Assembly (NCBI GenBank): GCA_017516465.1
Contig: JAFXCR010000053.1
Span: forward strand, 1-39,579
Length of the DNA: 39,579 nucleotides
Direction of reading: 5' to 3'
Source of the DNA: Ruminococcus sp.
Lineage (GTDB): Bacteria; Bacillota; Clostridia; Oscillospirales; Ruminococcaceae
Shown here: one piece after another, positions 1 through 39,579 of the stretch
Layout of the letters: each line of letters begins with the position of its first letter
How positions within the stretch are numbered: the stretch's first letter is position 1
The notes under the pieces: generated by a model
The model's database searches: none
Seen by the model: the letters and a program-made list of their open reading frames with translations, nothing else
What the model was told of the DNA's origin: nothing
Program-made: the position numbers and the translations under genes

Positions 1-39
1 CTATCATTCATTTTAACATAGTTTTCAAAACTTTCAACA

Positions 40-145
40 GGCACCAGCGGTACCCCCGGCAGCGTGACGCTGCACCCAGTTCACGTTTCCGTGCGTAAAC
101 GCACTCACTCTGTACAAGGCGGCAGTCTGCTATCGCATACGAAAG
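40..145. repeat. Family B intergenic repeat, copy 1
   Basis: It begins with the mini-hairpin GGCACC-AGC-GGTACC (40-54). A tail follows that is shared with copies at 17732 and 33710: a TTCACGTTTCCGTGCGTAAAC-like stretch, then TCTGTAC, then CAGTCTGCTATCGCATACG. No open reading frame is convincing here. The similarity between copies was read by eye. The hairpin is not preceded by a stop codon in this copy, unlike those after argG and iscU. Confidence 0.55.
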
Positions 146-173
146 AAAATTTAAAATCTTACGGATTCATTAT

Positions 174-250
174 GTAGGGACAGTCCTTGCGGCTGTCCGT
201 CAATCATCCTTATAAAATACAAAGGGCGACCGCAAGGCTCGCCCAGCGTG
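174..250. repeat. Family A composite hairpin repeat, copy 1
   Basis: Two palindromic modules, GGACAG..CTTGCGG.CTGTCC and GGGCGA-CCGCAAGG-CTCGCCC, are joined by a linker reading GTCAATCATCC then TATAAAATACAA. The same linker and the first module recur in inverted orientation at about 23335-23404, so this is a dispersed repeat and not chance. It is non-coding as far as can be seen. Confidence 0.6.
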
Positions 251-270
251 TAGAAAAAGTATATTGTAGG

Positions 271-446
271 GGATGATGCCCACATCGTCCCGGGCTGATG
301 TAGGCAACAGCCACTACGAATTGGCTATATATCGTTGTTCTGTGTAGGGGCGAATATCATCCGCCCGACAAAAAATTGCGGTTTGTTATGCGGGACGTCG
401 TGGACGCCCAACGGAAGTGCCCTTGGGGTGTGCCGTCCCATACAAT
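271..446. repeat. Further family A hairpin modules, one apparently with a nested insert
   Basis: Modules start with TGTAGGGG at 271 and 343. At 392-444 the module GGGACGTCGTGGACGCC...GTCCCATACA matches the compact copy at 17910-17936, but extra bases lie between its two arms. The interval has no supported gene. Confidence 0.5.
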
Positions 447-493
447 CGGCTTCATATAAATTTATGGTATAATAATTTAAATCGTTCCGTCAG

Positions 494-556
494 GGACACC
501 ACAATTCTGCATTCCGTATTCCGAATTATTTTAAAGGGACACCACAATTACGAATT
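494..556. repeat. Family C repeat (AATTACGAATT type), remnant
   Basis: GACACCACAATT occurs twice, at 495 and 538. The block 538-556 (GACACCACAATTACGAATT) is identical to 34005-34023 at the right end of the inverted-repeat element before argH. GCATTCCG and CCGAATT match the ends of the four-helix-bundle element at 36774-37265. This copy looks like a decayed end. The remaining gene-free bases (557-660) show nothing recognisable. Confidence 0.55.
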
Positions 557-663
557 AAAAAAGGCTGACAGCTAATAGATACAAAAAATTATATGATATT
601 TATCGGTTCTATTGGTTAATAATCTGAAAAATATCCTTTTTCCGGAAAAATTTAAAAAAGCTC

Positions 664-692
664 TTGACAGATCGTTTTTTTTAATATATAAT
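664..692 (+). promoter_or_regulatory. Sigma-A promoter of rpmH operon
   Basis: TTGACA at 664-669 and TATAAT at 687-692 are separated by 17 bases, a perfect consensus promoter. A leader of about 100 bases runs to rpmH. No DnaA boxes or dnaA gene are visible between here and the window start. Confidence 0.85.
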
Positions 693-797
693 GTTTTAGT
701 GTAATGCGGACAATTGCCGCATAGCTTCAATAAACTGAATACGGTCCTTCATGGAACGTATTCTTAATATACAATGCGCAGAGAGGAGGACCTGAAT

Positions 798-932
798 ATG
801 AAAAGAACATATCAGCCTAAGAAGCTCCACAGAAAGAAGGAGCACGGCTTCATGAAGAGAATGGCTACAAAGAACGGCAGAAAGGTTTTAGCTCGTAGAA
901 GATCTAAGGGCAGAGCAAGATTAACTCACTGA
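798..932 (+). CDS. rpmH: 50S ribosomal protein L34
   Basis: This is a 44-residue, very basic protein starting [18 protein letters not shown] and ending in an [10 protein letters not shown]-type tail, the standard L34 sequence and length. L34 is a small structural protein of the large ribosomal subunit. The start has an AGAGAGGAGG ribosome site. It is the first gene of the origin-proximal operon and is followed by a terminator-like hairpin before rnpA, which probably makes the L34 message more abundant than that of downstream genes. Confidence 0.97.
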
Positions 933-939
933 CGACGCT

Positions 940-971
940 GACCACAAAATCTTAATTTTGTGGTCTTTTTT
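940..971 (+). terminator. Intrinsic terminator/attenuator after rpmH
   Basis: Arms GACCACAAAAT and ATTTTGTGGTC enclose the loop CTTA and are followed by TTTTTT. The hairpin sits between rpmH and rnpA, so partial read-through to rnpA is expected. Confidence 0.8.
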
Positions 972-1009
972 GTTACGTTGCAGGTATGACGCTCTTTATG
1001 GTGGAGTTT

Positions 1010-1372
1010 ATGCTTTATACTGAAATTTTGAACAACAACAGGGATTTTCTCGCTCTCTACAAAAAAGGAAAATACTTCGCTTCTAAATATTCCGTTATTT
1101 ATGTGAGAACAAACGGCAGACCCTACAACAGGCTCGGTATTACAGCCGGAAAAAAAGTAGGTAATGCCGTCCACAGAAACAGAGCGAAAAGGCTTATCCG
1201 CCTCGCTTACAGAGAGTCTGAAATCAATCTTCCCGTGGGTATTGATATCGTTATTGTTGCAAGAAGCTTTATCTGCACCGTAAAATCACAGGAATTCTGC
1301 GACTATATGAAAAATAAGGCAGTTCCTGAAATCAATGGAATATTCCGCAGACTCAACACAGGAAAAAGCTGA
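1010..1372 (+). CDS. rnpA: Ribonuclease P protein component
   Basis: This is the protein subunit of RNase P, which helps the RNA subunit cut the 5' leader from pre-tRNAs. The start chosen gives 120 residues beginning MLYTEILNNNRDF, matching the family's usual start; a GGTGGAG lies just upstream. Two earlier in-frame ATGs (986, 998) would add an unconserved extension. The family RNA-binding stretch is present: GKKVGNAVHRNRAKRLIRLAYRE, with its RNR signature. The next gene, yidD, begins 2 bases after the stop, so the two are probably translated together. Confidence 0.95.
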   Translation: MLYTEILNNNRDFLALYKKGKYFASKYSVIYVRTNGRPYNRLGITAGKKVGNAVHRNRAKRLIRLAYRESEINLPVGIDIVIVARSFICTVKSQEFCDYMKNKAVPEINGIFRRLNTGKS

Positions 1373-1374
1373 TT

Positions 1375-1680
1375 ATGAAATATATTGCTCTTGCACTTAT
1401 AAAGTTTTACAGAAAATGTATTTCTCCCCTTTTTCCTGCTAAATGCAAGTACTATCCGACGTGCAGCAGTTATGCTCTCACAGCTTTTAAGAAATTCGGA
1501 TTTTTCAGGGGATTTCTTCTCTCAGGCTGGAGGATATTAAGATGCAATCCCTGGTCGGCAGGCGGAATTGACCACGTTCCGGATAAGTTCTCACTCAGGA
1601 CGAAAAAAATGTACTTTGAAGGGCTTGAAAATCCGGACTGCGGCATAGTACCACAGGAAAATGACAACAATAATGACTAA
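1375..1680 (+). CDS. yidD: Membrane protein insertion efficiency factor YidD
   Basis: This 101-residue protein shows the YidD pattern: a short amphipathic N-terminus (IALALIKFYRKCISPLFP), then the cysteine cluster CKYYPTCSSYA, then GWRILRCNPWSAGGIDHVP. YidD is a peripheral inner-membrane protein that assists insertion of membrane proteins, apparently with YidC, which is the next gene. It lies between rnpA and yidC with 2 and 12 base gaps, the usual order. The acidic, asparagine-rich C-terminus is a little longer than in many homologues. Confidence 0.94.
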   Translation: MKYIALALIKFYRKCISPLFPAKCKYYPTCSSYALTAFKKFGFFRGFLLSGWRILRCNPWSAGGIDHVPDKFSLRTKKMYFEGLENPDCGIVPQENDNNND

Positions 1681-1692
1681 GAGGGATGAATT

Positions 1693-2799
1693 TTGAACGC
1701 ACTTTATGACATTATAGGTATTCCTTTCGGATACCTCATGCGGCTTATTTATATGCTTTGCAATAATTATGCCGTTGCTATTATTCTTTTTACGGTCGTA
1801 ACGAAAATTCTTTTGTTCCCCGTAAACTACAAGACTCAGAAAAATGCTGCAAGAATGCAGCTGCTTAACCCGAAAATGAAAAAGCTTAGAAAAAGCTTTG
1901 CAAATAATCCGCAGAGACTTCAGGAAGAACAGCAGAAGCTCTACATTGAGGAAGGCATTAACCCTATGGGAAGCTGTATGCCGGCATTTATACAGATGTT
2001 CCTGCTTTTCGGTGTGCTCGACGTTATCTATAAGCCGATCACTCATATCCTGAATTACGCAAAGGATATCAGAATTGATGCCTGCAAGATAGCCGGTGCA
2101 AAAATCAAGGATCTCAGATGCGAGCTTGAAATTATGACGCATCTTCAGAAGAATCCCGATGATTATATCAGCCTCGGAGATTTCAGTACAAAAGTTTCGG
2201 AATTTACTGATAAGTATACTATTTTCGGTGCAAATCTTGGTAAAACACCCTCTTTCAGTCCCGATGTATGGAACAGGGAATCTATAATTCTTTTCCTTAT
2301 TCCTATTCTCGCCGGAGTTGCACAGATTCTTTCATCATTTTACAGCCAGATACACCAGAAAAAAGTGAATCCTGATATGCAGGGCGGCGGATGTATGACA
2401 TTCATGATGTATTTCTTCCCGCTTCTCACAGTCTGGTTTGCATATTCAGTTCCTGCCGGTATCGGCTTCTACTGGATCTGGTCGGCACTCTTCTCATTTA
2501 TTATTACCTTTGCACTCAATCAGTATTTCACTCCTGAAAGAACTGAAAAGATCAACGAAAAGGAAAAGGAAAAAGCAAGAATTTATGCAGAAAAGCATCC
2601 TGAGAAAAAGACTTTCATGCAGAGAATGATGGAACAGCAGGAGCTTATGAATCAGCAGCAGAACAGTGCTAAAAAGAACAACGGTGATAAGATTTCACGC
2701 TCTGAGATGAACAAGTACAACAGGGATAAAATCAACGAAGCACGCAGACGTATGGCAGAAAAATACGGCGATATCTACGATGAAAACGATAAAGATTAA
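1693..2799 (+). CDS. yidC: Membrane protein insertase YidC/Oxa1 family
   Basis: This 368-residue protein is the YidC/Oxa1/Alb3 insertase, which places membrane proteins in the cytoplasmic membrane alone or with SecYEG. The start is a TTG with a GAGGGATG ribosome site. Hydrophobic segments lie near residues 8-45, 97-120, 196-218 and 235-280. A lysine (K38, in VVTKILLFPV) occupies the place where the hydrophilic groove usually has an arginine. A long charged C-terminal tail rich in K, E, Q and N follows, as is common in Gram-positive YidC for ribosome contact. About 70 residues between the first two and the later segments form an unusually long insertion. Confidence 0.93.
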   Translation: MNALYDIIGIPFGYLMRLIYMLCNNYAVAIILFTVVTKILLFPVNYKTQKNAARMQLLNPKMKKLRKSFANNPQRLQEEQQKLYIEEGINPMGSCMPAFIQMFLLFGVLDVIYKPITHILNYAKDIRIDACKIAGAKIKDLRCELEIMTHLQKNPDDYISLGDFSTKVSEFTDKYTIFGANLGKTPSFSPDVWNRESIILFLIPILAGVAQILSSFYSQIHQKKVNPDMQGGGCMTFMMYFFPLLTVWFAYSVPAGIGFYWIWSALFSFIITFALNQYFTPERTEKINEKEKEKARIYAEKHPEKKTFMQRMMEQQELMNQQQNSAKKNNGDKISRSEMNKYNRDKINEARRRMAEKYGDIYDENDKD

Positions 2800-2817
2800 T
2801 TTTTAAGGAGAATTAAT

Positions 2818-3930
2818 ATGACTGAAGTATTTAAGGCAGCCTCAGTCGATGAGGCTAAAGCTAAGGCCGCAAAAAAATTTGGTAAGGATATCAAGAATAT
2901 TAAGTTTGAAATTATTGAAGAAGGTTCAAAGGGCTTTTTGGGCTTTGGAAAAAAAGAAGCTGTTGTAAAGGCTACTTATGAGGCTCCGGCAGCTGCTACT
3001 GCTGCTCCGAAGACTCCCGCTAAGAAGATTGAACCGGTTGATGAAAAAAAGGCAGCTCCTGCACCTTCACCTGAAGTTAAAAAGGAAGCTCCTGTTGTAG
3101 TGGAAGCTCCCGTTGTGACAGAAACTCCGGCTGCTCCCGTTGAGGAAATCAAGGCTGAGACTTCCGCAGTTCCGGAAGAAAAAACAGATGAAGATCCAGC
3201 AATCATTGAATCTCCGGCTGCTGCTGATGAGGATGATTTCTTTTCACTCGACAGCTTTACTCTTATCGAGGATGAAGCTCTTGTAAATCCAAAGGTAAAG
3301 CTCGCAAGAGATTACATTGTAAGCGTTCTCGGAGCTATGGATACAGATGTAAGCTTCAAGATCTACCAGAATGAAACAGGTGCTGTTATTGATATCAACA
3401 GCAGCAACAATGGTACTGTTATCGGCAGAAGAGGAGAGACTCTTGACGCTCTCCAGTATCTCTGCTCTATCATCGCAAACAAGGGAGACAAGGATTATTA
3501 CAGAATCACAATTGATTGTCTCGGCTACCGCAGCAAGAGAAAGGATACTCTTGAACAGCTTGCCGCTAAGGTTGCAAAATCCGTTCTAAGAACAGGACGT
3601 TCACAGCCGCTTGAGCCGATGAATCCCTACGAAAGACGTGTGATCCACTCATCTATCTCAAAGATAGAAGGCGTATCTTCAAAGTCCGTGGGCGAGGAGC
3701 CTTACAGAAGAATCGTTGTTTCATCCAATAATCCGAGAAACAACAGAAGACGTGACAATCGTCGTGACGGAAACAGAAATGACCGCAGAAACGACAGAAG
3801 AAACAAAGACAGAGAAGTAACAATGGAGAGAAAGTCTGTAAATCTCGCTACAAGCTTTGAAAAGGACTACAAAAGACCAAAGCCTGAGGACAGCATCGAG
3901 GGCGGTCTTTACGGAAAGATTGAATTTTAA
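2818..3930 (+). CDS. jag: RNA-binding protein Jag/KhpB
   Basis: This 370-residue protein has the Jag_N domain (1-55, with GSKGFLGFGKK), a long Ala/Pro/Glu linker (56-135), a KH domain with the GxxG loop GRRG at 203-206, and an R3H domain with the R-x3-H core ERRVIH at 272-277. An Arg/Asn-rich basic tail (300-335) follows. In other Firmicutes KhpB binds RNA, pairs with KhpA and influences cell elongation and division. The linker and tail make it longer than many homologues. The ribosome site is TAAGGAG, 18 bases after yidC. Confidence 0.93.
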   Translation: MTEVFKAASVDEAKAKAAKKFGKDIKNIKFEIIEEGSKGFLGFGKKEAVVKATYEAPAAATAAPKTPAKKIEPVDEKKAAPAPSPEVKKEAPVVVEAPVVTETPAAPVEEIKAETSAVPEEKTDEDPAIIESPAAADEDDFFSLDSFTLIEDEALVNPKVKLARDYIVSVLGAMDTDVSFKIYQNETGAVIDINSSNNGTVIGRRGETLDALQYLCSIIANKGDKDYYRITIDCLGYRSKRKDTLEQLAAKVAKSVLRTGRSQPLEPMNPYERRVIHSSISKIEGVSSKSVGEEPYRRIVVSSNNPRNNRRRDNRRDGNRNDRRNDRRNKDREVTMERKSVNLATSFEKDYKRPKPEDSIEGGLYGKIEF

Positions 3931-3946
3931 TTTATATTAATTATAC

Positions 3947-3985
3947 GGCAGCACTGCACAGATTCTGTGCTATGCTGCCTTTTTA
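3947..3985 (+). terminator. Terminator after jag
   Basis: GGCAGCA..CTGCACAG pairs with CTGTGC..TGCTGCC around the loop ATT and is followed by TTTTT. It separates the yidC-jag block from mnmE; the mnmE ribosome site begins directly after the T-run. Confidence 0.75.
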
Positions 3986-3998
3986 GGAAGTGATTATT

Positions 3999-5360
3999 TT
4001 GTCAACTATCGCTGCAATTTCTACTCCCGATTCTGCGGGAGGAATCGCTGTTATCCGTATTTCCGGTGAGGACGCAGTTACCGTTGCTGAAAGAGTTTTC
4101 AAACCGTACAGCGGAAAAAAAGTCTCTGAAATGGAGGGATATACCTGTGCCTACGGTATTGCTCATGATTCCGGCGAGAGGATAGACGACTGTATTCTCA
4201 CAATTTTCCGTGCTCCTCACAGCTACACCGGCGAGAATACGGCGGAGCTTTCCTGTCATGGCGGAATCTTCGTTACAAGGAAAATTCTCAGGACTATTCT
4301 TAAAAACGGTGCTGAGCCTGCACAGGCAGGGGAATTCACAAAGCGTGCTTTTCTTAACGGCAAGCTTGATCTGACGCAGGCAGAAGCGGTTATGGAAATA
4401 ATATCTGCAAAGGGCGAAAGAGAACTGAAAATGGCAGAAAATCTTCGTGAAGGAGCAGCTTTTCAGCGTGCGAAAAAATGCTCTGATATCCTTGTTAGGA
4501 TCCTTGGAGATCTTGCTGCATGGGCTGATTATCCGGAGGAGGACATTCCAGCCGTTGAGCCGGAAAATCTCGTAAATGATCTCACAGAAGTAAGGAATCA
4601 GCTTTTATCGCTCATTGAAAATTACGACTGCGGAAGGATTCTTCGTGAGGGAATTTCAACTGCAATTGTTGGCAGACCAAATGTTGGAAAATCTACTCTT
4701 TTCAATTGTCTTAGTGGATGCGAGAGAAGTATCGTTACTGATATTGCCGGAACAACCCGTGACGTTATTGAGGAAACGGTCAGTCTTGGGGATATTGTTC
4801 TGAGGCTGTCTGATACGGCTGGTATCCACCAGACGGATGACGTTATTGAGGGAATGGGGATAGAAATTGCTGAAAAAACTGCACAGTCTGCAGAGCTCGT
4901 TATCGCAGTATTTGACGGCAGCTGTCCTTTGAACGAGGACGATTTTTCTCTTATTGAAAAGATAAAAGACATGAAATGTGTAGCCGTTATCAATAAAAGT
5001 GATGAAGAATCTTTGATTGAGGAAGCAGTACTAAAAAACACTTTTATACATTTAGTATATTTATCTGCCAAAGAAAATTCTGGAATTAAATGGCTTCGTG
5101 AAGAAATAGAGAACATATTTTCGATAAATGATTGTGCTGTAAATTCAGTATGTGCTGCTAATGAACGTCAGAAACGATGTATTGAATCGGCTCTTGCGTG
5201 CGTTGATAATTCTATTGAAGCAATAAATTCCGGAGAATTACTCGACGCTGTTAATATTATTATTGATGAAGCAGAACAGCATCTTCTTGAGCTGACCGGC
5301 GAAAGAATAACTAATGCTGTTGTAGATAATGTTTTTTCAAGATTCTGTGTCGGCAAATAA
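3999..5360 (+). CDS. mnmE: tRNA modification GTPase MnmE
   Basis: This 453-residue GTPase works with MnmG to install the cmnm5 group on U34 of certain tRNAs. The TTG start at 3999 lies 8 bases after AGGAAG and gives MSTIAAISTPDSAGGIAVIRISG, matching the family N-terminus. A GTG at 3990 overlaps the ribosome site and is less likely. The N-terminal folate-binding domain, a helical domain, and the inserted G domain (P-loop GRPNVGKS near 225-232, then DIAGTTRD and DTAG) are all visible. The protein ends in FCVGK, the conserved catalytic C-terminal motif. A parS site begins directly after the stop codon. Confidence 0.95.
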   Translation: MSTIAAISTPDSAGGIAVIRISGEDAVTVAERVFKPYSGKKVSEMEGYTCAYGIAHDSGERIDDCILTIFRAPHSYTGENTAELSCHGGIFVTRKILRTILKNGAEPAQAGEFTKRAFLNGKLDLTQAEAVMEIISAKGERELKMAENLREGAAFQRAKKCSDILVRILGDLAAWADYPEEDIPAVEPENLVNDLTEVRNQLLSLIENYDCGRILREGISTAIVGRPNVGKSTLFNCLSGCERSIVTDIAGTTRDVIEETVSLGDIVLRLSDTAGIHQTDDVIEGMGIEIAEKTAQSAELVIAVFDGSCPLNEDDFSLIEKIKDMKCVAVINKSDEESLIEEAVLKNTFIHLVYLSAKENSGIKWLREEIENIFSINDCAVNSVCAANERQKRCIESALACVDNSIEAINSGELLDAVNIIIDEAEQHLLELTGERITNAVVDNVFSRFCVGK

Positions 5361-5376
5361 TGTTTCACATGAAACA
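5361..5376. promoter_or_regulatory. parS site 1 (ParB-binding centromere)
   Basis: TGTTTCACATGAAACA is palindromic except for the central CA and differs by one base from the classic parS of Bacillus (CACGTG centre). It starts immediately after the mnmE stop codon. Four copies of this exact 16-mer, in either orientation, occur in 3.6 kb around noc and parAB. Confidence 0.9.
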
Positions 5377-5394
5377 ATGAAATGAGGGATATCT

Positions 5395-7284
5395 TTGAAT
5401 TACAAAATGGGAGATTTTGATGTTGTGATTATAGGTGCAGGTCATGCCGGAGTTGAAGCAGCACTTGCATCGGCACGTCTCGGATGCAGAACAGTAATGT
5501 TTACAATCTCACTTGATCAGATTGCCAATATGCCCTGTAATCCGTCGATTGGCGGTACTGCGAAAGGTCATCTTGTCCGCGAAATTGACGCTCTCGGTGG
5601 TGAAATGGGTAAAGCAGCGGATAAATGTTTCATCCAGAGTCGAATGTTGAACAAGGGAAAAGGTCCTGCTGTTCATAGTCTGAGAGTACAGGCTGATAGA
5701 ATGAAGTATCACGAATACATGAAAAATGTCTGCGAAAAACAGAAAAATCTGTTTATCAAACAGGCTGAAGTCGCAGAAATAATTGTAGAAAATGGGAAAA
5801 TCACCGGCGTCAGAACGTCTCTTGGAGCTGAATATTCAGTCAAAGCAGTGATTATCGCAACCGGAACTTATCTTAAGGGTAAGATACATATAGGTGAAGT
5901 TTCTATCGAAAGTGGTCCAGATTCATCACTTCCCAGTACTTATTTGTCAGAAAGTCTCATCAAAAATGGAATCGAATTAAGACGATTCAAGACAGGAACT
6001 CCATGTCGTGTAAACAAGAGAAGTATCAATTTCGATATTATGGAAAGACAAGACGGTGATGAAAATATAGTTCCATTCTCGTTTGAAACACCAGTTGAGG
6101 GACTTGAAAATATAGCAAGCTGTTATGTCACTTATACTAATAGTAATACACATGAAATTATACTTTCTAACCTTGACAGATCGCCTTTATACTCAGGTAA
6201 GATAGAGGGAGTGGGACCTCGATACTGTCCTTCTATTGAGGACAAAATTGTTAGATTTTCGGACAAGCCAAGACATCAATTGTTCGTAGAACCAATGGGA
6301 CTTTCAACAGAAGAGTACTATTTACAGGGAATGTCCTCATCACTGCCGGAGGATGTACAGCTTGCATTCCTCAGGACAATAGAGGGACTGGAGGATGTTG
6401 AGATTATGCGTCCGGCTTACGCAATTGAGTATGACTGTTGTGATCCTATTCAGCTTAAACAAACGCTTGAATTCAAGAAGATAAGCGGATTATACGGTGC
6501 AGGTCAGTTTAATGGAAGCTCAGGATACGAGGAGGCGGCAGCTCAGGGACTTGTCGCAGGAATCAACGCGGCTTTGAAAATCCGTGGAAAAGAGCCAATG
6601 ATTCTTGACAGAGCGAGTTCCTACACAGGAACGCTTATTGATGATCTTGTCACAAAGGGATGTTCAGATCCATATAGAATGATGACTTCAAGAAGTGAAT
6701 ATCGTTTGATTCTTCGTCAGGATAATGCAGATCAAAGGCTTACACCAATTGGTTATAAATTAGGATTAATTTCTGAGAAAAGATATCAGAAATTACTTAA
6801 AAAAATAGAACTTACAAAGCAGGAAATTAAACGTGTTTCAAGCCTGAATATAGCTCCTTCAGAGAAGCTTAATTCGTTTCTTATTGAAAATCATACAGCA
6901 CCCATTAACTCGGGAATCAAACTTGCAGATCTCATTCGCAGACCTCAGCTTGGTTACGATATTCTTTCACCTTTTGATCCGCTGAGACCTGAACTTTCAT
7001 CGGATGTCCGTGAACAAGTAGAGCTTCAGATAAAATATGAAGGTTATATTTCAAAACAGCTTGCACAGATTGAATCGATCAGAAAACTTGAATCGAATAA
7101 CCTTCCGATTGGAACCGATTATAATAATGTTTATGGACTAAGATTAGAGGCTGCTGAGAAGCTAAATAAGGTTCAGCCTGCGTCAATTGGACAGGCATCG
7201 AGAATTTCTGGTGTTTCTCCGGCGGATATTTCACTTCTTACAGTGTGGCTGGAGCATCGAAAGGGGAATGAAAATGTTACCTGA
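5395..7284 (+). CDS. mnmG: tRNA uridine-5-carboxymethylaminomethyl modification enzyme MnmG
   Basis: This 629-residue FAD enzyme is the partner of MnmE in tRNA wobble-uridine modification. The TTG start is chosen because GAGGG lies 6 bases upstream; an ATG four codons later is possible. Visible are the Rossmann motif [10 protein letters not shown] near the N-terminus, the family signatures [15 protein letters not shown] and [16 protein letters not shown], and the C-terminal MnmE-interacting domain. The last codons overlap the start of rsmG, so the two genes are translationally coupled. Confidence 0.96.
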
Positions 7285-7978
7285 TTATGTTTTTTGTCGC
7301 AATGAATTTTCTAAATATGATCTTGAACTGAACGAAATTGCTTATAATAAGCTGAATATTTACTGTGATTTCCTGATTGAATACAACAATTATATCAATC
7401 TCACTGCTATTACTGATCCAGTTGAAATACTTTATAAACATTTTATTGACAGTATACTCATGTGTAAATATGCTGACTTATCTGGAAAAGAATCTATGAT
7501 TGATGTTGGAACAGGTGCCGGATTCCCCTCAGTTCCACTAAAAATTTTTCTTTCGGAGCTTAAAATAACACTTCTTGATAGTCTGAATAAGCGTATTGAA
7601 TTCCTGAAGAAGCTTTGTGATAAGCTTGAAATTGACGCACATTTTATTCACGGTAGAGCTGAAGACATCGCAAAAATGCCTGAATACAGAGAAAAATTTG
7701 ATATTTCATGTGCCCGTGCGGTTGCAAATCTATCCACACTCAGCGAGCTTTGTATACCTTTTGTAAAAGTTGGTGGAAGATTTATTTCTATGAAGGGGCC
7801 GAGCGAAGATATATCTCTTGCTCAAAATGCGATAAACATTCTTGGTGGAATTGTTTCACATGAAACAAAATATAATCTCGAAAATGAGGAAAGACGTATC
7901 ATAGAAATAAAAAAAATATCGCAGACTGCGACAAAATATCCCCGAAACAGCAGTCAGATTAAGAAAAAATCACTCTGA
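7274..7978 (+). CDS. rsmG: 16S rRNA (guanine-527-N7)-methyltransferase RsmG
   Basis: This 234-residue SAM-dependent methyltransferase modifies 16S rRNA at G527. The start ATG at 7274 lies 7 bases after AAGGGG and overlaps the end of mnmG by 11 bases; ATG 7268 is too close to that site. The SAM-binding motif [15 protein letters not shown] and the family segment [15 protein letters not shown] are present. The codons for VSHET near the 3' end contain a full parS site, so this stretch is under double constraint. Confidence 0.95.
7852..7867. promoter_or_regulatory. parS site 2, inside rsmG
   Basis: TGTTTCACATGAAACA lies within the coding sequence of rsmG. It is identical to the sites at 5361 and 8938. 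Confidence 0.88.
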
Positions 7979-8001
7979 TTATACAATAAATTAACGATCT
8001 G

Positions 8002-8034
8002 ATCGACAGTTTGCAGTAAACTGTCGATTTTTTT
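8002..8034 (+). terminator. Terminator after rsmG
   Basis: The perfect arms ATCGACAGTTT and AAACTGTCGAT enclose the loop GCAGT, and a run of seven T follows. It ends the mnmE-mnmG-rsmG unit. Confidence 0.88.
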
Positions 8035-8109
8035 GTGTGGTAATTATTTCCGGAACGTGATAAAATTTATATACAGGGATTTCCCAAGTACAGTTTCGAG
8101 GTATTAAAA

Positions 8110-8931
8110 ATGGCAGGATTTTTAAATTTTACAAAAGAAAAATTGATAAACAAAGTAATTGAAATTGAAACAAAGTTAATTTTACCTAATCCAAATCAAC
8201 CAAGAAGATCTTTTCCCACGAATGAAATTACAGCTCTTGCAGATTCTATATCGCAGAACGGAATTCTTCAACCTCTTTCAGTACGAAGAATTAATGATAA
8301 ATACGAGCTTATAGCAGGGGAGAGAAGGCTTCGTGCAGCTAAATTATGCGGATTTAGAACTGTTCCGTGTATTGTACATGATATGAGTGACAGAAATTCT
8401 GCAATTTTAGCACTTGTCGAAAATATCCAGCGGCAGGATCTTTCTTTTTTTGAGGAAGCTATTGCAATAGAAAAACTAATTACATATTACGGCATGACTC
8501 AGGAGGATGCTGCTGCTAAGCTTGGAAAAGCTCAGAGTACAGTCGCAAATAAACTTCGTTTATTGAGAATTACACCGGAAGAACGTGATCTTATAATTAA
8601 GTTCAATCTTACAGAACGTCATGCACGGGCATTATTGAAGCTTGCGAGTCCGGAGGAACGACTGATTGTACTTGATAAAATAATTAAACATAATTTAAAC
8701 GTTGAGAAATCGGAGCATTTGATTGATGATTTTATTGGACTTCAAAAGGATAAAGCAAGTTATAAAAAGCGATCAAAGGTATTTCAGAATGTAAAAATGT
8801 TTGTAAATACTATTAATAAAGCGGTAGAAACAATGCAGGCAGCTGGAATTTCTGCCGATTCGAGGAAAATTCAGAATGAGGACTACATTGAGTACCGTGT
8901 TAGGATTCCGATTCAGAAAAAAACACAGTGA
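8110..8931 (+). CDS. noc: Nucleoid occlusion protein Noc (ParB family)
   Basis: This 273-residue ParB-type protein has the CTP-binding boxes (ELIAGERRLRAAK, and LVENIQRQDL), an HTH domain (GKAQSTVANKLRLL...TERHARALL) and a C-terminal domain ending EYRVRIPIQ that resembles Noc and not the adjacent ParB. The N-terminus, MAGFLNFTKEKLINKV, could form a short amphipathic membrane-targeting helix as in Noc. Noc blocks division-septum assembly over the nucleoid. The recognition positions that differ between ParB and Noc look Noc-like here (Q in AQS, K in ANK, R in ERHAR), suggesting it binds NBS sites and not parS; this is inference. Ribosome site: GAGGT. Confidence 0.88.
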   Translation: MAGFLNFTKEKLINKVIEIETKLILPNPNQPRRSFPTNEITALADSISQNGILQPLSVRRINDKYELIAGERRLRAAKLCGFRTVPCIVHDMSDRNSAILALVENIQRQDLSFFEEAIAIEKLITYYGMTQEDAAAKLGKAQSTVANKLRLLRITPEERDLIIKFNLTERHARALLKLASPEERLIVLDKIIKHNLNVEKSEHLIDDFIGLQKDKASYKKRSKVFQNVKMFVNTINKAVETMQAAGISADSRKIQNEDYIEYRVRIPIQKKTQ

Positions 8932-8937
8932 GACTAT

Positions 8938-8953
8938 TGTTTCACATGAAACA
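8938..8953. promoter_or_regulatory. parS site 3, left arm of a parS-parS hairpin
   Basis: TGTTTCACATGAAACA begins 6 bases after the noc stop codon. With the inverted copy at 8963 it forms a perfect 16-bp inverted repeat with a 9-base loop. Confidence 0.9.
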
Positions 8954-8962
8954 TTTTTTTAT

Positions 8963-8978
8963 TGTTTCATGTGAAACA
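8963..8978. promoter_or_regulatory. parS site 4, right arm; also a likely noc terminator
   Basis: TGTTTCATGTGAAACA is the exact reverse complement of site 3. It is followed by a run of eight to nine T (8979-8986), so in RNA the two sites would fold into a 16-bp stem plus U-tract, which is the form of an intrinsic terminator for noc. Confidence 0.88.
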
Positions 8979-9004
8979 TTTTTTTTAAAATTTTCTGTTT
9001 CTTA

Positions 9005-9033
9005 TTTACAATTAAAATAAAACGTGATATAAT
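9005..9033 (+). promoter_or_regulatory. Promoter of parA-parB
   Basis: TTTACA at 9005-9010 and TATAAT at 9028-9033 are spaced by 17 bases. The promoter starts 26 bases after parS site 4, so ParB spreading from the site could silence it; that is inference. Confidence 0.75.
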
Positions 9034-9063
9034 AGTAGTATATCAAATGAAAGGAAAGATTTC

Positions 9064-9717
9064 ATGGGAAAAATTATCGCTGTGGCTAACCAGAAGGGCG
9101 GAGTCGGCAAGTCAACGACTGTTGTAAATATCGCTGCTTATCTGGGTTCCAGAGATTTCAGGGTTCTATGTATCGACTCTGATCCTCAGGGAAATACAAC
9201 CACCGGCTTCGGCATAAAGAAAAAGTCCGTTAAAGCATCGACATACGACGTAATAACGGGGAAAACTCGTATTCAGGATGCTGTTATACATACTGATTTC
9301 AAGAATGTTTCCATTGTTCCGGCAACTGAAAGTCTTGCAGGATGCGAAGTTGAACTTGTTGGCTACGAAAACAGAATGAATCGCATGAAAATGCAGCTTC
9401 TTACCTGCAAGCTTGATTATGACTACATCCTCATTGACTGTCCTCCGGCACTCGGACTTATTACAATCAATAATCTCGTTGCGTGTGATTCGATTCTTGT
9501 CCCTATGCTTGCGGAATTCTACGCCCTTGAGGGACTTTCACAGCTTGTAAATACTATTAAAATAGTAAAAAATAATTACAATCCTTCGCTTGATATTGAG
9601 GGAATACTCTTTACTATGTTCGACGGACGTCTTAACGTTGCAAATGATGTTGTTTCTGAAGTTGAAAAATATTTCCCAAATAAAGTATTCAAGACGAAGA
9701 TTCCGAGAAATGTCTGA
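9064..9717 (+). CDS. parA: Chromosome-partitioning ATPase ParA/Soj, with premature in-frame stop
   Basis: This is the Soj-type ATPase that acts with ParB and parS in chromosome segregation and initiation control. The deviant Walker A KGGVGKST (11-18), the DSDPQGN loop and the IDCPPALG Walker B are intact. The frame stops after 217 residues at PRNV, where a TGA occupies the codon of the conserved arginine of the family motif PRNVRxSEAPSHG. The same frame continues open for 52 more codons with the normal Soj C-terminus. A single base change (CGA or AGA to TGA) is enough to explain it. Either the protein is truncated, the TGA is read through, or the base is a sequencing error. Confidence 0.9.
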   Translation: MGKIIAVANQKGGVGKSTTVVNIAAYLGSRDFRVLCIDSDPQGNTTTGFGIKKKSVKASTYDVITGKTRIQDAVIHTDFKNVSIVPATESLAGCEVELVGYENRMNRMKMQLLTCKLDYDYILIDCPPALGLITINNLVACDSILVPMLAEFYALEGLSQLVNTIKIVKNNYNPSLDIEGILFTMFDGRLNVANDVVSEVEKYFPNKVFKTKIPRNV

Positions 9718-9876
9718 ATTTCGGAAGCTCCCAGTCACGGAAAGCCTGTAATGTATTACGACAAGAATTCCAAGGGTGCTGAGTACTACGAGCTTCTCTG
9801 CCATGAGATTCTTGGCGAGGCACTGGAGCTTCCGCAGAAAAAAAGACGTGGAATTTTTAATTTTAAAAAGACCTGA
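9715..9876 (+). other. In-frame C-terminal remainder of parA after TGA
   Basis: After the TGA at 9715-9717 the parA frame reads ISEAPSHGKPVMYYD and continues through KNSKGAEYYELLCHEIL to a second TGA at 9874. There is no frameshift and no other stop. This is the expected last fifth of Soj, so full-length parA would be 9064-9876 (270 residues). A downstream ATG lies at 9751 but has no good ribosome site. Confidence 0.85.
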
Positions 9877-9890
9877 GAAAGGAGCAGTAT

Positions 9891-10742
9891 ATGGCTATTG
9901 GTGGTTTAGGACATGGTCTCGATTCGCTGTTTGAGGACAATACAAACGATATTCAGGTAAAAAGAACGCTCCGTATTTCCGAAATTGAACCGAACCGCAG
10001 TCAACCGAGAAAGAATTTCAGTGACGAGGCAATTTCTGCCCTCGCCGATTCTATTCAGGAGCACGGTATGCTTCAGCCGATTCTCGTAAGACCTCTCAGT
10101 ACCGGTGGTTATCAGATAGTTGCAGGAGAAAGAAGGTGGCGTGCCGCAAGAATGCTTGGCCTTGACGAGGTTCCGGTGAATATCCGTGAGCTTTCCGACA
10201 TGGAAACAATGCAGATTGCAATTATCGAAAATCTCCAGCGTGAAAATCTTAATCCTGTTGAAGAAGCGGCAGGATACAATGAGCTTATCGAAAAATACGG
10301 CATGACTCAGGATAAGGTCGCAAAAATGGTCGGAAGATCACGTTCTGCTGTTGCTAATGCAGTCAGACTTCTTGCACTTCCGGAGCGTGTGCTTAAAATG
10401 CTTGAAAACGGCGATATATCGGCAGGACACGGACGTGCACTTCTTGGATTTTCCGATGACGAGGAGCTTCTCATTGCTATGGCGGTGAAATCCTCTGATG
10501 GCGGACTTACTGTCCGTCAGGTGGAAAAGGCAGCTCAGAAATATGCTGATTCCGCAGACGAGCTTCCGGTAAAATCAGATACGAAGATTGACAATTACTT
10601 CAAGGAAATGGAACTCTCCCTTAACGAACGTCTTGGCAGAAAGGTCAGGGTAGATTACGGAAAGAATAAGGGTGCACTTATCCTTGAATTCTACGACAAG
10701 GAAGATCTTGCTGCAATTGCAGAAAAGCTTACAGAAGATTAA
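9891..10742 (+). CDS. parB: Chromosome-partitioning protein ParB/Spo0J
   Basis: This 283-residue protein binds parS, loads CTP through the box IVAGERRWRAAR, and spreads as a sliding clamp. The second box (AIIENLQRENLNPVEEA), the HTH (GRSRSAVANAVRLL with SAGHGRALLG) and a C-terminal dimerisation domain are intact. The recognition residues (R in RSRS, G in GHGR) are ParB-like, in contrast to the neighbouring Noc. AGAAAGGAG precedes the ATG. It starts 14 bases after the second stop of parA, so an intact operon was clearly selected. Confidence 0.95.
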   Translation: MAIGGLGHGLDSLFEDNTNDIQVKRTLRISEIEPNRSQPRKNFSDEAISALADSIQEHGMLQPILVRPLSTGGYQIVAGERRWRAARMLGLDEVPVNIRELSDMETMQIAIIENLQRENLNPVEEAAGYNELIEKYGMTQDKVAKMVGRSRSAVANAVRLLALPERVLKMLENGDISAGHGRALLGFSDDEELLIAMAVKSSDGGLTVRQVEKAAQKYADSADELPVKSDTKIDNYFKEMELSLNERLGRKVRVDYGKNKGALILEFYDKEDLAAIAEKLTED

Positions 10743-10763
10743 TATATTTAAGGAGTTAGAAAA

Positions 10764-12089
10764 ATGCTTGACATTAAATTTTTAAGAACAAATCCCGATA
10801 TCGTAAAGGAAAACATCAAAAAGAAGTTTCAGGATGAAAAGCTTGAACTTGTAGACAAGGTTATTGAATTTGACGAACAGTGCAGAAAAGCAAAGTCTGA
10901 GGGCGATGATCTCCGTAACCAGAAGAATCTGAAAAGCAAGGAGTTCGGAAAGTACAAGGCTATTATCAATAAGTCCGACGACGAGGCTGCTAAGGCTGAG
11001 GCTATGGCAAACGTTGACAAGCTTACTGCTGAAATCGAGGAAATCGACAAGAGACGTGCAGAGCTTGAGGAAATTGAATCAAAGCTTAACGAGGAAATCC
11101 GCAATATGATGCTTGTTATCCCGAATATCATCGACGACAGTGTTCCGATTGGTAAGGACGACAGCGAAAACGTTGAGGTTGAGAAGTTCGGCGAGCCTTT
11201 TGTTCCGGATTTTGAGGTTCCCTACCACGTTGATATCATGGAAAAGGTCAACGGAATTGATCTCGACAGTGCAAGAAAAACAAGCGGAAACGGCTTCTAC
11301 TACCTCTGTGGCGATATCGCTCAGCTTCAGAGTTGTATTCTTTCATATGCAAGAGATTTTATGATTGACAAGGGCTTCACATACTATATTCCGCCGTTTA
11401 TGATCCGCAGCGATGTTGTTACAGGCGTAATGAGCTTCGCTGAAATGGAGGGAATGATGTACAAGATCGAGGGCGAGGATCTTTACCTCATCGGTACTTC
11501 TGAGCACTCAATGATTGGTAAGTTCATTGATACTATCATTCCTCAGAACGAGCTTCCCAAGACACTCACAAGCTATTCTCCGTGCTTCCGTAAGGAGGTA
11601 GGAGCTCACGGCATCGAGGAGAGGGGAGTATACCGTATCCACCAGTTTGAAAAGCAGGAAATGATCGTTGTCTGCGAGCCTGAGGAGAGCATGGACTGGT
11701 TCCACAAGCTTTACAGCTATACTGTTGAATTCTTCCGTACACTTGATATTCCTGTTCGTACACTTGAATGTTGTTCAGGAGATCTTGCTGACCTTAAGGT
11801 TAAATCTATTGACGTTGAAGCATGGTCACCCAGACAGAAGAAGTATTTCGAGGTTGGAAGCTGTTCAAATCTCGGTGACGCACAGGCACGCCGTCTGAAT
11901 ATCAAGTATAAAACTCCCGATAAGCAGAAGTATTTTGCACATACGCTCAATAATACTGTTGTTGCTCCTCCGAGAATGCTTATTGCTTTCCTTGAAAACA
12001 ACATCAACGAGGACGGTTCTATCAGAATCCCCAAGGCACTTCAGCCCTATATGCGTAAGGAAATCATTGCTGTTCCTGAGAAAAAGTAA
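10764..12089 (+). CDS. serS: Seryl-tRNA synthetase
   Basis: This 441-residue class II synthetase charges tRNA-Ser. It has an N-terminal coiled-coil arm (about 30-110) that grips the long variable arm of tRNA-Ser, motif 2 (CFRKEVGAHG...GVYRIHQFEKQE) and motif 3-like SCSNLGDAQARRLNIKYK. The serine-binding TxE loop reads GTSEHS, where many bacterial enzymes have TAEVP, so this is a divergent branch of SerRS. It follows parB by 21 bases with AAGGAG and is probably co-transcribed with it; there is no room for a T-box. Confidence 0.93.
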   Translation: MLDIKFLRTNPDIVKENIKKKFQDEKLELVDKVIEFDEQCRKAKSEGDDLRNQKNLKSKEFGKYKAIINKSDDEAAKAEAMANVDKLTAEIEEIDKRRAELEEIESKLNEEIRNMMLVIPNIIDDSVPIGKDDSENVEVEKFGEPFVPDFEVPYHVDIMEKVNGIDLDSARKTSGNGFYYLCGDIAQLQSCILSYARDFMIDKGFTYYIPPFMIRSDVVTGVMSFAEMEGMMYKIEGEDLYLIGTSEHSMIGKFIDTIIPQNELPKTLTSYSPCFRKEVGAHGIEERGVYRIHQFEKQEMIVVCEPEESMDWFHKLYSYTVEFFRTLDIPVRTLECCSGDLADLKVKSIDVEAWSPRQKKYFEVGSCSNLGDAQARRLNIKYKTPDKQKYFAHTLNNTVVAPPRMLIAFLENNINEDGSIRIPKALQPYMRKEIIAVPEKK

Positions 12090-12094
12090 TGATA

Positions 12095-12125
12095 AAAGGC
12101 GGTACCTTTCCGGTATCGCCTTTTG
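12095..12125 (+). terminator. Terminator after serS
   Basis: GGCGGTACC and GGTATCGCC pair around TTTCC (one G-U), flanked by AAAA and TTTT. On the other strand it also ends the microprotein at 12128, so it serves both converging genes. Confidence 0.82.
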
Positions 12126-12127
12126 TT

Positions 12128-12235
12128 TTATTCAGTATCAATAAACGAATCTCCGTATTTTGCGGCAGTGCACAGGCACATTGCGAAAACGCCTGTAATT
12201 CCGCCAAGCATTGAGCCTAAAATGAAATTAATCAT
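12128..12235 (-). CDS. DUF3789-like membrane microprotein (35 aa)
   Basis: The minus strand encodes a 35-residue protein with one hydrophobic segment: MINFILGSMLGGITGVFAMC, then LCTAAKYGDSFIDTE. The pattern of a short N-terminus, Gly-rich hydrophobic helix, MCLC and AA followed by charged residues fits the DUF3789 family of tiny Firmicute proteins, which are often linked to mobile elements; function is unknown. The ribosome site GGGGTGA lies 5 bases upstream and is one arm of a hairpin (12237-12269), so its access may be controlled. Confidence 0.65.
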   Translation of the reverse strand: MINFILGSMLGGITGVFAMCLCTAAKYGDSFIDTE

Positions 12236-12236
12236 A

Positions 12237-12269
12237 AAAATCACCCCATATATATTATGAGGTGATTTT
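12237..12269 (-). promoter_or_regulatory. Hairpin covering the microprotein ribosome site
   Basis: AAAATCACC (12237-12245) and GGTGATTTT (12261-12269) form a perfect 9-bp stem. Read on the minus strand, the right arm of the RNA hairpin contains the GGTGAT ribosome site of the 35-residue gene. Read on the plus strand the stem is followed by TTTTGTTTTTG and could be a back-up terminator. Confidence 0.5.
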
Positions 12270-12293
12270 GTTTTTGTTATTCAAAAAATAATG

Positions 12294-12326
12294 GGATTCC
12301 AAAGGGTGATTTTCCCTTTAGAATCC
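12294..12326 (-). terminator. Hairpin terminator of the 12435/13023 gene pair
   Basis: GGATTC.AAAGGG and CCCTTT.GAATCC pair around a TGATTTT loop. On the minus strand the stem is followed by CATTATTTTTTG, a T-rich tract. It lies downstream of the two paralogous genes. Between it and the 12435 stop there is an open stretch of about 38 codons in the same frame; no homology is recognised. Confidence 0.6.
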
Positions 12327-12434
12327 GCAAATTTTGAAGTCATGAATTTTGTTTGTATATTGCGGATACGGCATGCCGTTATCTGCAATCTGTTGCATGA
12401 AAATGTCGTTGATATTGTGTAGGGAAGCCAAAAG

Positions 12435-12944
12435 TCATTCAATTGTTGTATAATATCCTATTACATACTCTTCCCCATATTCAAACTTGTTGCCGCCGAA
12501 CAGCGGAACCATGTCAAACTGCTCCTCAAAAGTATATGGTTTAAGCTGACTCTGTTCCAATGGAATAGTATAAACCCAGACCTCATAGATTTGACTATCT
12601 ACGATTTTTACCGTCCAGTACAGATTTACTTCACTTTCAGCACTGGTATTTTTATACAAGCATATTTTATCAGAAGAATATTCGTTTTTATCAATATAAT
12701 AATTCAAATAACTGGTAATATAGCCGTTCAAATAAACTGTTCCTGACTTCGGGACGTCATATTTCTCTAAATAATCATCAAAAAGACTGCTTTCGGAATT
12801 AAGAACCTCATATACATCCTTAGCTGAGGAGTTCCGTCCATAGACACAACTTTTTGTTCCATGTCTGGAACACGCTACATATAAATATAGCGACGACAAA
12901 ATTAATAAAAAAACGATTATCAATAATTTCTTGTATTTTCTCAT
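12435..12944 (-). CDS. Membrane-anchored protein of unknown function, tandem paralogue 1
   Basis: This is a 169-residue protein. The ATG at 12944 is chosen because AGGGA lies 6 bases upstream; the ATG at 12950 touches that site. An N-terminal hydrophobic segment (KLLIIVFLLILSSLYLYVAC) is followed by an extracellular domain. The cysteine at its end makes only a poor lipobox. The C-terminal half (YWTVKIVDSQIYEVWVY, then QLKPYTFEEQ and VIGYYTTIE) aligns with the C-terminal half of the next gene upstream (YWAIRIDNGVITESWFS, QLRPYSIKEQ, MIGYYSVD). I do not recognise the family. The gene is AT-rich compared with the flanking core genes. Confidence 0.75.
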   Translation of the reverse strand: MRKYKKLLIIVFLLILSSLYLYVACSRHGTKSCVYGRNSSAKDVYEVLNSESSLFDDYLEKYDVPKSGTVYLNGYITSYLNYYIDKNEYSSDKICLYKNTSAESEVNLYWTVKIVDSQIYEVWVYTIPLEQSQLKPYTFEEQFDMVPLFGGNKFEYGEEYVIGYYTTIE

Positions 12945-13022
12945 AATCATTCCCTGTTAGTAATAATTGCTTAAATCTCTTGATTTCATTGTTTTGTGTT
13001 CATTTTGTACTTGGATTATTTC

Positions 13023-13520
13023 CTAATCAACTGAATAATAACCAATCATGCGTGTTTTAGAAATATCATCAAACAAGTGCATCTGTTTCTTTTGCTCTTT
13101 AATTGAATAGGGGCGTAATTGCTTTTTATTAAGTTTATAATTTGAAAACCATGATTCAGTTATAACACCATTGTCAATTCTGATTGCCCAATATCCATTA
13201 ATCTTATCTTGTGCATTACCGAAAATAACAGTATCCTGTTCAAAAATATCTCCTGCATAAGCTAAATAATAGTCGTAGTTATAACACTCACCCGTCATAT
13301 AATATGTTCCTTTTTCAGGTAATTCTAATGAGTTATCCCGTACGCAGCTGCTCATGATATTATAACAGTTTTTTGCATCTATATTAATGCTATATCTTTT
13401 ATCCTTTTCTACGTGTTCGGAAATCATCATTAAAGGTATAAATGAAATGATTGCTAAAGTTATGAAAAATTCCATTATGAATTTAATTATTCTGTTTTTA
13501 TTATCTATACGTTCTTTCAT
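13023..13520 (-). CDS. Membrane-anchored protein of unknown function, tandem paralogue 2
   Basis: This 165-residue protein starts at MKERIDNKNR (ATG at 13520), with GAGGAG 8 bases upstream. A basic N-terminus and a hydrophobic helix (FIMEFFITLAIISFIPLMMI) anchor an outside domain of about 120 residues rich in Tyr, Asp and Asn. It shares the YW-x-(V/I)-(K/R)-I, QL(K/R)PY and IGYY motifs with paralogue 1, 79 bases downstream on the same strand. Both were probably made by duplication. No catalytic motif is visible; a secreted sensor or immunity-type role is only a guess. Confidence 0.75.
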   Translation of the reverse strand: MKERIDNKNRIIKFIMEFFITLAIISFIPLMMISEHVEKDKRYSINIDAKNCYNIMSSCVRDNSLELPEKGTYYMTGECYNYDYYLAYAGDIFEQDTVIFGNAQDKINGYWAIRIDNGVITESWFSNYKLNKKQLRPYSIKEQKKQMHLFDDISKTRMIGYYSVD

Positions 13521-13562
13521 TGTACATCTCCTCATCAAGATGTTTCAACGGAAATCATGTTG

Positions 13563-13645
13563 GACGTCGGGTGACTCCATACAGTGTAGGGAGATGTCCG
13601 AAGGACAGAGGGTACGGGCACCCGTTAGGTGCGCCGTACCCTACA
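13563..13645. repeat. Family A hairpin repeat between trxA and the paralogue pair
   Basis: The modules are TGTCC-GAA-GGACA and GGGTACGG.CACC..GGTG.CCGTACCC (13610-13641), followed by TACACA. The second hairpin lies just past the trxA stop on the minus strand and may act as a transcript end there. Confidence 0.6.
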
Positions 13646-13661
13646 CATATTACCGGTATTA

Positions 13662-13979
13662 TTATAAACCAATCATCTTTACGATGTCCTCTTTCGGACG
13701 AACTCCGACAGTCTGTGCTGTGATAGCTCCGTCCTTGACAACAACGAGAAGCGGAATGCTCTCCACTCTGAAAGCGGCGGCAAGCTCCGGCTGTTCGTCA
13801 ACGTTGACCTTTCCGACCTTGATTTTTCCGTCGTATTCCTCAGCAATTTCCGCAATAACCGGCGAAAGCATCATGCACGGACCGCACCAGCCAGCCCAGA
13901 AATCCAGAAGAATCGGCATTCCACGATAGTTGCGTACTTCTTCGTCAAAATTTTCCTTTGTGATTACAAGCTCTTTCAT
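13662..13979 (-). CDS. trxA: Thioredoxin
   Basis: This 105-residue thioredoxin has the active site WCGPC at 31-35 and the cis-proline IP at 75-76, both in canonical positions. It reduces protein disulfides in the cytoplasm. The gene follows the FTR-like gene after only 2 bases, so its electrons may come from ferredoxin through that protein instead of NADPH; that link is inferred from context. It is the last gene of the fprA operon. Confidence 0.95.
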   Translation of the reverse strand: MKELVITKENFDEEVRNYRGMPILLDFWAGWCGPCMMLSPVIAEIAEEYDGKIKVGKVNVDEQPELAAAFRVESIPLLVVVKDGAITAQTVGVRPKEDIVKMIGL

Positions 13980-13981
13980 AA

Positions 13982-14185
13982 TTAATCCTCCAGTGATTTG
14001 TAGTAAAGCAGACAGTGACAGAAGCCTTCAAATTCGGGATCGGCTATCTGATCACGGAATTCCTTGCACATACATTTATTTTCAGGGGTTTTTGCAAGAC
14101 GGCACGGACAGTAGCCGTCCTTTTTTTCGAGTCCTTCCTTGATTCTTGCGACAATTTCCTTGTCGGGATTGAGTGTTACTTTCAT
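13982..14185 (-). CDS. Ferredoxin-thioredoxin reductase catalytic-subunit-like protein
   Basis: This 67-residue protein carries three CxC motifs, CPC (26-28), CMC (38-40) and CHC (56-58), the order found in the catalytic subunit of ferredoxin-thioredoxin reductase. Four of these cysteines should bind a [4Fe-4S] cluster and two form the redox disulfide. Spacing is X9 and X15, where the plant enzyme has X16 and X8, and the protein is much shorter. No variable (alpha) subunit is present nearby. Its position between the flavodiiron protein and thioredoxin supports a role in thioredoxin reduction from reduced ferredoxin. Confidence 0.8.
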   Translation of the reverse strand: MKVTLNPDKEIVARIKEGLEKKDGYCPCRLAKTPENKCMCKEFRDQIADPEFEGFCHCLLYYKSLED

Positions 14186-14198
14186 TTCTGCTCCCTTC

Positions 14199-15359
14199 TT
14201 ATTTCATCAGCTCGTCCGCCATAGCTTCAAGCTGAGCGAGATTTTCCGCCTTGACTCCGGCTTTTACGGTAACTGTGGTGTTAAGCCATGTGATGTTCTT
14301 TGATTTTTCAAACATTCCCTTCATGAGCCTTGCCGCTGTGGGGCCCCATGAACCGTTTTCGATAAGACCGATAGTGCGGTTCTGATAATTTCTTTCAGTG
14401 AGATCGTCAATGAAATGCTTCATAAACGGGAAAATAACGCCGTTGTATGTTGTAGTTGCGAGAACAAGCTTGCCGTATCTGAAAGCGTCCTCGACTGCTT
14501 CTGCCATATCCTCACGGGCAAGATCGCAGAAAACTACCTTCGGGCAGCCTTTTTCAATGAGTTTGTCACGGAGAATTTCTGCCGCCTTTTTAGTATTTCC
14601 GTAAACGGAGGTGTATGCTATCATGATTCCCTCAGACTCCACGCCATAGCCTGACCATGTGTTGTAGAGGTCAAGATAATAGGGGAGATTATCAGTAAGA
14701 ACAGGTCCGTGAAGCGGACAGATGATGTTTATATCAAGTGCAGAAGTTTTTTTCAGTACGCCCTGAACCTGAACACCATATTTTCCTACAATGCCGAAGT
14801 AATAGCGGCGAGCCTCGCAAGCCCAGTCCTCATCGGCGTCAAGAGCACCGAATTTTCCGAAAGCGTCGGCAGAGAAAAGAACCTTGTCAGTGCTGTCGTA
14901 GGTGAGCATTACCTCCGGCCAGTGAACCATAGGTGCGAAAATGAAAGTAAGTTCGTGGCTTCCGAGAGAGAGAGAATCACCGTCCTTTATTTCGAGAGTT
15001 TTGCCGTCGAGGTTGATATTCTCGAAGTAAAGCTTCATCATATTGAAGGTCTTTGCGTTTCCGACAATAGCGGCGGAAGGATATTTCTCCATGAACTTCA
15101 CGATATTTGCGGAATGATCGGGTTCCATGTGCTGGACAATCAGGTAATCCGGAGCTTTTCCGGCAAGGACACCTTCAAGATTTGCAAGCCACTCGTCGCC
15201 GAAATTTACGTCAACCGAATCCATAACTGCAATTTTTTCATCCATAATTACATAGGAATTATATGCCATACCATTGGGAACATCGTACAGTCCCTCAAAG
15301 AGATCAATTTTGTGATCGTTTACGCCGATATAGTAAATATTATTTGTGATATTCTTCAT
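14199..15359 (-). CDS. fprA: Flavodiiron protein (FprA family A-type flavoprotein)
   Basis: This 386-residue enzyme reduces O2 (and possibly NO) to harmless products in anaerobes. The metallo-beta-lactamase-like domain holds all six diiron ligands: H77, E79, D81 (in QHMEPDH), H146, D165 and H217. The flavodoxin domain starts near 243 with the FMN loop YTSVYGNTKK. No rubredoxin domain is fused. It is the first gene of a three-gene operon with the FTR-like protein and thioredoxin, so oxygen removal and disulfide repair are co-expressed. Ribosome site: GAGGT. Confidence 0.94.
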   Translation of the reverse strand: MKNITNNIYYIGVNDHKIDLFEGLYDVPNGMAYNSYVIMDEKIAVMDSVDVNFGDEWLANLEGVLAGKAPDYLIVQHMEPDHSANIVKFMEKYPSAAIVGNAKTFNMMKLYFENINLDGKTLEIKDGDSLSLGSHELTFIFAPMVHWPEVMLTYDSTDKVLFSADAFGKFGALDADEDWACEARRYYFGIVGKYGVQVQGVLKKTSALDINIICPLHGPVLTDNLPYYLDLYNTWSGYGVESEGIMIAYTSVYGNTKKAAEILRDKLIEKGCPKVVFCDLAREDMAEAVEDAFRYGKLVLATTTYNGVIFPFMKHFIDDLTERNYQNRTIGLIENGSWGPTAARLMKGMFEKSKNITWLNTTVTVKAGVKAENLAQLEAMADELMK

Positions 15360-15425
15360 TTTATTTCTACCTCATTCCGGATTATTTTTAATAATCAATC
15401 TGATTACATTAATATTATAACATAA

Positions 15426-15455
15426 ATTATATGCCAAAAAAAGTGGCAATTGCAA
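15426..15455 (-). promoter_or_regulatory. Promoter and candidate operator of fprA operon
   Basis: On the minus strand TTGCAA (15450-15455) and TATAAT (15426-15431) are spaced by 18 bases. Between them lies the inverted repeat TTGCCA...TGGCA (about 15432-15450), which is well placed to bind a repressor. A second TATAAT lies at 15414-15419. Confidence 0.6.
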
Positions 15456-15540
15456 CAAATAATAAAATAATGTTTGTCTAATATAACAGTTTTTTGCGTT
15501 TACTCAGGGTAACAATTACGATTTTCTGGAAAAAATGCGT

Positions 15541-15546
15541 TATAAT
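15541..15546 (+). promoter_or_regulatory. Probable -10 element for rnhA-iscS
   Basis: TATAAT at 15541-15546 is clear; the best -35 (TTACGA, 15516-15521) is weak with 19-base spacing. It diverges from the fprA promoter. Confidence 0.4.
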
Positions 15547-15599
15547 AGTATTATGAAATTATCATGAGGGAATTATGCTGAATTCCCATAGGATGTGAT

Positions 15600-16049
15600 A
15601 TTATAGATACAGTTGAAATCTTTACGGACGGTGCTTGCAGCGGAAATCCCGGACCTGGCGGATATGGTGTTGTGCTCAGATACGGCACTGTCGAAAAGGA
15701 ACTTTCCGGCGGCGACAGCTCTACAACCAACAATCGCATGGAGCTTATGGGCGTTATAAAAGGACTTTCCGCACTTAAAAGACCGTGCAGAGTAATTCTT
15801 ACAACAGACAGCAAATACGTCTGCGACAGTATATGCAAAGGCTGGGTTTACAGCTGGAAGAAAAAAGGCTGGATAAAATCTGACAAAAAGCCGGCACTGA
15901 ATGTTGATTTATGGGAACAGCTTCTGCCGCTTCTTGAAATACACGATGTCACCTTCAACTGGGTAAAGGGACACGCCGGACATCCGGAAAATGAACGCTG
16001 CGACAGGCTCGCAGTCGAACAGAGAGATCTCTATGCAAAAAATACATGA
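15600..16049 (+). CDS. rnhA: Ribonuclease HI with non-canonical start codon
   Basis: RNase HI cuts the RNA strand of RNA-DNA hybrids. The catalytic residues D10 ([14 protein letters not shown]), E48 (RMELMG), D70 (TTDSKYV) and the late D in NERCDRLA are present. No ATG, GTG or TTG precedes the conserved FTDG motif in frame before the TGA at 15579-15581. ATT at 15600 gives 149 residues whose numbering matches E. coli RNase HI exactly, with AGGA 6 bases upstream; ATA at 15603 is the alternative. The first in-frame usual start (GTG 15672) would delete D10. A 7-codon open frame (15575-15598) with GAGGG lies directly upstream. It ends 20 bases before iscS. Confidence 0.88.
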
Positions 16050-16069
16050 TCGCTACAAAGGAGAATATC

Positions 16070-17260
16070 ATGGAAAAAAGATTTATATATGCAGATAATG
16101 CCGCAACAACTGCGGTTTCTGAGGAAGTCCTCAGCGTAATGCTTCCGCATTTTACAAAGGCATACGGAAACGCTTCAAGCATCTACAAGCTCGGCAGAGA
16201 TGCTCAGGCTGATGTTGAAATGGCTCGTGAAAAGGTAGCTGCTGCTCTCGGAGCTGATCCAAAGGAAATTTTCTTCACAAGCTGCGGCTCTGAATCCGAC
16301 AACTGGGCTATTAAGGGAACTGCTGAGATGATGGCAAAAAAAGGCAAAAAGCACATCATTACTTCAGTTTTTGAACACCATGCAGTTCTTCATACTTGCG
16401 AATATCTCGAAAAACAGGGCTTTGAAGTAACTTACATTCCTGTTGACAGCAAGGGACTTATCAATCCTGAGGATGTCCGCAATGCTATCAGAGAGGATAC
16501 TGCTCTCGTAACTATCATGTACGCAAACAACGAAATAGGCACAATTCAGCCTATCGAGGAAATTGCAGCTATCTGCCGCGAAAAGAAGGTGCTTTTCCAC
16601 ACTGACGCTGTTCAGGCTGTTGGTCACGTTGAAATCGACGTGAAAAAGCAGGGAATTGATATGCTTTCTCTCTCGGGACACAAGATTCACGCTCAGAAGG
16701 GCGTGGGTGCTCTCTATGTGAGAAAGGGTATAGTTCTCCCGAATCTCATTCACGGCGGCGGTCAGGAAAGAAGCAAGCGTGCCGGTACGGAAAATGTTCC
16801 GGCTATCGTAGGTCTTGGCAGAGCAATTGAAATTGCCTGCACAGATATCGCTGAAAAGGCTGCAATCGTCACTCCCAAGAGAAACCGCCTTATTGACGGA
16901 ATCCTTGAAATTCCGTATACACGTCTTAACGGCGACAGAGACAAGAGACTTCCCGGAAATCTCAACATTTCCATTGAGGGAATTGAGGGAGAATCTCTGC
17001 TTCTCATGCTTGATCTCAACGGAATCTGTGCTTCATCAGGTTCAGCTTGTACATCCGGCTCGCTCGATCCGTCACATGTACTGCTTTCAATCGGACTTAA
17101 ACACGAGGTCGCTCACGGTTCGCTGAGACTTTCAATCGAGGAGGATATCACAGACGAAGATATCGACTACATTCTTGAAGTTATCCCGAAGGTTGTAGAG
17201 AGACTGAGAGAGATGTCTCCCGTGTGGGAAAAGATGATGAACGGCGAAGAAGTCAAGTAA
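16070..17260 (+). CDS. iscS: Cysteine desulfurase (NifS/IscS family)
   Basis: This 396-residue PLP enzyme removes sulfur from cysteine for Fe-S cluster assembly. The start at 16070 has AAGGAG 7 bases upstream; an earlier in-frame ATG at 16046 would overlap the end of rnhA and lacks family similarity. K205 in SLSGHK binds PLP, and C327 in [10 protein letters not shown] carries the persulfide. The gene is followed 51 bases later by an IscU-type scaffold, its functional partner. Confidence 0.94.
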
Positions 17261-17311
17261 TCAGCAATTGCGACATAGTAAAGGAAATAATTTTAAAGGA
17301 GATATATATTT

Positions 17312-17731
17312 ATGATGTACAGTGAAAAGGTTCTCGATCATTTTTCAAATCCGAGAAATGTAGGAGAAATCGAGGATGCAGACGGTGTAGGAGAGATCGG
17401 AAACGCTAAGTGCGGAGATATCATGAAAATGTATCTCAAGATCGACAACGGAATTATTACAGACGCAAAGTTCAAGACATTCGGCTGCGGAGCTGCTGTT
17501 GCAACTTCTTCAATGGCTACTGAGCTTATCAAGGGAAAGTCGATTGACGATGCTCTCAAGCTTACAAATGACGCTGTTGTTGAGGCTCTTGACGGACTTC
17601 CGGCAGTAAAGATCCACTGCTCTGTTCTTGCTGAACAGGCTGTAAGATCTGCTTTATCCGATTATTACACAAGACAGGGAATTGATCCTCTGCCGATTGT
17701 AGGCGAAATCAAGGAGCCTGAGGAACACTAA
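17312..17731 (+). CDS. iscU: Fe-S cluster assembly scaffold IscU/NifU-like
   Basis: This 139-residue scaffold has the three conserved cysteines C34 (NAKCGD), C59 (FGCGAA) and C103 (KIHCSVLAE) plus D36, the cluster ligands and stabiliser of this family. It receives sulfur from the upstream cysteine desulfurase and builds [2Fe-2S] or [4Fe-4S] clusters; HydF and the FTR-like protein in this window are possible clients. AAGGAG lies upstream. The stop codon is followed directly by a family B mini-hairpin. Confidence 0.94.
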   Translation: MMYSEKVLDHFSNPRNVGEIEDADGVGEIGNAKCGDIMKMYLKIDNGIITDAKFKTFGCGAAVATSSMATELIKGKSIDDALKLTNDAVVEALDGLPAVKIHCSVLAEQAVRSALSDYYTRQGIDPLPIVGEIKEPEEH

Positions 17732-17840
17732 GGCACCAGCGGTGCCCCCGTTCCACGTTTCCGTGTGCTTTGCACACTGTACTATGTTCGGCATGGGCAG
17801 TAATAGCTCGCTCGCTTGACTATTACGGCGGCAAATGATT
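17732..17840. repeat. Family B repeat directly after the iscU stop codon
   Basis: GGCACC-AGC-GGTGCC (17732-17746) begins on the first base after the iscU TAA. The tail TTCCACGTTTCCGTGTGCTTT and CACTGTAC resembles copies at 81 and 33731. Confidence 0.55.
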
Positions 17841-17854
17841 TTTGATTCGTCTAA

Positions 17855-17936
17855 GGCACCAGCGGTGCACCTGTGTGTGGCGCCCTTGATATTTTATCGA
17901 AATTCATGTGGGACGTCGTGGACGCCGTCCCCTACA
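17855..17936. repeat. Second family B hairpin plus family A module
   Basis: GGCACC-AGC-GGTGCA (17855-17869) repeats the mini-hairpin. GGGACG..CGCCGTCCC ending CCTACA (17910-17936) is a compact family A module with the same core as those at 392 and 26241. Confidence 0.55.
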
Positions 17937-17960
17937 TTGTCATTTTAATTCCAAAAATAA

Positions 17961-17984
17961 GGGGAGCACACATTGGTGCTCCCC
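17961..17984 (-). terminator. Terminator of the LRR protein operon
   Basis: GGGGAGCAC and GTGCTCCCC enclose ACATTG. On the minus strand the stem is followed by TTATTTTTGG. It lies 15 bases past the stop of the LRR gene. Confidence 0.82.
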
Positions 17985-17998
17985 TATATTATTATCAT

Positions 17999-19498
17999 TT
18001 ATTCATCATCGGAATCAGAATCATCGTCATCATTTGAATTATCATCTTCATTTTCGGATTCTGAGGAATCATCTTCTTCATCATTGTCGTCGCCGGCGAT
18101 TTTTTTGTAGTTCTTTTCAGCTTCTTTTTCAAGAGCCTCCTTGTGAGCCTTTTTAGCAGCTCTTGAAGCACTCTTTTTGCTTCTCTGCATAAGCACAACT
18201 GAGAAAACTATCGCAGTAACAAGAAGACCAATACATATAACAATGAATGCAAGCTTTTTAAGATCAATTCCGCTTGAATCGTAGTCAATTTTATTATTCT
18301 TAGCGTATTTTTCAGCGGCAGATCCGGCAGAAACGTTCATTTTGAATCCGTTGTTTCTGATCTGATTTCCTTCATCATCGAAATCCATACCGAAAGCATT
18401 ATCGCCGATTTTAGTAACGGATTTCGGAACAGTTACCTGTTTAAGGGATGTACATCCGATGAAAGCATTGTCGCCAATTGATTTGAGATTTTCCTGCATG
18501 ATAACCTTATTGAGCTTCGGACATACCATAAATGAGCCGTCGCTGATAGTTTCAAGGGATACGGGCAGTTCAACCGATTCAAGAGAAAGATCATAGGCAA
18601 ATGCACCCATTCCGAGAGTTTTCAGACCTTCGGAAAAATCAACGCTTTTAAGATAAACACATTCGCTGAAAGCATATCCGCCGATAGTTTCAACAGAATC
18701 GGGAATGAACAGATTTGTGATTCCGGAGCATAGAGAAAATGCTCCGCCGTTTATTTCCTTTACGCCGTCCTTTATGTAGACATCACCGGAGATACTTGGT
18801 GCAGCACGATATATTTCCGTTTCGTCCTTGTTGTAGAGAATTCCGTCAGTGAATTTAAAAGCACTGCATCCCTCAGTATCAAAGGTTGCAATAGGTGAGT
18901 AGCTGAAAGCCATTTCACCGATTTCGGTGAGAGAATCGGGGAGAGTAAAGCTTGTAAGCTGATAGCATGTATCAAAAGCAGAATCACCGATAGTTGTAAC
19001 TCCGTCTGGGAGATTGATTTTTGTAAGCGACTGGCAGTTGTTGAAAGCCATATTTCCGACCTCTGTGAGGTGATCAGAAACTACTACTTCCTGAAGACTC
19101 GTGCAGTCGATGAAAGCGTTGTCGGGAATCTTAGTAACAGCCTGCGGCAGAGTCACGCTTTTGAGGGAGGTGCATCCCATGAAGGCACTGTTTCCGATTT
19201 TCTTTACGCTTTCTGGAATATTAAGCTCAGTGATGGTGCTGCATCCTGCGAAGGCACCGTCCATAATTTCAACTATTGTAACACCGTTTACGATTCCTGG
19301 GAATTTAGTAAGGATAGAGGCGGTACATCTTTTAACTGCATATCCACCTTCGACTTCCTCATAAATGAAGGAGCCGTCCTGTAATACATCCTCAGCGGAT
19401 TCAAGATCATCAGCAGAAGCTCCCATAGCCGGAAAAACAGCGGATAATGCCATTGCAGCGAGAGATGCTGATAAGAATTTCTTAAGCCTTTTCATCAT
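17999..19498 (-). CDS. BspA-like LRR_5 surface protein with C-terminal membrane anchor and acidic tail
   Basis: The 499-residue protein starts at MMKRLKKF (ATG at 19498), just inside the end of the upstream gene. A signal peptide (KKFLSASLAAMALSAVFPAMGASA) precedes about 13 BspA-type leucine-rich repeats of 23 residues, with the pattern IG..AF..C..L..I.LP. One transmembrane helix (about 416-437) follows. The inside tail is basic (438-468), then extremely acidic (Asp/Glu/Ser, 469-499). Such repeats bind proteins or polysaccharides outside the cell. The anchor and charged tail are not typical of sorted or secreted BspA proteins. Ligand unknown. Confidence 0.85.
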   Translation of the reverse strand: MMKRLKKFLSASLAAMALSAVFPAMGASADDLESAEDVLQDGSFIYEEVEGGYAVKRCTASILTKFPGIVNGVTIVEIMDGAFAGCSTITELNIPESVKKIGNSAFMGCTSLKSVTLPQAVTKIPDNAFIDCTSLQEVVVSDHLTEVGNMAFNNCQSLTKINLPDGVTTIGDSAFDTCYQLTSFTLPDSLTEIGEMAFSYSPIATFDTEGCSAFKFTDGILYNKDETEIYRAAPSISGDVYIKDGVKEINGGAFSLCSGITNLFIPDSVETIGGYAFSECVYLKSVDFSEGLKTLGMGAFAYDLSLESVELPVSLETISDGSFMVCPKLNKVIMQENLKSIGDNAFIGCTSLKQVTVPKSVTKIGDNAFGMDFDDEGNQIRNNGFKMNVSAGSAAEKYAKNNKIDYDSSGIDLKKLAFIVICIGLLVTAIVFSVVLMQRSKKSASRAAKKAHKEALEKEAEKNYKKIAGDDNDEEDDSSESENEDDNSNDDDDSDSDDE

Positions 19499-21764
19499 TA
19501 TTTTCTGTTTCCTTTTCATCAGATTCGATATTATTTTCTTCATCCACTATGGTGACATTTTCTTCCTCTTTCTTCTTCTTTTTTGAAGGGGTGGAAGCCT
19601 TTTTATTTTTGGATTTCTTTATTATGAGACTGCCAGCCAGAGCCGCAATGAGAAGTCCGAGACCGCCGCCGAATATCCAGAGGATTTCCTTTCTGATATT
19701 CTTTCCGAAGATATCAACAGTATTTGTCACAGCTTCGATACCATTTGCCTCAGCGTATTCAACGCCTGTATCATTCTTGGCTTTTTTTGTATATAGCTTG
19801 AAGCCGTCAACGATTGAGTTTCCGCCGGTTGAACCGTCCTCATTTGTCTTTGCGGAATCGTAATAATATCCGAAAGCAAATTCATGAATTTCAGTATCAC
19901 TGCTGCGGAGACGGATTTCTTTGAGGTTTGTGCAGTCGTAAAATGCACCGCCCTCGATTCTTTTCAGCTTTTTGGAGAGCTTTACAGAGGAGAGATTATC
20001 GCAGTGCTCGAAGCCGGAGATTCCTATAACTTCAACATCAGAGAGGTCAACCTCTTCAAGAACGGTATTTCCGTAGAAAGCATCGTGGAAGATTTCCTTT
20101 ACGCCGTCCGGAACAGTATATTTTTTTGCAGTTTTTCCCTTAGGATAGTGAACGAGAACAGATTTATCCTTGTTGTAGAGGATACCGTCCTTTGAGGAAT
20201 AATTTCCGTCACCACCGTCGGTAACTGTAATTTTTTCGAGGGATGTCATGTGCATATAGGGATTTTCGCCCTCAATGCCGATATTTTTGCAGTTACCTGA
20301 GATTATAAGCTCTTTGAGTGCAGAGCATGAATTGAATACGCCGCCGCCGATGGTCACAGCACCGCCGAGATCAATTTTTTCAAGATATAGACAGTTTTCA
20401 AAGACGTAATCCTCAATAGTCTCTACGCTCTGCGGGAGAGTGATAGATTTAAGATTCGGACAGCTGTCGAAAGCAGTCTTTTTTATTGTCTTTATGCCCT
20501 CTGAAACGATGATTTCAGAAGCGGTACAGGCTGAAAATGCGGCGGGATAAATTTCAGTTATCTTCACACCGTCAAGCTCTGCCGGAACAGTTATCACGGA
20601 TTCCTCAGATGAGCAGAATACGATAGCCGCACCGCCCTCAATTTTTGCATACTGATAATCACCGCAAGTCTCGAATGTAAGTCCTTCAAGGAGATCAAGA
20701 TCTTCCTGAAGCTCATAGGTACGGAAGGTGAAGTTATTTGCATAATCATACTCAGAGTCAGTATCATAAGCATATCTGTGTGCAGCAGAGCCGTATTCGC
20801 CAACGATTATAAAATCTTTATTCATGATTTCCTCGCCTGCTGTATTGGATGTGTAGCCGAGTGCACAGTATCCGATTTCAGTTATAGATGAAGGAATTTC
20901 AATTTTTTTCAGTCCGGTCTTGAAAAAAGCATACTGAGCAATGGATGAAAGTTTTTCAGGAAGCTCAATTTCAGAGAGAGCAACACAGCCGGCGAAAGCT
21001 GCACCGTTGATAGAAAGGAGAGTTTCAGGGAAAATCACCTCACTGAGTGTATTGCAGTATGCAAATGCGTAATCAGGAATTTCTGTCAGCTTTGTGTTAC
21101 TGATGTCAACTTTTGTAAGTCTGCGGTTTGATCCGACAGCAAAAGCACCCATTTCCTCAAGAGTTGAGGGGAAAGTAATTTCTGATAATTCGGTGACATA
21201 AAATGACGAATAGCCGATTTTTTTTACGCCTTCGGGAATAGCATAGGATGTGCCTGTTTTAGCTGAAGGATAACAGATAAGCTCTGTTTTATCCTTTGAG
21301 TAGAGAACTCCGTCAACGGAAATGTAATTCTCATTTGCACTGTCAACCTTGATTTCGGTAAGCACAGGGCAGACTGAAAAAGGTCCGTTTCCGGAGATAT
21401 ATTCAACTGTTGCCGGAATCGAAATTGTCTTGTACAGCTGTTTATCATTGCCGAAAGCTGTTTGTCCGATTTCAGCAACGGTATAACCGTCGATCTTGTC
21501 AGGAATCACGAGATCATCTTCACTGCTTGTGCAGCCTTCGATACAGGCAGTGCCTTCTTCTGTAACGGAGTAGGAGAAATCGCCGGAAACCTTTATTTCT
21601 GTTTCTGCCGGAGCTTCTGTTGCTTCTTCTGTGGAAGCTTCTGTCGGAACTTCGGCTTCTGAAACTGTTTCAGTTTCGTTATCTGCAAAGGCAGAGTAGG
21701 CTGGTACAGAAGCACATATAAGCAGACTCATAATAAGAGCCGCTGTTTTTTTATATCTGAACAT
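19482..21764 (-). CDS. BspA-like LRR_5 surface protein with C-terminal membrane anchor
   Basis: This 760-residue protein starts at MFRYKK (ATG 21764), with GAGGGG 5 bases upstream; the ATG at 21779 overlaps that site. It has a signal peptide ending near SAFA, a Thr/Glu/Ala-rich linker (33-62), two blocks of LRR_5 repeats separated by a break near 330-370, a transmembrane helix (about 691-714) and a tail that is first Lys-rich, then Glu/Asn-rich. It is a paralogue of the next gene, whose start it overlaps by 17 bases, so the two are translated together and may work as a pair. Confidence 0.85.
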   Translation of the reverse strand: MFRYKKTAALIMSLLICASVPAYSAFADNETETVSEAEVPTEASTEEATEAPAETEIKVSGDFSYSVTEEGTACIEGCTSSEDDLVIPDKIDGYTVAEIGQTAFGNDKQLYKTISIPATVEYISGNGPFSVCPVLTEIKVDSANENYISVDGVLYSKDKTELICYPSAKTGTSYAIPEGVKKIGYSSFYVTELSEITFPSTLEEMGAFAVGSNRRLTKVDISNTKLTEIPDYAFAYCNTLSEVIFPETLLSINGAAFAGCVALSEIELPEKLSSIAQYAFFKTGLKKIEIPSSITEIGYCALGYTSNTAGEEIMNKDFIIVGEYGSAAHRYAYDTDSEYDYANNFTFRTYELQEDLDLLEGLTFETCGDYQYAKIEGGAAIVFCSSEESVITVPAELDGVKITEIYPAAFSACTASEIIVSEGIKTIKKTAFDSCPNLKSITLPQSVETIEDYVFENCLYLEKIDLGGAVTIGGGVFNSCSALKELIISGNCKNIGIEGENPYMHMTSLEKITVTDGGDGNYSSKDGILYNKDKSVLVHYPKGKTAKKYTVPDGVKEIFHDAFYGNTVLEEVDLSDVEVIGISGFEHCDNLSSVKLSKKLKRIEGGAFYDCTNLKEIRLRSSDTEIHEFAFGYYYDSAKTNEDGSTGGNSIVDGFKLYTKKAKNDTGVEYAEANGIEAVTNTVDIFGKNIRKEILWIFGGGLGLLIAALAGSLIIKKSKNKKASTPSKKKKKEEENVTIVDEENNIESDEKETENNDEKA

Positions 21765-21797
21765 ATATTTACCCCTCATAATACAAATTTATACTAT

Positions 21798-21826
21798 ATT
21801 ATAGCATGATTTTATAAACATTGCAA
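21798..21826 (-). promoter_or_regulatory. Promoter of the LRR gene pair
   Basis: On the minus strand TTGCAA (21821-21826) and TATAAT (21798-21803) are spaced by 17 bases. Confidence 0.72.
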
Positions 21827-21901
21827 TGGATTTCACAATGTTTTCATAATTACAGGTATAATATGAGCAGTCTGTGAGAAAATAACTCCGGAGGTGTTGT
21901 T

Positions 21902-22915
21902 ATGGCAGAATATATTGACAGTGGAATTTTCAATCTGAGCAGTCGTCCGAGAATACAGTCGTATGCTTCACTGGCAGGAAAAAAGGAAGGCGAAGGACCT
22001 CTCGGCAGATACTTTGATCTTGTGGTTGAGGACAGCCACTTCGGAAAGGATACATGGGAAAAGGCAGAAAGCCATTTCCAGTGCGAGGCTCTCAGCATGG
22101 CGATACGAAAGGCGGAGCTTACAAAGGAGGATATAGGAGCAGTCTGTGCCGGCGATCTTGTGAATCAGTGCATAAGTTCGACGTATGGTCTCAGGGAATT
22201 TGAAATACCATATATAGGAATTTATGGAGCGTGCTCTACAATGGCGGAGGGACTTATACTTTCATCCGTTCTTGTTGACAGCGGAGCAGTAAAAAGCTGT
22301 GCGGCAGTGACATCCTCGCATTTTTCGACAGCTGAAAGGCAGTTCCGGTTTCCGCTTTCGTACGGAAATCAGCGTACTCCTACATCGCAGTGGACCTGCA
22401 CGGCTTCGGGAGCTGTAATAGTTTCCCAAACAGGAAATACAGAGCTTGTCGGCGGATGTATAGGCAAAATTACTGATATGGACGTTACTGATATGAATAA
22501 TATGGGAGCCGCAATGGCTCCGGCGGCGGCTGAGACGATACGCCGGTATCTCACGGCAACTGGAACAGTTCCTGAAAATTATGACTGCATAGTTACCGGA
22601 GATCTCGGAACAACTGGAAGCAGACTGCTGTTGGAATTTCTTTTGAAACAGGGAATTGACATCTCAAAACAGCACCATGACTGCGGCGTAATGATTTTTG
22701 ATCCCGAAACGCAGGATACACGATGCGGCGGCTCAGGCTGCGGATGCAGTGCAAGCGTACTCTGCGGATATTTTCTGCCGATGCTGGAGCGTGGAGAGAT
22801 TCAGAATATGCTTTTTGCCGCAACAGGAGCACTCATGTCGCCGGTATCAGTCCAGCAGGGAGAGAGCATCCCGACCATATCACATCTTGTTCATCTCAGG
22901 AGGGTACAGCAATGA
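21902..22915 (+). CDS. spoVAD: Stage V sporulation protein AD
   Basis: This 337-residue protein has the thiolase-like fold of SpoVAD, which binds dipicolinic acid and forms part of the SpoVA channel that loads Ca-DPA into the forespore. Recognisable family segments include IQSYASLAGKKEGEGPLG, YGACSTMAEG, and the C-terminal GGSGCGCSASVLCGY. CCGGAGGTG precedes the ATG. It overlaps spoVAE by ATGA. spoVAC, which normally sits just upstream, is absent: the gene upstream is a divergent LRR gene. A sporulation-type promoter could not be assigned with confidence, though CATAATTA (21845) is a loose sigma-G-like -10. Confidence 0.93.
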   Translation: MAEYIDSGIFNLSSRPRIQSYASLAGKKEGEGPLGRYFDLVVEDSHFGKDTWEKAESHFQCEALSMAIRKAELTKEDIGAVCAGDLVNQCISSTYGLREFEIPYIGIYGACSTMAEGLILSSVLVDSGAVKSCAAVTSSHFSTAERQFRFPLSYGNQRTPTSQWTCTASGAVIVSQTGNTELVGGCIGKITDMDVTDMNNMGAAMAPAAAETIRRYLTATGTVPENYDCIVTGDLGTTGSRLLLEFLLKQGIDISKQHHDCGVMIFDPETQDTRCGGSGCGCSASVLCGYFLPMLERGEIQNMLFAATGALMSPVSVQQGESIPTISHLVHLRRVQQ

Positions 22916-23271
22916 TAATGGATATCATAAGAGCTTTTATTGTGGGCGGAATCATCTGCACAGTGGGACAGCTTCTTATCGACTACACAAGTCTTACTCC
23001 GGCAAGAATTCTCACCGGATTTGTAATTGCCGGAGTAGTGCTGTCTGCGGTAGGAATATACGGTCCGCTTGTGGAATTTGCAGGAGCAGGAGCAACAGTA
23101 CCGCTGACGGGCTTCGGGCATACTCTTGCGGAGGGAATAAGAAAGAATATCGCAGAAGACGGATTTCTCGGAATTTTCACAGGGGGACTTACAGCTGCCG
23201 CCGGAGGAATTACAGCGGCAATGCTGTTCGGACTTATAGCGTCAGCGGTATTTCCCTCAAGGGATAAATAA
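22912..23271 (+). CDS. spoVAE: Stage V sporulation protein AE
   Basis: This 119-residue, multi-spanning membrane protein matches SpoVAE (SpoVAEB type): MDIIRAFIVGGIICTVGQLL, then TSLTPARILTGFV and GIYGPLVEFAGAGATVPLTG. It is part of the SpoVA channel in the inner membrane of the spore. The ATG lies in the ATGA overlap with spoVAD, with AGGAGGG upstream, so the two are translationally coupled. A family A hairpin follows about 10 bases after the stop and could end the message. Confidence 0.92.
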   Translation: MIMDIIRAFIVGGIICTVGQLLIDYTSLTPARILTGFVIAGVVLSAVGIYGPLVEFAGAGATVPLTGFGHTLAEGIRKNIAEDGFLGIFTGGLTAAAGGITAAMLFGLIASAVFPSRDK

Positions 23272-23275
23272 AATG

Positions 23276-23404
23276 ATGTAGGGACACAGCACGCCGTGTC
23301 CCTGCAATCAGTTATTTTCGGCAACATTATGTATGGGTGAACTGTGTTCGCCCGTTGTATTTTATATGGATGATTGACGGACAGCCGCAAGGGCTGTCCC
23401 TACA
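23276..23404. repeat. Family A repeats, including inverted copy of the 174-250 element
   Basis: GGGACAC..GTGTCCC (23281-23302) is one module. The stretch 23335-23404, read on the minus strand, repeats the element at 174-250: CTTGCGGCTGTCCGTCAATC, then ATCC, TATAAAATACAA, then GGGCGA. No gene is seen between spoVAE and the ATPase. Confidence 0.65.
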
Positions 23405-23501
23405 AATTGATAACGTCAGAAATGTGCATTCATGCTGGTAATAATTTATATGCTGAGGGCATATCCTATAAGGACAAATCCTATCTGGAAAGGGTGAGCT
23501 T

Positions 23502-26132
23502 ATGGGACTTACAGAAAAAGAAGCCGCTGAAAGGCTGAAAACGGATGGCGAAAATGTTCTTGCAGAAAACAAAAGAACAGGACCGGCAGGTATATTCATA
23601 GGTCAGTTCAAAGACGTAATGGTAATGATTCTTCTTGCGGCAACGGCGATATCAGTGCTTCTCGGGGAAATCACCGACGCAGTTACTATAATTCTTATCG
23701 TACTGCTTAACGCGATTCTCGGATTCATTCAGGAATACCGCACAGAGCATACTCTCGAAGCACTGAAATCCATGACAGCTCCCACAGCGAAATGCTGGCG
23801 TGACGGAAAGCTTAAGGAAATAGAAGCGGCAAAGCTTGTTGTGGGGGATGTTGTAGAAATCGAAGCAGGCGACAGAATTCCGGCTGACTGCGTAATTATA
23901 AACGCTTCGGGCTTCTTTTCGGATGAATCCGTACTTACCGGAGAATCAGCCGCAGTAGCGAAAAATGCCGGAAATCAGAACGATACTGACAATTCCCTCA
24001 ACAAGGAAAACATCATCTACTGCGGAACCTCAGCCACTAAGGGCAGATGTCTTGCTAAGGTTATCGCTGTCGGAAAAAATACGCAGATGGGAAGAATTTC
24101 GGAGATGCTGACGGATATCGACAAGGAGCAGACTCCTTTGCAGAAGCGTCTTGCCGAGCTTGGAAAAACAGTTGCGGCTATATGTATTTTCGTGTGTATT
24201 GCCGTATTTGCCGCCGGAGTTCTTCGGGGCGAAAAAGTATTCGATATGCTCATGATGGGAATAACTATCGCAATTGCGGCAATTCCGGAGGGACTTCCGG
24301 CAACCGTAACAATTGCACTTGCACTTGCAGTCAACAGGATGCTTAAGCAGAAGGCTCTTGTAAATAAGCTTCACAGCGTGGAAACTCTCGGCTGTACGTC
24401 AGTGATATGCTCCGACAAGACGGGGACGATTACCGAAAATAAAATGACAGTAACGGAGCTTGCAACGGCTGACGAGCGTTATTATTTCAGCGGAATGGGA
24501 TACAGAATCAGCGGAAGCGTTACGAAATCGGACGAGGGAATTGCTGTAAATCCCGTGAACGAGAAGGCTCTCACAAGCACTCTTGTCTGTGGAGTTCTCT
24601 GCTCAACAGCGAGGATATCCGCAAAAATTCCGCCGAAAAGCCGCATAAGGGGACAGCTCTCCGGAAGGGGAGAGTGGGAGGTCACAGGCGATCCTACCGA
24701 AGCGGCAATACTTATAGCGGCGGCAAAGGCAGGAATCATGCAGACAGAGCTTGCGATAAACAACAGAATTCTTGCGGAGTTTCCATTTGACAGTGAAAAC
24801 AGATTCATGGCTGTACACTGCGTTTCGGGCAGTGAACGGAGAATATATTTCAAAGGAGCAGAGGAGGTCATTCTTCCTAAATGCCAGCAGTATATGGACG
24901 GAAAGGGAAGTATCATCCCCATGACGGCGGCTGTAAGGAAAAGGCTGTCCGAAGCGGCTGAGGATATGTCCGGCAAGGCTCTGAGAGTTCTTGCACTTGC
25001 ATACTGCGTATCGGACAGATTTGAGCATGACAGGGGAAATCTTGTTTTTCTCGGTCTTGTGGGAATGATAGATCCTCCCCGTGAGGAAGCAAAGGCGGCA
25101 ATAAGGAAATGTGCTTCTGCGTCTGTCCGGACGGTCATGATTACCGGAGACCATAAAAATACCGCCGTTGCAGTCGCTAAGAAGGCAGGTATGCTCAAAG
25201 GTGGATTAGCTATGACCGGTGCAGAGCTTGACGGTATGTCCGACGAGGAGCTTGACCGTAATATCGGGAAATACACCGTTTTTGCCCGTGTTGAGCCTGT
25301 ACATAAGCTGCGTATAGTCCGGAGCTTCAGACGAAGGGGAGAGATCGTCACCATGACGGGCGACGGTGTAAATGACGCTCCGGCGATAAAGGAAGCTGAC
25401 GTCGGCGTAGCTATGGGAATCACCGGAACAGATGTTACAAAGCAGGCGGCAGATGTGATACTCCTTGACGACAACCTTGCAACACTTGTGGGAGCAGTCG
25501 AGCAGGGACGGTGCGTTTATGCCAATATACGGCGGTTTGTGCGGTATCTTCTCTCGTGCAATATCGGCGAGGTGCTGACGATGTTTCTTGGAATACTCAT
25601 GGGAATGCCAGTTGTACTTCTTCCGGTGCAGATACTTCTTGTAAACCTCGTAACGGACGGACTTCCGGCAATTGCACTGGGCATGGAGCCTCCCGAAAGC
25701 GATGTAATGACAAGACCGCCGAGAAAATCAACAGAGGGATTCTTTTCCGGCGGTCTTATGGGTAAAATTGTATTCAGGGGAATATTCATCGGACTGTCCA
25801 CGCTTGCATCATTTGCGGCGATACTCCATATGGGCGGAAGCGTCGAAGCGGCAAGAACAGCGGCTCTCATCACGCTTGTAGCTTCACAGCTCATACACGT
25901 TTTTGAATGTAAATCAGAGAAGAAGTCGCTGTTTGGAATTAACATTTTCAGCAATATGAAGCTGATTATGGCAGTCGGAATATCTGCGGCAGTTCTTGTT
26001 GCTGCTGTTGCGGTTCCGCAGCTGAGGGTGGTTTTCGAGACAGTGGGACTGACTTCTCAGCAGCTTCTCACGGCTTTAGGATTCAGTGCAGCTGTTCCTC
26101 TGTTGAGCAATTTTCCGCTGTTCAGGCATTAA
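23502..26132 (+). CDS. Calcium-transporting P-type ATPase (P2A type)
   Basis: This 876-residue P-type ATPase has the actuator motif TGES (146-149), PEGLPA in M4 (262-267), the phosphorylated aspartate D305 in DKTGT, and the hinge TGDGVNDAP. The M5-M6 residues NIGE and NLVTDG match the Ca2+-binding positions of SERCA-type pumps, so export of Ca2+ is the likely role. It follows spoVAD-spoVAE on the same strand after 230 bases of repeats. In Bacillus a similar pump (YloB) is linked to sporulation; a link here is inference. AAGGGTGAG precedes the start. Ten hydrophobic segments are expected. Confidence 0.92.
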   Translation: MGLTEKEAAERLKTDGENVLAENKRTGPAGIFIGQFKDVMVMILLAATAISVLLGEITDAVTIILIVLLNAILGFIQEYRTEHTLEALKSMTAPTAKCWRDGKLKEIEAAKLVVGDVVEIEAGDRIPADCVIINASGFFSDESVLTGESAAVAKNAGNQNDTDNSLNKENIIYCGTSATKGRCLAKVIAVGKNTQMGRISEMLTDIDKEQTPLQKRLAELGKTVAAICIFVCIAVFAAGVLRGEKVFDMLMMGITIAIAAIPEGLPATVTIALALAVNRMLKQKALVNKLHSVETLGCTSVICSDKTGTITENKMTVTELATADERYYFSGMGYRISGSVTKSDEGIAVNPVNEKALTSTLVCGVLCSTARISAKIPPKSRIRGQLSGRGEWEVTGDPTEAAILIAAAKAGIMQTELAINNRILAEFPFDSENRFMAVHCVSGSERRIYFKGAEEVILPKCQQYMDGKGSIIPMTAAVRKRLSEAAEDMSGKALRVLALAYCVSDRFEHDRGNLVFLGLVGMIDPPREEAKAAIRKCASASVRTVMITGDHKNTAVAVAKKAGMLKGGLAMTGAELDGMSDEELDRNIGKYTVFARVEPVHKLRIVRSFRRRGEIVTMTGDGVNDAPAIKEADVGVAMGITGTDVTKQAADVILLDDNLATLVGAVEQGRCVYANIRRFVRYLLSCNIGEVLTMFLGILMGMPVVLLPVQILLVNLVTDGLPAIALGMEPPESDVMTRPPRKSTEGFFSGGLMGKIVFRGIFIGLSTLASFAAILHMGGSVEAARTAALITLVASQLIHVFECKSEKKSLFGINIFSNMKLIMAVGISAAVLVAAVAVPQLRVVFETVGLTSQQLLTALGFSAAVPLLSNFPLFRH

Positions 26133-26138
26133 GGCGAT

Positions 26139-26167
26139 ACAGTACAGATTCAGTACTGTTTTTATTT
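26139..26167 (+). terminator. Terminator of the calcium ATPase gene
   Basis: ACAGTAC and GTACTGT enclose AGATTCA, followed by TTTTTATTT. Confidence 0.78.
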
Positions 26168-26177
26168 CAATGAAAGT

Positions 26178-26316
26178 CAAGCGGACGACCAATGGTCATC
26201 CCTACACAATATGCACGAAATTTTTAAATGACCGATTGTAGGGGACGGCGTCTCGACGTCCCATATAATTCCCGATGAAACATCACGGGCGGATGTAGGC
26301 ATCCGCCCTTACATAT
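26178..26316. repeat. Cluster of three family A hairpins
   Basis: Modules end in CCCTACA (26202 area), carry GGGGACGG..CGACGTCCC (26241-26262) and GGGCGGATG..CATCCGCCC (26287-26308). The middle one, read on the minus strand, has the same core as the modules at 17910 and 392. Confidence 0.6.
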
Positions 26317-26384
26317 TATATCATCGAATACAATGCGGACGACAAATTGACATCCGCATTTTGCAAATTTAGTGCAACATTTTA

Positions 26385-26732
26385 TTAAATTTCCAGCCCG
26401 AAGCTTATCGACAGTGCAGTATCGACCTTGTTCATGGAATTGAGGTCAAGCTCGCCCATTTTGTCCTTGAGACGCTTTTTGTCGATGGTGCGGATCTGCT
26501 CCAGAAGAACGATGCTGTCCTTCGCAAGACCGCATTTATCCGCCTGAAGCTCAATGTGGGTAGGCATACGGGATTTGTCACGCTGACTTGTAATTGCGGC
26601 GGCTATCACAGTGGGACTGTGCTTGTTTCCCACGTCGTTCTGAACGATAAGTACAGGTCTGATTCCGCCTTGCTCCGAGCCGACAACTGGACTGAGGTCA
26701 GCGTAATATATTTCTCCTCTTTTCACCGGCAT
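26385..26732 (-). CDS. MazF/PemK (NdoA-type) toxin endoribonuclease, no adjacent antitoxin
   Basis: This 115-residue protein has the MazF/EndoA features: [31 protein letters not shown], with the conserved GSEQ-GxRPVL core, then [12 protein letters not shown] and [13 protein letters not shown]. Members cut mRNA at short motifs and are normally restrained by a MazE-type antitoxin. The AGGAG ribosome site is good, but the 300 bases upstream contain no antitoxin frame. The antitoxin may be elsewhere. In many Firmicutes this single-copy gene lies near alr, which is not seen here. Confidence 0.9.
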
Positions 26733-27039
26733 AATGATTATCTCCTGTCTGTATATTTGTGATGCTGTCTATATCATTACCCTTTTACGGTAAATTATAC
26801 AGGTTATATCATTATTATATGCCGTATAGTTTGTATCGTTTACAGCAGATAGTTCACTGTTATCGTGTGAATATGAGGTCGAAATTTTACATTCCGCAGT
26901 TTTGATTTACAAAAAATCTCTTGTCTTGAAGGTGGGGGAATACATAAACTACTAAAACAAATAAAGCCTGTGCAATTAATGCACAGGCTTTTGTTTGTCA
27001 TTCTATTTGAATGAATCAGGATAATTTTGTTTTCAACAA
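26733..27039. other. Intergenic region with IS-end-like motif and bidirectional terminator
   Basis: The region is AT-rich. It contains TCTTGAAGGTGGGGGAA (26924-26940), which resembles motifs at 28671 and 30031, and a terminator hairpin at 26963-26991. Candidate TATAAT boxes on the minus strand upstream of the toxin gene have poor -35 partners. No open frame is convincing. Confidence 0.4.
26963..26991 (-). terminator. Terminator of the M60-like protease gene
   Basis: AAAGCCTGTGCA and TGCACAGGCTTT form a perfect 12-bp stem with a 5-base loop. Both sides are T-rich on their own strand, so it may work in both directions. Confidence 0.85.
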
Positions 27040-28515
27040 TTAAAATCCGAGGTTTTCCAGGGAATTAACGAGACATTCCTTGCCAAACCACTGTTTTACA
27101 AATTCCTTGAATGAATTCTTTTCAAATGTTGTGTGGCTCCAGCTTAACTTATAGAGCTTTCTGAGAGAGTTTACGAACTTAAGGAATTCGTAATTATTAG
27201 ATGTTGAAAAAGAAGTACCGCAAATCTCGTTTACAACAGCTGCAGCTGATTTGTTTTCAGTGTTGGTATATGAATTATCTGAAGTTGCAGCAAAGTATTT
27301 TTCTAACTTATCCCAACCGTATGTGTTAGCAATATTAGAAAGCTTTAAAGCATAGTGGAACATAGGATCTGTTACCGGAGGATTGATAAGCTTGAGTATC
27401 TTATCATACTTGCCGACAATATTATTATCGGTGTAGTTAATATTCATACTTCTGAGATTGTCACAATTCTGGATAGCTGTAAGTGCTCTCATATTTGTAA
27501 CATATTCATCAAAGCAATTATTATTATTCCAAAATCCGTAGTACTTGTTATGGCTTGAAGTTTCGGTGTCATAGCAATGAGATAATTCGTGCATAAGACC
27601 CCATGTTATTTCGTTTTTGCCTGTGGCAATTGAAGCGAGAACTTCATCTGTTCCTTCTTCATTAAGGCCAATATATCCGTTATAAGAATTGCCGTCTATT
27701 ATCTTTCCGTTAGTTGCATAAGCATAAGTGTTTGAATCAGGATCATCGAAAACGATATATGTAGTTTTAAGCTTTACTCCTGTCATTTTGCTAAGGCTGT
27801 TTGAAAGTATGCTCATTCTCTTTGCCCAGTCTATTAATTCAGAAGTGGAAACGCCGCTGTAATTTCTCGTGCGTATTACTAAGTTTTCACCATCGGGTGT
27901 CTTAACGTCAACACGCTTATAGCCTGAACTATGTCCGGCATAAGCTGCATAATTACATGATACGTTTGCTATACCATTGTTAACAATAGAAGTAGAATAT
28001 GTAAAGGAAGTGCCTAATGTAAATACCTCATATTCAACATTGTAGCTTTTGGTTGATTTCTTTATAACATTGGATGGTTTATAAGTAACGCAGTTTGGGG
28101 CATTGTTAACGTAATAAGTAACATTAAGTTCCATGTTATTGATGGTGTTTACGCCTCTTGAGCTGATATTAATACCCGAAACATTGACTGTAATTGTTGC
28201 TTTTTCAAATAATGAAGCGACAATTTTACTATTACATTCAATTCTTTTTTCTGTTCTACCATCGGCATATACATGTTCATTTACAACGTGAGGAATCTGC
28301 TTACCGGCATTTTTATAAGCTTTTGTCGTTACAGTAATCTGGCTTTCATCAATGTTAAGAGCATTGTTGTAATCTGTATCGCTGATGAAATCAGCTGCGG
28401 ATGCAGAAATAGGATTTATAGAAGCAAGGTTTAATTTAGGCATAACTACTGATGATAAAACAAATGTAGATGCTAAAATAGATGTTGTTGTTTTTTTAAA
28501 ATTAATTTTTTTCAT
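27040..28515 (-). CDS. Secreted zinc metalloprotease, M60-like (HEXXH-X23-E)
   Basis: This 491-residue protein has a signal peptide ending around SASA-AD (residue 41) and no membrane anchor. The zinc site is H309-E310-L-S-H313, with a likely third ligand E337 in CFDEYVTN, giving HEXXH-X23-E. That spacing fits the M60/enhancin-like gluzincins, some of which act on mucins; assignment to M60 is by motif and not by full alignment. Residues 45-220 form a beta-rich N-terminal part of unknown function. A strong promoter and AAAGGGG ribosome site precede it. It is AT-rich relative to core genes, which suggests acquisition. Confidence 0.75.
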   Translation of the reverse strand: MKKINFKKTTTSILASTFVLSSVVMPKLNLASINPISASAADFISDTDYNNALNIDESQITVTTKAYKNAGKQIPHVVNEHVYADGRTEKRIECNSKIVASLFEKATITVNVSGINISSRGVNTINNMELNVTYYVNNAPNCVTYKPSNVIKKSTKSYNVEYEVFTLGTSFTYSTSIVNNGIANVSCNYAAYAGHSSGYKRVDVKTPDGENLVIRTRNYSGVSTSELIDWAKRMSILSNSLSKMTGVKLKTTYIVFDDPDSNTYAYATNGKIIDGNSYNGYIGLNEEGTDEVLASIATGKNEITWGLMHELSHCYDTETSSHNKYYGFWNNNNCFDEYVTNMRALTAIQNCDNLRSMNINYTDNNIVGKYDKILKLINPPVTDPMFHYALKLSNIANTYGWDKLEKYFAATSDNSYTNTENKSAAAVVNEICGTSFSTSNNYEFLKFVNSLRKLYKLSWSHTTFEKNSFKEFVKQWFGKECLVNSLENLGF

Positions 28516-28553
28516 TTTTAACCCCTTTATATTTTACTTACCATGGCAAATGT

Positions 28554-28582
28554 ATTGTATCACAGAATTGTTAATATGTCAA
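28554..28582 (-). promoter_or_regulatory. Promoter of the M60-like protease gene
   Basis: On the minus strand TTGACA (28577-28582) and TACAAT (28554-28559) are spaced by 17 bases. Confidence 0.8.
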
Positions 28583-28706
28583 GAACTTTTTAGATAATTG
28601 TAAATTTATATTCAGTATATCTAAAAAAATATTTATCTATATATGCTGATAATTGTTAAATTTATCAAAAATCCCCCGTCTTAAGGGAAGTAGTCATAAA
28701 GAAGTA

Positions 28707-28747
28707 AAATCCTGAAAAGAATTATTTTCTTCTCAGGATTTTTTTAT
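28707..28747 (-). terminator. Terminator of the RpiB-like/GNAT unit
   Basis: AATCCTGA.AAGAA pairs with TTCTTCTCAGGATT with one mismatch around TTATT. It lies just past the stop of the RpiB-like gene and is T-rich on both sides. Confidence 0.75.
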
Positions 28748-28766
28748 CTCACAGATAAATTGAAAA

Positions 28767-29405
28767 TTATCTATGAGAACGCATCATATTCTTAATTTCC
28801 TCAATAGCACTATTAAACATTATATAGTCATACACAATGCGATTGCTCAATGCTTTTTTCAACAACTCCTTGTCTACGCCATCAATAATATCTGCCCATG
28901 TTTTCTTTACTGTTTGATTCATTTGCTTCAAGAGCTTTGTATCATGCCTTTTTCTTTCAGCATCGTCAACAGGATATCCTTCGCCAAAAGGACCGTCGAA
29001 TAATTTATTTAATGTGCATTGAAGATTTATTTCTCCAAGCCATCCCCAGTTAAGTCCCAATGGCAGCGATACAGCATTGCCGTTGTTAATTCTTCCGAAT
29101 AAAAATGCGTCTTGCGGAGTGGGAACGTAGCCGCATAATACACCGGGTAAGCTATTACACGCCAGCATCATACCCTGACCGGACGAACATCCTGTCACTA
29201 TAAAATCTACAGCTCTGCTTGAAAGTAATAAACTGACGCAGATAGCAATTTCAATATACGAAAACTGTTGTAAAGAATCATCAAACACACCAAAATTAAC
29301 TACTTCATGACCAAGAGTTTTCGCCGTCTTTGTCACGCTCTCAAAAATAATACTATTCTTTTCTTTTTGTGACGATGCCTGAATTACTCCTATCTTCATG
29401 CCCAT
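28767..29405 (-). CDS. RpiB/LacA/LacB-family sugar-phosphate isomerase-like protein
   Basis: This protein of about 212 residues has the RpiB/LacAB fold signature: MKIGVIQASSQKEKN, GHEVVNFGVF, and VDFIVTGCSSGQGMMLACN, with the cysteine that is often the base in RpiB. The usual HNDANV segment reads NNGNAV, so the ring-opening histidine is missing there. A 60-residue helical C-terminal extension is unusual. Function is probably isomerisation of a sugar phosphate but the substrate is unknown. Starts at 29405 (GGAGG 5 bases away) or 29399 are both possible. It follows the GNAT gene by about 28 bases, forming a unit. Confidence 0.72.
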   Translation of the reverse strand: MGMKIGVIQASSQKEKNSIIFESVTKTAKTLGHEVVNFGVFDDSLQQFSYIEIAICVSLLLSSRAVDFIVTGCSSGQGMMLACNSLPGVLCGYVPTPQDAFLFGRINNGNAVSLPLGLNWGWLGEINLQCTLNKLFDGPFGEGYPVDDAERKRHDTKLLKQMNQTVKKTWADIIDGVDKELLKKALSNRIVYDYIMFNSAIEEIKNMMRSHR

Positions 29406-29433
29406 CCTTGCCTCCACAACTTTAAATTCTTCT

Positions 29434-29877
29434 CTATATTCGTTTTACAAACGATACATGCTCCTTCAATTCGTAAAATCCATTTTTCTGATAAAAGCCA
29501 TAAGCAGGTACATTATTCTCTGTTTGCAAGAAAATTTGCACCACCCCAATTTCTTTTATTGCTTTTTCGATTTCTTTTATAAAATAAGTTCCTATGCCAT
29601 TTCCTTGCTTATCTGTCTGTATGCATAATTCATCGATATAATATTCTGTACCGGAATACCAATGCCTAATATGCCCCATAGATATACCTATCAATTTATC
29701 ATCTTCGAATAAACCATATACCAATGAATTACTTTGTCCGACTAAGTCAGACAAATACAAATCCAACTGTTCTTTGTTTGACCAATCATCATTCCATGGT
29801 TCGATTGTAAATACACCTGTAAACAACTTTTTTATGACCTCTATTTCATTCATTCCTATTCTCTTAAAGCTGTACAT
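29434..29877 (-). CDS. GNAT-family N-acetyltransferase
   Basis: This 147-residue protein has the acetyl-CoA-binding motif A of the GNAT fold, DELCIQTDKQGNGIGTYFI (Q-x-x-G-x-G), followed by YGFYQKNGF near the C-terminus. It resembles small aminoglycoside- or amine-acetylating GNATs, but the substrate cannot be read from sequence and no resistance claim is made. A consensus promoter lies upstream and the RpiB-like gene follows, so the two form a small transcription unit that is AT-rich like its surroundings. Confidence 0.85.
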   Translation of the reverse strand: MYSFKRIGMNEIEVIKKLFTGVFTIEPWNDDWSNKEQLDLYLSDLVGQSNSLVYGLFEDDKLIGISMGHIRHWYSGTEYYIDELCIQTDKQGNGIGTYFIKEIEKAIKEIGVVQIFLQTENNVPAYGFYQKNGFYELKEHVSFVKRI

Positions 29878-29923
29878 TTACACATATCCTCTCTGCTACA
29901 AATTCTTATTCATCTGTAAGTTT

Positions 29924-29952
29924 ATTATAACAAAGCCAACATAAAAAGTCAA
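29924..29952 (-). promoter_or_regulatory. Promoter of the GNAT/RpiB-like unit
   Basis: On the minus strand TTGACT (29947-29952) and TATAAT (29924-29929) are spaced by 17 bases. Confidence 0.8.
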
Positions 29953-29967
29953 TGACACAAGCAACGC

Positions 29968-30003
29968 AAAGCCACTTTTGACATTGATATCAAAAGTGGC
30001 TTT
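29968..30003 (-). terminator. Long hairpin after hydF
   Basis: AAAGCCACTTTTGA and TCAAAAGTGGCTTT form a perfect 14-bp stem around an 8-base loop. It lies 47 bases past hydF. The following minus-strand sequence is not strongly T-rich, so termination may be partial. Confidence 0.65.
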
Positions 30004-30049
30004 ATAATACTTCTATATGACTATCCGACATAAAGGCGGGGGAGTTCGT

Positions 30050-31249
30050 TTATTCTATTATTTTCTGAAGCTCCGGAAAAACGCTGAGGCTCCGTGAGAG
30101 GATACCATTCATTTTTGCAAGAGCTATACCGTAATTCGTAAAGGGAATTTCCTGTGTTCCGGCAGATCTCATCCGATAGCCGATTTCACGCTCATTGAGC
30201 ATACATCCGCCGCAGTGGATGATAAGACGAATATCTGAAAGCTCCTCCGGAAAGTCACGTCCGGAGGAAAGCCGTATATTAAAGCTTTTTCCGGTAGTTT
30301 TCCTGAGCATTGCCGGAAGCTTTACACTTCCGATATCGCCGCACTGCCTGTGATGAGTGCATCCCTCCGAGATTAGTACGCTATCGCCGTCACGGAGAGC
30401 ATCAATAGCCGCCGCACCTTTTACGGCAGTTTCGAGGAATCCCTTGTATCTTGCCATGAGGATTGAAAAAGACGTGAGGGGGATATCCTCTGGCACGATT
30501 TTGCTGACGGCTCTGAACACCTGACTGTCAGTTATAACCATTTTCGGTTTATCCGAAAGACCTTCAAGAGTCTGTGCAAGCTGATCTTCCTTTGTAAAAA
30601 CAGCCATTGCGTCTGCGTCGAGGATATCACGGAGTGTCTGCACCTGTGGCAGAATCATTCTTCCCTTGGGAGCAGAAGCGTCAATCGGTGTTACAAGAAC
30701 GACTATATCTCCGGCAGAAAGCAGATCGCCGACAATGCGTTTTTCTGGTTTGTCTGTTTTTGCAAGCTGAGCGATCTTCTCTTTCAGCTCATGTATATTT
30801 GAGTTTTCAGCGGCACTTACGGAGATTTCATTTTCTTTCAGGGGAGTAATTTCTCTGATATCGGACTTGTTGTATACTGTAAGAAAGGGAATATCACGTT
30901 CACGGAAAAGATTGATAAGCTGTCTGTCGGTATCGGACAGTCCCTCTGAGGAATCCACAACAAGCACGGCAATATCAGTGCGGTTGAGTATCTGGCGTGT
31001 TTTTTTCACGCGAAGCTCACCGAGAGTTCCCTCGTCGTCGTAGCCGGGAGTATCTGTTATCATCACTGGACCGACAGGAAGAAGCTCCATTGCCTTTGTC
31101 ACGGGATCGGTAGTAGTTCCTTTTACATCGGAAACAACTGAGAGTTCCTGTCCTGTTACGGCATTCACAACGCTTGATTTTCCGGCATTACGTTTTCCGA
31201 AAAATCCGATATGAAGGCGTTCTCCTGACGGAGTATCATTAAGGCTCAT
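30050..31249 (-). CDS. hydF: [FeFe]-hydrogenase H-cluster maturation GTPase HydF
   Basis: This 399-residue protein is the scaffold GTPase on which the 2Fe subcluster of [FeFe]-hydrogenase is carried before transfer to HydA. The N-terminal GTPase domain has P-loop GKRNAGKS (18-25), DTPGYDD and NKSD. The C-terminal part has the cluster motif CTHHRQC and HCGGC, the conserved Cx(H)...HCxxC set. hydE and hydG are not in this window. It starts 22 bases after ldh with AGGAGG, so both are co-transcribed, linking two routes for disposing of reductant. Confidence 0.95.
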   Translation of the reverse strand: MSLNDTPSGERLHIGFFGKRNAGKSSVVNAVTGQELSVVSDVKGTTTDPVTKAMELLPVGPVMITDTPGYDDEGTLGELRVKKTRQILNRTDIAVLVVDSSEGLSDTDRQLINLFRERDIPFLTVYNKSDIREITPLKENEISVSAAENSNIHELKEKIAQLAKTDKPEKRIVGDLLSAGDIVVLVTPIDASAPKGRMILPQVQTLRDILDADAMAVFTKEDQLAQTLEGLSDKPKMVITDSQVFRAVSKIVPEDIPLTSFSILMARYKGFLETAVKGAAAIDALRDGDSVLISEGCTHHRQCGDIGSVKLPAMLRKTTGKSFNIRLSSGRDFPEELSDIRLIIHCGGCMLNEREIGYRMRSAGTQEIPFTNYGIALAKMNGILSRSLSVFPELQKIIE

Positions 31250-31271
31250 AGAATAGATACCTCCTGATAAA

Positions 31272-32216
31272 TCAGAAATCGATCTGATTTATAACTTCTC
31301 TGAGAGCCTCTGCACTTGCCTGAAGCTTTACGATTTCATCGTCTGTAAGCTTGGGTGTGACCTCACGCTCGATACCGTTGCTTCCGAGAACAGCGGGCAG
31401 ACTGAGACAGATATCATTGATGCCGAACTTATCGTTTATAAGATATGAAACGGTGATGATATTATTTGCATCACGGAGAATAGAATCGCAGATTTTGTTT
31501 ACTGCCATGCCGATAGCGAAGAAAGTAGCTCCCTTGCGCTTGATAACCTCAGAACCGGCAAGACGTACTTCCTCGATGATCTGGTCATCGTCGAATTTCT
31601 GGTGATTCTGTGACTCCATGTATTCATCCATTTCAACGCCGGCGATGCTTGTCATAGACCACGGGATAAATGAAGAATCGCCGTGCTCACCGAAAACGTA
31701 TGCATGAATGCTGTTGGGACTGAGTTCAAGATGATCTGCAAGAACAGCACGCAGACGTGATGTATCGAGCGCAGTACCGGAACCGATTACCTGATTCGGT
31801 GTAAGATTTGTGCATTTGAGTGTGACGTATGTAAGGATATCAACAGGGTTGCTTACGATGATGTAGATTGCGTCAGGTGCAGCTTCTGCGATCTGAGGCA
31901 TAACCTCCTTGATGATATTTACGTTTGTCTGAGCGAGGTCAAGACGAGTCTGACCGGGCTTTCTTCCAAGACCGAGAGTAACGATAACGATGTCGGAATT
32001 AACAGCGTCGGCATAGTCTCCGTCGATGACTTCGACGTTATGACCGAATGAAACACCCTGACGGATATCCATAGCTTCGCCCTTTGCTTTTTCTTTGTTT
32101 ATATCAATAAGTACTATATCGGAACAGGTTCCGCAGACAGCGAGTGTGTAAGCGATAGTTGCACCTACGTTGCCCACGCCCAAGATAGTTATTTTTGTAC
32201 CTTTTTTTTCTCTCAT
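31272..32216 (-). CDS. ldh: L-lactate dehydrogenase
   Basis: This 314-residue enzyme reduces pyruvate to L-lactate with NADH. The NAD-binding motif GVGNVGATIAY, the active-site loop GLGRKPGQTR (substrate arginine), VIGSGTALDTSRLR and the catalytic histidine in GEHGDS are present. The Q in the KPGQTR loop, and not R, indicates lactate rather than malate dehydrogenase. Ribosome site: CAGGAGG. It is first in the ldh-hydF unit, under a near-consensus promoter. Confidence 0.94.
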   Translation of the reverse strand: MREKKGTKITILGVGNVGATIAYTLAVCGTCSDIVLIDINKEKAKGEAMDIRQGVSFGHNVEVIDGDYADAVNSDIVIVTLGLGRKPGQTRLDLAQTNVNIIKEVMPQIAEAAPDAIYIIVSNPVDILTYVTLKCTNLTPNQVIGSGTALDTSRLRAVLADHLELSPNSIHAYVFGEHGDSSFIPWSMTSIAGVEMDEYMESQNHQKFDDDQIIEEVRLAGSEVIKRKGATFFAIGMAVNKICDSILRDANNIITVSYLINDKFGINDICLSLPAVLGSNGIEREVTPKLTDDEIVKLQASAEALREVINQIDF

Positions 32217-32248
32217 AGTATTACCTCCTGAGTGAATTATACAACTTT

Positions 32249-32277
32249 ATTATAACATTTTTTTAAATCAATTTCAA
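32249..32277 (-). promoter_or_regulatory. Promoter of ldh-hydF
   Basis: On the minus strand TTGAAA (32272-32277) and TATAAT (32249-32254) are spaced by 17 bases. Confidence 0.78.
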
Positions 32278-32346
32278 GGGGGAAAGAAGTATTTTGGAAA
32301 AATTTACAAATGGAATCAGAGATTATTGGAAGAAAGGAAATGACGG

Positions 32347-32402
32347 TGAATAATATTCGTATAAATATGAATATTTTAGATAATTATGAATAATTATGCG
32401 AA
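32347..32402 (+). promoter_or_regulatory. Candidate ArgR operator region upstream of argG
   Basis: Three GAAT-centred, AT-rich palindromic stretches lie just before the promoter: TGAATAATATTC (32347-32358), TATGAATATTTT (32366) and TATGAATAATTATGCG (32385). They resemble the ARG box TNTGAATWWWWATTCANW but none matches fully. ArgR is not in the window. Confidence 0.4.
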
Positions 32403-32407
32403 TCCTC

Positions 32408-32435
32408 TTGACATTATAAATATTAGGTGTATAAT
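32408..32435 (+). promoter_or_regulatory. Promoter of argG
   Basis: TTGACA (32408-32413) and TATAAT (32430-32435) are spaced by 16 bases. Confidence 0.85.
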
Positions 32436-32473
32436 AGTATTAATCTTATTTATTTCTCAGGAGGTACACTAAA

Positions 32474-33709
32474 ATGGCTAAAAAAGATATTAAAAAGGTA
32501 GTTCTTGCATACTCAGGCGGACTTGATACTTCTATCATTATTCCGTGGCTTAAGGAAAACTACAATAACTGCGAGGTTATCGCTGTTTCCGGTGACGTGG
32601 GACAGGGTACAGAGCTTGACGGTCTTGAGGAAAAGGCTATCAAGACAGGTGCTTCAAAGCTCTATATCGAGGATCTGAAGGAAGAATTCATTCAGGATTA
32701 TGTTTACCCCACAGTTCAGGCAGGAGCTATTTACGAAAACAGATATATGCTCGGAACATCCTTTGCACGTCCTATCATCGCAAAAAGAATCGCTGAAATA
32801 GCAATCGCTGAGGGTGCAGACGCTATCTGTCACGGCTGTACAGGAAAGGGCAACGATCAGGTTCGTTTTGAGCTTGCTATCAAGGCTTTCGCTCCTGATA
32901 TGCACATCATCGCTCCCTGGAGAGAATGGGACATCAAAAGCCGTGACGAGGAAATCGACTACGCAGAGGCTCACAACATTCCTCTGAAGATAAACAGAGA
33001 AACAAACTACTCCAAGGATAAGAACCTCTGGCATCTTTCACATGAAGGTCTTGACCTTGAGGATCCTGCAAATGAGCCGCAGTATGAGAAGCCCGGCTTC
33101 CTCGAAATGGGTGTTTCTCCTCTTGAAGCTCCCGACAAGCCTACATATATCACAATCCACTTTGAAAAGGGTGTCCCCACAATGCTCGACGGCAAGGAGC
33201 TCAACGGCGTTGAAATGGTAGCTGCTCTCAACAAGCTCGGCGGCGAAAACGGTATCGGTCTTGCTGACCTCGTTGAAAACCGTCTTGTTGGTATGAAGTC
33301 CAGAGGTGTTTATGAAACTCCCGGCGGTGCTATCCTCTACCACGCTCACGAGGTTCTCGAAACAATCTGTCTCGACAAGGAAACAGCAAGAGTTAAGCAG
33401 TATCTCGGAATCAAGTTTGCTGATATCGTTTACAACGGTCAGTGGTATACTCCTCTCCGTGAAGCTATGACAGCTTTCGTAAACAAGACTCAGGAAACTG
33501 TTACAGGTGACGTAAAGCTCAAGCTCTACAAGGGCAACATCATCAATGCCGGCGTAACTTCACCCTATACTCTCTATGATGAGGAAGTTGCTACATTTGA
33601 TGAGGATGACGTTTACAATCAGGCTGACTCCGCTGGATTCATCAACCTCTTTGGTCTCCCGATCAAGGTTAAGGCTCAGCTCGATAAGAAAAGAGAGCAG
33701 AATAAGTAA
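32474..33709 (+). CDS. argG: Argininosuccinate synthase
   Basis: This 411-residue enzyme joins citrulline and aspartate using ATP. The PP-loop [10 protein letters not shown] near the N-terminus and the family segment [16 protein letters not shown] are present, and the length is normal. It has its own consensus promoter with ArgR-like sites upstream and CAGGAGG before the ATG. A family B hairpin begins on the base after the stop. argH, which takes the next step, follows after 341 bases of repeats. Confidence 0.96.
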
Positions 33710-33800
33710 GCCCGTAGCACGGGCAGGCGGTTCACGCTTTCACTCGTAAACTCGTTTGCTCTGTACGGAAATGCAAGTCTGCTTTCGCACACGGCAGGTA
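33710..33800. repeat. Family B repeat directly after the argG stop codon
   Basis: GCCCGT-AGC-ACGGGC (33710-33724) starts on the first base after the TAA. The tail TTCACGCTTTCACTCGTAAAC, CTCTGTACGG and CAAGTCTGCTTTCGCACACG resembles the copy at 81-142. The rest of the 33710-34050 gap is described in the next two entries. Confidence 0.6.
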
Positions 33801-33813
33801 TTTTAAAGAAAAG

Positions 33814-33842
33814 ACAGGCAGGGGAGCCGTTCTCCTGCCTGT
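33814..33842 (+). terminator. Probable terminator between argG and argH
   Basis: ACAGGCAGGGGAG and CTCCTGCCTGT pair with one bulged G around CCGTT. The U-tract is weak (TTGTGATTTT). Confidence 0.5.
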
Positions 33843-33854
33843 TGTGATTTTAAA

Positions 33855-34030
33855 TAATGCGTAATTCGTAATTCATAATGCGTAATTATATGAATCGTTA
33901 GTCCCGATATATCGTCATAATTACCAGTAATGACCGGATTTGCGGGCAACCGCAAGGGTTGCCCCTACATTGATTTTTATTTTTTCATTCCGTCGGCGAC
34001 AGCTGACACCACAATTACGAATTACGCATT
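33855..34030. mobile_element. MITE-like element with 18-bp terminal inverted repeats (family C)
   Basis: AATGCGTAATTCGTAATT (33855-33872) and AATTACGAATTACGCATT (34013-34030) are exact reverse complements and bound 176 bases with no gene. The right end carries GACACCACAATTACGAATT, identical to 538-556. A family A hairpin (GGGCAACCGCAAGGGTTGCCC core, about 33936-33964) lies inside. It ends 20 bases before argH. Confidence 0.6.
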
Positions 34031-34050
34031 GACATCAAGGAGGAATAATC

Positions 34051-35436
34051 ATGGCAGATATGATGTGGGCAGGAAGATTTTCAAAGCAGGTTGACGCCGG
34101 AGTCAACGCTTTCAATTCTTCAATTGCCTTTGACGGACGTATGTACCGTCACGATATACAGGGCAGTATAGCCCACGCAACTATGCTGGGCGACTGCGAA
34201 ATTATCACAAAAGAGGACAGCCTCGAAATTATAGAGGGACTTAAGGGAATCCTTGCAGATATAGATTCAGGCACACTTGAGCTTGATCCCAATGCCGAAG
34301 ATATACATATGTTCATTGAAGCGGAGCTTACAAAGCGTCTCGGTGATGTGGGAAAGAGACTTCACACATCACGTTCAAGAAACGATCAGGTTGCAGTTGA
34401 CCTCAGACTCTATCTCCGTGATGAAATCGCAGAGATTTCTGATTTGATAAGAAAGCTTATCTCTGCAATTATCGTTATGGCTAAGGAACACACCGAAACG
34501 GTTATGCCCGGATATACCCACCTCCAGAGAGCACAGCCGATTACATTTGCACATCATCTCATGGCTTATGTGTGGATGCTTCTCCGTGACCTTGAAAGAT
34601 TACAGGACGCCGCAAAGCGTATGAACTTCTGTCCTCTCGGATGCGGAGCTCTTGCAGGTACGACCTACAAGACAAACCGTCAGCAGACATCTGAGCTTCT
34701 CGGTTTTACTGCTCCCATGGAAAACAGCCTTGACGGAGTTTCCGACCGTGACTACTGCGTGGAGCTGAACTGTGCATTGTCGCTTCTTATGACGCACCTT
34801 TCACGCTTTTCCGAGGAAATAATTCTCTGGTGTTCATGGGAATTCAAGTTCGTTGAGCTTGACGACGCATTCGCTACGGGATCGTCAATTATGCCGCAGA
34901 AGAAGAATCCCGATATTACCGAGCTTATCAGAGGAAAGACGGGCAGAGTAAACGGAAATCTTGTGACTCTCCTCACAATGATGAAGGGACTTCCGCTTGC
35001 ATACAACAAAGATATGCAGGAGGATAAGGAAGCAATCTTCGATACAATCGACAATGTAAAGCTTTGCGTAAAGACCTTTACTCCCATGCTTGCGACCATG
35101 AGAGTACTCAAGGATAACATGAGAAATGCTGCTGCAAGAGGATTTATAAATGCTACCGACTGTGCCGATTATCTTGTCAAGAAGGGGATGCCCTTCCGTG
35201 ACGCATACAAGATTACAGGAACTCTCGTTGCTGAGTGCATTGAAAAGGGACTTACTCTTGAAACGCTTCCGCTTGAGGAATACGCAAAGATGACAGAGCT
35301 TTTTACTGAGGATGTCTACGACGCTATCAGTCTTGACACCTGCGTAAAGGAACGCAAGTCATACGGCGGACCTTCTCCCGACGAGGTGAAGAATCAGATC
35401 TGCAATGCCGAAAAGGAGCTTGAAAGGCTCTCATGA
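34051..35436 (+). CDS. argH: Argininosuccinate lyase
   Basis: This 461-residue enzyme of the fumarase/aspartase superfamily splits argininosuccinate into arginine and fumarate. The signature GSSIMPQKKNPD, the TSRSRNDQVAVDLRLY segment and PGYTHLQRAQP are all present. AAGGAGG lies upstream of the ATG. The stop overlaps the ATG of a small membrane-protein gene (ATGA), so that gene is translationally coupled. Confidence 0.96.
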   Translation: MADMMWAGRFSKQVDAGVNAFNSSIAFDGRMYRHDIQGSIAHATMLGDCEIITKEDSLEIIEGLKGILADIDSGTLELDPNAEDIHMFIEAELTKRLGDVGKRLHTSRSRNDQVAVDLRLYLRDEIAEISDLIRKLISAIIVMAKEHTETVMPGYTHLQRAQPITFAHHLMAYVWMLLRDLERLQDAAKRMNFCPLGCGALAGTTYKTNRQQTSELLGFTAPMENSLDGVSDRDYCVELNCALSLLMTHLSRFSEEIILWCSWEFKFVELDDAFATGSSIMPQKKNPDITELIRGKTGRVNGNLVTLLTMMKGLPLAYNKDMQEDKEAIFDTIDNVKLCVKTFTPMLATMRVLKDNMRNAAARGFINATDCADYLVKKGMPFRDAYKITGTLVAECIEKGLTLETLPLEEYAKMTELFTEDVYDAISLDTCVKERKSYGGPSPDEVKNQICNAEKELERLS

Positions 35437-35687
35437 AGAAAAAAGATCTGATTTTTACACTTGGACTGACCATCTTCATGGGTGTTCTGTGGGTGGTCGG
35501 AATGCTTGTCATGGGACTGTGGATTCCCGTAAAACCTAAGGCTTACATATGGTGGTTTGTGGGTATCGTTACGGTGACTCTTGTTATAAATATCTGGCAC
35601 TCCTTGAAGGAGGATCAGTCTGATCTTAAGGATCCCAAGAGGGAGAAGTATCAGCGGAAGGTCAGCAAAAGAAAAAAGAAGAAGTGA
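35433..35687 (+). CDS. Small two-helix membrane protein coupled to argH
   Basis: This 84-residue protein has two hydrophobic segments (about 6-30 and 37-56) and a highly basic C-terminal tail ending in KVSKRKKKK. It begins inside the argH stop codon (ATGA). I do not recognise the family. Its tight coupling suggests it is a real gene; whether it has a role in arginine metabolism cannot be told. The topology predicts the basic tail inside the cell. Confidence 0.7.
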   Translation: MKKKDLIFTLGLTIFMGVLWVVGMLVMGLWIPVKPKAYIWWFVGIVTVTLVINIWHSLKEDQSDLKDPKREKYQRKVSKRKKKK

Positions 35688-35734
35688 CAGGCAATATAGT
35701 TGTTAATATATCGGGGGAGAATTCCGTAAAATGG

Positions 35735-35787
35735 CAGGGGAGGGGTGAAACAACGCAGATACGTTGTTTGTATCCTGATATCCCCTG
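35735..35787 (+). promoter_or_regulatory. Nested hairpin upstream of argC
   Basis: An outer stem CAGGGGA/TCCCCTG (35735-35741, 35781-35787) surrounds an inner perfect stem AAACAACG/CGTTGTTT (35748-35755, 35762-35769). No T-run follows, so it is not a normal terminator. It lies 31 bases before the argC start in what is likely its leader. Confidence 0.5.
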
Positions 35788-35818
35788 AGCAATAAAATTC
35801 AAAATCAGGAGTGAAAAT

Positions 35819-36766
35819 ATGTCAGTTAAAGTATATATCGACGGTCAGGAGGGTACTACCGGACTTAAAATTCTCGAAAGGTTCGAGGGCAGAAATGATA
35901 TCGAGCTGCTTCGCATCAGCGAGGACAAAAGAAAAGATCCGGCAGAGCGTGCAAAGTTTATCAATATGTCAGATTACACATTTCTCTGCCTTCCGGATGA
36001 GGCTTCAAGAGAGGCTGTCTCATTCGTGGATAACGATCATGTGAGGATCATTGACGCTTCAACTGCTCACAGAACAAATCCCGACTGGGCATATGGTTTT
36101 CCGGAGCTTTCACCGGAGCACCGTGAGAAGATTACAAAATCAAACAGGGTTGCAGTTCCCGGATGCTACGCAAGCGGATTTGCTTCAATAGTCTATCCTC
36201 TTGTGAAGAACGGAATAATTCCGGCAGATTTCCCCGTGTTCGCATACGCAACATCGGGATACAGCGGTGCAGGAAAAAAGGCAATCGCAGTATATGAAGG
36301 AGAGGATAAGCCTTACGAGTACGGAAGTCCCCGTCAGTATGCACTTTCCCAGCAGCACAAGCATCTGCCTGAAATGAAGGCTGTATCGGGACTGGAATTT
36401 ACTCCTATGTTCAATCCCATCATCTGCGACTACTTCAGCGGAATGGTCGTAAGTGTTCCGATTCAGACAAGAATGCTTGACAAACCTGTGACAGCAGAGG
36501 AAGTTCATGCGATGTACGCAAAGCACTATGAGGGTGCAAACATGGTAGAGGTAATGCCTCTTATGAGTGCAGACGAGCAGAAGTCTTTCTTCCTTGCTTC
36601 AAATACGCTCAGCGGTGTGAATAAATTACAAGTATTTGTTTTCGGCAGCGATGAGCAGATTCTTCTCTGTGCACGTCTTGATAATCTCGGTAAGGGAGCA
36701 AGCGGTGCAGCTGTTCAGTGCCTTAATATCATGATGGGAATTGACGAAACAACAGGGCTTGTTTGA
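35819..36766 (+). CDS. argC: N-acetyl-gamma-glutamyl-phosphate reductase, short type 2
   Basis: This 315-residue enzyme reduces N-acetylglutamyl phosphate to the semialdehyde in arginine synthesis. The N-terminal KVYIDGQEGTTGLKILERF and the active-site cysteine in VPGCYASGF identify the short ArgC form, about 30 residues shorter than the common one. AGGAG lies 8 bases before the ATG. An inverted-repeat element begins 8 bases after its stop. Confidence 0.94.
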   Translation: MSVKVYIDGQEGTTGLKILERFEGRNDIELLRISEDKRKDPAERAKFINMSDYTFLCLPDEASREAVSFVDNDHVRIIDASTAHRTNPDWAYGFPELSPEHREKITKSNRVAVPGCYASGFASIVYPLVKNGIIPADFPVFAYATSGYSGAGKKAIAVYEGEDKPYEYGSPRQYALSQQHKHLPEMKAVSGLEFTPMFNPIICDYFSGMVVSVPIQTRMLDKPVTAEEVHAMYAKHYEGANMVEVMPLMSADEQKSFFLASNTLSGVNKLQVFVFGSDEQILLCARLDNLGKGASGAAVQCLNIMMGIDETTGLV

Positions 36767-36773
36767 TGCGGAG

Positions 36774-37265
36774 TTCGGAATGCGGAATTCGGAATTAATT
36801 ATATTATCCGAAAAATAGTTTTAGAAATATGAAGAAAAATGTTATTGTAGAAAAAAGTAAGACGTTTGCTTTACGGATAGTGAAAATTTATCAATATCTT
36901 ACAGCAGAGAAAAAAGAATTTATTTTATCCAGGCAAGTTTTAAAGAGCGGTACAAGTATCGGAGCAAACGTAAGAGAAGCAATAAGAGGTCAGACCAGAG
37001 CAGATTTCTATGCGAAATTAAATATTTCTTTAAAGGAAGCAAGTGAGACCGAATATTGGCTTGAATTGCTTTATGAAAGCGGATATATCGACAAAGTTCA
37101 ATTTGATTCTATATATACAGATTGTCAGGAGATAATCAGCATATTAGTATCAATAACAAAAACACAAAAAAATGATATTTGAAATGCGGATATATAATGG
37201 AGATATTTTAGATAATTGCCGTAAGGCACACCGAAAATTCCGAATTACGAATTCCGCATTCCGAA
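36774..37265. mobile_element. Inverted-repeat element carrying a four-helix-bundle gene (family C)
   Basis: TTCGGAATGCGGAATTC (36774-36790) and its exact reverse complement GAATTCCGCATTCCGAA (37249-37265) bound 492 bases that hold one gene. The right subterminal part (GCCGTAAGGCACACC, then CCGAATTACGAATT) resembles those of the repeats at 494-556 and 33990-34030. It sits between argC and argJ, splitting an arginine operon. No transposase is present. Confidence 0.6.
36829..37182 (+). CDS. Four-helix-bundle protein (TIGR02436, S23/Avd-like)
   Basis: This 117-residue protein matches the four-helix-bundle family first seen in 23S rRNA intervening sequences and related to the Avd protein of diversity-generating retroelements: SRQVLKSGTSIGANVREAIRGQT, then ADFYAKLNISLKEASETEYWLELL. 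The fold forms a positively charged barrel that can bind nucleic acid. The ribosome site is poor. No reverse transcriptase or template repeat is nearby, so this is not a DGR. It is enclosed by 17-bp inverted repeats and is probably a passenger or agent of that element. Confidence 0.85.
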   Translation: MKKNVIVEKSKTFALRIVKIYQYLTAEKKEFILSRQVLKSGTSIGANVREAIRGQTRADFYAKLNISLKEASETEYWLELLYESGYIDKVQFDSIYTDCQEIISILVSITKTQKNDI

Positions 37266-37285
37266 TTAAAAAAGGGAGTTGTAAT

Positions 37286-38539
37286 ATGAATTTACAGTCA
37301 GTTGAAAATATAAAATTCGTTGAAGGCGGAGTTTGTGCCGCCAAGGGCTTTCGTGCAAACGGAATCCAGTGCGGACTTGCTCATGCAGGAGCTCATGTAA
37401 CAAAGAAAAAGAACGACTTAGCACTTATCGTTGCAGATACAGAGTGTACAGCAGCCGCAGTTTATACCACAAACAAGGTGAAGGGTGCACCTATCCTCGT
37501 GACAAAGGAACACCTTAAAAACGGCAAGGCAAAGGCAGTTATCGTGAATTCCGTGAACGCCAACACCTGTAATGCTGACGGCGTTGAAAAAGCGACAAAA
37601 ATGTGTGAGCTTGCTGCCGCAGAGCTTGGAATCAGTCCGGAGGATGTTATCGTTGCTTCTACGGGAGTTATCGGTCAGATTCTTCCTATCGAGCCTATCG
37701 CAAACGGAATGAAGGAGCTTGCAGAAGGGCTTACATACGACGGAAATCCCCGTGCTGTTGAAGCTATAATGACTACCGATACAATGCCTAAGGAAGTTGC
37801 AGTTCAGTTTGAGCTTGACGGAAAAATCTGCACTATGGGCGGAATGCTCAAGGGCAGCGGAATGATTCACCCGAATATGGCAACAACACTGACATTCATC
37901 ACGACAGACGCCGGAATTTCTCCGGAGCTTCTTCAGCGTGCACTCAGCGATATCGTAAAGGTTACGCTGAACAGAGCAAGCGTTGACGGAGATACTTCTA
38001 CAAATGACATGGTATGCGTACTTGCTTCGGGAGCAGCCGGAAATAAGGTTATTTCCCATGAGGACGCTGATTTTGAGGCATTTGAGAATGCTCTCTACGC
38101 AATCATGATGAATCTTGCAAGAATGATGGCTCGTGACGGCGAAGGAGCAACAAAGCTCATCGAATGTGCTGTCGGCGGAGCTGATTCCGAAAAGACAGCC
38201 GAGACAGTTGCGAAATCTGTTATCTGTTCAAGCCTTTTCAAGGCTGCGATGTTCGGTGAGGACGCAAACTGGGGAAGAATCCTCTGTGCCGTAGGATATG
38301 CGGACGCAGAATTCGATATAAATAAGGTTGACGTGAAAATTGCCTCTGAAAAGGGTAGTATCGACGTATGCAAAAACGGTGCCGGAGTTGAATTCTCTGA
38401 AGAAAAGGCTAAGGAGATTCTTGGTGAGGAGGAAATCCAGATACTCATCAACATCGGTGACGGCGGATTCAGTGCTGTCGCATGGGGATGCGACCTCACA
38501 TACGATTATGTAAAGATAAACGGAGATTACAGAAGCTGA
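37286..38539 (+). CDS. argJ: Bifunctional ornithine acetyltransferase/N-acetylglutamate synthase
   Basis: This 417-residue enzyme moves the acetyl group from N-acetylornithine to glutamate. The start at 37286 follows GGGAG; an upstream in-frame start at 37172 would run through the inverted repeat and is rejected. The autocleavage and nucleophile site is T200 in HPNMATTLTF; GEGATKL is present as usual. Self-cleavage yields two chains. It ends 2 bases before the next gene. Confidence 0.95.
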   Translation: MNLQSVENIKFVEGGVCAAKGFRANGIQCGLAHAGAHVTKKKNDLALIVADTECTAAAVYTTNKVKGAPILVTKEHLKNGKAKAVIVNSVNANTCNADGVEKATKMCELAAAELGISPEDVIVASTGVIGQILPIEPIANGMKELAEGLTYDGNPRAVEAIMTTDTMPKEVAVQFELDGKICTMGGMLKGSGMIHPNMATTLTFITTDAGISPELLQRALSDIVKVTLNRASVDGDTSTNDMVCVLASGAAGNKVISHEDADFEAFENALYAIMMNLARMMARDGEGATKLIECAVGGADSEKTAETVAKSVICSSLFKAAMFGEDANWGRILCAVGYADAEFDINKVDVKIASEKGSIDVCKNGAGVEFSEEKAKEILGEEEIQILINIGDGGFSAVAWGCDLTYDYVKINGDYRS

Positions 38540-38541
38540 TT

Positions 38542-39141
38542 ATGGATTACAGGGATTATAATTATGGGGAAAGTTTTTCAGGAGACTGCGATCACACGGA
38601 AAGCGAATTCCGGCGTGAGCTTTACGTCGGTGAAAATATATTGTGGTGCAGAGAATACAAGAAAACAAATCATGTAAGCTGGCAGGACGAGAAAGTATGG
38701 GCGATAATAATTCTGGTTTTCATATTTATCGGTTTTTTAGTGACAGCAGGATTCAATCCGGGAATTATAGTATTGCTTCTGCTGCTTGTGTGGGCACTTT
38801 ATCCTTACCTTAAAAAGAAGCCGGAATTCACCAGCTACGCCATAACCGACAGACGGATAATCCTCAACAATAACGGTACATTCACTTCCGACGAGCTGAG
38901 CGATATTAAATGTATCGCATACAGAGAGCTTAAAGACGGCGTTGGTTCGGTCGGATACTCAAAAAAGTACAGCAGAATCAAGGTTTATCCCACCGGCAGA
39001 GCCTATTCTGTCATAAGCAGAGGAAAGCCGTCTCCTCTGGGAGTAACAACTGTTTACGGAGTTGAAGATCCGGAAAATATGTATCGGATTCTTGAAAATG
39101 CAATAAGCAAGTCAAAGGAGGACTACGGCTATGAACAATAA
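38542..39141 (+). CDS. Membrane protein with bacterial PH-like domain
   Basis: This 199-residue protein has a hydrophilic N-terminus, two transmembrane helices (around 52-72 and 76-93) and a C-terminal domain starting YAITDRRIILNN, the typical opening of bacterial PH (bPH/YdbT-like) domains. It begins 2 bases after argJ without a strong ribosome site, so coupled translation is likely. The function is unknown; such proteins are thought to be envelope-associated. The next gene is of the same kind. Confidence 0.7.
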   Translation: MDYRDYNYGESFSGDCDHTESEFRRELYVGENILWCREYKKTNHVSWQDEKVWAIIILVFIFIGFLVTAGFNPGIIVLLLLLVWALYPYLKKKPEFTSYAITDRRIILNNNGTFTSDELSDIKCIAYRELKDGVGSVGYSKKYSRIKVYPTGRAYSVISRGKPSPLGVTTVYGVEDPENMYRILENAISKSKEDYGYEQ

Positions 39142-39579
39142 TTACGATCCGCAGGCGGTTTTCGGCGAAAAGCTTGAACAGTACGAGGAGATACTCCATT
39201 CCGGAATTGTACGCTACAAAGCAGGATGTCTTTTCGGAGGATGTATTACACTGTCTTTTCTGCCAATTCCGCTGATGATTTTTATCGTTTCTCTTTTAAC
39301 TAAGGAGTATATTATGGCGGCTGAGGTAGGAATCGGAATAATAGCGTTTTATATTGTGTTTCGCGTGTTAAAATATGAATACGATGATCCTGCTCCGACA
39401 ATCATCACAAGCAAGAGACTTCTCTCGAAGATCGGCGACAAATTCCAGTCGGTATATTACGATGATATACAGGAAATCAGCTTTAACCGGAGAAACGGTG
39501 CGATAACAGTAGTGGCAGTCATTGCGCAGTTACTTGTCGTGGGCGATAAAGCAACAAAGAATAAGGAAAACAAAGATTC
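39131..39579 (+). CDS. Membrane protein with bacterial PH-like domain, cut by window end
   Basis: At least 149 residues are encoded and the frame is open at the end of the window. AGGAGG lies 9 bases before the ATG, which overlaps the previous gene by 11 bases. Two hydrophobic helices (around 36-54 and 60-78) are followed by TIITSKRLLSKIG...YYDDIQEISF, a PH-like start similar to the upstream protein. The two seem to be a co-translated pair from a distant duplication. Confidence 0.7.
   Translation, partial: MNNNYDPQAVFGEKLEQYEEILHSGIVRYKAGCLFGGCITLSFLPIPLMIFIVSLLTKEYIMAAEVGIGIIAFYIVFRVLKYEYDDPAPTIITSKRLLSKIGDKFQSVYYDDIQEISFNRRNGAITVVAVIAQLLVVGDKATKNKENKD

Follow-up and report, generated by a model that had tools for sequence, protein, structure and literature searches.

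An in-frame TGA private to one Ruminococcus draft genome, at a conserved arginine codon of parA, may be a recent nonsense allele

The window, by which we mean the whole 39,579-nucleotide stretch of Ruminococcus sp. DNA analysed here (contig JAFXCR010000053.1, assembly GCA_017516465.1), carries the gene row rnpA, mnmE, mnmG, rsmG, noc, parA, parB and serS. Several of the gene names used for the window, rnpA, mnmG and argH among them, are those that we take to be correct from our own reading of the translations. When parA (soj) is read in frame from its ATG start, codon 218 is TGA; a further 52 codons then stay open in the same frame, which closes at a second TGA (Table 1). Residue-by-residue alignment with the sister species G011 identifies this tail as the usual ParA C-terminus. 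In addition, a profile built from 16 relatives scored positions 9064–9870 as a single stretch (E 2e-170) with ‘1 TGA’ inside, and the two parts are therefore one gene and no chance open frame. The original prediction, that the 52 codons encode a normal Soj C-terminus, was thus borne out by the translation, the alignment and the profile. Membership of the ParA family is indicated by the Walker A motif KGGVGKST together with matches to PF13614 (E 9.3e-62) and to the 16-relative profile. The closest named locus found with the ParA profile, at 82% identity to the query's first row, comes from an uncultured Ruminococcus, and a search of a plasmid collection returned no match.

The gene adjoins parB and lies close to parS-like sites. 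Both ParB and the Noc-like protein are encoded by open frames, and four parS-like 16-mers are present in the window, each one base away from the parS consensus; the expectation that intact ParB and Noc lie beside four parS sites was upheld in this form. All four window sites are TGTTTCACATGAAACA on one or other strand, one base off the CACGTG core. In the sister species G011, CACGTG was seen in two of the three parS-like sites found (L175, positions 10462, 14040 and 14065).

Table 1. Features of the parA region, in window coordinates.
Feature	Position	Strand	Basis
parS-like site	5361..5376		16-mer, one base off parS consensus
parS-like site	7852..7867		16-mer, one base off parS consensus
noc-like ParB-family gene, intact	8110..8931	+	TIGR04285, 287.4 bits, under the cut-off of 315
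parS-like site	8938..8953		16-mer, one base off parS consensus
parS-like site	8963..8978		16-mer, one base off parS consensus
parA (soj), codons 1–217	9064..9714	+	217-residue truncated protein under the standard code; Pfam AAA_31 (PF13614), E 9.3e-62; 95% identical to G011 over 1–217
In-frame TGA, codon 218, at the R218 position of B. subtilis Soj	9715..9717	+	Arg in 29 of 29 genus relatives
52 open codons, usual ParA C-terminus	9718..9873	+	Translation, alignment, profile, dN/dS
Natural stop of the parA frame (TGA)	9874..9876	+	Translation
parB (spo0J), intact	9891..10742	+	Open frame; 95% identical to G011, without stops

Numbered against the sequence of B. subtilis Soj, codon 218 corresponds to R218. 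The position was Arg in all 29 genus relatives read, and likewise in all 27 genus loci L219–L245, whose genomes are partly shared with those of the 29 relatives. According to a figure legend in PMC3778016, two residues of Soj that are important for binding DNA nonspecifically, R189 and R218, are basic and conserved; the standard product of the window gene retains R189 and lacks both R218 and the C-terminal segment. Outside the genus the residue was less strictly kept. Among 29 ParAs of the family, a set chosen for having a listed stop close to the end, nine had no Arg at the site (Ala in five, Thr in two, Lys in two), and of 80 genome_contigs loci, 68 encode Arg there, 11 Lys and one Ala. The original prediction had placed the TGA on a conserved Soj arginine; the placement is correct and the conservation complete among the genus relatives read, but the arginine is a looser feature beyond them. 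Intact ParAs with another residue at the R218 site include L180–L183, L193 and L074 (a genome_contigs locus) with Ala, L176 and L179 with Thr, and L185 and L250 with Lys. As judged from these sequences, nonspecific DNA binding may depend on other residues in the family lineages that have Ala or Thr there.

A search of the genus gave 118 ParA matches in 115 of 125 genomes, and an internal stop was present only in the match from the window; none was found in the ParA matches of the 114 remaining genus genomes. The stop is therefore a singleton, private to the window's genome in this genus sample. Codon 218 was reached by 116 of the 118 matches, the exceptions being that of G033 and the second match of G476, which end earlier. 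The short match of G033 was rejected as a truncation because it runs into N in the record. A further ParA match was present in three genus genomes (G496, G476 and G470); the two in G496 are full length and may represent a second copy or mixed strains. In the family, 369 of 396 genomes had a ParA match. The check for internal stops at this level covered 29 ParAs besides that of the window, among the matches listed, and all 29 were rejected as comparable cases, since their stops lie at the natural C-terminus, 34–48 codons past the site.

ParA otherwise evolves under strong purifying selection in this genus: of the 68 genomes with completeness of at least 90% and contamination of at most 5%, 67 had a ParA match. 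A true parA null would therefore be unusual in this genus, which counts against a real nonsense allele. The suggestion that a truncated Soj beside intact ParB and Noc would be odd accordingly holds for the genus, but loses force more widely, as ParB without ParA is known in other species: PMC7333895 describes S. pneumoniae and S. aureus as having ParB–parS and SMC with no ParA homolog.

Several lines of evidence indicate that UGA is a working stop in this genome. RF2 is present (511 bits against a cut-off of 370), and ORFs of at least 200 aa in a 400-kb sample of the genome, which were collected mechanically and include some shadows, end in TAA (142), TGA (107) or TAG (21), so that TGA closes 107 of 270; rnpA, mnmG and argH also end in TGA. 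No UCA anticodon was found at the 37 Rfam tRNA matches in the genome, all of which ARAGORN named as tRNA genes, though Ile and Asn tRNAs are absent from the 37, so that the tRNA set of the draft is incomplete and a suppressor tRNA could be missed. In the sole tRNA-Trp found, inspection by eye shows the usual anticodon stem of 5 bp; a 4-bp stem in this tRNA is known to cause reading of UGA (PMC13092985). No tRNA-Sec match exceeded the Rfam cut-off, the best scoring 45 bits against 47 and the top two lying on tRNA-Ser genes. Downstream structure was likewise absent in the 101 bases folded (9700–9800), which did no better than shuffled sequences (z -0.02).

On these data, a change of genetic code was rejected (RF2, the TGA-ending ORFs and the lack of UCA among the 37 tRNA genes), as were selenocysteine (tRNA-Sec matches all under the cut-off) and a read-through signal in RNA structure (not seen in the folded bases). 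None of the marks of genome-wide UGA reassignment, namely many in-frame UGA codons, a UCA tRNA and loss of RF2, was found, the search for in-frame stops having covered about 22% of the genome. The earlier claim that genes such as argH, rnpA and mnmG end in TGA and that the code is unchanged overall was confirmed by the translations, RF2, the ORF ends and the tRNAs. Whether the base is real or an error, the parA TGA shows no sign of, and lends no support to, a changed code or recoding.

Read-through at this one site would give a short DNA-binding-deficient ParA together with some full-length ParA. UGA is leaky in bacteria: PMC7918605 cites a catA86-TGA mutant with 6% read-through in otherwise wild-type B. 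subtilis, states that both E. coli and S. typhimurium insert Trp at TGA, and argues that in-frame stops may be read through widely; in the window gene, moreover, the tail has been kept conserved and the stop falls exactly on a DNA-binding residue. By contrast, a programmed read-through stop should recur at the corresponding codon in relatives, and here it occurs in one of 118 genus matches, that of the window itself, and is missing from the other 114 genomes. The ordinary tRNA-Trp, the sub-threshold tRNA-Sec matches, the unstructured downstream bases and the lack of UCA among the tRNAs (in a draft from which some expected tRNAs are absent) also speak against it. Functional read-through is thus unlikely, and as the explanation of this stop we regard it as very improbable. 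Of the three explanations originally offered, recent mutation and sequence error both fit the data, whereas the singleton distribution, the lack of a UCA tRNA, RF2 and the z-score give read-through no positive support. Even further from likely is the idea that a leaky UGA at the DNA-binding Arg produces two ParA forms, a nucleoid-nonbinding majority and a binding minority, which would adjust dosage or act as a switch in chromosome partition.

A split gene, in which the tail is re-initiated and complements the short ParA, merits equally little credence. An ATG lies 11 codons past the stop (9751–9753) with a GGAAAG stretch upstream, as re-initiation would call for, but both fall within the GKPVMYYD coding stretch common to stop-free relatives and need not serve initiation, and the re-initiated peptide would be without the PSHG stretch.

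The main rival to a nonsense allele is an error of consensus or assembly, or the base of a minority strain in a mixed draft, with the real parA intact. The source genome is a 1.99-Mb draft in 55 contigs, 95.25% complete and 2.17% contaminated, and one wrong base would account for everything observed, including the lack of clear relaxation in the parA tail and the absence of the stop from every other genus genome with a match. Against such an origin stands a scan for mid-gene stops in the window and twenty 20-kb stretches (439.6 kb, about 22% of the genome, with 298 coding-like segments of at least 100 codons), a scan that is blind to frameshifts and wrong sense bases. It returned 23 sites at which one stop splits two coding-like segments of the same frame: in 12 the next gene starts within 1–8 codons, 10 are antisense to longer ORFs (184–768 codons), and the remaining one is parA. 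No other true mid-gene stop was therefore present in the 439.6 kb, and the assembly is not visibly error-rich as far as stops are concerned. Similarly, none was found in ten further genes within the segment common to G011 and the window (571–11524), comprising rnpA, a 106-residue match after rnpA, yidC-like and jag-like genes, mnmE, mnmG, rsmG, noc, parB and the covered part of serS; stops in shadow frames were not counted as gene stops, and two counted in the rsmG match precede the open frame beginning at 7187. We consider an error a serious possibility, though a less probable one than a real substitution.

The divergence of the tail bears on the age of the stop. Between G011 and the window, the protein is 95% identical and the DNA 85% identical over 10.6 kb. 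The dN/dS ratio was 0.037 for codons 1–217, 0.058 for codons 219–260 and 0.028 for codons 219–251; these ratios reflect all divergence since the two lineages separated and are rough, as synonymous differences are high (0.43 per site for codons 1–217 and 0.39 for codons 219–260). Over the 52 tail codons, the differences at codon positions 1, 2 and 3 numbered 3, 3 and 13. These comparisons indicate that the parA tail has not gone through a long period of free decay. Because the tail diverged in a protein-like manner (0.058 versus 0.037), the stop is either very recent or false, and the low ratio is predicted equally by the two.

Taken together, we lean towards one nonsense substitution of very recent origin in the ordinary chromosomal parA of the sequenced strain or population. 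Consistent with this are the Arg in 29 of 29 relatives, the protein-like divergence of the tail, the use of UGA as a working stop and the lack of any other mid-gene stop in the scan, while the conservation of the tail counts against it in so far as a mere error would lead one to expect the same. What was observed directly is a stop that no other match in the genus sample shares, followed by a normal tail; the nonsense reading further supposes a real base, an inactive short ParA and a cell that copes with its loss. Translation would end at codon 218. The resulting ParA of 217 residues would keep the ATP-binding part but lack the conserved C-terminal segment along with the DNA-binding R218, and would probably be inactive; a low level of chance read-through at the UGA may still yield some full-length ParA. 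As parB has its own start, 14 bases past the natural end of parA, ParB should still be made, and ParB–parS and SMC loading would therefore continue without ParA. Soj is reported to be dispensable for segregation in B. subtilis. If the base is real, parA has here become a naturally arisen null or near-null next to intact ParB, Noc and parS-like sites, although the genus nearly always keeps the gene, and a strain with this allele could reveal the cost of ParA loss in the genus. If it is an error, the TGA would be just a flag on one draft genome.

The window locus resembles that of the ParA ATPase Soj of B. subtilis (best solved relative by sequence, 8ray_B) in its noc–parA–parB order, Walker A motif, R189 and parS-like sites, and has full-length genus relatives that carry the PRNVR-SEAPSHG stretch; it differs from Soj in the in-frame TGA at the R218 codon, which leaves a standard product of 217 residues. 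With UGA recoding systems, namely selenocysteine, UGA-Trp codes and the 4-bp-stem tRNA-Trp (PMC13092985), it has in common an in-frame UGA within a conserved gene, but the window genome has none of the decoding parts looked for. Also comparable are the short-lived in-frame stops of prokaryotic genes described by Belinky et al. 2021 (PMC7918605), where a single stop is likewise flanked by sequence under purifying selection; the large-scale part of that study counted stops common to at least two species, whereas the window parA stop occurs in a single genome. Finally, the ParA-less ParB–parS systems of S. pneumoniae and S. aureus (PMC7333895) are alike in that ParB and parS could work without ParA, and differ in that the window genome still carries a nearly intact parA.
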